From Asparagopsis taxiformis (Eukaryota; Rhodophyta; Florideophyceae; Bonnemaisoniales; Bonnemaisoniaceae): a stretch of 64,000 nucleotides of DNA. Positions 1-64,000 of the stretch are shown piece after piece (positions within the stretch are counted from its first letter, which is position 1; the number at the start of each line of letters is the position of its first letter). The position numbers were made by a program, and so were the translations under genes. The stretch lies in assembly GCA_030407315.1 (NCBI GenBank), contig JALQPE010001999.1, positions 28,933-92,932 on the forward strand, given 5' to 3'. The notes under the pieces are model-generated. The model was not told the origin of the DNA and made no database searches. It was given only the letters and a program-made list of their open reading frames with translations.

Positions 1-54
1 TCATATTGCGTTTGTTTGACCTGTCGTGTCAACGCCGCCAAAAGTGATCGTGCA

Positions 55-801
55 ATGGATGATTTGGACCAATTGTTGAACGACACAGAGCAAGCCACTG
101 CAACCTATACCCCCGATCATCCTCAATCCAACACTGAGCACCACCCAAACCCTCCAAATACCGTTTCTGCCCACCCGCAAAACATTCAAACCGCCTTGCA
201 GAAAGCAACACTTCAGAAATTACCCCACGAGGATGACTTCCAACTCATCGGCCAACGATTGGAATCGCACGAGCTGGAATTGGGAACTGTCAGCAAAATC
301 GGTCCCAACAGTGCAAAAGTGACATTTTCCTCCTTTGCAAAACAGTTCTTCACCGGCAATAGATACTGCGGCCCCATTTCATCACAGGCAGTAATGGAGG
401 TCGTTGCAGAAAGAGCAAAACAACATTACCGTCAACACAAGGGTAAAACAGAGCGCCGATTCTACGTCCACGGCTCGTTGAACAGATTCATGTTGGAAGG
501 TACTTCGTTGGTTATATTTCCGCCCCTCAACAACAAAAAGCCAAAGGACATCGTGCCACATGGTGTCATATTCCGCCGACAGATGATGTCCATCGCTATT
601 GGTCGGCTCGCATTGGAAGACAGTTTTGGTGCCTTTTTGCACACCGATAATTCCTTCTATATTGGATTCGGGCACGATCCATCAGGTGCCCAATCTATTC
701 TTAGCGACGGTCACCTCGGCCAAGCGAGACATCTCGGCATCAACGAGCTGTGTATACATACAGACTTTAACGGCGGCCAGGTGGAGGCACAATTACTGTA
801 G
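55..801 (+). CDS. Hypothetical protein, unrecognised family
   Basis: I do not recognise this protein. The first in-frame ATG is at 55 and gives 248 residues. The frame is also open to the window edge, so an upstream exon or start cannot be excluded. The first 60 residues are polar and rich in Thr, Pro, Asn and His and look disordered. From about residue 65 onward the sequence is mixed alpha/beta in character with several Phe/Gly-rich strands, and looks like one folded domain. There is no signal peptide, membrane segment or zinc motif. It converges on the NYN-domain gene with 284 bp between the stops. Coding looks real because of the long uninterrupted frame and balanced composition, but no function is proposed. 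Confidence 0.7.
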   Translation: MDDLDQLLNDTEQATATYTPDHPQSNTEHHPNPPNTVSAHPQNIQTALQKATLQKLPHEDDFQLIGQRLESHELELGTVSKIGPNSAKVTFSSFAKQFFTGNRYCGPISSQAVMEVVAERAKQHYRQHKGKTERRFYVHGSLNRFMLEGTSLVIFPPLNNKKPKDIVPHGVIFRRQMMSIAIGRLALEDSFGAFLHTDNSFYIGFGHDPSGAQSILSDGHLGQARHLGINELCIHTDFNGGQVEAQLL

Positions 802-1018
802 CGAATCCAAGCTTTAGACGTTTGTAAATAATCGCATATAGCACGCGGCGCGATATGATTCCTGTGCACCTTCTTTCCATAGTATCGTCAACGCCACAAC
901 AGAGCGGTAAGCATCAGCACTACCCAGACACTCTTGCTGAGAGTTGCGTGCGTGCTACACCGCCATTCTTTGTAGCGCATCAGCGCAATTACGTGTCTAC
1001 GTATGTATATAGATAAAG

Positions 1019-1038
1019 ATATATATATATATATATAT
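1019..1038. repeat. AT dinucleotide microsatellite
   Basis: An uninterrupted run of AT dinucleotides lies between the convergent stops of the first two genes. It is a simple-sequence repeat with no evident role. Confidence 0.85.
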
Positions 1039-1085
1039 TCATTACTCAAAGCTTTTGAGTCCATGGTTTGGATACAGTCAGCAGA

Positions 1086-2237
1086 CTATCTTTTAAACGC
1101 GTATTCTTTCGCAGCAATCGCTGCCTTGTCATAGTTGAAGCAAGGGTTGGGTATAAACGTATGTCCATGAAAGGTAAATGACAATCTACACTGAGCAAAC
1201 CACGATTTCCACGCTTGTGCTTCCGACTCGTCATCGGCCGAAGCTTGGTAAACCTGATCTGCAAACGCATCATTACTGACGACAACGGCATAGTGCTGAC
1301 GCGCGAAATGACAAATATACGAATCGTCATAATCAGATTCGGGCGTAGTAATCAACGTCTGCGAGCCCTCGAGCGCTTTTATGGCGTTGTAAGCGGGGCC
1401 GTCCTCGGCGCTATATTTGGGCAGAGGGGGCTCGTTGAGGCGTGCTTCGGGAAGGAAGAGGACCGTTGGATGGCCGCGTGATAAAAAGTATTGCAGCGCT
1501 TCGGCTGATCCGCGAATCGAGAAGCGCTTCGATGCACCGTGACGCCAGGCGACATTTGAACCGTCCAATACGACGGGCATCTTTGTCAGACTGGTTGTGT
1601 TCTGCGAAGCTAGCGAAGGCTGCATGGGGTGCGCGGTCGCATATGATACATTCAGATCGGTCGCATCGTTCATTCGGTCGTCGATGTTGTCGTATGGTGG
1701 CCGCGCGCGGTTATTTCTCAAAGTTGGCGTGTTATGGGTGGGAGAGAGTTGGGGTGAATGTGCAGGCGAAGATCGAGTGAGTTGATGTAAACGAGCTGCT
1801 TTGGAAGAGGCGCCAATGCGCTGTAGGATTTGCTCGGTGTAGTTTGTAATGGAATCGGCGACAGATTGAGAAGAGGCGATGCCGCCGCGGCATGAGCGAA
1901 GAGTATCGTATAGATTTTGCACGACGCGCTTTATGCTTGACAGGGGCGAATCCGCAAATACACCAATCCATTTAGAGAGAATGAAGCGCAGCAGCTCGCT
2001 AGTTGTGGAATGGTCAGGCGGAAGGTAGTAAGAAACCATGTCGTCACCGAGGGAGAAGGCAATCTGCTTGCGTAGGAAAGGGAACAGTTCTTTACGCAGA
2101 ATTGAGAGAGCTTGACGAGAGAGCGACTGTGGAGTTTGTCTCGCTGGCTGTGCAGATGACTCGGGGACGACAATCAGAGAGTCGGAGGATTGTGCAGCCG
2201 GACTTGATTGTATGTCAATGTCCATTTCAAAGTCCAT
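1086..2237 (-). CDS. NYN/PIN-like ribonuclease domain protein (Regnase/ZC3H12 type)
   Basis: The C-terminal 160 residues resemble the NYN (PIN-like) RNase domain of the ZC3H12A/N4BP1/KHNYN family. It begins with the hydrophobic strand and acidic motif VVLDGSNVAWRHG near residue 220. It contains an internal DYDDSY acidic patch and a SNDAFADQ motif, and ends with a FTFHGHTFIPNP strand. In this family those acidic residues bind the metal that cleaves single-stranded RNA. The first 200 residues are Ser/Pro-rich with some helical stretches. No CCCH zinc finger is visible, unlike animal Regnase. The ATG at 2237 is used, giving 383 residues; an upstream in-frame GTG is not credible in a eukaryote. 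It shares a 327-bp divergent promoter with the F-box gene. An RNA-decay role is inferred. Confidence 0.8.
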   Translation of the reverse strand: MDFEMDIDIQSSPAAQSSDSLIVVPESSAQPARQTPQSLSRQALSILRKELFPFLRKQIAFSLGDDMVSYYLPPDHSTTSELLRFILSKWIGVFADSPLSSIKRVVQNLYDTLRSCRGGIASSQSVADSITNYTEQILQRIGASSKAARLHQLTRSSPAHSPQLSPTHNTPTLRNNRARPPYDNIDDRMNDATDLNVSYATAHPMQPSLASQNTTSLTKMPVVLDGSNVAWRHGASKRFSIRGSAEALQYFLSRGHPTVLFLPEARLNEPPLPKYSAEDGPAYNAIKALEGSQTLITTPESDYDDSYICHFARQHYAVVVSNDAFADQVYQASADDESEAQAWKSWFAQCRLSFTFHGHTFIPNPCFNYDKAAIAAKEYAFKR

Positions 2238-2564
2238 TGCGGGGGATACATGTGATGTGAACGGCGCAAGGTGCAGATGGCGAGTGGAGGTGTGGTCGCG
2301 TCGAGGGGGCGGAAATCGCCGCACGCGATGATGAGTGGAGAAGGAAATAAGGAGCGAGAAATGTTTTGCTCATAAAAAATTTAGGCTGATCCATTTAATT
2401 GGTTGACTGATGAACCAATTCATTGCAGCTCGCGCCTGACATGTCAACGTATCGACGTTGATTGTTCTTCGCGTCTGTTGAGGTGAATCGACCAACCTCA
2501 ACAGAGCGACAACATATAAAAGCGTCGCATCAGCTGCAACCCATTGCCTCCGCGCCATCGCAAA
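2238..2564. promoter_or_regulatory. Divergent promoter with inverted CCAAT pair and TATA box
   Basis: This is the region between the start codons of the NYN gene (minus) and the F-box gene (plus). A perfect inverted repeat, AATTGGTT and AACCAATT separated by 8 bp, lies at 2397-2420 and forms two back-to-back CCAAT boxes. A TATAAA box at 2515-2520 sits 45 bp before the plus-strand ATG. Function is inferred from position and motif. Confidence 0.5.
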
Positions 2565-3731
2565 ATGTCCTACCCCAATCTCGAAGAAAGCACACGCCCT
2601 CTCAAACGGCAGCGTTCGACGGCAGCGACCGACACCGACATGAGCTACGACAACGACGCCATGATGCTCGACGACGCGCGCATCATCAAGCTGCAACATC
2701 TGCCATTCGAGGCGGTGAAACTGATCATCCACCATCTGCGCACGCAGGACAAAGCGTTTATGGGCCGCCAAGCGAGCCAAGTCGAGGGTCCGGAGAGCGT
2801 GATACCGCGTGATTTGGAAGGCATTGTACCGCTACGCCAATTGTGTCGTTTGCTCCGCGACGCGATAGACGCGCATGTCGTGTCGCTCAATCTGTCCAAC
2901 GACACATCGGAGCGCATCGGCGCCATGCTTAGCACGTGCATGCTGCGGTACACGCGGTTGACAAATCTGACGATCACGGACGCGGCGCTGGACGTGTCGC
3001 TACTGCCTTTGTGGGCCAAGTTTTTCAGCAGCAGTCAGGCGCGCATCCGGCATCTTACGTGCATTGCATGCGCGTGCGGAGAGCCGATGAGCGTGCTACT
3101 CGCGCAAGCGTGTAGCCACTCGCTGGAGACGATTTCGACGTCGTTGATGGGCATTCTGTCGGCGGTGACGACGCATTGCGGCAATGTGCACAGCGTCAAG
3201 TTGCTGATGTCGCAGGTGGATCTGGGGATATTGGCGCGATTGAGCAATCTGCGGTCGGTGCAGTTGTTCTATCCGCGCGGGATGAGCCAGCAGGACGCGG
3301 CGTATTTGGTGGCGTCGTTGCAGCGATGCCGTTTGGTGGCGAGCGTCGAGTTGGGGTTGTACCATGTGACGGAGAATATTTATTCGTTGTTGATGCATGT
3401 GCCCGGGTTGCGTAAGTTGTCATTGTTTGATTGCACGACGCAGCGCGGGGTGCATTGGATTGTCAAGTGCGAGCATTTGGAGGAGGTGCATTTGGAGTGG
3501 ATGGACGAGTTGGTGTCGGCGGATGTGGAGACGATTGGGATGGGATTGGGATCGCGGTTGAGGAAAGTGGGAATCAGTAATTGTCGACTACTGACGGATG
3601 AAGCGTTGATGGCGTTGGCGAAACATTGTCCACGCATCGAATTGGAGGTGCAGTTTGAACGCGACCAATTTAAGGCGCAAACGTTGGCGCTATTCGGGGA
3701 TCGAATTAGTTGGGGGTCGTGTGCCATGTAA
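2565..3731 (+). CDS. F-box/leucine-rich-repeat protein
   Basis: This is a 388-residue protein from the ATG at 2565. Residues 40-110 contain an F-box-like helical segment, with LQHLPFEAVKLIIHHLR matching the usual hydrophobic pattern. It is followed by a chain of degenerate leucine-rich repeats of the amino-acid-type seen in SCF substrate receptors (LTNLTITDA, LRKLSLFDC, LEEVHLEWM, LRKVGISNCRLLTDEALMALA). The last repeat is the most canonical. F-box/LRR proteins link substrates to Skp1-Cullin1 ubiquitin ligases, so a role in ubiquitin-dependent turnover is inferred. The F-box itself is weak, and the protein could be a plain LRR protein. A TATA box lies 45 bp upstream of the start. The next gene (calmodulin) is on the same strand 332 bp downstream. 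Confidence 0.7.
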   Translation: MSYPNLEESTRPLKRQRSTAATDTDMSYDNDAMMLDDARIIKLQHLPFEAVKLIIHHLRTQDKAFMGRQASQVEGPESVIPRDLEGIVPLRQLCRLLRDAIDAHVVSLNLSNDTSERIGAMLSTCMLRYTRLTNLTITDAALDVSLLPLWAKFFSSSQARIRHLTCIACACGEPMSVLLAQACSHSLETISTSLMGILSAVTTHCGNVHSVKLLMSQVDLGILARLSNLRSVQLFYPRGMSQQDAAYLVASLQRCRLVASVELGLYHVTENIYSLLMHVPGLRKLSLFDCTTQRGVHWIVKCEHLEEVHLEWMDELVSADVETIGMGLGSRLRKVGISNCRLLTDEALMALAKHCPRIELEVQFERDQFKAQTLALFGDRISWGSCAM

Positions 3732-4063
3732 TGAAATAATTTCAAAGTTTTAAAAATGATTACAATTTTGGAAAGGTGAGCCACGCACCGTTGCACAGCG
3801 CACGCAATTTTTGTGAATTTATCGATGAAAATTGTACAGATGACTGTTTTGGGCCCAATTTTTCAGGCCCTGTTGCCGTGCAGCAAAGCGGCAAGCCATC
3901 ACGCTTCAGCATGCGTGGCCTGGCCTGGCCATGCCTGACAATGTGATAACAGAGTTAAGCTCAACAGCGACTGCCTCTGTGCCGTACCCCAACAATAGAC
4001 AACAACATTTCCCGTCCCACTACAGCCCAACCTTATTCGCACTACTACCCGACACAATTCATC
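3732..4063. other. Intergenic, calmodulin upstream region
   Basis: This is 332 bp between the F-box stop and the calmodulin ATG. The second half is A/C-rich (repeated CCCAACA-type strings), like the 5' leaders of several other genes here. No defined motif was recognised. Confidence 0.5.
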
Positions 4064-4783
4064 ATGCCGCGCGGCTCCGTCGACCTAACCGAAGAGACCA
4101 TCAAGGAATTTCGCGAGGCTTTTTCTCTATTCGATAAAGACGGGTAAGTTGTCAACAATTCTTCATTCCACGCCACGCCCATTTTTCAAACGCATCTAAC
4201 CGCCGCCCCGCCCAACCGCGCCCAATGCCCGTAGAGATGGAAGCATTTCCGTCGCCGAACTCGGTATCGTCATGCGTAACATGGGTCAAAACCCCACGGA
4301 CAGCGAGCTTCAGCAAATGATATCAGAAGTTGATGCCGATGGAAACGGCCTCATCGACTTTGCCGAATTTGTCACCCTCATGGCCCGCAAGATGAACAAC
4401 ACCGACAAGGACGCCGAGATTCGTGAAGCTTTCAACGTCTTTGATAAAGACGGTTCCGGTAAGATTTCCAGTGATGAGCTGCGTCAGATCATGAAGTCGT
4501 TGGGAGAGGATTTAACAGATGAGGAAGTAAGTTTGATACCTGCTCCCCCATTGATTACTATTTGAGTCGTATGCAAAACATTTCTAACCTTATTGCGGCG
4601 CGTCACAGATCCAACAGATGATTCGTGAAGCTGATACCAACGGCGACGGGGAAATCGGTAAGCGCTTTTCATTGAAACAGTTGTACAACTCGTTGAATCG
4701 GCAACCAAATACTAATCGTGCTTTTGGCGTTTGGTGACCTTTCCATTACAGATTATGAGGAGTTTGTTCGTATGCTGTCCTAA
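4064..4783 (+). CDS. Calmodulin (four exons)
   Basis: This is the ubiquitous EF-hand calcium sensor. I read four exons: 4064-4143, 4235-4526, 4609-4657 and 4752-4783. They are separated by three GT-AG introns of 91, 82 and 94 bp, and the last intron has a plausible CTAAT branch site. The joined frame gives a protein of about 150 residues, the normal calmodulin length, with four EF-hands: DKDG/DGSIS split by intron 1, [20 protein letters not shown] and [13 protein letters not shown] split by intron 3. The central helix is intact. Apart from the N-terminal start ([11 protein letters not shown]) it is highly conserved. It is the most intron-rich gene in the window. Targets cannot be inferred from sequence. 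Confidence 0.96.
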
Positions 4784-5178
4784 CTGCGCTCGTTGTATAG
4801 CTTAAAATGGTGCCCCAGTCCCATGCAAGCAAGCATTGCTGTGACGACCTGCGTCCAACTGTGTCGTTCATTGCGATCTTATCCCTTGTGAAGCTTTGAG
4901 ATCGTAATGTTGTAAAGTCCGGTCAAAACAATTGCGTCCTACTCGTGTGTGCTCGTAGTGTTGAGAGTTGTTGGCGTGCGCACTGTGCTGCGCAAAACAA
5001 TTTTTCTAAATTCCACAGCGCCTTGCTGGAACTCGTTTTCAAATCACGTCAATTTGTCACCGCATTTGTAGACTACAAATTGGAGTCAAACTCGTTTCGA
5101 CTTACCGACGCGTCACCGACTCATCGCAACGTCCGTGACGTTCAACGCTGTGAACGAACATGTCATTCTTACAGAAGC
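4784..5178. other. Intergenic / leader of SUN gene
   Basis: This is 395 bp between the calmodulin stop and the SUN-gene ATG. A TTCTTACAG string ends at 5173, six bases before the start, and resembles a 3' splice site, so a 5'-UTR intron is possible. An out-of-frame ATG at 5160 opens a ten-codon upstream ORF that overlaps the start codon. Confidence 0.4.
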
Positions 5179-8100
5179 ATGAAACTTCGTAATGTGACTC
5201 TTCCAACACTGGCTCTCCTCACCATTCTCACTCTGGTCGCGCGTGTTTCAAGCCAAACGCCAGCGCAGCAACGCTCAAATCCAAATCCTTCATTCACCAT
5301 CAACCCAACATCCTCACACCATCCAGTCGCTTCGCAACAGCCTCGCCGCCTCACAAATCAGCCAATCGCGCCCTCACCCTCCGATGACTCACATGCCCAT
5401 CATGCCGAGCACACCGAGCACCGTCGCGAGCCTTCGACTGTCTCACCTACTCCAATAGAATCCCCGTCTACGCCGACGCCAGATACCTCCATCTCCGCTC
5501 AAATATCGCACGATGCCCCGACCGACGACGTGTCAATTCCCGACCAACCCGTTGTAGTACATTCGGATCAGCAAAATCGCCCAACTGATCCATCTCACAA
5601 TGCAGCACACCCCACTCCATCACTACCTCATGCAAGACAAACACAATTATTGCCATCACCAAATGCTGTGGATGAAGAACAAGTCTTCGTTCCACTCAAG
5701 GAATGGAAGCAGAAGAAACTAGAGGATATTGAATCTCGCATACGCAACACAGAGACAAAGCAAGCTATGGAAAGCACTCAGCTTCGACGTCGAAATCACT
5801 CTCTCGGCCATACAACGCGTCACACAAATTCGATTGCTCAAAAGTCTGGAAACAGACGCCTCCCATTTTTGATTCGTCCTCACAATGTCTGCCCACTCCC
5901 ATCTCTCATTCAAAATACAAGCGAGATCCAGAATTTCACCCGCAGTGCTGCAAACCTGGATGCATCGCAAAACGTCGATCCTCCAGTTAGTGATGAAGTG
6001 CACCGAACCGACCCCGTAGAAAACCATCGACGATCAGATAATGCACAAGCTCGTGCATCCATAGATGATGAGTCTTCAAATCTACCGGTCGCCTATGACG
6101 ATGCTGAAAATACTGATGGACTTCCAGTCGCACATTCTGAACACGCTACGGTTCCCGATAAATATGTCGAACCGCACATAGACATAGTACAACCGCTCGT
6201 CGTAGGAACACAAACCGATGGTATTGCGAATGATGCCCAACACAGAACGATTGCAACCATTTCCGGTTCTCTGACTGCCGAGCTGGATGCATCTAAATTG
6301 CCAGAATCAGTCGTCAACTCTTTCGGATCTCGTTTAAATCCTATTGTCGGTGAAATTGTGAAAACAATTCGAGATGCTTCAAATGTACTATCATCGGCTC
6401 CACTTGGGGCTGTCAAGGATACCTTGAACAAAGAAGCGACCATCGTAAACAGGTCCGTATCGCCAGGCGGTGCTGGCGCACAGGTTCCATTTGCTACTAG
6501 TCTGATTAAGAATACCACTGAGAAGCTATCATCTAGTACCTCTGTGAAATCTAAGCAACTTGGAGATGATAAATCTGATAAGGATAGAAAGGCTGAACAG
6601 CAAGAATCAGCTCGTTCAGACTCCAAGCAAATTTCCGACGTTTTCGAGCAATCGGAGTTTACTCGAGTGAAGGGCAAACCGTTCAATTTCGCTTCAGCTG
6701 ACGCTGGTGCACGAATTCTATCCGTTTCAAACGGTGTAGTTGGGGCAAAAAATGTCATCTCAGGCAGCATTGACAAGTACATGCTTGCGCCCTGTGCTGG
6801 TGAGGGTGTCGGAGGATCACGATGGATCGATTTGGAGCTTTCGGAGGATGTGATTTTGCAAAGTTTTGAGACAGCAAACTTTGAGTTTTATTCTTCTTCA
6901 GCACGACGTGTCGTGGTGCTCGGATCTAACGTGTATCCTCCCAAAGTGTGGAACATTCTAGGCATATATGAATTTGCCAACGTGAGAACGTTGCAGCGTT
7001 TCGACCTTGAGAAGAAGGGTGTCACCACACGGTATCTCAGAGTTATGTATGCAGGCAAGCAGGGAAATGAGTTTTACTGCCCGATATCGACGATTCGTGT
7101 ATACGGCAAGAATTTACTTTCGGATTGGAAGGATGCTCTAGACCCTCTTTCAGAATCGAAGGACGCCAAGCTGGTCAGTGGTACAACGGATGCAAGCGGT
7201 CACGATGCACCGAGTAAATCGTCAGTTGGGTTGCAAACCAAGCAAGAGAATGGCGAGCGACAAACGGATGAATGCGCGGAATGCTGTGGAGTCGAATGCG
7301 ACACTGCAGATAGCGATCACGGAGCAGACGGAAAGGGCGAAAATAGCGCCGCATGTACGGAGGACTCTGAAGGGACATGCGAGGATGATGGGTGTCAAGA
7401 AGGCTGTGCAGTAATGAAAGCCTCAGAGTCATCGGAGGTATCCGTGCCAGATGCGACTACAGACGGTACGAGTACAGAAGATACAAATGAGACGAGACTG
7501 GACGGCGACGCACAGACGGGCGCCAGATCCGATGCGAGATCTACGAAGGATGAAGAAGAGTCTGCAGATTCTGATCGGGACGCGGAAGCAATTTCAGACG
7601 ATGATCGTATTCTACTGGAAGCCATGCGTGCGGACGCACTCTCAGCAGTGTCCGACAATGACAATATATTTCGCAAAGTGACGCGCATGATACGACTACT
7701 CGAGTTGAATCAGAGTCTGACGAATCAGTACATCGACACGCATCTGGCGCGTTTTGCGGTGGCACTGTCCAGCGCTCGGAACGAGGCTGGGCGGGCGGGG
7801 GAGGCGGCGCTGATGTCGCAGACGGGTGTGGCGCGTCTCGGGGCGGAATTGGAGCGCGCGATTGTGCGTCTAGAAAGAGCGGCGCTGCGACGGGACATTT
7901 TGCTATGCGTACTAACGATATTAATTGCGTTTGTGATCGGCATTCACTGGGTGTTGTGGGGCGCTGTAACAGGCGGTCGATTATTGGGCGATCGAGTGAC
8001 GACGGACATCAACGACATGGTGCATCCCGTTGTGAGGGACACGATCGAGGAGGGGCGCGCAGTGGGGGCGCAGGTGTCGATAGCATCGAATGGGACGGAT

Positions 8101-8322
8101 GAATCGAGAAGATCGGAGAAGAGTGACGATGGGATGGAATGGACGGAGAGTTTTGGGCGTCGACGAAAGAAGAAGGGACGGGAGCGTGGGCGGGTAGGTG
8201 GTGGTAGCGGCGGCGGCGGTGGGCGTAAGGTTCGATCGCAATCGAGCACGGAGCTGTTGGCGGCGTCGGCAGCGGGTCGTGGAAGGTCGCGGAATGCGTT
8301 TCAAGCTTTGTATGAACGATAA
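5179..8322 (+). CDS. SUN-domain membrane protein, SLP1/SUCO (mid-SUN) type
   Basis: This 1047-residue protein starts at the ATG at 5179. It opens with a clear secretory signal (MKLRNVTLPTLALLTILTLV, then Ala-Arg-Val-Ser-Ser-Gln). A long polar, Ser/Thr/Asp-rich lumenal stretch follows to about residue 500. A SUN-like domain occupies roughly residues 500-645, with WIDLELSEDVILQSFETANFEFYSSS, a VVVLGSN strand, a YPPKVW loop, and RYLRVMYAGKQGNEFYCPISTIRVYG (shown here in parts of one domain). An acidic Cys-bearing segment comes next, then a coiled region near 860-905. One transmembrane helix lies near 907-930, followed by a basic Gly-rich tail. This order of signal, mid-protein SUN domain and C-terminal membrane anchor is that of the Slp1/SUCO/AtSUN3-5 group of ER and nuclear-envelope proteins, rather than classical C-terminal SUN proteins. 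Confidence 0.85.
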   Translation: MKLRNVTLPTLALLTILTLVARVSSQTPAQQRSNPNPSFTINPTSSHHPVASQQPRRLTNQPIAPSPSDDSHAHHAEHTEHRREPSTVSPTPIESPSTPTPDTSISAQISHDAPTDDVSIPDQPVVVHSDQQNRPTDPSHNAAHPTPSLPHARQTQLLPSPNAVDEEQVFVPLKEWKQKKLEDIESRIRNTETKQAMESTQLRRRNHSLGHTTRHTNSIAQKSGNRRLPFLIRPHNVCPLPSLIQNTSEIQNFTRSAANLDASQNVDPPVSDEVHRTDPVENHRRSDNAQARASIDDESSNLPVAYDDAENTDGLPVAHSEHATVPDKYVEPHIDIVQPLVVGTQTDGIANDAQHRTIATISGSLTAELDASKLPESVVNSFGSRLNPIVGEIVKTIRDASNVLSSAPLGAVKDTLNKEATIVNRSVSPGGAGAQVPFATSLIKNTTEKLSSSTSVKSKQLGDDKSDKDRKAEQQESARSDSKQISDVFEQSEFTRVKGKPFNFASADAGARILSVSNGVVGAKNVISGSIDKYMLAPCAGEGVGGSRWIDLELSEDVILQSFETANFEFYSSSARRVVVLGSNVYPPKVWNILGIYEFANVRTLQRFDLEKKGVTTRYLRVMYAGKQGNEFYCPISTIRVYGKNLLSDWKDALDPLSESKDAKLVSGTTDASGHDAPSKSSVGLQTKQENGERQTDECAECCGVECDTADSDHGADGKGENSAACTEDSEGTCEDDGCQEGCAVMKASESSEVSVPDATTDGTSTEDTNETRLDGDAQTGARSDARSTKDEEESADSDRDAEAISDDDRILLEAMRADALSAVSDNDNIFRKVTRMIRLLELNQSLTNQYIDTHLARFAVALSSARNEAGRAGEAALMSQTGVARLGAELERAIVRLERAALRRDILLCVLTILIAFVIGIHWVLWGAVTGGRLLGDRVTTDINDMVHPVVRDTIEEGRAVGAQVSIASNGTDESRRSEKSDDGMEWTESFGRRRKKKGRERGRVGGGSGGGGGRKVRSQSSTELLAASAAGRGRSRNAFQALYER

Positions 8323-8523
8323 TGGGACGGTGACAATTCAGCTTTTGAAAGGTACTTGGAACGGTAAAGTGGAAACATGTGTTTTATAATTTAGCAGCGT
8401 CCAACTTGGAGTGCGTGGAATTGAATGGCGTCGCAACGTCCAGAAACCACAATCTTCTTGAGACGCATCTTTGTTCTTGTTACTGATTGCCATGCAGCCG
8501 CAGTTGCGTGCCACGACCATCAG

Positions 8524-11500
8524 TTAATCCAGCAGATCACTTTCATCAAACGAAATCGTCAGCGCAAAGTCATTTTCTGCCGGAGCCGCCATCGCTTCAC
8601 TCTGTGCCATCGGTCGCTGCTGCTGCTGTTGTTGTTGTTGTTGTGCCATCGTCATGGGTCGCGTCACTAAGACGTGTGCATTCAATGCACCCGCCGCCAC
8701 CGCTGCATTCACTTGTTGACCATGCAACCCTGCATTGGCTGCCATGGCACCCGGTCTGGCCAACAGTTGTTGCAACAGGTCGCCAGAGAATCTAGCCACA
8801 TTCTGCGTCGGCGGCAATGAGCCGCTGGGCAGTACCGGCGCTACCGGCGCAGGCATCGGCGGCGCCTTGGTCGCCGCACCGGGACTCAATCCGCCGCCCG
8901 GCAAGAAATTCAACATATTGTTGCCATTGTTATGTACAGCGGCGGCGCCTTGCATTGCACTCACAACGCCCAGATTCTGCAATGAATGCATGTCGTGCAA
9001 GTTTTGCAACACGTTTTGAGCGCTGCCCGTTTGCGCAGCAATGGGCGCGGCGTTTACAGGAACCGCTTGAGCCATTTGCATCAGCGCCATGCGCTGACTC
9101 GTCGTCATAGCTGCTGTACTCGCTTGATTCGATACCGCAGCAAGCGCGGCACTGTAGAAGCCTTGTGACGCTGCACTCACATTGCCATGCTCGCCCCTCT
9201 TCACAAATGCACCGGGAGACACTCCTACCTCCACATTGGACGCTACTGCCTCGTTTTGCATAGCTTCCACTTGCCGCAGTTGCAATCCAATGTCCGCCTT
9301 TCCATGAACTTCTCTCTCGTCTTTTCGCGCTTGCACCCTCACTTGCTGCCGCCCATTACTCTTGTGTCCCGGCGTGAGCCGTACCTGACCACTGTGTACA
9401 TTGCTACCGCTCTGCTTCACTCGAGTTTGCGGTGAAATTCCGCGCATACCTTGTCGACTCATTTGACTCGCCAGTTGCTCACCAGCCAGCAGTGGCCCCT
9501 TACTCATGTCCGGTACAACTGTTCTCGCCAAATTGGCGCCGTCATCGCGCGCGCGTTGCTGATGAGCCCCCTGCGCAGCAACCTGTGCCATGACTTGCTG
9601 AATACCAAACGGTGCTCCAATCCCTGTGCCAGCTCGTATTCCTTTCATTCGATTCGCCATATTGGGCCCATTCGCAGCCGCCGCCATGAGCACTGGATCG
9701 TACCCTGGAGGTGTAACTGCATTTGCGCGATGCATCCCCATACGATCCGATCCTCTCGAGCTAGTCTGTCCGGGTGACTGACTCTTGGTGGGCAAGCTCG
9801 CACGTGCAACTGATGAAGTTGGGCTCGCCGCCACACTCGGATGCGATCTGGCCTTCATCACGCGCGATCCATTACGCGCAGCAAGCTGAGCAGCTGTGTT
9901 CATCCCTGCTACTTGTCCAGCGACAACACCACGCGCAGCTGCTGCAGTCGCATAATTGCTCGCGTTCACAGGCCGATATGCCTTTTTCTGCGGAGCTGAC
10001 ACACTCGGAAAGTTGGCCGCTGCAGCCGCTGATGCATTGGCCGCACCCGATGCGGCCACAGTACTCGCAGAAATTTGAGCCGCATTGCGGTTGGCCGCTA
10101 ATCTCTGAGCTTCTATCGCGCTAGTCACGAGCTTGGTGTTGGGTGTCAAGCTTGGAGACATCCTACCTGCTACCTTTCTCTGCGCCGCAACAGTTGTTTT
10201 GGCTTGAATTGGTGCGCTGGTTGGCACATTTGAATTGGTCACAGGACGCTGTTTAGTTGGACGTTGCTTCTTCGCCACTTGATTTGAATTTCCAGTACTT
10301 GTTGTAGGACCTGCTACTTTCTTAGCTCGCGGACCCACCGAATTAAATCTCTGTGCTGTGCCATTAGCAGCAGGACGATTCTTAGCAGGCAAATCTGATG
10401 CAGTGTTTGCGAGAGGTATCTTGATCGTGCTTGCACTTCGCGGATCGGTTTCAAATGTTCCCACAGGCGCGACAAAACTTTGGCCATGAAAAATCGCACC
10501 AGATTTTGCCAATGGAGGCGGTGGAATATCCATCAAATTGAGACTAGAGTTTGTCAATTCCTTTGATGAATGTCCACGCAACCATAGCAACGATGCGGCT
10601 AGAGATGGTACTGGAGTGTGCGCATTGGTCGCTTTGTCCGATTCCGTTCGCGATTTGGCGGTCCCGACTTGCACAGCACTTTGCGTGGGCGAATCGCGCG
10701 GCGAATTAAACTTGCGCTTTGGCGCACGCGGCAGCGCGACAGGCATTGATATTTGCATGAGCCTCGCCCATGGGACTTTGCAGCCCCACGCGGCAGCATC
10801 ATTGTAGATACGCAGTTCATGTTTTGCAGAATCTGGTAGAGAAGACGACGGGTGCATACCCATAGTGGCGGCGGCTGAAAGGGCCTTTCTTTCAATATTT
10901 ACATTTTTCTTACGCTGACTGCAAGTTTCAGATGGCGGCGGCAGAGCCACACGACGGCGCTTATTGGAGGAGCCTCGCGGGACGTAGCACGGCGCCAACG
11001 AGGTAAGCGAGCTGTGCCAGTCGTCTTCTTCTTCGGCGAGATGCGGCGGCATGTGCAGTTTAGGCAGATTGGGCGATTGCGGATGCGCATTATCGGATGG
11101 TGCAGGCTGAGCGGGGTCAAGTTTGGCGAGCTGTGTCTTGTGCGAAATGTACGGCGAGGTGAGGAGTTGGGCGTCGGATGGATGCAATTTGTCGAGGTGC
11201 GCCGAACGCTTGTCGGAATGCGCTGCGCATAATGCCATGTGGTGCAGGAATCTGGAGAGTAGCACGGGTCTCATGCAGGTTGAACACTGGAGGAGATTGG
11301 AGTCGAATGGGCGCGACTGAGACGAGGTGCGAAATGCGGTGGGCCGAGCGGTGTGCACCTGGAATATGTCGGCCATTGTTGCGTCGACACCAACGGAACC
11401 GGCGGCTCTGGAGAGAGCGAGTTGCGTTTTTGTGCAGTCATGCTCGGCTACCTGGTGGGTGAGCGACTGGTGAAATGCGTCGAGTACGGTAGCGGTGGAC

Positions 11501-11769
11501 GGAGCGGCCCAGTCGGAAGAGGACTGGAACACGGAACGACGCTGCGGTGGCGAGGGCGAATGCTTTCTGCGACGAATTCGCAACGGGCGCAGGTCGTCTG
11601 CAGACAGGGCTTTGGGGACGTGTCGAATGAGTGTGGAAAGGTCGAGTGAGTCGTCTGCTGTTGCCATTTTTTTCTTCGAGGCAGGCGCGTGCACGGGCGA
11701 GCGGGCGGACAAGGTCAGGGTCGGTAGCAACTGCGCACAGTGACGAATTGGTGCCAACGCCAGCGGCAT
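8524..11769 (-). CDS. Sgf11/ataxin-7-type zinc-finger protein, Ala/Gln-rich
   Basis: This 1081-residue protein starts at the ATG at 11769. A second ATG at 11667 (residue 35) has a better initiation context and may be the true start. Residues 162-181 form a short C-x2-C-x11-H-x3-C finger (CSTCMRPVLLSRFLHHMALC). Its spacing and Arg-Phe-x-x-His core match the zinc fingers of Sgf11 and Sgf73/ataxin-7 in the SAGA deubiquitinase module. The remaining 800 residues are low complexity: basic, then rich in Ala, Asn, Gln and Met. A nine-glutamine tract lies near the C-terminus, and the end is acidic (SFDESDLLD). An ataxin-7/Sgf73-like SAGA anchoring role fits the architecture but is inference, because no canonical SCA7 second domain was found. 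It converges on the SUN gene. Confidence 0.65.
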   Translation of the reverse strand: MPLALAPIRHCAQLLPTLTLSARSPVHAPASKKKMATADDSLDLSTLIRHVPKALSADDLRPLRIRRRKHSPSPPQRRSVFQSSSDWAAPSTATVLDAFHQSLTHQVAEHDCTKTQLALSRAAGSVGVDATMADIFQVHTARPTAFRTSSQSRPFDSNLLQCSTCMRPVLLSRFLHHMALCAAHSDKRSAHLDKLHPSDAQLLTSPYISHKTQLAKLDPAQPAPSDNAHPQSPNLPKLHMPPHLAEEEDDWHSSLTSLAPCYVPRGSSNKRRRVALPPPSETCSQRKKNVNIERKALSAAATMGMHPSSSLPDSAKHELRIYNDAAAWGCKVPWARLMQISMPVALPRAPKRKFNSPRDSPTQSAVQVGTAKSRTESDKATNAHTPVPSLAASLLWLRGHSSKELTNSSLNLMDIPPPPLAKSGAIFHGQSFVAPVGTFETDPRSASTIKIPLANTASDLPAKNRPAANGTAQRFNSVGPRAKKVAGPTTSTGNSNQVAKKQRPTKQRPVTNSNVPTSAPIQAKTTVAAQRKVAGRMSPSLTPNTKLVTSAIEAQRLAANRNAAQISASTVAASGAANASAAAAANFPSVSAPQKKAYRPVNASNYATAAAARGVVAGQVAGMNTAAQLAARNGSRVMKARSHPSVAASPTSSVARASLPTKSQSPGQTSSRGSDRMGMHRANAVTPPGYDPVLMAAAANGPNMANRMKGIRAGTGIGAPFGIQQVMAQVAAQGAHQQRARDDGANLARTVVPDMSKGPLLAGEQLASQMSRQGMRGISPQTRVKQSGSNVHSGQVRLTPGHKSNGRQQVRVQARKDEREVHGKADIGLQLRQVEAMQNEAVASNVEVGVSPGAFVKRGEHGNVSAASQGFYSAALAAVSNQASTAAMTTSQRMALMQMAQAVPVNAAPIAAQTGSAQNVLQNLHDMHSLQNLGVVSAMQGAAAVHNNGNNMLNFLPGGGLSPGAATKAPPMPAPVAPVLPSGSLPPTQNVARFSGDLLQQLLARPGAMAANAGLHGQQVNAAVAAGALNAHVLVTRPMTMAQQQQQQQQQRPMAQSEAMAAPAENDFALTISFDESDLLD

Positions 11770-12599
11770 TTGTTGTGAATATATTTGAAAAATTTTCAGA
11801 AACTTTTGGGGATTGATTTGATCGGATCCATGACGCGCTCACCTTCACGATGCGATGTAACAAGTTGTTGGTTGAGTTTCGTTGTCAACATGCAATAAGT
11901 TGGCGGTACAAAATGAAGCAGGCGATGAAAAAACACGTGATGGAGACGGGAGCAAATTGGATGGGCCAGCGCTGCAGCAGGAGTTAAGACGTTTAAGACG
12001 GGTGCTGTGAGTGTTGCGCCGCTCGATGGGCGGCGCGCCGTAATTCCACCAGCCACCGACAGCAATGTGAGCCAACAACAACGGAGCGGGGGACTGCTGA
12101 GCAGTGTAGCGTAGTGGCGCTCTGCGCAGCGCTGCGCTGTGCTGTGCTACGCTCAGCAGACCAGCGCTGCGCTGCGCAGCTTTGCTCTGCTCTGCTCTGC
12201 CCTGCCGTAATGTGAGCAGGTCTTACGATCACATACGAGTCACAGGTACTTTAGGTTACCTGTTACATTTTCCCGTTATGACAATTGCACGCAGCCTGCG
12301 CCGCCCAGTATCATATCGCTAATGTACCACTCAGTTGAGTTCAGCTCATCTCAGCTCAGTGTTACTTCAACTCCATGTATCTACGCGCATCTTGTGACAA
12401 TGATTTTAATGTGGAAAACGTCGTCTGCGTATTTCCGTGCCTCTCTACAGAAAATCTATTTTTGAATAGAACGGAACAGATGTTAGTCTACTTGCTCAAG
12501 GGAAACATCCCGCCAAACCCCAGAGTGTTTGAATCAAAATTCTATTCTCTAGATCGCCCGCCCGCTGTCCATAGAATAATTTCACGTCCCCAAACCTAA
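11770..12599. other. Divergent intergenic region with GC-rich palindromic block
   Basis: This is 830 bp between the divergent starts of the zinc-finger gene and the C2H2 gene. It contains the degenerate GCTGCGC-rich block described separately, and a short TCAG-rich stretch near 12330-12360. Small ORFs here show no coding character. Confidence 0.5.
12094..12206. repeat. Degenerate GCTGCGC-rich inverted/tandem block
   Basis: A run of CTG/GCG words includes a perfect 9-bp inverted repeat, CTGCTGAGC at 12094-12102 and GCTCAGCAG at 12151-12159. CAGCGCTGCGC appears as two direct copies (12128 and 12163). The block ends in TCTGC repeats. It could fold into a strong hairpin in RNA or single-stranded DNA. 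Confidence 0.6.
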
Positions 12600-13370
12600 A
12601 TGTCGGTGTGCAAACTTATTTCAAACCCAAGCCACACCACAGCGCATCCATCAGCCCGCACTGCAACCACCCCCAGTCATCCACTCTCAATTTCTCACAA
12701 CCCACTCACCATGACTATTCTGCAGGACATGTCCCTTCTCGCTTCCAGAGACGGCGAATCCCGTCGAAACAGGTCCCAGTCCAAAGCAGACTCCACTGCT
12801 GATAACCAAGTTTCAGATCGTTTAATGGACAGACGCGCCGACGATTCCCAAGTCATCGGCTATATCGATGCTCCCGTCGTTTCCTCAGACGATCGCTTCG
12901 ACCCGTCCGCATTGTGTGACACCAACAGCAACTACTTGCGCGACACCCCAGATTCGCTCGCTGTTGAAACGTTTGCAACCGCCATTGATGAAATTATCGG
13001 CGGAAGGAAAACATCTACAAGAGCACGATCGAGGACAAGGGCCGAGCGTGCCGTCCTCTGCGAGAAATGCGGTGCATCTTTTGCGAGCGTGGGCAATCTA
13101 AATAGGCACCGTCGCGTTTCGCATCAAGGAGTACGTGTATTTTGCGAATTCAAAGCGTGCAAACAGGTATGAGTATTGCGATTTCATTTTCCAATTTGGT
13201 GCTCGCCTTTGTTCAACTCTAACAATTTGGATTGGCATGGCATGGCTTGCCGTTCGCTTCGTCTCGATTAGTCTTTCAGTCAGGCTGCAGATTTGTCTAG
13301 GCATCGCCGAAGGGTTCATCTGTGTAAGTTTGCACCAGAGCGGTCTGGTGAAGAAAGCAAACGCAGCTAG
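12600..13370 (+). CDS. C2H2 zinc-finger protein (two exons)
   Basis: This is a small protein with two C-terminal C2H2 fingers. Exon 1 runs 12600-13166 and exon 2 runs 13272-13370, across a 105-bp intron (GTATGA...GATTAG). This splice is chosen because it restores a second finger with exact C-x4-C-x12-H-x4-H spacing, ending RHRRRVH. The first finger (CEKCGASFASVGNLNRHRRVSH) lies wholly in exon 1. The region before the fingers is acidic and disordered. The ATG at 12711 is an alternative start with good context; the 37 residues before it look like translated leader. A GTAAGT string at 13324 could be a further donor, so the C-terminus is uncertain. A DNA-binding role is inferred. Confidence 0.7.
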
Positions 13371-14465
13371 TTGATCGCTACGGTAGCACGGTGGTGAAAT
13401 GATTTAAGGGTTTCGCCAGAAGAAAATGTCGAATTTAAGCAAGGAGGCTGTGTTCAAGTAGGCATGGAATGTCGAATTTATCTTTAGTAAAGTGCTTAAT
13501 AGTACACGAGTACCTTATCCAAAGTCTTGGGACATGGTGTGTGTGAATAGCAGATATATCGAAGGAAGCAGGTGGTTGGGGTAAAAGGAAACAAGGAAGA
13601 GCGTGTTTCCTGCGACAAACAAAGAGCGTCGTCGTATAGACAGGTGTATGGGTGTGGACAGTGACATGGGAAGATCGGTGGAGCGGAAGAGAACATGTGA
13701 GTGATTGGGGCGAGTGGCGCGAGAATTGAAATCAGGTGCTGAATTGCGGACAACAAGTAGTAGCAAGTTGAAAGTGCAGTGCAGGTGTCGACAATTCAAT
13801 ATTCTAAGGAGCAGAGTGTGGAGTAGGTGGAAAGCGCAAATGCGCAGCGATTTTTTACAAGGGAGACGTTGAAGCTTGAGCTCACGCTCGCTGGACAGCA
13901 AACGAGCTGGACCGCGACGCACCGTGACTTACTACTGATCAAAGTATTATCTGTAATATATATATTGTATATACGTGATCCAACCTAATTTGTGGAATGG
14001 ATGCAACTACTCTCTCCGATTTGTAATTCTAAATTCGTTTCTATCCAGCTCTCAACCCTCCGATCTCGAGCATGGTTTTGATCCAATCGTATGGCTCCAA
14101 AGACACGTGTCAACAGCCCAATGGACGCCGATAAACGACAGCATGTCCAATGGCAATGCGCATCCGATCTGCTGGATGGCCCGCTCAATGTGTTGCCATC
14201 GATGCCCTGCCAACTCTTGTATCTCGCTTCCGTCTCGCAGACAGCACGATCGATCTACCTCAGCCGAGACCACATCTAACCGGCAAGTCGCACGCAAATC
14301 CCCACGTTCGCTCGCTCACTCGCTCGCTCACTCGCCCGACCGCCCCTCGCGATTTTCACACCACCGCCGCATTCGCACTCGTACGTTACCTACCATTCAC
14401 GCACCCCACCCTCTCATTGCTCCGATCACTAACCGCACACAAGAACAGCCACAGAGCAATCAATC
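13371..14465. other. Intergenic, no gene seen
   Basis: This is 1.1 kb between the C2H2 gene and the superoxide dismutase. An AT-rich run lies near 13955-13975. The last 180 bp are C/T-rich with CTCGCTCA repeats and form the likely leader and core promoter of the dismutase gene. Short ORFs on both strands look accidental. Confidence 0.5.
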
Positions 14466-15140
14466 ATGTCGTTCGCACTCCCCAAGCTGCCCTACGAGTA
14501 TGACGCCCTCGAGCCATATGTGGACTCCACCACTATGAACATTCACCACACCAAGCACCACCAGACTTACGTCACCAACATCAACAAGGTCCTGGACGGC
14601 CCACATGGCTCCGCGCTGAAGGGTCTCAGTCTCGCCGCCGTTCAGTCCAACATTCCATCTCTGCCCGCTGAAATTCGCACCCCTGTTATCAACTCGGGCG
14701 GTGGACACTACAATCACGCAATGTTTTGGACGTTGATGGGTCGCCCTGGATCTTGTAATGTAGCCCCCGTTGGCTCAATCAAGGCCAAGATTGAGGCTGA
14801 CTTTGGCTCATTTGAAGAGATGAAGAGTCAATTCAACAGTGCCGCTGCTGCCCGATTTGGATCCGGATGGGCGTGGTTGTCGGTAGATGCTGATGGAAAG
14901 CTCTTCATTTCTTCAACGGCCAATCAGGAGAATCCACTCATGGCTGGTGTTGTCGATAAGCCTGGCGCACCTGTGCTTGGACTCGATGTCTGGGAACACG
15001 CCTATTACCTCAAGTATCAAAACCGCCGTCCGGAATATATTGCCGCCTTCTGGAATGTCGTTAACTGGGACCAGGTTGCTGTCAACTATGACAGTGTGTG
15101 CGCTGGCAACACTGCTGTCTTCGAAACTCCTTTGGCATAA
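14466..15140 (+). CDS. Superoxide dismutase, Fe/Mn family, Mn-type residues
   Basis: This complete 224-residue enzyme converts superoxide to oxygen and hydrogen peroxide. The metal ligands are His27 (in NIHHTKHH), His84 (HYNHAMFW), Asp174 and His178 (DVWEHAYY). Selectivity positions point to manganese: a triple glycine before His81 and Gln154 in STANQENPLM, where iron enzymes carry the glutamine on the N-terminal side. The dimer-interface signature DVWEHAYYLKYQNRRPEYI is intact. The protein begins directly at the catalytic fold (MSFALPKLPYEYDALEP) with no obvious organelle-targeting extension, so a cytosolic location or an unrecognised upstream exon must be considered. Its C/T-rich leader resembles those of other strongly expressed genes here. 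Confidence 0.95.
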   Translation: MSFALPKLPYEYDALEPYVDSTTMNIHHTKHHQTYVTNINKVLDGPHGSALKGLSLAAVQSNIPSLPAEIRTPVINSGGGHYNHAMFWTLMGRPGSCNVAPVGSIKAKIEADFGSFEEMKSQFNSAAAARFGSGWAWLSVDADGKLFISSTANQENPLMAGVVDKPGAPVLGLDVWEHAYYLKYQNRRPEYIAAFWNVVNWDQVAVNYDSVCAGNTAVFETPLA

Positions 15141-16453
15141 ACTTATGGTTATGTCATGCGTAAACCACACTCGACTTAGATTGCAATGTAAAAGCATTCC
15201 TCTTGATTGAACTCTGAAACGGTCATGGGCGAATTTTATTGATCGCTTGCCCATCTCAAGCCGATTGCTCTGAAGACAGCAATCTCTTGCGATAACAACG
15301 CTTGCTCACTTAAATTGTCGCAACACGGCCGCTCAGGTGTGTAAAAATGCTAAACTGCTACTGGGAACACCAAATGCAAGGTGCACTTGCGTTGGCGTAG
15401 TGGTTTTGGCAGCCAGTCCAGCGCAGACGGTGCAGGCAAGCTTGCCAACGAAGAACTGCCTCAACGCGATTGAGGTGATATTAAACAACAAACAATGGTT
15501 TTACGATGGCCACATACATATAGATTGATATATCCATAGCAAGCATTCGGCAGCAATTGTACCTTCACGGGCAGTTTATTTTTGTAGACAAGTCTCAACT
15601 TGGAGCGAAGCAGGCAGCGTGACGTACTGTTACTTTTTGATTTCGAAAACCATGAGAAGAGCGCAGTAACTGTGAGTGTAGCATGATCTATTCCTGGCGG
15701 TGAGTCGAACACATATGTCCTGTTACAGTGCACCAATACTCGTGAGAATCGCGACGCTGTTCGCTTGCTAGACGGGGAATGATGGCGTGTGACAATTACT
15801 GAATGGGGTACGCTGTCCGAGTGAGGGTAAGACGTGGGAGTGAGAAAAAATTACACGGCTTGGAGTTGACGGGCGAGCTACTGCGCGCTCAGCAACGCCG
15901 CGTTTATGGCGTCAAGCGGAATGGAAAGGAGGAGTCGTTGTGCGGTGTGTTCCTGCGCAGTCACACGCAATAATTATATACGGTTTGGAATTCAATCTGT
16001 CCAACTGCAGAAATTGAATCCAACCCATGACGTTAGCATTTGGAAATGCTTGTTGCTCGCCAACTTGAACAAACGCCTTTGTTGTCTCGGGAGCTCAGCG
16101 AGTCGCTGTGTCGAGTCTAGTTCCCAAAAGGGACAATCCGCTTGATACATCTTGTTGTACTTGACATACTTGCTTAGGGAATTCCATTGCAGCACATGTT
16201 ACTAAGCCACGTTTTGTAAAGGGTACGTTACACCATCTTCCAGCTGTAAATAGAGCACTAGAACTGTACTCGCCTTCTTCGTTGCCAAACATCACTTTTC
16301 ATAGACCGACCTGCATCATCACAGCAGCTATTCTGCTTCATGACTTGCGTGACAACAACAATCCTCTTGAGACCTGTCCGCAACCCAGGCCTCTCTCATC
16401 CTGCTAGTTGTGTAAAATCCAGTCATTCTACCAGCCGACCAAATCCAACTCCG
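15141..16453. other. Intergenic between convergent SOD and TFIIE-alpha genes
   Basis: This is 1.3 kb of mixed sequence with no ORF showing protein-like composition, no recognisable RNA gene and no repeat. It is the longest gene-free stretch inside the host island. Confidence 0.5.
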
Positions 16454-17740
16454 TTACTCATATGCGTCCTCTTCCTCCGAACCGCCACCGCTACCCTTCT
16501 GAGCCAGAGCAAAGTACGCCTTGTACTCCTCCTCTGTCATGTGCTGCTCTGCCATTTCATCAGAAACTTCAGACAGTTTGTATTTCTTCCCAGCCACTGA
16601 AACCATCACATCGTCATTACCAGAATCATCAATTTTCTCGCTCGATCCTGTTGTAGTTGCCTTTTTGGCCCTACTCGCCGTCTTGGCCGCTTTGACTTTG
16701 CCATTAGTAGCTGCGTCCCCTCCACCTCCGCCGATCTCCTGCAGATATCGCTCATAATACATTTTCTCATCCTCCTCAGCGAAGAAACTAGCAGCAGTAC
16801 CAGTCTTGGAGTTGAGCACGTTTTGTCCACCCTGCTCGTCAACCCAATCATCCTCAGCATCGTCGCCGTTAGATGTCTCCTTAAACCATGACGGTTTCTC
16901 TGGGATGAACGCATCGTCCACTTGCTCTTTCGGACTCAGTCTATCAATTCCAGGAATTGGATCAGCAGCTTCAGGTTTAGGATTGAGCTGCGCTGCTTGC
17001 TCATTGGTAAGGCCTTCTTCATCCACAGCTTCGCCATGGATGCCCACTGTTTCTGGAACGATTTCGCCCCACGTTTCTTCGTCGGCGCCATGCAGCGGGT
17101 GTGGAGGGATGTCCATCTTGGAGCATTCAGCAGCTCTCGTTCGCAGTTCGCGCAGTTCATCATCTAGCTTTTGACGAATGCGCTCAGTTTCCTTAATCTG
17201 TTCACTATTGTCTTCTTCTTCAATGATTCCACCGCAGGGGAAGGGTCTTCGATCCGGTCGGACGCCCATTTTAGTACATTGAAACTCGTTGGTGTCAGTC
17301 ATTTCAGAGAGAATTTCAAGCAGCGCATATTCTGTACGACATCGATTACATTTGTACTTTTGTTGCGCCAGTTCGTTGCTTCGCTTAGCTTCTACTTCTT
17401 TAGAAATGACGTGGACGCGATACGAGAATGCATCGACGACTTCCGACAGCGGGACATACCAGAACTCGGTATTAACAGTACGAGAAGGCCTGCGATCATC
17501 TTTGAAGTTGATGCGCTTCTGCTGACGCTTTTCGTTTTGCATAAGTCGGGCCTGCACCATTCGAATGAGAATTTGTCGCAGTTCTTTAGGTTGCATCTTC
17601 AAGCGTCGAGCCAAGTCATGATGTGCACAGTAATTATTTGATCGCAGAACGGCATCCATTATGACGACAAAGTCTGGTGTATGAAAGGCTCGTACGACCA
17701 TTCTCGCAAACTCGACAACTTCTCGCGGTACTTCAGCCAT
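16454..17740 (-). CDS. Transcription initiation factor IIE subunit alpha
   Basis: TFIIE-alpha recruits and stimulates TFIIH at RNA polymerase II promoters. The ATG at 17740 gives 428 residues. Residues 1-110 form the TFE/IIE-alpha winged helix (VVEFARMVVRAFHTPDF, then RLKMQPKELRQILIRMVQ). A zinc ribbon follows with Cys131, Cys134 (KCNRCRTEY), Cys155 and Cys169 (FPCGG). A helical segment (EQIKETERIRQKLDDELREL) comes next. The C-terminal half is strongly acidic with a WVDEQGGQNVL motif and a Glu-rich end, as in plant and fungal homologues. It shares a 465-bp divergent promoter with the RPL11 gene. Family assignment is firm from domain order and motifs. Confidence 0.9.
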   Translation of the reverse strand: MAEVPREVVEFARMVVRAFHTPDFVVIMDAVLRSNNYCAHHDLARRLKMQPKELRQILIRMVQARLMQNEKRQQKRINFKDDRRPSRTVNTEFWYVPLSEVVDAFSYRVHVISKEVEAKRSNELAQQKYKCNRCRTEYALLEILSEMTDTNEFQCTKMGVRPDRRPFPCGGIIEEEDNSEQIKETERIRQKLDDELRELRTRAAECSKMDIPPHPLHGADEETWGEIVPETVGIHGEAVDEEGLTNEQAAQLNPKPEAADPIPGIDRLSPKEQVDDAFIPEKPSWFKETSNGDDAEDDWVDEQGGQNVLNSKTGTAASFFAEEDEKMYYERYLQEIGGGGGDAATNGKVKAAKTASRAKKATTTGSSEKIDDSGNDDVMVSVAGKKYKLSEVSDEMAEQHMTEEEYKAYFALAQKGSGGGSEEEDAYE

Positions 17741-18205
17741 TGTAGCCAACGGATGACAATCTTACGATTGAACGATGAGCGGATTAATTTGCATTGCGCT
17801 GTTCAACTAGCAGCGCTTACTTAAAACGCAACGCTGGAGCGAGCGGTGAGTCGAGTTGAGGACGAGTTGCGTCGAGAATTGAATGAGTGCGCTGGACACC
17901 ATTGCCGATAACAACAAGTAGCCCGGCTACCTGCCATCAAATACAGGAAAACCTGAAAAAAAAGAAAAAATTTTAACAGGTACACGTGGACATCTGTATT
18001 TAGGTCTACACTTGAACGCCGTCGTCGGGCATTCTGGCATTTTTTCGTTTAAAAATTGCAAATATTTTTGGCGAATCATACTCGAAATAGCGCAGTACTC
18101 CGCGCGTTGACCAATCCCTCGAAAGTCTGTCATCTCCTCTTCGATCCTCCTCGTCGGCGAATCAGTCCAGCTTGGTCAGTCGCGAAACCCCTCTCTATAC
18201 TCGAA
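17741..18205. promoter_or_regulatory. Divergent promoter of TFIIE-alpha and RPL11 genes
   Basis: This is 465 bp between start codons. A CCAAT box lies at 18111-18115, about 95 bp before the RPL11 ATG, and the RPL11 leader is C/T-rich. No TATA box is evident on the RPL11 side. Confidence 0.4.
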
Positions 18206-18754
18206 ATGGCTGTGAAGAAAAAGAACGCAGCCAATGTCATGCGCGAATTGAAGGTGCACAAGCTTGTGCTCAACATCTGTGTCGGAGAATCTGGCGATCG
18301 ATTGACTCGTGCCGGTCGTGTGTTGGAGCAGCTGACTGGTCAGACGCCCATCTTCTCCAAATCGCGACTAACTATCCGAACCTTTGGTATTCGCAGAAAC
18401 GAAAAAATCGCCACCCATGTAACTATCCGCGGACCTAAGGCCGAGGAGATCTTGGAGCGGGGGCTCAAGGTGAAGGAGTTTGAGCTCAAGGAGCGCAACT
18501 TTAGTGCAGGAAGCGCCAGTGGTGGCGGTGCAGGAGGCTTTGGTTTTGGTATCAACGAGCATATCGATCTCGGCCTCAAATATGATCCTACTACCGGTAT
18601 CTATGGTATGGACTTTTACGTTGTGCTCAAGCGCGCTGGTGACCGCGTTTCAAAGCGCCGCCGAGCCCCTTCAAGAATTGGAAAGTTCCAGACTGTCTCC
18701 AAGACTGATGCGATTAACTGGTTCCAAACCAAGTACGAAGGTCTAGTGTTATAA
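18206..18754 (+). CDS. RPL11: 60S ribosomal protein L11 (uL5 family)
   Basis: This is a component of the large ribosomal subunit central protuberance and of the 5S RNP. The ATG at 18206 gives 182 residues, close to the usual 170-180. Conserved blocks are clear: [77 protein letters not shown] and [19 protein letters not shown] short Gly/Ser/Ala-rich stretch ([12 protein letters not shown]) replaces the usual tight loop just before [10 protein letters not shown] and is a lineage-specific enlargement. The gene is a single exon, unlike most eukaryotic ribosomal protein genes. It converges on the EngB gene with 203 bp between the stops. Confidence 0.96.
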
Positions 18755-18957
18755 GTCATTGCTCAGTAAACTTTCAGAGGCGGTGCATATCAAATTGCAA
18801 CCACGCATCTTTTTGAAGGTTGCGTGTGTTTTAGCAACCACTTTATGTAGAGCGTCTTCTAGAGGAAATTGAGAGTACATATGGAGATGTCTTTCGACAG
18901 TTCATGCTCCCTGTAAACATTGCTTGCCATTTCAATCATTTACTCGTCCCGGTTCGA

Positions 18958-20523
18958 TTACTTTCTCTTACGCGTCGCTACAGGTCGGAGAGCCTGTTGC
19001 AGATGTCGCCACATTTCATCCCTACCAAGGCGAGTGGACGATGAGGTCAGAATGATGGGTGTTTGCGGGGAACAGCCGTTACGTATAAGAGCACTCCTGG
19101 TCTTGTCCAGAATTGATTGCTTCACTTTTTGCTTGTCCAGTTTGTCCATCTTGGTCAGCACAATGACGTATTCCCCTCGCCTGAATCCCGATTCGGACAT
19201 TAGCTGCATTAAACTTTCGTCGTCCACTTGCGCTCCGTGTCGACCATCCACCAAATGGAATACTAACCGAAGACTATTGCGACCTGTCAGGTACTGCACC
19301 ATGAATCGCGTCCACTCTTGTTGAACATGTCGTGGAACTTTTGCATACCCAACACCTGGGAGATCAACGAGATAGAATTGCGATTCTTTGTCATTTCCAT
19401 TGACCAAAAAGTAGTTGAACTGCTGTGTCTTGCCCGGCCTACCACTGACGTATGCTAGCGCTTTTCTATTACACAGCATGTTTACCAAAGAGCTCTTTCC
19501 AACATTAGATCTTCCCACAAATGCCACCTCACTTCCTAATGGTTCAGGCAAAGTATCCATAGAGACAGCACCTGTGACAAACTCAACCTGACGCACAGCA
19601 GCATTCGCAAGAAATTCAAATGTTTCATTGTTTGACTCTACGCCGCAACTCCTCATCAGGTCCAGAACAGCAAATACTCCTTCAAGATATCTTTTCTTAC
19701 CAAGCAAACGGATAGCGTTGTTGTATTCAGACACAGGGACTGCAGCCATTTTGCCATGGGAAGACAAATGTTGTACGGCATTTAAACATCGCTTCGTTCG
19801 TGTAGTATCTCCAGCAGCGAGGAAAGCTATCATCATTGAGAGCATAGCACTTACTTTTCGTGCTGGATTTGGATCCTCAGATGCCAAACCAACAGCTTGT
19901 TCAGGTGGCTGGGTATCACCCATAACATCATCGAAAATATCAGTCGAGTCCAGTTGGCGTTGATTTCGTTTCTTGCAATCACGAAGAACAGCACGAATGA
20001 CGCTGGAGGCTAAAGGGAAATCGGCTGAAATCTCGTCTGGACGCTCTGATCGTGCCTTCATTCGTAGTCTATAAGCGTGTGTAGCAAGATCGGTGCGCCC
20101 AGCCTTTAACAAAGCTCTAATACCGGTTTGATAGACACTCATATCTGGACGAATTTGGGCGGTGCCCCATTCACCAATGCCGTTCTCTGTCTCTTCGATC
20201 GTTGTTACCAGTTTACGCACAGCGCCTTTAGCCGCTTTGGATTTCACAAAAGCCAATAAAGTTTCTTGGGAAGGCGTTTGCTCCTGGTGAGGCGGGAGGT
20301 TTTTGGCCTGCGCGGGTGTTGCGCTACACAACATTTGTAGGGGCGTATATTGCTGCAGTAGAGAGCGGGTTGGGAGTAGGACGTAAGGTGAGTTGCGCGA
20401 GGTCCGCAATGATAATATGCGGCGGCTGTAGAGGACGTTGGTCGATACCACGAAGCCTTGCGTAAAGGCTTGAGGTCTGATTCGTTTGGTCATTTTGATG
20501 CAGTTGTTGAGACGGGACGTCAT
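18958..20523 (-). CDS. EngB/YihA-type ribosome-assembly GTPase with N-terminal helical extension
   Basis: The C-terminal 200 residues are an EngB (YsxC/YihA) GTPase, a family that acts in bacterial and organellar large-subunit assembly. G1 is GRSNVGKSS near residue 336, G2 is GRPGKTQ, G3 is DLPGVGYAK, G4 is TKMD near 458 and G5 is TSSS. The ATG at 20523 gives 521 residues, against about 200 in bacteria. The first 60 residues are Arg/Ser/Leu-rich and look like an organelle transit sequence. Residues 110-310 contain helix-pair segments such as YQTGIRALLKAGRTDLATHA and SEYNNAIRLLGKKRYLEG, which resemble pentatricopeptide-type repeats. A plastid or mitochondrial ribosome role is inferred. It lies tandem with, and 128 bp from, the FKBP-like gene. 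Confidence 0.88.
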   Translation of the reverse strand: MTSRLNNCIKMTKRIRPQAFTQGFVVSTNVLYSRRILSLRTSRNSPYVLLPTRSLLQQYTPLQMLCSATPAQAKNLPPHQEQTPSQETLLAFVKSKAAKGAVRKLVTTIEETENGIGEWGTAQIRPDMSVYQTGIRALLKAGRTDLATHAYRLRMKARSERPDEISADFPLASSVIRAVLRDCKKRNQRQLDSTDIFDDVMGDTQPPEQAVGLASEDPNPARKVSAMLSMMIAFLAAGDTTRTKRCLNAVQHLSSHGKMAAVPVSEYNNAIRLLGKKRYLEGVFAVLDLMRSCGVESNNETFEFLANAAVRQVEFVTGAVSMDTLPEPLGSEVAFVGRSNVGKSSLVNMLCNRKALAYVSGRPGKTQQFNYFLVNGNDKESQFYLVDLPGVGYAKVPRHVQQEWTRFMVQYLTGRNSLRLVFHLVDGRHGAQVDDESLMQLMSESGFRRGEYVIVLTKMDKLDKQKVKQSILDKTRSALIRNGCSPQTPIILTSSSTRLGRDEMWRHLQQALRPVATRKRK

Positions 20524-20651
20524 CTTGTTGGGAATTGAGGCGTGTCTCGGCGATGAAGAACTATGGCAGATCAATTCGCATATTTGTTCTTAATTAAAAT
20601 TTCAGAGTCGGCCAAATCGTTTAGTGTCGTCGCTTGCGACTGCGACAGTCA

Positions 20652-21812
20652 CTATACTACTTTCTTCAAAAAGATGTCTACAACTGCACCCGCTTGTGGT
20701 GGAAGCTGTGCCGAATTGACGAGCAAGGAGAGCACTTCGTGTGCAGCGTAGGGATGATAAAACACAGTTCTCGACTCCAATGCGCGCATACCTCGAATGG
20801 CACAGCTGAGCGCAAGAGGTAGACTACTAAGACTTGCTTGTATATAATCCACTTCGGCATTTGCTCCGTCTGAATATGTGGGAACCAATATTACTCGACC
20901 ATCTAACAAGCGTACCTGTAGAGCAACTTGAACAGTGCTGTCCTCCTCAGCTTGTTGCTCGCTATCAATTGCACTGAACTTGCCGTTCACAGCGAGAATG
21001 TACCCATCGCCTTGCAGGTCTACTACAGCATCATCAGATGCAAGTGTTTGAAAAAACTGATCGGCAGTGTCTAGATTCGCAGTGCCCAGTACATCTGTAG
21101 CACAGTCTTCAAGTGTGGAAAACATCTCATTGAATTTGGCTTGATCCATTGGAAATGGTAGAGCCTTATCAAGAAGACATTGTTCAAGCCTTTTAGTGAG
21201 ACTGTTGAAATCAAGTTGCATCGCTGTAAGACGCGCTGTCTTGCCTAAAATCGAACCATACGTACGCGAGACCTCCTCAAGTAGCTCACCAGTTAATGGG
21301 TCCACCTTTTTCTTCTCCGCCACCGCAGTTCGTACAGTTGCGAGCCAGCGTTCAAAAGCGAGACTGTTGAATGGTATCGATTCATCACCCTGTCCTGCGC
21401 GGAGGCATGCAGCAGAGAGCACCGAAGCGTCCAATGAAAATGGAATATCCTCCTGGATCTTCTGAGCAATGATCTGTCCGTATGCTTCTGATAGCTGTTC
21501 GATGTTCACACCTTTTTCGACTGCCAGCTGAGCAGCGCCTGACGGAATGTTGAAGTCGAATTTATCGAATAGAGACTCGGCGTATGCGGTATCGTCTGTG
21601 AACAGCTGCGGCATGTTTAGCGAAGTTGAACAGATTGTACGCGATTGGTTATTTTGCGATGCGGATTGAAAGCGATTCATGGGTGGAATGCAGCGATGCC
21701 ATCGTGGCACATGCAGATTGCGTGATGTGTGCAAACGACGAGAGGCACGCGATACATGGTGTGTATGCGTCGGCGTCAGTGGTATCGAGGTGTGAAATGC
21801 GGTGTGTTTCAT
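20652..21812 (-). CDS. Degenerate FKBP-type peptidyl-prolyl isomerase-like protein
   Basis: This 386-residue protein starts at the ATG at 21812. Residues 1-65 are rich in His, Thr, Ser and Arg with few acids, consistent with an organelle transit peptide. Residues 70-270 are helical and recall the FKBP/Mip amino-terminal dimerisation region (helices with KIQEDIPFSLD). The last 100 residues follow the FKBP pattern: SLPLALSCAIRGMRALESRT, then VFYHPYAAHEVL in place of the usual YIP...AYG, and a final strand VVDIFLKKVV. Several catalytic aromatic positions appear replaced, so isomerase activity is doubtful. Family placement is inference from this pattern. It could be co-regulated with the tandem EngB gene downstream. 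Confidence 0.55.
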   Translation of the reverse strand: MKHTAFHTSIPLTPTHTHHVSRASRRLHTSRNLHVPRWHRCIPPMNRFQSASQNNQSRTICSTSLNMPQLFTDDTAYAESLFDKFDFNIPSGAAQLAVEKGVNIEQLSEAYGQIIAQKIQEDIPFSLDASVLSAACLRAGQGDESIPFNSLAFERWLATVRTAVAEKKKVDPLTGELLEEVSRTYGSILGKTARLTAMQLDFNSLTKRLEQCLLDKALPFPMDQAKFNEMFSTLEDCATDVLGTANLDTADQFFQTLASDDAVVDLQGDGYILAVNGKFSAIDSEQQAEEDSTVQVALQVRLLDGRVILVPTYSDGANAEVDYIQASLSSLPLALSCAIRGMRALESRTVFYHPYAAHEVLSLLVNSAQLPPQAGAVVDIFLKKVV

Positions 21813-22150
21813 GTTGAATGGACTGATGTAAGCTATAGACGTTGTCGGAAATAGAATGAATCGACTCACGAGCCACTCTAGTGATCGATCGACCGAGCGG
21901 TCAGTTGATCTCGCCCGGTCTCGGTACGCACGTCAGACAGTTGTGATGAATTTGATAACGAAAGAAAGTGTTTTTTATATGAAAATAGTAATATATACAC
22001 GACTGAGTCTTGCATGGAAGCAGTTGTTTATTCTTCGCGATCTCATTTCTTCCACTCGAGTTCAACATGTCCAACTTGACTGCCTCCACTTGCACCTGCC
22101 ACACTTGCTTTCAACAACACCCTTGACACCACGCTATTATCTTGACTGCC
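21813..22150. promoter_or_regulatory. Divergent promoter of FKBP-like and dioxygenase genes
   Basis: This is 338 bp between divergent start codons. The plus-strand leader before 22151 is C/A-rich. An AT-rich stretch (TATATGAAAATAGTAATATATAC) near 21977-22000 could supply core promoter elements. No defined factor site was recognised. Confidence 0.35.
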
Positions 22151-23176
22151 ATGGACGCAGAATCCGAAACCACTTCATCATTCCAACACATTCACCTTCC
22201 ACAAGCTCGCACCTATCAAGGCGTACCATGCTTCCCACTCTGTCTTTCGCCTGCTCATGGCTCGCTGCACCTCAGCCAAGATCCAGAAATAGTTACAAAC
22301 CTCTTTCGAAAGAATCGCTCCTACATACATGAGCTGCTCCGTCAGCATGGCGTGTTGCTCTTTCGTGGGTTTGCCGCTGATGTGACCACAGCGGAAGACT
22401 TTGCCAAATTTGTACAGGACGGCTTGGGCCTCGAAAACTTTCCATACGTTGGTGGAAATGCGGTGAGAACTGCAGTCGTCGGAGACAGAGTATTCACCGC
22501 CAATGAAAGTCCTCCCGATAAACCAATCCCGTTTCACCACGAACTCGCTCAGACGCCTGTTTTTCCATCACGCTTGCTCTTCTTCTGTGAAAAACCAGCA
22601 GATGCTGGTGGTGAAACGCCGATACTGTTGTCGTCGCAGGTGTATGAAGAGTTGAAACAATCATATCCACAATTTCTTTCAAAGGTGGAACAACACGGTG
22701 TTATATATTCCAGAGTTATGACTGCACACGACAGACCGTCCTCGGCCATCGGTCGTGGGTGGAAGGGAACGTTCAAGGCAAAAAATAGGGCTGAAGCGCA
22801 AGCCGTACTAGCTGCGAAGGGATATTCGTGGGAGTGGATCGGTGATGGCGAGGATGCGATGCTTCGTGAGATTAGTCCGGTATTGGACGCTGTAAAGGAG
22901 GGCGACAACGGCAAGAAATGTTTCTTTAATCAACTATTCGCCGTTTGGGGTGGGTGGAGAGATGAATTGAATCAACCGCAAGATTGTATCCGCGCTGGTG
23001 ATGGTAGCATATTAGATAAAGATGCTATGGATGCCACCGGTGAAATCATGCGCAGGAACGCGGTTGCGATCCCGTGGCAGAGAGGCGATATTATGTACAT
23101 TGATAATTTGCAAGCGCAACATAGCAGAGCCACTTTTGTTGGCAAGCGTCGAGTGCTTGCCTCTTTGGCAAAGTAA
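22151..23176 (+). CDS. TauD/TfdA-family 2-oxoglutarate/Fe(II) dioxygenase
   Basis: This 341-residue enzyme starts at the ATG at 22151. It belongs to the clavaminate synthase-like/TauD group. The iron-binding HxE triad member lies in PFHHELAQ near residue 127, and it is followed by the family-typical FPSRLLFFCEKPADAGGETP. The distal histidine is in NLQAQHSRA near residue 323, and the 2-oxoglutarate-binding arginine is in GKRRVLASL close to the C-terminus. The layout closely matches plant proteins of the At3g21360 type, whose substrate is unknown to me. There is no targeting sequence. It shares a divergent promoter with the FKBP-like gene and precedes NAT10 on the same strand by 282 bp. Confidence 0.88.
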   Translation: MDAESETTSSFQHIHLPQARTYQGVPCFPLCLSPAHGSLHLSQDPEIVTNLFRKNRSYIHELLRQHGVLLFRGFAADVTTAEDFAKFVQDGLGLENFPYVGGNAVRTAVVGDRVFTANESPPDKPIPFHHELAQTPVFPSRLLFFCEKPADAGGETPILLSSQVYEELKQSYPQFLSKVEQHGVIYSRVMTAHDRPSSAIGRGWKGTFKAKNRAEAQAVLAAKGYSWEWIGDGEDAMLREISPVLDAVKEGDNGKKCFFNQLFAVWGGWRDELNQPQDCIRAGDGSILDKDAMDATGEIMRRNAVAIPWQRGDIMYIDNLQAQHSRATFVGKRRVLASLAK

Positions 23177-23458
23177 TATGTTCACAGTTTGACTGGTCAT
23201 GAGGCATATAGCAATTTGAAAGGCAGTTGGTACGTAAGAATGTCTTGAGTTGTGACTGGAGCAATAAAATTAAAAGTGCATCTGATTTGTATGGATGAAA
23301 CACGTGCTTCTATTCTCGAATGACTAAAAGCATTTTTGGCACCATTCCTCTGCAATTTCGCCGTTTTTTCAAAGGGGCGTCGGCGGTGGCGTAGACTGCG
23401 ATATTTTCCAACTCGGAGACATCGACAGGCCACACGTCTCACTCGCTCGCTCGCAAAC

Positions 23459-26400
23459 ATGAAGAAAAAAGTCGATCCGCGCATTCGCCAGACCCTGGAG
23501 GATGCAGTCCAGAACAACCATCGCAGTCTAATCCTCCTTGTCGGTGACAAGGGCAAGGATCAGGTCGTCAATCTGCACTATATGTTGTCCAAGATGTCCG
23601 TGCAAGCGCGTCCGGATGTACTCTGGTGCTACAAGAAAGAACTTGGCTTCAGTTCGAACAAAAAAAAGCGCATGAAGTCTATTAAGAAACTCGTCAAACA
23701 GGGGCTTGTGGATCCCAACAGGGATGACCCCTTTGATCTCTTCATTACCTCTACTAAAATACGATTCGCCTACTATTCCGAATCGCATAAAATTCTTGGA
23801 AACACTTATGGTATGTGTGTTCTCCAGGATTTCGAAGCGCTCACTCCCAACCTACTGGCCAGGACGCTGGAAACCGTGCAGGGTGGTGGTATAGCCATTT
23901 TACTTATTCAAAACATGTCCTCTCTCAAACAGCTATACAGTCTCACGATGGATGTCCACGCCAGATTGAGAACAGAGGCGCACAACAAAGTAGTCGGTCG
24001 CTTTAATGAGCGCTTTATTCTATCGCTCGCCGACTGTCCCGCGGCAATTGTAGCTGATGACGAACTCAATGTGTTGCCCATTTCTTCTCACGTACGTTCC
24101 ATGTCCGGCGTATCGAAGCGGTCTTCTGAAGGCAAAATGGACATTGGAACAAAGCGAGGGGTCACAACAGACAATTCTCCGGAGCTCAAAGAGCTCAAAG
24201 AATCATTGGTAGACACACCACCTATCGGACCTCTGATTGCAAAGGCGAAAACTATTGATCAGGCTAAAGCATTGCTGCGCTTCGAGGAAGCCATATCTGA
24301 GAAAACGCTGCGAAGCACAGTCGCACTTACCGCCTCGCGCGGACGCGGAAAATCTGCTGCCCTTGGGCTGGCAATTGCAGCAGCAGTTGCTCACGACTAT
24401 TCCAACATTTTCGTCACATCACCGTCACCTGAGAATCTCAGGACTTTATTCGCCTTTTTGTTTATTGGTTTTGATGCACTGCAATTTCAGGAGCATACGG
24501 ACTACGAGATTATTCAGAGCGTAGACCCTGCCTTGAACAATGCAGTTGTCCGTGTCAATGTGTTTAGAAACCATCGTCAAACCATTCAATATATTGAACC
24601 AACAGATGCTGCACGGTCCCTAAGCCAAGCAGAGCTGCTAGTCATCGACGAAGCCGCTGCGATTCCGTTACCTATAATCGAGTCAATGCTTGGACCATAT
24701 CTTGTTTTCTTGTGCAGTACAATCACAGGATATGAGGGCACTGGTCGTAGTCTTTCGCTGAAACTCATCAAGAAGTTGCGAGATGGTAGCTCGACGGGGC
24801 CGAGTCAAAATTTACTCACAAATGAGTATTCTAACAAGCGCAAAGATCGAGATGCCACCGCGGCGGCATCTAGAAGCGGTGCAGGTCGAGTTTTCCGAGA
24901 AGTGCAAATGGAAATTCCAATTCGATATAGCGAGAATGATCCCGTTGAAGCATGGCTTTATGACTTGCTATGCCTGGAAGCTGGAGGGAAAAGACAGATC
25001 TTAACAGCTGGTGCGCCGCATCCAGATAGTTGTGAACTATATTATGTAGAAAGAGATGCACTCTTTTCACGGCATCGTGCATCAGAGGCGTTCCTGCATC
25101 GAATCATGGCACTCTTTGTATCCTCACATTACAAGAATTCCCCAAATGATCTCCAGATGCTTTCTGATGCACCTGCACATGGTCTGTTTGTACTCATTGC
25201 ACCGACAAAGGCGGATACGGAGAAGCTCCCAGATGTACTGTGCGCTATTCAGGTATGTCTTGAAGGTCGGATCTCTTCGCACAGTTCCAAGTCACAATTG
25301 TCGAGAGGTCAGCGCGCATCTGGTGATTTGATTCCGTGGACGGTGAGTCAACAGTTCCAAGAACCAGAATTTGCTTCCCTCTCGAGTGCCCGAATTGTCA
25401 GAGTAGCTACTCATCCTGATGTTCAGAAAATGGGATATGGTACGAGAGCTCTGCAGTTGTTGCTAGATTATTATCGAGGAAAGCACATCTCATTAGATGT
25501 CGGAAACACTGAGCTCAATGATGAGCGCAGTCAGGACGAATCCGGAACAAGTGAAGCCGACAGTGAAGACGATAAGGCTTCCAAGGAAAAGGCACTTCTC
25601 AATGAGGTTATTGGGCCGCGAAAAAATATCCCACCGTTGCTTCGACGTCTGCACGAGAGATCTCCGGAGCGACTAGACTATCTTGGCGTCTCTTTCGGGC
25701 TTACACAGGGCCTTTACAATTTTTGGAGTCGACTTGGTTTTGTACCGCTGTACATGAGATTGACTGCCAACGATCTTACTGGAGAGCATACGTGCATCAT
25801 GGCGACAACAAGCGTTTCAACCCGAGATGATGAGTCGACAGACTGGCTGCCGACGTTCCATCATGATTTCCGCCGGCGCTTTGTGCATTTGCTCGGTTAT
25901 GAATTTAACAAGCTACCGCCAGGGCTTGCGCTTGCTATTCTGGAACCGGGCAAAGATTTTTGGGAATCGAAGAAGGGTCAAAAGGCGCGAAAATCGATCG
26001 AGGACATCAAGGAAATGTTCACTCCATATGATAGAAGACGTCTTGAATCGTATTCGCGAAACTTGGTCGATTATCATGTAGTTGTAGATATGCTACCGAA
26101 GCTGGCTGAATTATACACGCTCGGCGGTTTTGGATCACATGATGAGTTGAATCTTTCCCCTGCACAGAATGCAATTCTCATGTCACTGGGATTACAGCGA
26201 CGCTCTGTGGATGAGCTGCAGAAGAGCCTGGGCATTGAAGCATCGCAGGTACTCGCTCTTTTCAATAAGGTGATTCGAAAGATTTCCAACTTTTTGCGGA
26301 AGATGGAGGAGGAAGCGATTGCAGCAGGAATAGGGCCGGAAGACGCAGATGAGGCTGCAGCTGCAATTTTGCCGCGTGCAACGCTGAAGAACTTGGATGA

Positions 26401-26662
26401 AGACCTGGAAAACAATGGGGTTGCAAAATCTGAAGAGGGTTTGGAAGACAAGAATGGCAAAGAGGATGGGAATGAGAAGGGTATCAAGAGATTTAAGATT
26501 AAGGGGTCTGAGGAAGAATGGGAGAAGGCGCTACCAAAGGAGACGGACAGTTCGGCTCCGGTTGTGGTCAGCATTAAGAAAGCGAAACGAAAAGCTGAGG
26601 AGAATGTGGATGGGGCGACGGTCAAGGCGTCGAAGAAGAAAAAGAAGAAGAAACATCATTAG
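23459..26662 (+). CDS. RNA cytidine acetyltransferase, NAT10/Kre33 family
   Basis: This ATP-dependent enzyme makes N4-acetylcytidine in 18S rRNA and certain tRNAs and is required for small-subunit maturation in the nucleolus. The ATG at 23459 gives 1067 residues, close to yeast Kre33 and human NAT10. The N-terminal DUF1726 region begins KKKVDPRIRQTLEDAVQNN. The helicase module has a Walker A (TASRGRGKS, near 291) and a DEAA box (VIDEAAAIP, near 396). The GNAT acetyltransferase core has VRVATHPDVQKMGYGTRAL near 646, then LDYLGVSFGLTQGLYNFWSR. A tRNA-binding domain follows, and the protein ends with a lysine-rich tail (KKKKKKKHH) typical of nucleolar proteins. The leader has a CTCGCTCGCTCGC run just before the ATG. 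Confidence 0.96.
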   Translation: MKKKVDPRIRQTLEDAVQNNHRSLILLVGDKGKDQVVNLHYMLSKMSVQARPDVLWCYKKELGFSSNKKKRMKSIKKLVKQGLVDPNRDDPFDLFITSTKIRFAYYSESHKILGNTYGMCVLQDFEALTPNLLARTLETVQGGGIAILLIQNMSSLKQLYSLTMDVHARLRTEAHNKVVGRFNERFILSLADCPAAIVADDELNVLPISSHVRSMSGVSKRSSEGKMDIGTKRGVTTDNSPELKELKESLVDTPPIGPLIAKAKTIDQAKALLRFEEAISEKTLRSTVALTASRGRGKSAALGLAIAAAVAHDYSNIFVTSPSPENLRTLFAFLFIGFDALQFQEHTDYEIIQSVDPALNNAVVRVNVFRNHRQTIQYIEPTDAARSLSQAELLVIDEAAAIPLPIIESMLGPYLVFLCSTITGYEGTGRSLSLKLIKKLRDGSSTGPSQNLLTNEYSNKRKDRDATAAASRSGAGRVFREVQMEIPIRYSENDPVEAWLYDLLCLEAGGKRQILTAGAPHPDSCELYYVERDALFSRHRASEAFLHRIMALFVSSHYKNSPNDLQMLSDAPAHGLFVLIAPTKADTEKLPDVLCAIQVCLEGRISSHSSKSQLSRGQRASGDLIPWTVSQQFQEPEFASLSSARIVRVATHPDVQKMGYGTRALQLLLDYYRGKHISLDVGNTELNDERSQDESGTSEADSEDDKASKEKALLNEVIGPRKNIPPLLRRLHERSPERLDYLGVSFGLTQGLYNFWSRLGFVPLYMRLTANDLTGEHTCIMATTSVSTRDDESTDWLPTFHHDFRRRFVHLLGYEFNKLPPGLALAILEPGKDFWESKKGQKARKSIEDIKEMFTPYDRRRLESYSRNLVDYHVVVDMLPKLAELYTLGGFGSHDELNLSPAQNAILMSLGLQRRSVDELQKSLGIEASQVLALFNKVIRKISNFLRKMEEEAIAAGIGPEDADEAAAAILPRATLKNLDEDLENNGVAKSEEGLEDKNGKEDGNEKGIKRFKIKGSEEEWEKALPKETDSSAPVVVSIKKAKRKAEENVDGATVKASKKKKKKKHH

Positions 26663-26878
26663 GAAGACAAAATGCTCGCGATTTGCTGAGCAACAATGTT
26701 TTACTGGGTGAAAGTAAACTTTATACACGGTATGTATATGATTGCGTTGATAGAGATTGTACATTTGTAATCGAGCAAGCATCTGGAGGCAAGGCAAAAA
26801 AGATGCGAGTCTCGAAGGCGAATCGATAGGGTGAAAGTTGATATGTGCGTTGGGTGGCATGAACAAAAAAATGGATTG

Positions 26879-27790
26879 CTATGAATCGATAGATTCATCA
26901 GATTCGGAGGCGGTCGAATTGAGAGAGCGAACAAAGTTTGCATGCTCAGCTGTGAAACAATCAAAGAATATGACGTTGACTTTCTCTAGGATAGTATTGG
27001 AATGGTTGTTGAGAAAGTCTGCAAAACGAGCATTCATTTTAACCGCCTCCGTCTTAACCGATGGTCTAAGACGACCTAAAGAAAGGACACGAAATACAAC
27101 GTCAAAAACGGACGGCGTTACAGTCCAACCAAGTACGAATAGATTATCTCTCATCTTTTTATGCTTGGTGACGGACAAGGTCCTGCTCAAAAAGGCAATC
27201 TTCTTCTCTGCGCAGTAGGTATCGAGCCAGGCGTCCTGTCCCCATCGAACGGATAGGCTGAGGTTTCTCAAGCCGGCCAGAATGTTTCGCGGGAGTTCAG
27301 ACACGGGCACGCTTCTCAATTCCGATTGGTCACCGCGGTAGTAGTCGTGCTGAATGTTGTTGACAACAAAGTCGGCGAGTTGCATTTCCTCGTCGAGGTC
27401 CAACAAAGCGGCGCGGAAGACGGTCACAACAGTGACGGGACAATGCTTGGTGTCGTTATGAAAGCGATTTATGTGGTCGAGCACCTGTTGGAGCGGCACG
27501 CAGAGGACCATGCCGTGTACGGTCCAGAAGGAGGGGTCGGCGGAGGACTTGGGTCGTTTGGAAACGCGAATGTCCAGAAAGCGGGCGCCGGCGTGGAGTT
27601 GCTGCAGAATAGTCAGATTCTGGGTGAGCGCAAAGTCGGTTTGCACTGAGGTGCAGACATGGCGGATGGGGGCGGCATGGAGCGGGAGAAAGGTGGCGCG
27701 GGAGACGAGATCTGGACGGGTGGCGTAGGCAGCACTGTCGTGCGTGCCGGGGAGGAGTTGGTCGTAGAGTGTTTGCGAGCGGGAACACAT
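26879..27790 (-). CDS. PI-PLC X-domain-containing protein
   Basis: This 303-residue protein consists almost entirely of a phosphatidylinositol-specific phospholipase C X domain. It shows the first catalytic histidine in LPGTHDSAAY (His17), the LDIRV strand with Asp73 and Arg75, and the second histidine in VHGMVL (His92). There is no Y domain, C2 domain, signal peptide or membrane segment, so it resembles bacterial PI-PLC and animal PLCXD proteins rather than signalling PLCs. The C-terminal 40 residues are polar. Enzymatic cleavage of a phosphoinositide or glycosyl-phosphoinositide is plausible because both histidines are kept, but the substrate is unknown. It shares a 126-bp divergent promoter with the CRAL-TRIO gene. 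Confidence 0.88.
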   Translation of the reverse strand: MCSRSQTLYDQLLPGTHDSAAYATRPDLVSRATFLPLHAAPIRHVCTSVQTDFALTQNLTILQQLHAGARFLDIRVSKRPKSSADPSFWTVHGMVLCVPLQQVLDHINRFHNDTKHCPVTVVTVFRAALLDLDEEMQLADFVVNNIQHDYYRGDQSELRSVPVSELPRNILAGLRNLSLSVRWGQDAWLDTYCAEKKIAFLSRTLSVTKHKKMRDNLFVLGWTVTPSVFDVVFRVLSLGRLRPSVKTEAVKMNARFADFLNNHSNTILEKVNVIFFDCFTAEHANFVRSLNSTASESDESIDS

Positions 27791-27916
27791 GAAGCGTGGA
27801 TGTGAGGAGGGAGGTGGGCGAGTGAATGCGGCGCGACGGGACAGATGAAAGGGGAGCGTTGGGGAATTGATACAACCACTAATTGGTTGTGAATAATCAG
27901 TTGGTGTTACACTGTA
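27791..27916. promoter_or_regulatory. Short divergent promoter with inverted CCAA pair
   Basis: Only 126 bp separate the start codons. A 7-bp inverted repeat, ACAACCA at 27872-27878 and TGGTTGT at 27884-27890, sits around a CTAAT spacer and creates CCAA-type elements on both strands. It echoes the inverted CCAAT pair at 2397-2420. Confidence 0.45.
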
Positions 27917-28642
27917 ATGCGCTTATTGCGCCACAGTCACACTATTCAGCGCTTTGATCTCGTTTGTGCCTCTCGCGTGAACACGACCGCTTACGCCACG
28001 CCATCATTGACAATGGACGAAATCACCGCCAATCTTCAAGTCCGACAAGCGCCCACAAGTTCCTACTTGTCTATATCCCCGCAGCGAGACCGCAATCACA
28101 ATCCCATCGTTATTCTTCATGGCGCTTGCCTTCCATCCACCGTCAATGCCGCAGACATCGCCAACATTCTCAGTCCCGTCACAACCAATTTCGTGCTCGT
28201 CTACACCAATGCCGGCGTGTCGTCGACCACTCTGGCCGGTGTTCGTGCTTTCCGCGCTGCTTACGAATCGCTCCCTCTTCAATTGCGCCAGCGCGTCTTG
28301 AAAATCGTAGCGCTTCACGTCTCATTCCTCCTCCGAACTCAGGTTTACGCCGCCTCCATTTGGATGCAATGCGGCGAGTACTCCAAGCTCGTCTATTGCG
28401 ACCTACTCGTCGACCTCGAAAAGGAGCTCGGTGTCGACTTTCTGCTGCTCGGTATCACATCTATCGACATTGAATACGATGAAAAAATGCGCTTCTGGGT
28501 CGGAAGGCAGCACGAACATTTGGATGTCGCGTCTCCCGATCCCAAGAACGCTCTACTCAATCTTGACGATGTCAGCGTCTCGGCCGATAATCTCGACGCT
28601 GCCGCCGATGCCGCTCAACGCGCCGCATCGATAGAACCATAA
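27917..28642 (+). CDS. CRAL-TRIO (Sec14-like) domain protein
   Basis: This is a protein of 241 residues from the ATG at 27917, or 209 from the ATG at 28013, which has the stronger context (ACAATGG). The core matches the divergent CRAL-TRIO_2 fold found in some RhoGAP and GDAP2-type proteins. It has VLVYTNAGVSSTTL, then the helix and strand SLPLQLRQRVLKIVALHVSF, and LGVDFLLLGITSIDIEYDEK. The C-terminus is acidic and Ala-rich. Such domains bind small lipids or act as protein modules; the ligand is unknown. The stop codon lies two bases from the stop of the convergent mnmG-like gene, so the 3' untranslated regions must overlap. Confidence 0.65.
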   Translation: MRLLRHSHTIQRFDLVCASRVNTTAYATPSLTMDEITANLQVRQAPTSSYLSISPQRDRNHNPIVILHGACLPSTVNAADIANILSPVTTNFVLVYTNAGVSSTTLAGVRAFRAAYESLPLQLRQRVLKIVALHVSFLLRTQVYAASIWMQCGEYSKLVYCDLLVDLEKELGVDFLLLGITSIDIEYDEKMRFWVGRQHEHLDVASPDPKNALLNLDDVSVSADNLDAAADAAQRAASIEP

Positions 28643-28644
28643 TG

Positions 28645-30636
28645 CTAGATTGTTGCCATGCGTCTCACGTACGATCGCAGCACAACAATACCCGCCGGCG
28701 TAACTCCAGAGATGCGTCCAGCTTCGCCCAAGCTCTTCGGCCGTTGCGCACTCAGTTTCTCGCATTCCTCGTTGGACAAGCCGTTCACAAGCGCATAGTC
28801 CAGTTGGGCTGGAAGTGCCAGTTGTTCATCGCGCCGCACTCGTTCAACTTGTGCCATCTGTCTCGTTATGTGCGCTCGGTATTTACATTGCGCTTCAACG
28901 TGCCGCAAGCACTCACCGTCTGCAATCAATTCACTCAGTACGCTCCATTCCTGTCCAAATATTTGACACACTTTTTTCAAGCTGATGCTCGTCCGAGAAG
29001 CCGCTTCGGCCAAGCTCATCTTCTGTTTCCCGTTTGTTTTTCCGCTACAGAATAGCTCACTAAATCCTTTCTCTTTCCACTGCGATGGCACTAATTTCAC
29101 ACTTTCCAACACATCCATGCTCCTCTCTACCATATCCTCCTTCTTCTTGAATGCGCTCCATCGCTGCCTGGAAATACAACCAACTGCAGCTCCGACCGGC
29201 GTTAATCTAGCATCAGCATTGTCCGGTCGCAAACATAGTCGAAATTCAGCGCGCGATGTCAGCATACGATACGGCTCCATAGTTCCCAATCGTGTCAGGT
29301 CGTCCAGTAATACGCCAATGTACGCATCGCCTCGCCCGAGACGCAAGTAGCCGTCGCGTACACAACCATGCGCTTCCCTGTCGGCATCGGCAATTGTAAA
29401 TTGAGAGAGCCTCAGCGTTGCATTTATGCCCGCTACCAGCCCTTGCGCTGCTGCTTCTTCGTATCCAGTAGTGCCATTAATTTGTCCGGCCAGAAATAGA
29501 CGAGGCAGTTGATGACATTCCAGATTTGGGCGCAGCTCACGCGGATCGACGTAATCATATTCAACTGAATAGCCCGGAATAGCGATCTCGGCGCGCTCCA
29601 TCGCCGGTATAGAATTTACAATCTTCTGTTGAATTTCTGCAGGCAGTGACATGGAAATGCCAGCAGGGTACACCAGGTCCGAATCAAGTCCCTCAGGCTC
29701 GAGCCACACAATATGCCCATCTCGGTCTCCAAAGCGCAATACTTTGCTTTCAAGACTCGGGCAGTATCTCGGTCCGTTATCACATATGGATTGTGGGTTC
29801 TTCCCAGCTGCCAGCGCAGCTCGAACAATGTCATGAGTTTGTTTGGTGGTTTTCACCTGATAGCAACTGACCATGCGCCGCTGGTGCAAACTATGGTTCC
29901 CATTGGTTAGAAATGAGAAATAAAGAGCATCAGCCTCGGAACGTTCCTCATGCAAACCAGTAAAGTCGATGGAATTGGCCCAGATTCGTGGTGGAGTACC
30001 GGTCTTCATGCGCCCAAGTTTAAGTCCTGCACCGCGCAATGCTTCAGCGATACCCACTGATGAAACATCACCTCGACGACCGCCATGTTCTGCACAATCG
30101 CCCACAAACATCTTGCCGTTCAGGAACGTGCCAGTGGTCAAAACAACAGCTCCAGCTCGAATCTCCGCGCAAGCACCCGACTGTGCATTGGTGCGCACGC
30201 CGAGCACGGCATTTCCGTCAGTGATGAAACGCTCCGCACTAGCCTCGATAAGCGTCAGAGACGCGTGCTGCGAAGAGCGCAATGCATCGTTGACGGCAGC
30301 TTTATACAAACGACGATCGCATTGTGCACGCGGCCCGCGCACGGCCAGTCCGCGCGATGCATTGAGCGTTCTGAACTGAATGGCTGCCTCGTCGGCGGCA
30401 CGAGACATGATGCCATCGAATGCATCGATCTCTCGAACGAGATGGCCTTTGCCGATGCCGCCGATGCTAGGGTTACAACTCATGGCGCCGATCGAATCCA
30501 GACGATGGGTGAGTAGCGCCACTTTGGCACCCATTCTGGCGGCTGCCGATGCAGCCTCGCAACCTGCATGCCCGCCGCCAATGACGAGTACGTCATAGAC
30601 GGGCGAGGCCAAGTTTCGAGCTGCGACGACGCTCAT
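28645..30636 (-). CDS. tRNA uridine 5-carboxymethylaminomethyl modification enzyme MnmG/MTO1
   Basis: This FAD-dependent enzyme works with MnmE/MSS1 to modify the wobble uridine (U34) of organellar tRNAs. The ATG at 30636 gives 663 residues. The FAD motif GGGHAG is at 20-25. Other family blocks are SCNPSIGGIGKGHLVREIDA, GLKLGRMKTGTPPRI, ALEGLDSDLVYP-like EPEGLDSDLVYPAGIS, LAGQINGTTGYEEAAAQG and LTSRAEFRLCLRPDNAD. The C-terminal helical domain is complete. Only about 13 residues precede the fold, so any targeting signal is short. The bacterial origin and lack of introns fit endosymbiotic transfer, and a mitochondrial or plastid location is inferred. The gene is convergent with, and almost touches, the CRAL-TRIO gene. 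Confidence 0.93.
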   Translation of the reverse strand: MSVVAARNLASPVYDVLVIGGGHAGCEAASAAARMGAKVALLTHRLDSIGAMSCNPSIGGIGKGHLVREIDAFDGIMSRAADEAAIQFRTLNASRGLAVRGPRAQCDRRLYKAAVNDALRSSQHASLTLIEASAERFITDGNAVLGVRTNAQSGACAEIRAGAVVLTTGTFLNGKMFVGDCAEHGGRRGDVSSVGIAEALRGAGLKLGRMKTGTPPRIWANSIDFTGLHEERSEADALYFSFLTNGNHSLHQRRMVSCYQVKTTKQTHDIVRAALAAGKNPQSICDNGPRYCPSLESKVLRFGDRDGHIVWLEPEGLDSDLVYPAGISMSLPAEIQQKIVNSIPAMERAEIAIPGYSVEYDYVDPRELRPNLECHQLPRLFLAGQINGTTGYEEAAAQGLVAGINATLRLSQFTIADADREAHGCVRDGYLRLGRGDAYIGVLLDDLTRLGTMEPYRMLTSRAEFRLCLRPDNADARLTPVGAAVGCISRQRWSAFKKKEDMVERSMDVLESVKLVPSQWKEKGFSELFCSGKTNGKQKMSLAEAASRTSISLKKVCQIFGQEWSVLSELIADGECLRHVEAQCKYRAHITRQMAQVERVRRDEQLALPAQLDYALVNGLSNEECEKLSAQRPKSLGEAGRISGVTPAGIVVLRSYVRRMATI

Positions 30637-31114
30637 GTGCACATGCGCTGACGAGTTGAAGCTAACAGTGCTGGGACAGGCAGGATATCTTTGGTACACT
30701 GCGCAAAATTTGATTTACGTGCAGTCACACGCCACGGCGCACGCTCATTCACGACCATCTCGACTCGTGCTCACGATCTCGCTTAGACCGTTTACTTCAA
30801 CTAACCAACCAACCGTTTCCTTTGCACATCCATCACTCGCACAGCCAGCCAGGCTGCACCACCTTCTTAACATGACACGCCACACCGTCATCGTGTCCGC
30901 AATGGTCCCAACGCACGTGCTACTTTCTATATCGTCCAAACAGATTGAATGCACCTCTGCTACTAAATTGTCCGACTAAGTGAACATTCCCCTACTAGCT
31001 AGCTAGCTCTCCACCAAAACCTCCTCCGTAATTGATCTCCTTCATGTCGTAACGCTGTGAGACCCGCATCAACCGATCATCCGTTCACACCAGTTGACAG
31101 TAGCCCAACACACA
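30637..31114. promoter_or_regulatory. Divergent promoter of MnmG and Pro-rich genes
   Basis: This is 478 bp between start codons. It has a tandem AACCAACCAACC element near 30800, again a CCAA-type motif, and a GCTAGCTAGCTAG run near 31000. The 114-codon ORF within it has no protein-like features. Confidence 0.4.
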
Positions 31115-31876
31115 ATGGCCTACGGCATATCCCCAGTACTCGCGTTTCCGCCCACCCTGCCACACCCACCGCTACCATCCTATGTCCCGTTCATGCCGCC
31201 ACCGTATAATCTGACTTCAACTTTGCCCCAACCAACCCCAATCTATCCACACTCGCAACACTCCAAACCGCCTGTACTGCAGCCAATGATCCCACCAACG
31301 CACCCGCACCAACGTTCACAACCCGCATTCATCTCCCCGACGTATGTCGCCCAGCCGCAACCTGCCCTACCGACCTACATGTCGCAACCGTACATGCCAC
31401 CGCAACAGCTGGTGCCAACCATGCCCATCATGCCCGCATATTCGCCCGTACCAATGCCCCAACCGTTAGCGTACATTCCCACTATCACGCCAACTAAACA
31501 TCGGCTGTATTCGCAGCCTCTGCATCCCATGCCATCTTACATGTCGCCGTCGTACTATGCGTCGATTCGCCCCCAAAAGCGCGCTCATTTCCAGACACCG
31601 CATTGGTACACGCCAATGCACAACACATATTCGTCTCAGCGATGGTTCACGCCTTGGTATATGATACCACCCACTTCCATGCCGTTGTCTTCTGCAACAC
31701 CCAATCGGCAGCAGTTTGTGCAGGCACCCATGCTGCTTTATCAATACTCACCGCGTGTAGAGTACAGCGCTGCTATGGCGTTGCCGTCAGTGTATCCGCA
31801 CAACAGAGCACTATTGCAACCGATTGTTCAGCAGCATTGGCATCAGCAACCATTCGCAACCGGTCTGCGCCTGTGA
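31115..31876 (+). CDS. Proline/glutamine/tyrosine-rich low-complexity protein
   Basis: This 253-residue protein starts at the ATG at 31115. Proline, glutamine, tyrosine, methionine and histidine make up most of it, with repeated PxY, YMxP and PQP strings (for example PTYMSQPYMPPQQL). Almost no acidic residues are present. There is no signal peptide, membrane helix or folded domain. Such composition is common in RNA-granule and transcription-related disordered proteins, but no function is claimed. The frame is unbroken over 760 bp and the leader is C/A-rich like neighbouring genes. It converges on the two-exon membrane protein gene with 110 bp between the stops. Confidence 0.6.
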   Translation: MAYGISPVLAFPPTLPHPPLPSYVPFMPPPYNLTSTLPQPTPIYPHSQHSKPPVLQPMIPPTHPHQRSQPAFISPTYVAQPQPALPTYMSQPYMPPQQLVPTMPIMPAYSPVPMPQPLAYIPTITPTKHRLYSQPLHPMPSYMSPSYYASIRPQKRAHFQTPHWYTPMHNTYSSQRWFTPWYMIPPTSMPLSSATPNRQQFVQAPMLLYQYSPRVEYSAAMALPSVYPHNRALLQPIVQQHWHQQPFATGLRL

Positions 31877-31986
31877 TGTAAAACCTTTGTACGATGTTTA
31901 TACGACTATCTAAATAGAGTTGTACGAATAAAAGCAGTTTATCACACGCCGCTTTCCGACAGCGTTTACACTGCATTAATCATAAA

Positions 31987-34002
31987 TCACGCATGGGAAT
32001 GAGGATACCGCCATACGTTACTACTCCCATGAAGGTCTTCGACTTCATTGTGATTTCGGCCATGCTCCGGCGTTTGATTTCCAGGTTTCCGCTCTAGATA
32101 CTCACTCGCCCAGCCCGTTGAAAACGCCGGCAGTCCATCCATATGGCTGGCTTCTCCTGGAATCCCGAGTTCCTTACAAGCCAACCTAGTGGCGCACACG
32201 CCGCTCCCCCGACACGTCTTACCCTTATTCAGCGTATATCTTCTCAGTAATTCGCGGTTTCTATCCTCTGCGATTCTTTTACCGACTGCACGGTCTGATA
32301 CTTCAAATGCTGCATATCCATACAACATGGACCGTACGTTCTCATCCAGGTCATCGATACTGTCCGACGAGCTCAATGCCAGTAGCGAAAGTCCATTCAG
32401 CATTGCGATGTATATACGTTCCTTGGTCCAAAGGTGGGAAAAGCATGCTAGTAAACCCGACCATCCAAAAGTCCATCGAGCATTCCGCCCGTCTTCATAG
32501 ATCAAATCCACCAATTGTGCATACTTTTGCTCGAACCTCACGATGATCATGCTCGCCGAGGCAAGCTCACCCGCAAAGTTGATCAGCTGTGCATCAGATA
32601 GAAATACTGGACGGTCCAAGTGCGTTCCAATATCCTGTGCTATTTCTTGCCATGCGCTCAGTGATGGAAACAGTACTTCTTGATTTCGACCAGCAATTCG
32701 CAAATGAGTACGCACCTCTTCGTACACCTCCTCGAACCGCACGGTATCGTACCATAAACCAGACATCCGATTTGGTTGTCGCATAGTTTTTTCTTGCACC
32801 ATGACGGCGATCCCCCTCGCATCACTTAAATTAAACAGAGGTGGTAATGTTGCCCCGTGTGAGTCTTGCTGACCTTCAACACCCCCATCACGTTCTTTAT
32901 CCCATCCATACTTTGTAAGGCAAGTAGCCCACTCTTCTTTTGAAGTTACGACCTTTCCAGTATCATCGTCAACGACATCCCGATCAATGGGCCACGCGGG
33001 ATCTAGTGATCAAGGTCAATTATAAACAAAAAAAGGCGGATTAGTGGAAAAGTTGATGGTGATGGCCGCTCGTGGCAAACGTATTGTGGTACACGTACCG
33101 GACTCTAAAAGATTTGCCGCCAGCACATGACGTGTTTCGCGAGAGCACCTGAATTGTTTTGGTTCTTCTAGACTATTAGCGGGAAGTCCAAGAAGGAGGA
33201 TATCTTGTGTCCACCATGCTCTCCACATTGCGACAGCCCATGCTTCGTATTCGATATTCCTGCCATCTGTTCGTGATGCAGAATGAACAGCAAAGAAAGG
33301 GTTTAGAAAAGGTGTGGACTTCTTCCAGTCATTATCAATGAGTCGTTCAGAGATGCGCAGTCTCGTCAGACCTTGTATGCATAGGTTTTTGTTCTCCTCT
33401 GAGAGTTTGTTCTTGGAAAGAGTACCATTTGAGCCGGCGTGTAGATCATCAATACCGTCAGAAGTGCATAACGGAAAATGCCGCCCAAAATTTGTCTGAA
33501 CTTTAACGAACATCGGATCCAGCTTTCGTAAAGCATAGAATTGAAGCCATCCCCGCACGTTTCGTGCCACATGCCACAGGTTGAATACAAGCAGTACTAG
33601 AACAGTAGCAACTTCGTCTTCACGTCCGCTTTCAACTCCTTGAATTGTGAAAACAGTGAGCGAGATTGCGAACAGCAAGCCGGAAGAGTAAGCCAACAGC
33701 AAACAAGCAGATGAAAGTAGTAAGCGACGAGCAACTTGATCTCGCGTACGATATGTGCCATCGACTGCGTCAAAAACGGCAACAATAGCCCAGGGGAAAG
33801 AAGAAGCTACGGTGACAAACAATCCCCACCAACCGCTGACAAATTCCCGCAATGATCCGGTGTTATCTTCGGCGGAAGATTCTTGGCGAAGGGTCGCTGG
33901 GAAAGTTTCATTTTCTAGAGGAACAGATGAGGACAACTGAAAAAGGCATAGGGAAACAAGCACTACAATAAATTGCGAGAAGAAACGACTGTGGGGAGAC
34001 AT
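31987..34002 (-). CDS. Multi-pass membrane protein of unknown family (two exons)
   Basis: I join two open frames across a 96-bp GT-AG intron at 33003-33098 (exon 1 34002-33099, exon 2 33002-31987). The splice keeps the frame and converts Ser-Gly to Ser-Asp-Pro-Ala-Trp, continuing without a stop through the second frame. The ATG at 34002 starts a signal peptide (SPHSRFFSQFIVVLVSLCLF). An upstream in-frame ATG at 34161 is possible. Hydrophobic segments follow (LFVTVASSFPWAIVAVF, LLLSSACLLLAYSSGLLFAI, VATVLVLLVFNLW). The rest is a soluble region rich in Trp, Arg and acidic residues, with no motif I recognise. The C-terminal 30 residues are polar and His/Asn-rich. Function is unknown. Confidence 0.65.
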
Positions 34003-35220
34003 TATATTTTGGGGCCTAGACCTAGACAGGGAGACGAACTGGTCGAAAAAGACAATACATTTACACATTTGACGACAGCAAGCTATAGTGTCTGGTTTGC
34101 TACATGCAATTCGGTGAACGACTAGGAGATGTTTTTGTGGGAAAAAAGTGGTGCTTTGCATAACCAGAGCTGGTGAAATTGTTCATGCGTGGAAACAATA
34201 CGATATGCGTTACACATAATGTGCATCTAAGTATCACTGTGTAGGCAGTATTCACCTGTAGCTTGTACAATTGCTGACGTCATTGTATATTCTTCATACC
34301 CCAATATATTCCTTATACCACAATGTAAGAATCTTTATGAATCAGCGCACGAGATGATTTTAGAGCCCTAAAAAGACCAGTCTTGGCAACTTGACAAAAA
34401 GCACAAAGGCAATGCAAGCGCGTCAAATTGCTACCAAGCTTGAAAATTCAATTTGACCGAAAGCACCAAACGCTTCATGAATTGCATTACCATCCGATGC
34501 ACCTATTGATAATATGTGGCGAGCCAACTTGATCCAGACTTGGCGATAAATAGCTGATCACAGTGTTCGACACGCGTTGTTGGCAGCAACGACCTCAAGA
34601 TGGACGTCCCCTTCCTTGCAGAAATTGTCTACTGCATCTCCATCACCTATTTGGTCGCAACGGTCATTGTGTGCAGCAGAGAACAAATCAATCTGGATGC
34701 ACACCGACACTCTAGAAGCTCAATGCAGAGTACGCCTTCCCTCCTCCACAAAGCCCTCACATTAACGACACCAGTCCGTCGTGTAGTCGCTTCACAGGTA
34801 ATCGACGCTTCCACAGAGGTGCGTCGCGTGGCTGCAGATTCATGGGAACATCAACCCAACTGCAATTGGCTGGTAGGGATGCAGCGAGACAACCGCTAGT
34901 GGTCGGTTGCGATCGCTTCCGAAAAGGGAGGCGTATTGCAAGATTGTGGCTGCGCCAGTATAAAAACTGAAAGGCTGGAAGCTCTATATTTAGTCGAGGG
35001 ATGGACAGACATCTATTCTGTGAAATACACTGATTTAATACACTGATGGAGCTTCTCTGTACTGTTCCATTGAAGTATCCACCGCTCTGGGTACTGACCA
35101 ATACACTGCCCGCGAGATCCAAGGAGATCTTTTCGATCGGTTCATCTCTTTGCCGCAACCCAAGCTCACGTTGAAGTGGATTCTCGATAACTGTGTTTGC
35201 TTCCAATCGGCAACTTCAAA
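34003..35220. other. Intergenic, possibly holding one small ORF
   Basis: This is 1.2 kb upstream of the divergent two-exon genes. It is AT-rich in the first 550 bp with several ATA-rich runs. It contains the small candidate ORF at 34600-34899. A 149-codon antisense ORF lacks an ATG start and is not credible. Confidence 0.4.
34600..34899 (+). CDS. Possible small single-pass membrane protein
   Basis: This 99-codon ORF begins at an ATG with good context (AAGATGG), preceded about 50 bp upstream by an AT-rich GATAAATAG element. Residues 5-25 form one hydrophobic helix (FLAEIVYCISITYLVATVIVC); the rest is polar and Arg/Ser-rich. No homologue is recognised. Coding status is uncertain because the ORF is short and lies in an otherwise empty interval. 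Confidence 0.3.
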   Translation: MDVPFLAEIVYCISITYLVATVIVCSREQINLDAHRHSRSSMQSTPSLLHKALTLTTPVRRVVASQVIDASTEVRRVAADSWEHQPNCNWLVGMQRDNR

Positions 35221-35650
35221 ATGTTGGCAGCGTTTGTGTCACCATTATCTCTTTCCAATAGCACCTTTCGCGCTCTTTCGTTGAAGCACATACAATGTCA
35301 ACCAAGGCATGTAAATCGTGTTGCAAAACCGTCAAAGCGAACCCATGTGCTACCAATTAATATGCTTGTCGAAAAATTTGTCGGTGCTGCATCAGTTCCG
35401 CTGTTGGTCACAGATGATATCTATGGAGAAATCTTTGCGGGTGGCATTGCCATCATCCTCTCCGGTATTGTTGGCGTATTCATTGTGTTTCTTATCATTA
35501 AAGACAATCTTGATTTCGTGCGTTCCCCACCGTTTGACAAACAGTTGTTTACTATTAATTCACTTCTAACCTTTTTGCTTTACATGTTTACATATTTGCT
35601 CGCAATATCAGATGGAACAAGAAATTCAATCCCGTGACGACGAAGACTAA
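35221..35650 (+). CDS. Small membrane protein, probably plastid-targeted (two exons)
   Basis: Exons 35221-35517 and 35612-35650 are joined across a 94-bp GT-AG intron with a TTCTAACCT branch site. The product has about 111 residues. Without splicing the frame would run into an AT-rich hydrophobic stretch that is clearly intron. Residues 1-50 are Ser, Arg, Lys and His-rich without acids and resemble a transit peptide. The mature part has an ordered segment (VTDDIYGEIFAGG), one transmembrane helix (IAIILSGIVGVFIVFLII) and an acidic end (EQEIQSRDDED). The layout resembles small thylakoid or envelope proteins conserved in algae and plants, but I cannot name it. Confidence 0.65.
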
Positions 35651-35790
35651 CCACAACTGCAGTACTCGATAAACGAAAATACAAAATGTGAAGACTTTAC
35701 AAGAACTCACTTGAGCTGGATATAACCGTAGACTCTGAAAGTTAGGAAAATAGAACACATGGTGGCAACACCTAAACCGAGTACCATGAG

Positions 35791-36789
35791 CTATTTGGTT
35801 TTCAGGCGTGATAGGATCTTTTCAGCTACCTTGATATCGAGCAAGCCATGGCGTAGCATCCATTGTTCTGCAATTGAGGAACGCTTGCCCTTAGCCATTT
35901 TTTCATTGTACATGCTCTGATAGAATAGGCGTGCTGGATCCGTATCCGGCGGTGTCTCACGTCTTTGGCCTGGGATATCAAACTTGCGAGTGGCACTTTC
36001 TTCCTCTTTCTTCGGCTTGGTAGCCCGTTTCACGGGTGATTTGGGTGGTTTCTTTGTCTTGGTAGCCTTCTCTGATTTGATAGCACTTGTACGCGGTTTC
36101 TTTGTCACAGGTGTCTTTCTGCTTGCAGGGGCTTTCCTCACCTTACTGCGCACTTGCTTTTGGGGGGTAGAAGCGGCAGCCTTCATGGCGGCGCGCTTTG
36201 CGACAATATCTCTTATCGAGGCGAGAGGAACGTCATCGTCGAAATCCGAAGTTTCCATATCCTCTTCCTTCAGCTCATGTTTTACATGACCATTAGAACG
36301 ATGGGACAATTGTTCGGTACTCTCTTGCTTCACAGGAGCAGCAACCACCTTTCGAACAGAAAGCGGTACATCGTCTTCATCAGATTCTTCTTGTTCGAGA
36401 CCGTTCTCATCTTGGTAGAGCAACTGAGGCTGATCATTATCTTCAAACTCAAGCTCAATCTCATCCTCTTCAGCAGCATCCTCGTCGTCGTGACTATTCT
36501 GGGGATGATGCTGCACGTTTGCTTGATGAGATATTTGATCGGGAGCTTCGGCTTCTTCAGGTTCGTAGTCTTCTTCTGAATTGTCGTCTTCATTGAAATT
36601 CTCATCGTCTATGTCGACTTCAAGACTGTCATCAGTTCTAAGCTTGCCATTTATGCGATTTGAGTCATGTGAGATGTGCGGTTCATCTTCATCTTCGTCG
36701 GCTTCGTACTGGTCCTCAATAGTGGAAGAGGCATTGAGACGATGCTGCATTTGTTCCAGCGGAATGTCATCAGACTCGTCTGAAGACAT
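35791..36789 (-). CDS. Acidic/basic disordered protein, probably nuclear
   Basis: This is a 332-residue protein. Residues 1-180 are extremely acidic (runs such as EADEDEDEPH and EEDEIELEFEDND). Residues 180-275 are Lys/Arg/Pro/Ala-rich with several nuclear-localisation-like strings (KKPRTSAIKSEKATKTKKPP). A short ordered C-terminal segment follows: KFDIPGQRRETPPDTDPAR, LFYQSMYNEK, then MLRHGLLD. That last segment resembles a short conserved motif in plant nuclear proteins of unknown role, from general recollection rather than a search. The composition suggests a chromatin or histone-binding protein; this is inference. It converges on the small two-exon gene with 140 bp between. Confidence 0.65.
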   Translation of the reverse strand: MSSDESDDIPLEQMQHRLNASSTIEDQYEADEDEDEPHISHDSNRINGKLRTDDSLEVDIDDENFNEDDNSEEDYEPEEAEAPDQISHQANVQHHPQNSHDDEDAAEEDEIELEFEDNDQPQLLYQDENGLEQEESDEDDVPLSVRKVVAAPVKQESTEQLSHRSNGHVKHELKEEDMETSDFDDDVPLASIRDIVAKRAAMKAAASTPQKQVRSKVRKAPASRKTPVTKKPRTSAIKSEKATKTKKPPKSPVKRATKPKKEEESATRKFDIPGQRRETPPDTDPARLFYQSMYNEKMAKGKRSSIAEQWMLRHGLLDIKVAEKILSRLKTK

Positions 36790-37125
36790 GATGGCGGATA
36801 TACACTAGGGGGATGGACAACAATGTGGTGGGTTTCACACTACTTGATGAGGCTGCATGAAGATAGGGAGAGAAGGAGTAGACAAAATTTGCAGACCGAC
36901 TAGATACCTGTTTCAGTCGGAAGCAACCGACCGCCCTGCGGTAGATAAGTATCCAACAGCAAACTGGCAAATTACCGTATGAGCACAACACGAGTGTTTT
37001 GTCAACAATGTTGACCGGCCAAATACTGTAAGTAGTTTTCCTTCTCAAATCAAATCTCCATCACGGCTCAATGTCACACATTGTTATCATCGCCCCTGGC
37101 AATCTCCCGGCCTTAACGCTCCTCG
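36790..37125. promoter_or_regulatory. Divergent promoter region, acidic protein and ProRS genes
   Basis: This is 336 bp between start codons. No clear TATA or CCAAT element was seen; the ProRS-proximal part is C/T-rich. Confidence 0.3.
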
Positions 37126-38841
37126 ATGCATCTATTGACAAACCGCACCAAACTCATCTCATCATTCTCAAAGTCGTTGCCACGTTCAATCCACATGGCT
37201 GCCTTCCAGTCTCTTTCATTGCCAGTCATCAGCAATTCAAAGTATCATGTGAGTCAAATTTGCGCTCGCCACACCGCGCCACGCATGTCAGCTAATGCAG
37301 CGAATTTGAAATCTCCCAATCAACCTGCCACACAGACCAAACAACAGCAAAACACAATCACGAAACGTGAAGATGACTATGCTCAATGGTATCTTGACGT
37401 CATTGCCAGTGCTGAACTAGCAGAATCATCCCCTGTCAGAGGTTGCATGATCATTAAGCCGCATGGTTATGAAATGTGGGAATTGCTTCGAGATGAGTTG
37501 GATCGTAACATTAAAGCAACTGGAGTGAAGAATGTATATTTTCCAATTCTGATCCCCCAAAGCTTTCTCACACGAGAGGCCGAACATGTCGAGGGATTTG
37601 CAAAGGAATGCGCCCTCGTAACACATCATCGTCTCCGGTCTATACCTGGTCAGCCCGGTCAGCTAGAGCCTGACCCTGATGCAAAGCTCGAAGAGCCCCT
37701 TGTTGTTCGTCCAACATCTGAGACGATTATTTGGAATTCATTTGGCCGCTGGATTCAAAGCTACCGTGATCTGCCGCTCTTGATGAATCAATGGGCAAAT
37801 GTGTTACGATGGGAGATGCGAACGCGCCCTTTCTTGCGAACTTCCGAATTCCTCTGGCAGGAAGGTCACACAGCTCACAGCAATCCGCTAGAAGCCAAAG
37901 AGAGAGCGATGCAAATGATTTTAATGTATACACGGATTGCAAAAGAAATGCTTGCTCTCCCTGTCGTTGCTGGTCGAAAGTCCCCATCTGAGCGTTTTGC
38001 TGGGGCAGATGACACGTTGACTATAGAAGCTTTAATGCAGAATGGGTGGGCACTTCAGGCCGGTACGTCGCACTATCTCGGCCAGAACTTTGCTAAAGCG
38101 TTCGATGTCACTTTCAAAACAGCGGAAGGGACGAGTGAATTTGTGTGGGCTACAAGCTGGGGCATGACAACTCGCATGATTGGTGCCATCATCATGACCC
38201 ATTCTGATGATACTGGTCTCGTGCTGCCGCCATCTATAGCCCCTATACAAGTAGTTCTTACGCTTATTTTCAAATCTGATGAGCAGCGCAATCGAGTGAT
38301 AGCATTTGCAGATGGTGTTGCGGAGAAGCTACGCTGTATGAATGTGAGATTCGAGGTTGATGATAGACCTAACATGAGACCTGGTGCGAAGTATTACGAA
38401 TGGGAACGGAAGGGCGTACCACTTCGCATGGAAATTGGTCCAAAAGACGCTGATAAGCAGGCTGTGTTCTGTGCGAAGAGAATTGGAGGTGCGAAACAAT
38501 CGGTTCCAGTAGATGATAACTTTGAAGAGCAGACCAAAAATCTCCTGGATGAAGTTCAGCAAACGATGTTTGAAACTGCCCAAGAAAGAATGCAGAATAG
38601 AACGTTCCGCGTCTCGTCGTATCAAGAAATGAAAACGGCTTTAGAACAAGGCGGAACTTCGTGTGGCTTATTCCTAGTTCCCTGGAAGTGCGACGCTGGC
38701 AACGAGAAGGCTATTCAAGAAGAAACAAAGGCGACGCTGCGCTGTTACCCGTTTGAGGGCCAAGAAGAATGTATTGGCAAACCATGTTTTTATTCAGGGG
38801 AACCGGCGACTCACATGGCTATTTTCGCGCGCGCCTACTAA
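37126..38841 (+). CDS. Proline--tRNA ligase, eukaryotic/archaeal type
   Basis: This class II aminoacyl-tRNA synthetase charges tRNA-Pro. The ATG at 37126 gives 571 residues. The first 60 residues are Ser, Lys, Arg and His-rich with few acids and look like an organelle transit peptide. Internal ATGs at 37195 and 37285 could give shorter, cytosolic forms. The core begins DDYAQWYLDVIASAELAE. It has the motif 2 region MRTRPFLRTSEFLWQEGHTA, a motif 3-containing segment (GTSEFVWATSWGMTTRMIGA), an anticodon-binding domain (PPSIAPIQVVL) and a C-terminal zinc-binding-type domain ending in Tyr, the hallmark of the eukaryotic/archaeal form. There is no N-terminal EPRS fusion and no bacterial editing insertion. 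A single gene may serve several compartments by alternative starts. Confidence 0.94.
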   Translation: MHLLTNRTKLISSFSKSLPRSIHMAAFQSLSLPVISNSKYHVSQICARHTAPRMSANAANLKSPNQPATQTKQQQNTITKREDDYAQWYLDVIASAELAESSPVRGCMIIKPHGYEMWELLRDELDRNIKATGVKNVYFPILIPQSFLTREAEHVEGFAKECALVTHHRLRSIPGQPGQLEPDPDAKLEEPLVVRPTSETIIWNSFGRWIQSYRDLPLLMNQWANVLRWEMRTRPFLRTSEFLWQEGHTAHSNPLEAKERAMQMILMYTRIAKEMLALPVVAGRKSPSERFAGADDTLTIEALMQNGWALQAGTSHYLGQNFAKAFDVTFKTAEGTSEFVWATSWGMTTRMIGAIIMTHSDDTGLVLPPSIAPIQVVLTLIFKSDEQRNRVIAFADGVAEKLRCMNVRFEVDDRPNMRPGAKYYEWERKGVPLRMEIGPKDADKQAVFCAKRIGGAKQSVPVDDNFEEQTKNLLDEVQQTMFETAQERMQNRTFRVSSYQEMKTALEQGGTSCGLFLVPWKCDAGNEKAIQEETKATLRCYPFEGQEECIGKPCFYSGEPATHMAIFARAY

Positions 38842-38878
38842 ACTATTCTGTGCACAAGTCTTTGCGGTGTTAGATACT

Positions 38879-40309
38879 TTAATCGGTCATTAGTCCAGAT
38901 TGAGATTCCGCATGTCCCTTGAGAGCAGAAAGAATATTTTCATGCCTTCGACGCAGTTCTACCATCTCTTCGATAGAAGACTCTAGAAATTGATCTGGTG
39001 GCGATACCATCATTGGAGTTGATAATTGCACAGGAATCTTTTGCGAGCCAAATCCTGCATCGGGGATCGTCGAATCCAGTGTTTGCCTTCGAGAAAAAGG
39101 TGGCGAAGAAGCTTGATGGCCTCCCATTAAAACCAGCCTCCTCTCTAGGGTATCGATTTTGTTATTGCGCTCGACGAGCTCTTTTTCAAGTAACTCTGCT
39201 TTGGACTTTGTAATTTGCATGTTCTGTTTGGTTTGTCGCAATTCCCTAGCAAGCCGTTCATGGCTAGTGGCGATCTTCAACTCTGCCTTTTTCGCCTTAT
39301 CAAGTGCTCTACTCTGTTCCTGAAGATCCTCAGCCCGTCTGGCTAGAGCGTCTTGCATATTTTTCAGCACGACTTCAGCATGTTCATCCAACCTGCCAGT
39401 AGGACGAGGGCGGGATGCTTCGGCCTTTTTGTCGAACGCCATCGTCGCCAACAGCTCCTTGTACTCTGATACCTGGATTTCAGCATCCTTGGCAGCATCT
39501 CGGTGCATTTCAACGAGTTTTGAAAGTTTGGTAGTCTCCCTCAAACTATCCATGCGCGCTCTTTCTCGTTCGGACTGAATTTCTGAAATCTGGCGGCCCA
39601 GCGAAACAACTTCATCGGCACTTTGTTTAGCGATGACTTTTGATGCTGTCAACTCTTCACTCAATTCTGATATTCTGGTATTAGCAGTACGAAGTGCTGC
39701 GGAATGTGTGCTATTCGCAATCTCCAACTGTGAACGAGCTTCTGCGAGTTCATGGGAGAGGCGGGTCCTCTCGGCGTCAAGAAATTGAATTCGATTGGCA
39801 CGCAGTGTAGCATCTGTTTCTGATTCTTTGGAATCGCGGGTCAGGCGCATATTGAGAGTACTTTCATTGACTAAACGCGCTTCTGATGTGAGCTTGAGCT
39901 GCGTAAAATCGGCGATTTGCGCGCGCAAGCGTTGAATTGTCGCCGCATCTTCGGCAGCCTGTCGATCTCGACGAGAAAGCGAATCTTGAACAGCGGCCTT
40001 GTCAACTTCCAGCGACTCGAGCCGAAGTTTGGCTTGGGAGATTTCCTCTTTGAGCGATGCTATTGTCTCATTAGCCTTCTTCGTTTGGTCTGTTCTATGC
40101 CTAGCCAGTTCATCAGCGTGTGCAGTATTTGTGGTTAGTGCGAGATTAGCTGAGGTTAGTGAGCGCTGTTCGGCAGCCAATCTTCGCACTTGTTGTTGAT
40201 AAGACATTGCCAATTCATCGTTCTGGACATCTTTCAGCTGCACTTCGTGAATGCACTGCCGGGCTGTGTTGACTAGATCATGGACGAGAGTGATACCCTG
40301 CTTGACCAT
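38879..40309 (-). CDS. Long coiled-coil protein
   Basis: This 476-residue protein starts at the ATG at 40309. Residues 25-380 are almost continuously predicted coiled coil by eye, with heptad Leu/Ala/Ile spacing and many Arg, Glu and Gln (for example RLAAEQRSLTSANLAL and ELAEARSQLEIANSTHSAAL). The last 90 residues are Ser/Pro/Gln-rich with a short helix (EEMVELRRRHENILSALKG). No motor, kinase or membrane segment is present. Centrosomal, cytoskeletal or Golgi-scaffold roles are all possible; none is supported specifically. Its stop lies 37 bp from the stop of the convergent ProRS gene. Confidence 0.75.
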   Translation of the reverse strand: MVKQGITLVHDLVNTARQCIHEVQLKDVQNDELAMSYQQQVRRLAAEQRSLTSANLALTTNTAHADELARHRTDQTKKANETIASLKEEISQAKLRLESLEVDKAAVQDSLSRRDRQAAEDAATIQRLRAQIADFTQLKLTSEARLVNESTLNMRLTRDSKESETDATLRANRIQFLDAERTRLSHELAEARSQLEIANSTHSAALRTANTRISELSEELTASKVIAKQSADEVVSLGRQISEIQSERERARMDSLRETTKLSKLVEMHRDAAKDAEIQVSEYKELLATMAFDKKAEASRPRPTGRLDEHAEVVLKNMQDALARRAEDLQEQSRALDKAKKAELKIATSHERLARELRQTKQNMQITKSKAELLEKELVERNNKIDTLERRLVLMGGHQASSPPFSRRQTLDSTIPDAGFGSQKIPVQLSTPMMVSPPDQFLESSIEEMVELRRRHENILSALKGHAESQSGLMTD

Positions 40310-40893
40310 GATTGAGGCCTTTGTTAGGCGTGGTGTTGGCGCAATGTAACGGTTGTGATTCTAAGTAGCGCACTGCGCTGCGGGATCTGCATCTGTCTGC
40401 TTCGGGGGTGCGATTGCAAATTTTGAAACCTACAATAGCAATTACTTAATTAGTTGAGAAGTTGTCAAATTGACCGTCGTTCAGCTCAGTGATGCTGCAA
40501 AATGATTTTACTCGCCAAGAGGCATTGAGAAAGCATCCTGAGACGCTTTTGGAAGCGACGGTTGGTGATGAATCTTTTCGAGATGGACATGAAATTTATC
40601 GCTCGGATGGCTGGATTTCGTCTCGCCACTTACAAGCTTGTTCCGGATTCAACGCCGGTCCAATCATGCAAAGATAACTGCCAAGACTGGGCGTTTCTAA
40701 CAGCTTTGCTCTCAAGCCGTCCCGCAAGCGATATGTTAATAAAGGCCTCTTGCGAAGCTTATGGCAAATATCTCTAGCACTGTGCTCTTGTCAACTCTCC
40801 ACGCAACTACCAAGCATTTCTCCTCCCCTCCCATCAACCAGCTATTTCACTTTCCTTCCTTACGTACCTGCAGCCTATGAATACGGCTTTGTG
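40310..40893. other. Intergenic between tandem minus-strand genes
   Basis: This is 584 bp containing the upstream region of the coiled-coil gene and the 3' flank of the GARP gene. Short plus-strand ORFs look accidental. No repeat was seen. Confidence 0.45.
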
Positions 40894-42669
40894 CTAATCT
40901 CCTTCCTCCCATATTCGTCTCGATCGATGTGACGGTCTAGACTGTTTCCGTTGCGAATCAGTTACAGAATCTGATGTAGCCTGCAAAGAAATTCTTTGAA
41001 TCGACATCCTAGCATCCGGTTGAGATGCCCTCGGCAATGAACTCGACTCTGCCAATACCGGTGCATCCTTCTTCAAAAATGGGTTCTCAACGACCCGGTT
41101 TGATGTTTTCTCTATGCCGCTGCTTGATGGAATTTCACCGTTCGCCTTGCTTGAGTCTTCCTCATCTGTCCTGTTCTTCTCACCTTCTGCTACCTCAAGA
41201 CCTCCTCGATTGGTGTCATCCTTGAAGCTGCGACCAGGTTCATCTGATGATGTTTGGTACCCCCCACTACCACAATGCGCCTCGCTCCTCTTCTCGGCCT
41301 TTCGCCTCTTCACACTATCCCGATATTTCTGCAAGTGACTGGCAATATTTTCTCGGGTTAAACCAGGAACGTTCATTGCCTGGAGCAAAGCCTTGGGTAC
41401 AGCAGACTCAACTCCAATTTTGTCCAATGCTTCTAAGAACTTGGTATGCAACTCAGGCGTCCATTGAAGTCGTCTCCGTTTTGGAACTTCATGTTGCATC
41501 GTGTAACGCTGCACGCCATGCCCTGCATACACTGCCACTGGTGTAGCTAGGGTATTAACCCCTTCCAGGTTTTCGTTGCCTTTAATAGTCTGTGGAGATG
41601 CTAAAGTCGCTGCCGGATGTGTGCTTGGATAACCCATCTGTATGTTATCATAGACAAGGGGTTGAATCACTGTCGACAGACCATGGATATTGTACGAAAG
41701 AGGATGAGTATTGGGCCTCATGGCAGTTGGAGCCGGAACAGCGATGGTTTGCACATTAACTGCTGTTCTCTGTCCAGGCTGATTGCTTGTTGAACTACTG
41801 CCTTGTTGTTTAGGAGAATGAGGATCAGCATCAGCAACCTGCACTTGAGTCCGTGCTTCATTCTGTGCGACGCTCGGAAGTTTTTGAGCTCTGTGGTGTG
41901 TCACATCTGTGCTCTGCTCGCAGTCCGGCTCTTTTGGAACAGGACCATCTTCACTTGCTGGACTCGCAGATGGATGAGAAATCACAGAATGTTGGTCAGG
42001 GGCGTGGAGAATGTTTGCAGTGTAAAATGAGCCAGTTTGCAATGGCACAAACACCATATGAGGCGGGTGTTGTTGCGTTTGCTCAGCAGCCACAAAAGTA
42101 GATGCTTGTTCCGTTGAACCAGACGCAGTGTGTTGAGGGTTAATGGGATGTGGAAGCAGCTGATGCCCATGTGGTTGAGTCAGTTGTACATACGTGACAT
42201 ATTGTGGAGGTGGTTGTTGGACAATTTGATGGTACATAGGCGGTTGTACAGCGCCACCTGTGTTCACCGCTGGCGCATAAGTTGGCTGTGCATACGCTGC
42301 GTGCTGATGTGGGGCATTATATTGTTGAGTGTAGGCTGGAGGGCCATGAATCAGATGCGTCTGCCCCGGGGGCGGTACATAATGATGATGCGGGACGTTG
42401 TGACCTGGACTAAGTGATGAAGGCGTACGTGAATGAGGTTGAGCGGGATGGTAATGGACGACAGTATGTTGAGCAATAGGACGGGATGGAGCAGAGCATA
42501 ACGTACTGGACAGTTCAGCTGTGGAAGTTGACAAGGCGGCGGCAGTTCTATGTCGTAATGCATGTTGAGGTTGTGACGTCGTGGCCGCAGACACTATACT
42601 TGAGGCGTTTCCTACTACCTCTTTTGGTATGGAAGTATGCAGCTGTCCTTGAGAGTTGCCATCTTGCAT
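40894..42669 (-). CDS. GARP (MYB-like, SHLQKY-type) transcription factor
   Basis: This 591-residue protein starts at the ATG at 42669. Around residues 395-455 lies a single GARP/B-motif domain (RRRLQWTPELHTKFLEAL, GVESAVPKALLQAMNVPG, LTRENIASHLQKYR). It is the form found in plant type-B response regulators, PHR/KANADI factors and algal nitrogen regulators. There is no receiver domain and no MYB-CC coiled coil. The long N-terminal region is Gln, His, Pro and Tyr-rich and disordered, as in activation domains. The C-terminus is Lys/Glu/Ser-rich with a basic end. DNA binding is well supported; the pathway is unknown. It is the last confident host gene before the repeat-rich half of the window. 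Confidence 0.9.
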   Translation of the reverse strand: MQDGNSQGQLHTSIPKEVVGNASSIVSAATTSQPQHALRHRTAAALSTSTAELSSTLCSAPSRPIAQHTVVHYHPAQPHSRTPSSLSPGHNVPHHHYVPPPGQTHLIHGPPAYTQQYNAPHQHAAYAQPTYAPAVNTGGAVQPPMYHQIVQQPPPQYVTYVQLTQPHGHQLLPHPINPQHTASGSTEQASTFVAAEQTQQHPPHMVFVPLQTGSFYTANILHAPDQHSVISHPSASPASEDGPVPKEPDCEQSTDVTHHRAQKLPSVAQNEARTQVQVADADPHSPKQQGSSSTSNQPGQRTAVNVQTIAVPAPTAMRPNTHPLSYNIHGLSTVIQPLVYDNIQMGYPSTHPAATLASPQTIKGNENLEGVNTLATPVAVYAGHGVQRYTMQHEVPKRRRLQWTPELHTKFLEALDKIGVESAVPKALLQAMNVPGLTRENIASHLQKYRDSVKRRKAEKRSEAHCGSGGYQTSSDEPGRSFKDDTNRGGLEVAEGEKNRTDEEDSSKANGEIPSSSGIEKTSNRVVENPFLKKDAPVLAESSSLPRASQPDARMSIQRISLQATSDSVTDSQRKQSRPSHRSRRIWEEGD

Positions 42670-45039
42670 TTCTGAAGAATGCGGATGCACTAATGAGTCA
42701 TGTAGGACGTGGCACTAGGCATGTGCGTTTGGCGAAGAAAACAGGACTAGAGTGTCAGGACGGGGTAGAGGGAATAGGAAATGAGGCAAGAGAGGGATGT
42801 GAAGCAACTGGCACGTTGAACGGCAGGCGGTGAAAGAGATCGAAGAAGATGATTACGGTGCGGGGACACCGTACGTGGAAGTGGCAAAGGTTGTATACAG
42901 CGATCAGCCGAAACTGCTCTGATGATATGGAGAGAAGTGTGGGCACAGATGAACGAGGTGCAACTGGTTGGTAAAAACGAAGATCGGTTGCAGTGAGGAG
43001 ACGAGGAGTGATTGAAACCAGATTATGGTATCTGTGAAGGCATGCGGAAGGGGCGTGCACTGGATTTGAGTAGAATCTAAGGACTGGGGGCGTGAGTGGA
43101 TGGAGGCGCTTATTGCAAAGCAGGCTGGCGGTGTGATGTCAACCGCCAACGGAGCGGTAGCCAATCAACGGGTGCCAGGTCTTATGGTGGCGGATATATG
43201 ATCGCTACATGTTCATTACATTCCAAATATCACAAAATTCCTAAAATACCTGGAAATACTACATGGATATTTACCCGTGTGTGGCCCGGAGGCTGTTCTG
43301 GTTAATCTGGTTGATGCGCTCTCGAATGCTCATCGTGAATAATACCCCTCTGCATGTCACAAATGTCGTCGTGTTTACTTTCCAATATGAACGACCGATG
43401 GGCCATTCGAGTTGCATTCATTTCTTCCAACCTGCCCCGCTCGCTAGAATCGACCCGTGTCCATGTCCAATGCGATTACCCCAACCATTCTGCTCACATG
43501 CATATGAACGTTTCAACGTCACATGTGTACCGTTACGGTTAGGCAAATAGCACTCTTCGATTAAGCTTCCAAGCCAAGCCGTCTTTCTGAAAAAATATCG
43601 GCAAAAAATAATTTTTCAACAGCACGTTATCAACTTTGGCGAATGCTTTCACTAGTCGTCACTCCCTCTGGACAAACCCAAGATCGGACCATGCTCTACA
43701 TTCCTGTTAAGCTCAAATGTGTCGAATGAAATTACCAGCTTGGCATCCAGCCATTCGCTGTTTCTACTAATGGCTGATACCCTGCACTGCTGTGACAACA
43801 GGGCAGACCTACTAGTGATTCAATCCGTTACACTTGTACTCCTCGTACAGTTGTGATCACGCCGATCTCAAAAAAGGTGTGTCCAGAAATCTGCTTCTTG
43901 TCACAAATGAACCAATGAGACTGCTTGAAAAAATAGGGTGTCCACGACACTGCTGCAAGACACAACAACGCGACATGCATTGACGCCCTCGGAGAGGGCA
44001 AGCCGTACAGTTCATTTGTTAAAAACAGTGGTTTGTTGTGTAGAGCCACAAGAACTTCACCCCTTTGTGAGCGACGCTTTGAGCGCATATGACCATGATC
44101 CAACAAGGATGGTAAAAAAATACCCATCTAAACTGAAAGTAGCAGATGTGATCTGACTTTGTCAACGATGAAATCTAGTTGGTTACCATCCAAGTCACCG
44201 CTTGCAGCACGTACAGCGCATAAAACATATGACGGCGAAAGGCTGTTGCCAGATTGTCCATAATGTTGGAGAAGACGTGCATGGTCCAAAATATTCAGTA
44301 TCTCCGCGCATAACGCGGTCGAGAAAGGAGCAACAGCTCCCACACTATCAGGTTATTGGCTTTCTGTAACTCTTCAATTCCATAACCCAGATTACCCCCG
44401 CAATTTTTGTCACTGACGGCGCGGTCGAACAGGAGGAGAGTTGGGATGGTAGGTAACAGTAGATTGAAATCGAAACAGCCGGATCATGCTAGGACCGGGC
44501 TACGTGTTGTGACAATAAAAAAACACATAGTTTCAACATATTATCGCAGCGTTTCGCAACTTGCCGAAGATAGCTTTAATTAAGGCCAGACTGTCCTTTA
44601 TTGTTGATGTTTGATGAAAATTGTGGACTTGTCTTTAATACTGGAGGGGTATGTCGGATGATCAAACAGCATTACAGTCACAGCATTACAGAAAATAGCA
44701 CAACCAGTACTTAACCGGCGCCGACGAGCCGGCAACGACAAATTAAGAAGCTAGGCTTCACCCTCATCATTAACAGGTTATGCGCCCAGACGCTACCTCT
44801 GACACACAGAACACCCATCGCCCTCCCCAATTCACACCATCACGAACACATCCCAACCCACCGACCGCGACCTGCGACGCCGGAACTACAATCGGCAACG
44901 CAACCGTCAACTCGAAATCGAAACGCGACCGATATCACCAAGCGATCTTCGAATCCATACCATCCTGCGGTGCTATGCCACATGGCGAACCGCCTTGTGT
45001 GGTGAAACACCTAATATTTTGCATATATTTTTGAAACTT
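42670..45039. other. Gene-poor interval
   Basis: This is 2.4 kb between the GARP gene and the retroelement remnant. I see no convincing gene. An 84-codon ORF at 44780-45034 begins with an ATG and encodes a polar N-terminus followed by a Cys-bearing segment. It ends just where retroelement-like sequence begins, so it could be a truncated gene start. An AT-rich stretch lies near 43580-43640. Confidence 0.4.
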
Positions 45040-45912
45040 TAATTCCCACCACATTTTGGATTCTTTACCCGTCCACAGTGAATCACTGAACGCAGTACAC
45101 TTGGACTCAGTGGTACACTGAAGTTTTACACCAGCACTAACTGTTGTAAGCTACACTAACAGTGGGTTTACCACACCGGTCGCCCCGGCCACTTAGGGTT
45201 TTTCCGACCGCCCTACTGTACCAGTATTTAGCCTATCCACTGACAACCGTAGCATTTCACTTAGGGCTAGCCACCGTGCTGTAAAATAGTATTTATTTTA
45301 CGGCGGATCGCCCAGTTCTTCGATTGTAAAGCTAACGGAAGTTCGGTTGTCATTGTGCTCCCAAGGTGTGTTTCGCCGTCTCATCCAGCCTGCTTCTCCC
45401 TTGGCTATAGCGCCTGGCACCCTTCTGGTACCCGTTCGTCGCTGATCCAGCGTTTGCACTTGGCACTCCAACCGCTGTATCAGCATTATCCCTTTCCACG
45501 CGCAGCCTGTGACGCGCGTGCCCCTCTATCGGGAGTCTTCGGCCTCTTGGTGTACCGCCGGACCTGATCGTGTCGCTTCGCTCCCATCCTGCGGATCGCA
45601 GTAACTTCTTGCATACTCCGCCTGTGGCTATAGTGCGTGGCACAAGTCAGGCCTTACTTGTAGTATACGTGGCAATTCCGAAATTTCAGTTATTTGCGAT
45701 TTCCGCGGAATTCGAATTTCGCGGACCCGGGCGATAACAGCAATGCACGAACATTGCTGGCGCGTGCGCACGCGCAACCGGCACACGTGTGCAACGAACG
45801 AACTGGTACGCGGCCAACGGACCAACGGGTCCCCACGTGCGACCCACAAGGTCCTCTCCCATTCGGGGACGTTTCGAGCAGTGTTTACACTGTAATGCGA
45901 TGCCATCGTGGC

Positions 45913-45918
45913 TATATA
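45913..45918 (+). promoter_or_regulatory. Possible retroelement TATA box
   Basis: TATATA lies in a GC-balanced context in the non-coding leader upstream of gag. It is suggested only by motif and position. Confidence 0.3.
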
Positions 45919-46444
45919 GGTATTGGCATCGTGCCGGGAGGGAAAGGGGACAATTATCGATCGGGCAACGTGCTCTAGTCTACGACTGACTTCTACGTTT
46001 TACGTTTACGTGTACGCCTAACGAGGCTTCATCTCCGTCGAGCTGCGTACTCCCTGCCCATTGCCACACGTGAGGCTGATCGCGTGTCGTGCCTCCGGGC
46101 TTGGTTGAGAGCGCCTCCGGTGACGTGCCACCTCGTTTGTTGAACGTAATCCTCGCGTGGATCGTTCGTCGTGACGCCCGTGTCTACTTGCTAACCTATT
46201 CTCTACCCTATCCTTTCTTTGCTACCAAAATACTGTCAAACACCAGCGGGTGGCACTGTTCGTTCCGTTTCGTTAAAGGACAGCGTGTCCGTAGCTCGTA
46301 CCAGCTATCTATGTCTAACGAACTATCGTTCCACACTGGTCTTCCGACCTAGAAGTTGCTACGAGCATAACGACAACCAACGAGGTTGAGCTCTTTTACG
46401 TTACGAAAGCTACGTGCTAAAGACTACGGTCTATGAATTACGCT

Positions 46445-48162
46445 ATGTCTAATTCGCGTGCGTCGCCCAGGCAACCGTTGCCAACGTCAGCGGACGCCGA
46501 AGCCGACGTGGCCTTGTCAGCAGAAGCGATCTTCGCGACTGATCGATCTATCCCGACGGATATCGAGGCGATCGGTCAGCTACCAGTACGGTAAGCCCGT
46601 TTGAGTCCTTGGGTATGGACCCCGCAACGCGCGGTCAGCTTAATGAAGGGAACGTGACTCCCACGGCACTGCGTGTAGTGTACGAAGACCTTCGAGGTCA
46701 CATCGAAAGGGCGAGCGACGCGGCCGTCGACGAAGCCGTAAGGCAGAGACTCGGAGTCTCGGCGCGCGAAGCTCTGGCGTTACGTGAACGCTCAGCGACC
46801 CTCGAACGGGAAAACGAAGATTTACGAAACCGCCTCTCCGCCGTGGAGGGAAGACTCGACTTGTTTGTCATAGTTTTTAACGAAATCGTCGCCGGACGTT
46901 CCGCTCCGCCGAGCGGAAGCGATCCGAATTACGAAGAAGGCTCGCGCGCCTATAACTCGCAATCCTCCCCCGCCGTTCCGGGAGGATACCCCTCAACACC
47001 CGGTCCGACGACCCCGACAACGTACGGAAGGGGGGCGACAGTGCAACGAGCCATCGCCAACCCCGACGAGACGCCACGAAGGCAATTACGTTTTAACGAT
47101 ACGCCAGACTACGCGCGGGCGGCGGATGCAGCACGAGCTGCACAATTCGATACGAGAGCTCCCACGCCACGTGAAGCGTACATTCCGTGGCTGGGTGCGT
47201 TCGGCACGACGGACACGCGAGTCCACGAAAACGAACGTGCCGACGCGGTACGCTTACCAGGGAACGCCCTCGGACCCGTTTGATACGCGTTGGCAGAGCA
47301 CACGACGATGCTCGATGCATTTGCGAACGTGGTGTCGTACCGCATGTATCGCCTTAACGATGTACGTGAACATCTCTACGTTAACGAGAGTCAAAGCGTA
47401 CACAAGCTCAAGCGTGAGATCGAGGGACTTTTACCTACGTTGAAGCCGTTCTCCGGCCGGAATCCGATTACGTTGCTCGGATTCCTCGCCCAAATACGTG
47501 ATGGGTTCAGCACACTCGGAGTGTGCGAGGGAGTGGCAGTACGTGCACTGCACTTCTTCCTCGACGGGGACGCCCGACGGTTCTACGATTCCCAGTGTAC
47601 GACTGGCGTGATCACGACCGATCCGACGAAGAGGTTCTCGTGGCCTCACGTAATCAACGCGTTGATTAAACGATACCTGCAAGACTACGTGCTGCAGGAG
47701 GCCTACGAAAAGGTCACGATGATCACGCAGAATCCTAACGAGGACGAGAATCAGTACGCTGATAGACTCGATACTGCCACGCGGGCATGCAACTACGTGT
47801 TTACGGACCGACTCCTCGTTCACCACTATGTGCGTTGTTTGCTGCCCTCGACGCGGGCAGCCGTGACGGAACGACTCCAGTCACTCCCCGAACGAGAGAG
47901 GAACGACCTCACCGTTGTGAGACGATTGGCGACGGCCGAAGGAACGACCTTCCGTGCACGTACGGCAGCGGTCGCGCCAGCTGCGAAACCGAAAGTGCGG
48001 TTTCCGATGAAACCTACGTTGGCTATTTCCTACCACGAGTCGAGGAAGTTTGCGGACTACGATGAGTCCGCGTACTTACGTAACGAACGGGCTAACGAGC
48101 CCAATTACCACGATGGTACGTCTGTGTTCTCGGAAATGGACGCGGACGTCCACAACCTCTAG
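46445..48162 (+). pseudogene. Retrotransposon gag-like gene, disrupted
   Basis: The open frame from 46615 to 48162 carries one in-frame TGA at 47281-47283. A separate 49-codon frame from the ATG at 46445 ends at 46594 and may be its shifted N-terminus. The part after the TGA is a retrotransposon Gag capsid domain: FSGRNPITLLGFLAQIRDGF, RALHFFLDGDARRFYDSQ, INALIKRYLQDYVLQEAYEK, QYADRLDTATRACNYVF. The part before contains a coiled segment (RSATLERENEDLRNRLSAVE) and Pro/Gly/Thr-rich linker. No zinc knuckle is seen. The TGA could be a degenerative mutation or, less likely, a readthrough site. Confidence 0.65.
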
Positions 48163-49764
48163 TACACCTAGTATTACTAGGCGGACGTCCATGTTCTCCA
48201 GTATTTTTGGATGTCCGCCTAGAACCGGACGTCCATGCGGTCTAGTACGTCTAGTATTACTAGGGCGACATTCATTGTTTCTAGTACCACGGATGTCCCC
48301 TCGGGATGGACTTCCGCCATGTCTATGTCCACCTAGGACGGGCGCCGGTTCAGAAATTCAAAAATTTCGACCCCAGAAATTTCTGCCGCCGTGCTCGACA
48401 TGGATGTCCGCATCCATCACGGCGACCACTCTATTTTTCCTTGTCGGTCGACTCCAATTTCGTCTTTAATTTTTTCATCCTCTCGCTCACACCCCCTTCC
48501 TGTTGGTGCTCACCTCCCCCGTACTGTACCTCAAACACCCCCAATACCACTCTAGCACGCATTTTCAGATACCTATCCCCGCTTCCACGGTGCACACCTC
48601 CATTCCATACCTACTTTTCTGCTCTACCGTACAGATTTCGTATAACCAGTCCTCATACTACCTCAGAATAGGGCAAAACACCCCCTATCTCCTCGACCAT
48701 GCTCTCCCCCATCACCTTTGAAACGTATTGTTCTTCAGTACCCTCTCTCCTCTACCCTCAACCCCTCTCCTTCGCCCTCTACACAAACTTCCCCTGCAGC
48801 TTACTCTTCCAAAACCTCTCTCTCCCCATCCCGTACCCGACCTGCTCCACCCCTCCCTCCCTCAGCTGCTCCATGCCCCCACGCCATCCGCATCTTCGAT
48901 ACCGTATACACCACCACCACCGGCCCACGCTCCCGCACTGCGGGGTGGCACCCCCGCCGTCTCCCCAGAAACCTCCCCGCTCTGAAACACATATCAACCC
49001 CCCACTTCGCACCCTTCCTCCCACTCCCCTCCCTCCCCAAATACAATAACACCCTTCTTCTCCATCACATCCCCACTCACCACAGCCAGAACAGACGCCA
49101 CCCCCTCCCCCTCTTTCTCCTCACTTTCCTAAAACCCCCTCCTCTCGGCGACTTCAACCGCACCCTCCTACGGTCCCACCTAAACACCTCCTCCGCCCTC
49201 ACTACCCCAACACCCCGCAGCGTCTCCCCAATCCCCATAATATGCTTGTCGGCACTCCTCTCCGAATCACACTCCATTCTAAACCCGCACTCCGTACATT
49301 TCCACCTCCCCCTGTACCATCCCAAGATTGCATCCCTCCACAGAACACATCCTCATACCACAGAAGAATTTTCTTCCTCTCATACCTCATCCTTAAAACC
49401 TCCATCTGCTCCATGTAAATTTCGATGTAAATATTTTCTCTACTATGCAATCTCAAACATGTATGAACGTATGCCTTTCCGCTTTGTCACCCTTGAATAT
49501 TGGTACTCATGTATTCATAAAATAGGGCCACCCACATCCCTATCCCGTTCTGCAAGCTTTACAAACCACTAGACGCATACTCCACAACTATACAACAAAC
49601 ACTACTCGCTATTTCAGACGACGCAGTACACAAGTAGCGTAGTCTCAACCTTCCGTGGCGCCTTCCCTTATGCGTACAAGTGCGAAAGACGTCTAGACTA
49701 CTACTACTACGATATAGTATATCAGAAGTGAGTGCGGGAATTTTCGGCACAGGAGATGCTGGGC
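48163..49764. other. Non-coding, pyrimidine-rich (very low G) tract
   Basis: From about 48470 to 49560 the plus strand is strongly depleted of guanine and rich in C and T, with many CCCC/CCTCC strings. The 284-codon plus-strand ORF at 48718-49572 exists because TGA and TAG cannot occur without G; its translation is low-complexity Ser/Pro/Leu/His. No protein-like reading was found on either strand. The first 300 bp hold short GGACGTCC-containing inverted and direct repeats. Confidence 0.55.
48177..48222. repeat. Imperfect inverted repeat after gag
   Basis: CTAGGCGGACGTCCA (48177-48191) and TGGATGTCCGCCTAG (48208-48222) are inverted with one mismatch. The CTAGTATTACTAGG string before it recurs about 75 bp downstream. 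Confidence 0.6.
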
Positions 49765-51215
49765 CACCAAATTGATTTTTCGGAAATTTTAGAATTTCTG
49801 GGCTGGCCAGCAGTGCAATCGAGCTGGACATCCACCGGACGTCCATTTCAGGTTGGTCGTGAGAGAGTGGGGCGGGACCATGATGAAACAAGGACCAAGA
49901 CCTGTCCCTGGCGTATTAAGCCTGAAATCGACCCTTCGTGAGACGCCATTTTGGCTTACAGTTGGTGCTTATAGAAGCCAGTGATAGCCCCGATCGGGGC
50001 GGCGGCCGGTTCCGGCTTACAGTTGGTGCTTACAGACGCCAGTGATAGCCCCCGATCGGGGCCAGCGGCCGGTTCCTGGGGCCGTTGTGGCCAAATGAGA
50101 CACCCTGATTAGAATTAAAATTTGGGCTATTCTCAAAAACATGCACATGTGAACATGTTTTTGAGATGGGGGTGTGCCGTACGGCACAATCGACCGCCCA
50201 AATCGATGTTTTTTGCAATATTTTTTTGTGCCCGAAATTTTAGAATTTCTGGGCTGGCCAGCAGTGCAATCGAGCTGGACATCCACCGGACGTCCATTTC
50301 AGGTTGGTCGTGAGAGAGTGAGGCGGGACCATGATGGAACAAGGACCAAGACCTGTCCCTGACGTGTTGAGCCTGAAATCGACCCGTCGTTAGGCGCCAT
50401 TTAGCCTTACAGTTAGTGCGTACAGAAGCCAGTGACAACCCCACTCGGGGCGGCGGCCGGTGCCTGGGGCCGTTGTGGCCAAATTAGACACCTTGATTAG
50501 AATTAAAATTTGGGCTATTCTCAAAAACATGCACATGTGAACATGTTTTTGAGATGGGGGTGTGCCGTACGGCACAATCGACCCGCCCAAATCGATGATT
50601 TTTTGCAATTTTTTTGTGCCCGAAATTTTAGAATTTCTGGGCTGGCCAGCAATGCAATTGAGCTGGACATCCGCCAGACGTCCATTTCAGGTTGGTCGTG
50701 TGCTGCCTACATCGACGCATTGCACAAACTAAGCAGGCGGGTTCACTACTAATACAAAGTGCACGGAATATGAGTAACGTGATGGGTGAGTAGTGTTTGT
50801 CGTGAAGGAATAAGGCGGGACCATGATGAAACAGGGAAAAAGATGTCACCCTAGCATAACTTAGGCTTAAAGCCTGGAATCGAACCCTCGTAAGACGCGA
50901 TTTTGGCTTACAGTTGGTGCTTACAGAAGCCAGTGATGGCCCCACTCGGGGCGGCGGCCGGTTCCTGGGGCCGTTGTGGCCAAATTAGACACCTTGATTT
51001 GAATTAAATTTTGGGCTATTCTCAAAAACATGCACATGTGAACATGTTTTTGAGATGGGGGTGTGCCGTACGGCACAATCGACCGCCCAAATCGATGTTT
51101 TTTGCAATATTTTTTTGTGCCCGAAATTGTAGAATTTCTGGGCTGGCCAGCAATGCATCTGAGCTGGACATCCACCGGACGTCCATTTCAGGTTGATCGT
51201 GTATCGTGCACGTCC
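49765..51215 (+). repeat. Left array of palindrome-bearing repeat module
   Basis: This is a partial copy followed by three copies of a module. Each full copy has a 12-bp-arm inverted repeat (CTCAAAAACATG ... CATGTTTTTGAG) at 50132-50165, 50520-50553 and 51021-51054. Each is followed by the perfect palindrome GTGCCGTACGGCAC at 50174, 50562 and 51063, then a conserved GGGCTGGCCAGCA...GGACGTCC segment. Spacings are 388 then 501 bp, showing a short and a long unit type. Short ORFs here merely repeat the module. Confidence 0.88.
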
Positions 51216-51469
51216 ACACATTACCGGAAGCAAGTAGGCGATGAAGCACGTACAAACCCAATTGTTCTGCTATTTCTACCATAGACCATCGAGTCTAGAG
51301 ATGTGAGGGAATCGTCCTGGAAATCATGCTCCAACCCACGAGGGAATGGACAATCTAGTTTGAAAGCATGGAACGGAAGTACATTATACTAGGTTCATAG
51401 ATTGAAAGTGATAAAGGAGATGATTATATTCTCGATAATTGTTTACCAAAGTAGTAGTTGTTAAGCTAT

Positions 51470-54400
51470 CTAGCCGTCGGAAAATTGTTCTTCGTCTTCG
51501 TCCTCATCATATTCAGGATCTCCCGGCAGAATAGGCGTTATCGGCAACCGTGGAGTTGATCTGCTCAAGATGAATTCTTCACCCGGTGTGAGGGTTCTCT
51601 TCTTGGGAGCTTCTGTCGTCTTCATCCGCATCATTCCGAGCTGCCCTGTCTTCGGCCTACGATCTTTCTTGACCGGGATGGGAACAACTGTCTTGTGGCG
51701 AACATTGACAGGTGCCGGTTGACTTTGCCTGGCAGACCGGCGCGGAGCATTGGCGATTACTTCTTCTTCGAATCCCAACCGCCTGATGAAACCAAACGAA
51801 ACATTGTCGGGAATCGGATACGACGCATTCCTGAAATACGTGTGATACCTCGTTGTCGTGTGTGACACAACTCTGTCGACATGCCCTGCCCCGGCATGTT
51901 GTACATGGCCGTGACCGATGAAGACTGAACGTGGCGGAACGATTACCTTCTTCAGCTTCATCGTCTTGGCGTACATATCTAATTCCAGCGCTTTGGAAAA
52001 GACGTACTTGTGGGACCCTGGACACACCCAGATAGGGAATCGGTCATCTCCGTTGGCAATAACAAAGTAACCCGGAAGTTGATCTTTGCGGTCGCGAGGA
52101 GGAACAGGGAAATCATTGTGTGGGACCTGCCGAGGACACCCCTTTCCCGTTATCAAAAACCGTCCCCCAGATGCCGGCATGACAAGTTTTTCTCCCGGTA
52201 AACCGCACTCCTCCAGCCCTATCAGCCGGACAAGGATTCCCAACCACACATCCAGCAGGGCTCGCCGCGTCACAAACTTGAACCGGTCGATATGCGTCTC
52301 ATCGTTCTCGGCATAGTCAACCAGGCAGTGGCGCGTAGACGTGAAGCGAGCCCTCCCCTCATTCCGGTTCTTCTCATCTGTTTCATCGTCCCCCGTATTG
52401 ACAATGGGACTCCACAGCTGCCGGTTCCCAGGGTCCTTGTGCACCTGCTCCCCCTCCCATGTTCCCAAGAAGTACCGAAACAATTCCTGGTTAGGAATTT
52501 CTTCCATGAGACCCAAGTCAAATGGGAACTTGTCCGACGCATCGAGGTAGCTTACATCCGCGAAATTGTGCATCACCGTATACCCTCGCTCGTTGATTTC
52601 CGTTCGGCAATTGTGGAAGTACGCCATACCAGTGCCGGCCTCATACGAATCCTTCCAGCTTGTAGACATTCGCGCAACCTGAGCGAAGTCCAGCCTCGAG
52701 GGTAGAAACGTCGATGTAGGCTCACACATCGCCTTGGCAGCCATCTTCCACGCTGCGAAAAACATCGGATAGATGGTGTCGATCTCCAAAACAAGATGAC
52801 GAGCCCGATGTTGTTCCGGAATATGCAGCCCCTCAAACACAGGGTCCATCGCCACTTGCTTCAAATACCTCACCTCTCTGCCCTCCTCATCGATTTCCAC
52901 ACTCTCCAATAACAACCTGAGCTCAATCGGGGGCAGACAGCCAACCCTCACCGATGCGATGACGTCCGCGGGACGCTGCGCCAGATGATGCCCTTCGGCT
53001 CGGTCTTTGACTTCGAAATCGTCAGGAAGAGATGGCATACGGTCGTCGAACAGGAGGTCGTGTTCAGAAGGAGAGTCACGAACGATGTAACCGTCTTCAT
53101 CGACTTCCACTCCTTCCGGAACAGTGAATGTAATTGTCACTTCGCGGACCCCCTTGCTTTCGACTTGGCCCTCGTCTGCACCCTGTTTGTCTTCCTCGTC
53201 CGAAGCGGTATGGACAGATTCTTGGTTGGAGGGAGTCGCACCAGCACGTTGGTTATCTTGGGGGACAATCTCAACGGCAGAATCGGGGGAACGGGCGGAG
53301 TCTTCGTCACCCTCATCACCGGAAACAGTGGCTTGTTGTTGATCGGTGGGTTTATCAACAACGGCCTGCTCTTCTTCCCCGGCGGATTGTTGTACCACAA
53401 CCGGCTCTTCTTCCTCGAGGCGTGTGCTCCCCGTCGAGCGAAGTCGCTGTGAACGGCGGCGGATGCCATGCGAAGCAGGCTCATGTTCGACATTCCGCTG
53501 CTTCTTGTGAGTGAGTCTCACATTGGCAGCAGAAGGGCGGCGTTTGCGTCGAGCCTTAGTCTTCTTCTTCAATGTCGGATTGAAAAACTCTTTCAAGTTC
53601 GTTTCCAAATCCTGTAAACGCGTGGTTCTCCGTCGCATTCGAACCTCACTGCTCCGGTCGTCCCCTCTATACATTGCAATGGCATTGGTGAGATGCCATT
53701 GCAACTCCTTCGGCTGCTTAACCGACCCAATTGCCATCTCTGTGCTCAGAAATGACTTGCGCATAATACTCTTTGGGCGCCCATACGCAGCGTACAGAGA
53801 ATTTGCTATTGCAGTCACGCGACGGACGTATGTATAGAAGTCGTTCACGTCAAAGCGTCCATCCGGACGTCCACCATGAGCAGGGTTCAAGTACTCCGAA
53901 AGACCACGCAAGACGAAGACAAAGTTTTCTTCCAGCAACTCGCGCACTATCTTGTGGTCCAGGTGCGTTATCCCAATCTCGTTGCGGCGCTCAGAATTGT
54001 TCAGCTCACGCAACACTTCGTCGAGAACAGGATGCTTCAGCGTTGCTATAGCCAAACGCGTCCACCGCCGGGCCGTGTTCGTTGAATTCATCATCCCCAT
54101 GAACTGCGCCTCGAACAATGTTCGGATGACATCAGACTCACGCAAGTCGCCAGCGTTTTCCACGTTATTTGCAACAGCAATCGTACGGATGAACTGCTGG
54201 ATGGACGACAAGATTCGAACCAGGGAGCGCTCCGTCAGTTGCGTCCCAGTCGTATGGTTCGACTCTGCACTCTTGTGGATGATCTCATGAGGCTGAAGAT
54301 CACTGTTGTCCTTGCGGCGAAGGTAGTACACATCCAGAGGCTGAGTAACCCAGCGCAAGCGGTTTGCGTCCTGTGGCAGCTTGGTTCTGTGCATACGGGT

Positions 54401-55466
54401 GAGGCGCGTGAAGTCATCGGCAATGCTATGCATAGCATTGAGACGATGCAGTCCGTCGATCACGGTCACGTTCGCATTGGCATGGAATTTTCCATTCTGG
54501 AACAGACGCGTGTCGGCGGACAGATGCGTGTTCTGCGACCTCAGCACCGTCACAGTGATACGCGAAGAGCTCACATACCCCACAGCCAACATATTGTTGC
54601 GCAGGTCCTCCACGTGGTCTTCTTTCACATCCCGAAGGGTCACGGCCGGTTCCACTAGCTGCCTCACCAACACAGTCGCTCCTTCTCCGACGTAATCCGA
54701 CGTCACAAACTTGGGCACCGTAATTTGCGTCCCCTGCTGCTCACGAATGCTCTCCGCCACCTCCGGTTCGTCGTCCACCTCGGTTACGTCCTGCGTAGTA
54801 GCTTCGGTGACGTTGGAGCGAGCAGGGTGCTTCGTGCCTCCACTGGAGGCTCTGGCAGAGCGAGCAGGTGCTTCGTGCTTCCACTGGAGGGTCTTGCAGA
54901 GCGAGCAGGGCGCTTCGTGCCTCCCGAAACCGGGACGGAGCGTGCTGGATGCTTCGTACCCCCGAACCAGTGATTTCGCCTGCTGGACCGGTACTGGGCA
55001 TCCGTCCCGAGCTGGCCTGGTTCGTCGCTGCGTTGAAGTTTGACGCTGCAGCAGGGGTACGAATGTCGCTAGGGCCATCCTCCGCAGCGGGGCGCATCAT
55101 CCGAGTATCCCAAGGGTAAAACGCCGCGGCGTATGCTCCACCCATCGTCTCCGGCGGTCCCTCGGCGCCATCAAACATGTACGGGAACGGGAGGTCCTTG
55201 AACTTGTCCTTAGTCGCAATGTTGCGCACGACGATATAGTCCGCCTCGTCGGTTTCCGGCAGCTTGTGGTTGTGCAGCGTGCGCGGAAGGCCAACATCGC
55301 CACCAGCAGTGCTCACCGAAGCCGTCCCAATATGCACAGCCGCACCGTCCACGTCCGCAAACAAATTGACATCGACGCCGCGCTTGAGTCCGCGCGACTC
55401 CGCTGACGCGCTCACTTGATCGCCGCAAACCGTTGAAAACAAACTGCTGAAATGCGTATCCGCCAT
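51470..55466 (-). CDS. ParB-like domain fused to 2-oxoglutarate/Fe(II) dioxygenase-like domain
   Basis: This large minus-strand gene lies between two repeat arrays. The intact frame from the ATG at 55078 encodes 1202 residues. Residues 137-225 resemble the ParB/sulfiredoxin fold, with VRQLVEPAVTLRDV and the nucleotide-binding-type motif IDGLHRLNA at 207-215. The middle is basic then acidic and disordered. The C-terminal domain shows the Fe(II)/2OG triad: His987 and Asp989 (VPHNDFP), then WVCPGSHKY, distal His1061 (VQHAGAG) and Arg1077 (TTRYHTYF). A different frame from the ATG at 55466, with excellent context (ACCATGG), encodes about 240 residues that look like the true N-terminus. The two frames differ by one base across a minisatellite, so an indel there or a cryptic intron is likely. 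Substrate unknown. Confidence 0.65.
54816..54975. repeat. Minisatellite inside the ParB/dioxygenase gene
   Basis: Four tandem units begin with GAGCG(A/T)GC at 54816, 54858, 54899 and 54938, giving periods of 42, 41 and 39 bp with a shared CTTCGTGC core. The 41-bp unit is not a multiple of three. The array lies where the N-terminal and main reading frames part company. Confidence 0.75.
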
Positions 55467-55744
55467 GGTTGTTGAGTTGGAAAGGAAAAGAGATGGTTGA
55501 CGTTGACGTATTCGAGTGATGTGGATGGTATGTTTCACGTTGAAGAATGGTCGTGAACGCCAATCGCTGGAAATAATAACACAATACAACCGAAATTTTG
55601 TTAGGTACACACCTATCGTGACCGCTGGAATGCAAGACAGGCAATCGAGATGTGAGTGTCCGTTCGGAACGGGCCCGAGTCGGGCTCTCGAAACCTGACG
55701 AGGTGGCGTGAAGCAGGCAGTGTCCTTGATGTGTAATGTGTTAA

Positions 55745-56862
55745 AATTACAGCTGTCAAGCTAGGCGGCTTTTGGGGCGGCTGCGAGCACCCCTTTATCC
55801 GGGGGACACCCTGATTTGAGTTAAAATTTGGGCTATTCTCAAAAACATGCACATGTGAACATGTTTTTGAGATGGGGGTGTGCCGTACGGCACAATCGAC
55901 CCGCCCAAATCGTTGATTTTTTGCAATTTTTTTGTGCCCGAAATTTTAGAATTTCTGGGCTGGCCAGCAATGCAATTGAGCTGGACATCCACCGGACGTC
56001 CATTTCAGGTTGGTCGTGTGCTGCCTACATCCACGCATTGCAGCAACTAAGCAGGCGGGTTCACTGCTAATATAAAGTGCACGGAATATGAGTAACGTGA
56101 TGGGTGAGTAGTGTTTGTGTTGAGGGAGTAAGGCGGGACCATTATGAAACACGGAAGAAGATTTCTCCCTAGCATAACTTAGGCTTGAAGCCTGGAATCG
56201 ACCCATCTTTCGGCGCCATTTAGCCTCACAGTTAGTGCTTACAGAAGCCAGTGATGACCCCGCTCGGGGCGGCGGCCGGTGCCTGGGGCCGTTGTGGCCA
56301 AATTAGACACCTTGATTTGAATTAAAATTTGGGCTATTCTCAAAAACATGCACATGTGAACATGTTTTTGAGATGGGGGTGTGCCGTACGGCACAATCGA
56401 CCCGCCGAAATCGTTGATTTTTTACAATTTTTTGTGCCCGAAATTTTAGAATTTCTGGGCTGGCCAGCAGTGCAATCGAGCTGGACATCCACCGGACGTC
56501 CATTTCAGGTTGGTCGTGAGAGAGTGGGGTGGGACCATGATGGAACAAGACCAAGACCTGTCCCTGGCGTATTAAGCCTGAAATCGACCCTTCGTGAGAC
56601 GCCATTTAGCCTTACAGTTGGTGCTTACAGAAGCCAGTGACAACCCCACTCGGGGCGGCGGCCGGTGCCTGGGGCCGTTGTGGCCAAATTAGACACCATG
56701 ATTTGAATTAAAATTTGGGCTATTCTCAAAAACATGCACATGTGAACATGTTTTTGAGATGGGGGTGTGCCGTACGGCACAATCGACCCGCTGAAATCAA
56801 GGTTTTTTACAATATTTTTGCTGCCCGAAATTCTACAATTTCTGGGCTGGCCAGTAATGCAT
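55745..56862 (+). repeat. Right array of palindrome-bearing repeat module
   Basis: This holds three further copies in the same orientation as the left array. The 34-bp hairpins lie at 55838-55871, 56339-56372 and 56725-56758, with spacings of 501 and 386 bp, the long then short unit order. The first copy is preceded by the inverted-terminal sequence; the last stops abruptly after GGCCAGTAATGCAT. Confidence 0.88.
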
Positions 56863-57395
56863 AGCTATCTGCTCTAAACCGATTCTAACAAGCAGAAAGA
56901 ATCCTCTCCATGACGATGCTCTCGAATTGAGTGCAATGCAACGGACTCCCTCCAAGAGAACGATAAAGCATCGTCTTTTCCAAGGCATTTCCGTACGAAA
57001 AATAATCGAAAAACATATTTGACTTTAACCTAACAGCTATCGCGAGCACCGTACTCAGCTATATTTCCTCTGTAATTTCCTTCCTCCAACCAATCAATAG
57101 CCGCTTGGTCACAGGCTTAAAAGCCTTCCACTATCTGTCCTATCCATCGAAGACCCTCGGAGGGTTCGATCCAGGCCTTGATCACCCATGATGGGTGTGC
57201 AACCCGAGAAAATGAAAATGGAACATATTGCGACAGGGACGAGATATCATTCAATGAAAGAGAAGTTCTCTTTCGTTTACTTTTTTCTAACAAGATTCTA
57301 AACGTCTACAAACCCTATGTCGTCCGTCCGTTTTCATCCCGGAGAGATGTGGATGTGAGGTAAGACGCAGTGGTGATGTTGCGTTGATTCCCACA
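56863..57395. other. Intergenic, unassigned
   Basis: This is about 530 bp of mixed sequence with no convincing gene. A GGTTCGATCC string at 57168-57177 looks like a polymerase III B box, but no tRNA fold or A box accompanies it. Confidence 0.45.
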
Positions 57396-57690
57396 GACGG
57401 AGGTGGAGGAGGTGGCTACGGAGGAAGCCTGGAGAACTTGTCCGGTACTGACATCTCACATGTTGAGAACATGTGAGATGTCAGTACCCATGGATGAGAA
57501 GAAACACATGTTCAGGTCCGGTTCGGATATTCTTTCCATTAACGGAGGTGGAGGAGGCTATGGTGGAAGCCTGGAGAACATGTGAGATGTCAGTACCCAT
57601 GGATGAGAAGAAAAGCATGTTGAGGTGCGGTTCGGATATTCTTTCCATTAACGGAGGTGGAGGAGGCTATGGTGGAAGCCTGGAGAAGAA
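57396..57690 (+). repeat. Glycine-codon-rich tandem repeat, about 109-bp unit
   Basis: ACGGAGGTGGAGGAGG-type units begin near 57396, 57541 and 57650. The last two are 109 bp apart and nearly identical; the first interval is 145 bp because it carries an extra palindrome arm. The encoded Gly-rich, Met-Asp-Glu-Lys-Lys reading shifts frame between units, so coding is doubtful. Confidence 0.75.
57444..57488. repeat. Perfect 21-bp-arm inverted repeat
   Basis: GGTACTGACATCTCACATGTT (57444-57464) is followed by GAG and its exact reverse complement (57468-57488). The right arm belongs to the 109-bp tandem unit; the left arm is an inverted copy of it, which points to a local inverted duplication. Confidence 0.9.
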
Positions 57691-57984
57691 TAGAGTAGTC
57701 CTATACCCATGGATCACAAGAAGACGTTGTTGGGCTCCTTTTCGAAGCCCATTCGTCTCTTGAATAAATTTAGCACCCAAATCATATACGATTGCCGAGT
57801 TGACACCCCGTATGTCTCGTTGGTAGAAATAGCAGGGGTTCCACCACTCAGCTGGCGGGAAGTAGTTACTGATTATATGAGATATGGCTTAGCTCCCGCC
57901 AAAACCGATAGCTCTGGGCTCAGGTTCTCCAAATGTGGTTATACGAATGTGTTCTGACAATGCTAGAAGACGAATATCTGCATC

Positions 57985-58166
57985 CTGATTTGAATTAAAA
58001 TTTGGGCTATTCTCAAAAACATGCACATGTGAACATGTTTTTGAGATGGGGGTGTGCCGTACGGCACAATCGACCGCCCAAATCGATGTTTTTTGCAATA
58101 TTTTTTCTGCCCGAAATATTACAATTTCTGGGCTGGCCAGCAATGCATCTGAGCTGGACATCCCCA
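57985..58166 (+). repeat. Solo copy of the palindrome-bearing module
   Basis: This single copy begins TCCTGATTTGAATTAAAA and has its hairpin at 58012-58045. It diverges from other copies after GAGCTGGACATCC near 58164. It lies about 350 bp upstream of the methyltransferase ATG. Confidence 0.88.
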
Positions 58167-58226
58167 TGTCCAGTGGCCGTCCGGATGTCGCTCACCTGGT
58201 AAGCGTGATGCACCTGTGACAACCTA

Positions 58227-58256
58227 TGTGACTGCAGTCACAGCCGCCATGGCGGC
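58227..58256. repeat. Two adjacent perfect palindromes upstream of methyltransferase
   Basis: TGTGACTGCAGTCACA (58227-58242) is directly followed by GCCGCCATGGCGGC (58243-58256). They lie about 260 bp before the ATG and could be protein-binding sites; no factor is assigned. Confidence 0.7.
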
Positions 58257-58513
58257 CGTGCAGTACAACACTCAAAGACAGGGAATCACAATCTTTTTAA
58301 AATTTTTCTCTACCACGTATCCGTCACAACTTATTACCTACACCGGTTACGGGTTTCAAGACCTTTCCAGTGCTGTGTACCCGTATACTCTGTTCCGTTC
58401 GATATCAACCAGTGTTCCTCACGAAAGAGTGCAAACGTCACGAGATACGTCGTCAAATTTGACTGTCTCGCCGAGCGGTCGCCATCCTGTACCGAATTTC
58501 CACTCATTCCATT

Positions 58514-61500
58514 ATGACGAATAAGCGCAGGCGCAACAGCAATCCGATCGTTGACGACGCAACCGTGCCAATTCTGCGCGAACCCGCTAGCCCTTGGGAG
58601 GATTCTAGTGACATGGGTACACGTCGAAACGTAGGTCGCGCCGCCCGCGAAACTACTCTCGCTGGCAAAGACTTCCTCCGCCTCTTGCTGGATTTGTTCG
58701 CCCATTCAAATTTTGCAGACTTGACGGACAAGCCGGGAGGGTTCACATACGCGGACCTTGGCGCTTGGGTTGCGCAGGGCACGGAAGAACAATTTCTGGC
58801 GCTGCAAGGTCCACTCAGCATGGCCTTCAGCGGTCGTTGGAAGAATGCTGGAGTCGAGGCGGATGTTGCCGAAATCGTCATGGCAGAGATGAACGTTGAG
58901 CGAGCCAAGCAGATTGTTCGTCTGGCATTACCCATTGCCGAGTTTTCAAGACAGGATGAGCGTATCGGGCAATGGGTTGAGCACTGCATCCTTTCTGGGA
59001 TCGTGCCGCAGACCTTCCTTATTGGATGTAACATGCTTCCTTCGCCACTACAGGCGCCGCAGCGCGGGGAACCAAGCGCCTTCGTTCTTGCTCCACCGGA
59101 AACGTTCGAGGTATTGATGTATTTCCAAGCGTTGTCTATCATCCGAAATCACAACAAGAACCTGCCGCGTCGCCGAATAGGCGACGCGGCCGAAGAGGGG
59201 AACGAAGCCGCACGCGTCCCAGCCCATCGGAAAAGCACTAATCGAGCTTGTTACGTGGTTCAAGTTTTTATACCATGCTTGGACCGATGTGGCCTTCGCC
59301 GCAAAGTTTTCCAGCTTCGAAGAGTTGATGGCGCCGTACATCATTTTCGACAGCAGTGAGCATTGGTTTGACGTGCTCGATGAAGGTCTATTCGCACCGA
59401 TGGAGCAGAAGCTAGATCTCTACCACGACAAAGCTCCCCTATCTCATCCTGATGGATATGGTGGAAAAGTAGAGACAAGAACCAGTGCGCAGCACAGTGC
59501 ATTTAGGGACCTTGTGAGGAAGTTCTTCGACCGGTTGCAGTTTCTTATCGTCAACCCGGACCTGTACACCTGGCCGGAGTCCGACCGCTGGGGGGCGCTG
59601 GAAATATACTTGTCAAGCGGAAATCCGGACAAGCTGCCAGCGTACTTTGACACCCTCGACGAAGACGTTATGGCTGTCCTCCGCCCGGCACCACAAGCCG
59701 CGGACGCAGAAAAGGTCCCCAAGCCGGTTGATGACACTCCCACTCGTCGCAACACAGGAGGGAGAGGTTTGGTTCCGTCGACAAGACACACAACCAGGCT
59801 TCAACTTGGACCTGGGAGGACCAGTCTTACTGCCCAAGGGCCGTCTCCCCCGTCACCGTCACCCCATGCGACAGAAGAGCAGGAAAGTGAAGGGCAGGCT
59901 CTCGCAAAGGACTTTCTTTCGAAAATGAGTCAGTATTGCCGGGTGTACGACGTCCCTTTCGAAGATTTGGTCAGTGCCGACGAGAGCCGAGAACACGTGC
60001 CCATCACGGGCAACGTTCAGCTCATTCTGACTGATCCGCCCTACAATGTTCGTCGTAAGAGGAACGATTCCAACTCTTCGTACGACAGGCTAACTGCAGA
60101 AGATATGCAGGCTAGCATCGAAGTGTTTGACGAGCTGTTGCGCCCCGGTGGCCACGGCATCGTGTTCTGCTCCGTTTTGCAGTTCTACGAATGGTTCCAT
60201 TACTTGGAAACGTACAAAGGACCGCAGTCAGAAGGCCCAACCGATGCTGCTGCCAGTGATGACGGGTCGGATGAAGAAGAGGTTACGTCCATGAATTCGG
60301 ACTCCGAAGCATCGCAGCACAGTGGCGAAGAAAGTGCGGATGAGGAGGATGAGTAGGACGAGGAGGACGTCGTTCGGAATTCAGTTTTCTTCGTTGACGA
60401 GTACCTCTGTTGTTTGTCCGACTACCTGGGCACCTCTATCAAATGCCGGGGCGGAAGAGGTACCAACGCATGAACATGGCAGAGGTCGCTATCCACTTCT
60501 GGAAGCGAGGTGTTCCGTTCAAGACTGGAAGCGAGATGGTGGCCTATAGGAACCACGGATACATGGACGGCACGTACCCGGCGTGGTGCAACGTCACCAT
60601 CAATATGCCCGCCATCGATTCGAATGAGATGGTGTGGCGAACAAGGAGCACAACCGGTGCTACGGTCAGAGTTCGTGCAGAGCAGAAGAGCGTCGCTCTC
60701 ATGATGGAGTTAATCAGCCAGCATTCACAGCCTGGTGATATTGTTGTCGATCCATTCTCTGGCACTTTCGCAACGGGAAAAGCAGCTATGAGCTTGCCTG
60801 AGCACCGTGTTTTCGTCGGCAGTGACATGGACAAATTGTGTGTGGCACGATCGCTTCCAAAGCTGTGTGCAGTCATGTCACGTGTAATTCTTTCAAACAA
60901 CACTGACATGAGGGTCACGACAGAAGCGAAACAGAGTGCTGAGAAGTTCTTGGCGTCCCCCTCTGTCACGATGCGTACGCAGAGGGAACGCAGGATCATC
61001 GAACCCCCACCTGGCCTTCCCCTGTACCAGAGGTTCCCGAAATATATTCGGCAGTACCTCTGGCAGCTGTGCCCAGAGTCGATTGCGTCGCACGAGCACA
61101 TGGAAAAACCGGTACATTATTGGCCACCTTCCCTGCGCCGCTGGTTGCAAACTGAAAACCCTCGCGTGATGCGGGCACACGATTGTGTTGCGAAAAAATT
61201 GAGCGTTCGACCATCGCTGATTAAGCATCCAAATGCAGGAAGAGGGCTCTTCGCTGAACAGACATTTAATGTTGGCGACGAAGTATGTGCATACTACGGA
61301 ACTGTTGTGTACTCTGATATGAGCAAGGAGTCGATTCGGTTCGCGTACGGAGAGGGTCACATGGCGATAACGAAGGAAACATTCTTGATGTATGCCATCA
61401 AGCTGTATGCAACAGCGGAGGACGACGAAAACATCGAGCATCCAATTTGGATTGTTCCGGCTCCGTTCTGTTCGGCGCAGTTCATCAACGACCCGCGGTA

Positions 61501-61710
61501 TTTGCGAGGTGAGGACACTCCGGCGGAAGACACCAGGCGGATGGCCAACGTCGAGTTTGTCGAGAACTACAGCAGCGGTTCGACGGGGAAGAACTCAAGG
61601 CGAAGGACCTAGAAAATCCGAAGATCATTGTAGTACGTGCAATCCGCGATATCCGTCCGGGGCAGGAGCTCTACGTTCATTATGGGACAGCGTTTAGAGC
61701 ATGGAATTAG
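58514..61710 (+). pseudogene. DNA adenine/cytosine-N4 methyltransferase fused to SET domain, frame-disrupted
   Basis: The gene starts at the ATG at 58514. An N-terminal region of unknown type runs to about 59160. The frame then shifts by about 59220 and continues (visible from PIGKALIELVTW) to a DNA methyltransferase motif IV, LILTDPPYNV, at 60024-60050. An in-frame TAG follows at 60354 and another shift near 60400. Motif I follows as VVDPFSGTFATGKAAM near 60745. DPPY before FxGxx is the order of beta-class N6-adenine/N4-cytosine enzymes. A SET domain follows (NAGRGLFAEQTFNVGDEVCAYYG near 61225, in parts) and resumes after a last shift near 61570-61600 as IRDIRPGQELYVHYG, ending at TAG 61708-61710. 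It is probably non-functional here, although unrecognised introns could explain some breaks. Confidence 0.7.
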
Positions 61711-61849
61711 GGTCACGAAAGATGTTTTCATTTCGACTACAAATAAAGCTACGTTCCAGAGTTGAAGTATATCATATAATGCAGCATGTCCAGCCACCAT
61801 TAGTCCAGGGTGAAACCTATTCAGCAGTACTCGCCTGTCAAAAACCAAT

Positions 61850-62187
61850 CGTTCACACTCTAGGTGCACTTCGTCCGAGCAGTGAACCTGACTGCTTGGT
61901 TGCTGTTATGCGTGCAGATGCAAAATACAAGACCAAGTTGAAATGGACGCCCGGTGGATGTCCAGCTCAGTTGCATTGCTGTCCAGCCCAGAAATTCTAC
62001 AATTCAGGGCAGAAAAAAATATTGCAAAAAACATCGATTTCAGCGGGTCGATTGTGCCGTACGGCACACCCCCATCTCAAAAACATGTTCACATGTGCAT
62101 GTTTTTGAGAATAGCCCAAATTTTAATTCAAATCAGGACGTCTTCCGGACATAGGGGTGCTCGCGGCCTAGCTCGACAGCTGTAATT
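61850..62187 (-). repeat. Inverted copy of the palindrome-bearing module
   Basis: Read on the minus strand this matches the other copies from the terminal GACAGCTGT sequence inward. The hairpin is at 62076-62109 and GTGCCGTACGGCAC at 62054-62067. The match extends to the GTTCACTGC...AGTGCAC part of the long unit near 61850. It forms the right boundary of the 6.4-kb segment. Confidence 0.85.
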
Positions 62188-62369
62188 GTACCTCATTAAA
62201 TACTGTTGATGACTGCCTACCGTATACAATCTGGGCTGTTGGCGTATTCTCCGGTACTTGACCTGACCTGAACGTTCATCGCAGACCGTTGTGGTTACCG
62301 ACACTATACAGCAATCTTTTTGTATCTCGTGCAACTCAATCCTTCCATCGCTTCCGGGAAGGCTTCATT

Positions 62370-63767
62370 ATGCCGCCGCGTATTGCGAAGAAAGCTCCAA
62401 AGCCTCCGGGCCTCCAGAAAAACCGGTCAGCAGCTGCTGTATCGAGTGCCCGACAATCCCGTGCGAAGAAGCGGTCTGGGTCTACCGGCAGCATTGAACC
62501 GCGGTCCGGTAGTCGCAAGACGGACCGGCGCAGAACTGGGGATCCGCAGCGAGAAAGTGAGGAAGGAGGAAAGGCGCGGAGAGAGATGGGGCTTGACCGA
62601 GGCAAGCGTGCTCGCAGGGACAGTGAACATCATGATGATGACATGATAGTGGCTCAAAACATGTTGGAATTGCGGCAGAGTGCTATGGCAAAGGTAGTTC
62701 CTCCCGGGTTGGCAGATGCGGAGGTGCTGCAGACGGAGTCCCAGCTGGGGGTTCCCGAGACACTGGAGGCTGGGACCCCACTGCGCCAACTATGCCGAGT
62801 ACATCAGCCTCAGCAGGTAATGCAGTCAGGGACCCGAGGATAGCGGCAAGGGATGTTGTTTCTGAGCAACATTCACAGGATACCATCTATCATCGGCGGT
62901 CAGGTGGTACTGAGGGGAGAGAGCAGCCGGAGTGCGGGCCTCGTCACAACAGACCGTCATTGGTGCCAAATATGCGCGTAGCGCCCCCGCGACGTCAGGC
63001 TATTGCCGATGGAGGACATCATAATCCCGATAGCGTGCGTGATGGGGGGAAGGTGAGGGCAGAGAGGTTGCATCCGCCGGAATCCATCGATTTAATGGCG
63101 AGTCGCATCAATGCGCAGAAGAAGAGATCGCGGAGCTGGAAAAAAGTGTTTAGCCAGGACATAGCAAACAAGGCGCTCACCACGGAGATAGTTGCGTTGG
63201 AGGCTAAGGTGAAGACTCTGCAGGCGGAAAATGCCAGCCTTACTGCAATTGCGAGAACAGGTAGAATCAGTGATCACGGTGGCGGTAAGTCGAACATACA
63301 GAAAGCCATTCCTGTGAAATACCTTGGAGTTCTTAGGGCGGTTGAGGAAAACTGACAAAGTGGTGCAAGAACGAGACTATGGAGCTGGACCCTATGGCGG
63401 AACAAACGCAGAGACGTTGGACTGGACGTACCATCGAGGTAGAGCCGGTAGAAGGGACACTTTGGAGCGAAAACGGTGTAGGATATATTGCTACCCCTCC
63501 GGGCTATATCATCAAGAACTGCAGTGGTATACACCTTCGTACAGGGACGAGAGTGATCTGCTGAATGACTTGGTGTGACACGTACTGCGCCAAAGTCCGT
63601 GGTGTGATGTGTTTTCCGATGAGGAGCAGCGTGTGTGCTGTCAAGAGGCTGTGGCGGGGAGCAAGGAATTGAAAGTGAAGGTGACGCAGAAACTGTCAGA
63701 CGTGATGAGTGCACGGAAGCGTAATGCGAGGGACAGATTGTTCGGTTCGCTGGGGTACAAGAATTAA
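62370..63767 (+). pseudogene. Fragmented basic, coiled-coil ORF of unknown function
   Basis: Several plus-strand frames follow one another: 62370-62843 (starts at ATG; very basic, Arg/Lys/Ser-rich with an acidic HHDDDM patch), 62792-63355 (ends in a coiled coil, NKALTTEIVALEAKVKTLQA) and 63379-63564 (TIEVEPVEGTLWSENG). A last frame reads without an ATG to a TAA at 63765-63767 and contains SARKRNARDRLFGSLGY. Together they look like one gene with shifts, or one with unmodelled introns; a GTAATG donor-like string lies at 62817. I do not recognise the protein. The basic N-terminus and coiled coil suggest a DNA-binding protein of an accessory element, which is speculation. Confidence 0.45.
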
Positions 63768-63940
63768 TGTCTAGAGGCCCGACGCTGACGACGCGAGCTG
63801 AGATGGACAAGCGAGAGGATCAAAAGCGCGAAGCTTCTGAGAGGCTTTTGAAACGGGAAAGCAAAGGTGATTTGGATATGGGGGATGTGGCGAACGGCAC
63901 CGTTCTCAGAGCTGCGATACAGCAAAGGCTTGGTTCCTGA
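63767..63940 (+). CDS. Possible small basic/acidic helical ORF
   Basis: This 57-codon ORF begins with an ATG that overlaps the preceding TAA stop (TAATG). It is rich in Arg, Lys and Glu (for example EMDKREDQKREASERLLKRE) and could form one long helix. It may be the shifted tail of the preceding fragmented gene rather than an independent protein. Coding status is uncertain. Confidence 0.3.
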   Translation: MSRGPTLTTRAEMDKREDQKREASERLLKRESKGDLDMGDVANGTVLRAAIQQRLGS

Positions 63941-64000
63941 CAGCTTCGAAATGGAAGTGAATGGTGATGCATGGTTTAACAACCGAGTAGCTGTGAATGT

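Follow-up and report, generated by a model that had tools for sequence, protein, structure and literature searches.

Fungal DNA transposons, including Kyakuja, Zisupton, Dileera, Plavaka and others, carry TET/JBP dioxygenases, and HarbingerS and MuDR elements of Phytophthora carry SET genes (accessible text of PMC12730594). In bdelloids, the accessible part of PMC8885841 describes N4CMT, a bacterial-type N6_N4 methyltransferase with a fused chromatin domain, the host lacking C5 methyltransferases. In the open-licence literature that we searched, no precedent was found for an element combining a DNA methyltransferase, a SET domain, a ParB domain and a 2OG oxygenase. Bacterial ParB and Noc proteins load at their own sites and spread outward, and phage DNA methylases of the kind described below may carry ParB domains. 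DIRS retrotransposons are eukaryotic mobile elements with a DAM-type (N6-adenine-methyltransferase-like) domain, and they are not known to have a SET, ParB or 2OG domain.

The element that we describe here, from the red alga Asparagopsis taxiformis, resembles the fungal TET/JBP transposons in being a DNA transposon (Plavaka elements are among them) with a 2OG dioxygenase predicted to alter epigenetic marks. It differs from them, as they appear in the accessible text of PMC12730594, in that its predicted oxygenase is not recognised as TET/JBP and is joined to ParB, in that it carries an MTase-SET gene as well, and in having other termini and a red algal host without C5 methyltransferase matches. 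The same text provides, in the HarbingerS and MuDR elements, a parallel for a transposon-borne SET domain, which here is fused to a beta-class DNA methyltransferase in an element with a Plavaka-type transposase (PMC12730594). The likeness to N4CMT lies in the fusion of a methyltransferase of this type to a chromatin domain and in the host; the enzyme differs from the one in the accessible part of PMC8885841 in having DPPY rather than SPPY, a SET writer rather than a chromodomain reader, and a place in a transposon rather than among the host genes. The N-domain and helical fold and the candidate palindromic cis sites recall bacterial ParB/Noc with parS or Noc sites, from which our element is set apart by being a eukaryotic transposon, by the oxygenase fusion and by the lack of a ParA among the ORFs scanned. 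Finally, phrog_67 (phage DNA methyltransferases) is the best PHROG match of the methyltransferase, and when the ParB model was compared with viral structures, phage ParB proteins came first and a phage 'modification methylase' matched weakly (E 0.34); unlike our proteins, the phrog_67 methyltransferases and phage ParB have neither a SET domain nor a transposon. A search of viral contigs gave one match, of 43 residues, for the methyltransferase and none for ParB-2OG.

The predicted block is part of a larger DNA transposon

The window, the whole stretch of 64,000 nucleotides that we analysed (G000:C1873:28933-92932), has a right edge that coincides with the contig end; the genome searched comprises 141.5 Mb in 3156 contigs. 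The original prediction was of a block at 49765..62190, bounded by copies of one non-coding module and holding two large fusion genes. The repeat-associated block and its two genes are real. They belong to a DNA transposon that has a Plavaka-type transposase, is present in high copy number and was active recently, and of which the block forms the larger, left part. The predicted bounds are too narrow, the left terminus lying at 48119 and the right end past 64000. The features of the window are:

45659-48118 (2.46 kb), left of the element: multicopy repeat interrupted by the element, gag-like by its match to Retrotrans_gag (PF03732, E 1.3e-5), its listed copies being 93-94% alike
48119..49413, plus strand: left terminal inverted repeat, an inverted match (94%, ~1.3 kb) to the right end of L068; terminus 5'-CGTCTGTGTTCTCGG
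49783..51287, plus strand: module array A, 3' of the ParB-2OG gene, with repeat families D1-D5 and cores at 50121-50193, 50509-50581 and 51010-51082
51470..55078, minus strand: ParB-2OG gene, open frame of 1202 aa (P0001)
51809..52186, minus strand: predicted Fe(II)/2OG oxygenase core (H987, D989, H1061, R1077)
53798..54703, minus strand: ParB N-domain and helical (HTH-like) part, from ParB/Noc fold matches; DGxHR at residues 208-212
55688..56991, plus strand: module array B, between the two genes, with cores at 55827-55899, 56328-56400 and 56714-56786
57981..58163, plus strand: module copy upstream of the MTase-SET gene, core at 58001-58073
58514..61710, plus strand: MTase-SET gene (PF01555 and PF00856), interrupted in the window copy
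61892..62168, minus strand: module copy in inverted orientation behind the MTase-SET gene, core at 62048-62120
62370..64000, plus strand: start of a coiled-coil gene that continues past the contig; 569-aa frame in L038:1962-3671

On the left side, the 40 places listed match the window from 49500 onward, and L068, the end of another copy, is the inverse of 48119-49413. Since the copies of the gag-like repeat run uninterrupted through the insertion point (empty in four of the four copies fetched), the left terminus, CGTCTG..., is at 48119. In copy C1567, too, a relative of this repeat is found next to the element, there beside its right part. The DNA 3' of the predicted block (61613-62360) shows 99-100% identity across the 40 places listed, the window included, and thus the element extends past 62190. 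The right end of the window copy is beyond the contig end, and its predicted right junction was looked for in the genome and not found; the missing part is known from other copies, in which it comprises the coiled-coil gene, the Plavaka-type transposase and an inverted terminal repeat of ~1.3 kb. The length of the element, ~23-24 kb, is a sum from copy alignments, with ~7.5 kb added past position 64000 and with array lengths that vary. In the right part of two other copies (L068 and L044), 43-bp tandem arrays of variable length lie ahead of the right terminal repeat.

The terminal inverted repeats (~1.3 kb, 94%) have the termini CGTCTG..CAGACG, with the terminal C present in all 21 flanks. Plavaka termini are TGT..ACA (PlavakaA) and CATCA..TGATG (PlavakaB) in the accessible text of PMC12730594; as those of our element match neither, we file it under neither and only as having a Plavaka-type transposase. 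The two accessory genes of the original prediction stand, and the element has this transposase and the coiled-coil gene as well. The transposase, found in other copies, is a 1013-aa minus-strand protein that matches Plavaka transposase PF18759 over residues 149-478 (86.9 bits against a cut-off of 26.3, E 1.9e-24), and its frame is open over 1037-1043 codons in all three copies sampled; a family search with the coiled-coil gene gave nothing above the cut-off. Gene order is the same in the three sampled copies, as far as read. In the TSD search, the flank pairs of C20 and C102 mismatch and may not represent single copies, C164 was rejected as a single copy, being probably two elements, and TA precedes 7 of 21 termini.

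Abundance and mobility of the element

We counted 1282 exact occurrences of the terminal 17-mer in the genome and none of its reversed control, which at two termini per copy amounts to roughly 640 copies, shorter relatives with the same termini being counted too. We preferred this exact count to the 2722 loose terminal matches, since the latter include internal subterminal repeats. All 21 flanks examined are distinct, with an ungapped identity of at most 47%. Over 2.3 kb, 23 of 24 copies diverge from the majority by 0.04-0.83%, and the copies compared over this stretch look recent; the 24th, L057, is 28.5% off, aligns only from ~1 kb on and was left out of the CpG variant count given below. 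As had been proposed from the window, this is a mobile element: terminal inverted repeats with 1282 exact termini, differing insertion places (21/21 distinct flanks, 4/4 empty sites), the near identity of the copies and the open frames that many of them retain all show its mobility. At L071 (C102:15038-15140), one copy has a terminus within another copy's ParB-2OG gene, a nested insertion.

The multi-copy state of the ParB-2OG gene comes from a DNA search with its 3' end, in which 40 places were scored of 1021 candidates. At least 11 of these 40 share a contig with a listed MTase-SET place (or the DNA directly behind it), and in nine of the 11 same-contig cases, the window included, the MTase-SET place is 7.3-9.5 kb downstream of ParB-2OG on the same strand. 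The two genes therefore travel together, a check suggested with the original prediction, and they proved neither to be single-copy nor to lie at unrelated loci without the module.

Two fusion genes with conserved catalytic motifs

The original call of a ParB-2OG fusion holds to a different degree in its two halves. In a fold search of the predicted model, the N-domain was matched by ParB/Noc structures, and it is on this fold match that the putative ParB assignment rests. The oxygenase half stands at the level of its HxD...H...R motif, from which an enzyme is predicted. Strands are predicted in the model of this stretch, with pLDDT <50 over nearly its whole length, and the double-stranded beta-helix of the oxygenase fold did not appear in the fold searches, viral structures included. 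No TET/JBP domain matched in any of the five ParB-2OG members at E 10, and PDB sequence matches of the ParB-2OG profile were discarded as chance level (E 0.47 or more). Fungal PE-type proteins likewise needed structure-based comparison (accessible text of PMC12730594). Both DGxHR and HxD...H...R are invariant in all five members.

A search with P0001 at its whole length gave no relatives and residues 740-1130 alone gave four (P0008-P0011, E 4.7e-74 to 4.2e-42); the ParB-2OG fusion is kept in relatives at 25-30% identity. The relatives' conserved N-terminal stretch (RGLK...WDTRMM) is found upstream of the ParB-2OG frame and in another frame (54741-55610), with an intron, a frame change or a loss as candidate explanations. 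The 5' part of the gene also holds a 41-bp tandem array (54816-54924), the period of which is no multiple of three. Elsewhere in the genome, the ParB-2OG frame has 1099 codons and both motifs in C221, where the match to the window stops near the gene end, and 753 codons in the fetched part of C1567; the short C192 part has no such frame.

The MTase-SET call was confirmed by Pfam and fold search. A beta-class N6A/N4C DNA methyltransferase is matched by PF01555, with the DPPY motif before the motif-I stretch, and the SET domain by PF00856 in intact versions such as P0002 (1065 aa); the window's own broken frame gave no PF00856 match. At 104 listed places, 65 of the MTase-SET frames reach at least 1000 aa and 39 fall below 1000 aa, 23 of them below 600 aa. 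This fusion is kept in relatives at 27-29% identity. Since distant relatives keep each of the two, both fusions are, judging from these comparisons, old, and their persistence in relatives with invariant catalytic motifs indicates purifying selection. In a related protein, P0007, a DGxHR domain precedes the methyltransferase (weak match), which weakly suggests a DGxHR module serving another enzyme, as though ParB could serve either enzyme as an address label. Between module array B and the MTase-SET gene lie two tandem 109-bp units (57465-57687) that are 96% alike. GATC reaches 0.47 of its expected frequency in the element part (48119-64000) versus 0.98 left of the element, a deficit that might relate to the site choice of the methyltransferase or to composition.

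The module is an internal repeat with a constant palindromic core

The module, taken originally as the boundary of the element, is an internal cis-repeat. The window has eight palindrome sites, all within the element. Their 73-bp core contains two dyads, one of them a perfect 14-bp palindrome, GTGCCGTACGGCAC, and is identical at all eight sites, whereas the flanking repeat has drifted. In the fetched DNA the core is exact at 54 of 68 distinct genome sites, versus 9 of 48 for the adjoining 73 nt, a comparison that covers sites with at most 12 mismatches, one chosen adjoining stretch and a non-random sample of loci. Such constancy is as expected of a binding site, making the palindromic core a candidate parS-type site.

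Cytosine methylation in the host

A profile search of the genome for C5 DNA methyltransferases (PF00145) gave no match, although a divergent gene or an assembly gap could hide one; the same search matched 10 of 14 controls. The phycobilisome-linker profile had 13 matches in the same genome and, among the 14 controls, matched only Synechococcus, a result in keeping with a red algal genome. The CpG observed/expected ratio is 1.07 and 1.09 in the two genes, 0.97 in the whole element part and 1.08 left of the element, and transition variants at 8 of 306 CpG versus 14 of 898 other C/G positions are too few to argue from. Given that the search gave no C5 DNA methyltransferase, the element's enzymes are unlikely to act on 5mC. 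The lack of a PF00145 match together with undepleted CpG likewise makes 5mC removal unlikely, the role proposed for TET of fungal transposons (accessible text of PMC12730594), and with it the original suggestion of hiding from silencing in its 5mC form.

A possible chromatin-editing cassette and its alternatives

The anatomy of the element is well supported, and from it we infer a mechanism. We consider it moderately probable that the two accessory genes constitute a self-targeting chromatin-editing cassette of this Plavaka-type-transposase element. The palindromic 73-bp cores flanking the genes would be the loading sites of the ParB part, which would slide out from them over the element and carry the oxygenase across the copy; there the oxygenase would oxidise a methyl mark, either on a histone lysine or as 6mA/4mC. 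Methylation would be written by the MTase-SET protein, on DNA at adenine (DPPY) or at cytosine N4 and on histones at lysine. The purpose would most likely be permissive or tightly controlled chromatin on the copies, such that the transposase is expressed and active. Only tentatively, and at less than even chances, do we propose that a ParB-CTP clamp loaded at the element's parS-like palindromes spreads the oxygenase 'eraser' and is paired with a single-polypeptide DNA-and-histone methyl 'writer', amounting to sequence-addressed epigenome editing in a host without detectable 5mC machinery.

The same enzymes could instead serve copy-number control, with MTase-SET silencing the copies of the element through 6mA/4mC and a repressive histone mark and ParB-2OG lifting or limiting this effect, in a loop like that of bdelloid 4mC silencing but borne by a transposon. 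However, the youth and great number of the copies mean that any repression is not strong, and the SET domain is matched about equally well by MLL1, an enzyme of the activating type; we regard this explanation as rather unlikely. It is less probable still that the enzymes are passengers captured by chance, with no joint function, and that the cores are transposase-binding sites only. Repeats inside a transposon can bind the transposase, as in CACTA elements, and the MTase-SET frames are broken in many copies (39/104 below 1000 aa), but 65 of the 104 are still open, both fusions and their catalytic motifs persist in distant relatives, and the window's cores surround the accessory genes.

In another reading, the element passes through an extrachromosomal or replicative stage during which ParB, bound at the palindromes, keeps copies together or segregates them, the enzymes doing no more than mark these copies. 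Such a role in partition or replication would be consistent with the ParB N-domain and helical part and with the arrayed, constant palindromes. Yet no ParA was seen in the subset of ORFs scanned, ParB is here fused to an oxygenase, and the termini and empty sites show chromosomal insertion, so that such a role appears very improbable.

Implications

The single parts have precedents, namely TET in transposons, Plavaka among them, and SET in HarbingerS/MuDR (accessible text of PMC12730594) and N4CMT (accessible part of PMC8885841); the mechanism of the proposed chromatin-editing cassette would be new if shown. One epigenetic enzyme per transposon is known, and here two fusions with four domains, together with candidate address sites, are present in one element. 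If the relation between ParB and the cores is true, a bacterial partition clamp would have become a means of targeting in eukaryotic chromatin. In this alga the element would be a likely source of 6mA or 4mC, and self-marking by mobile elements would become directly testable.
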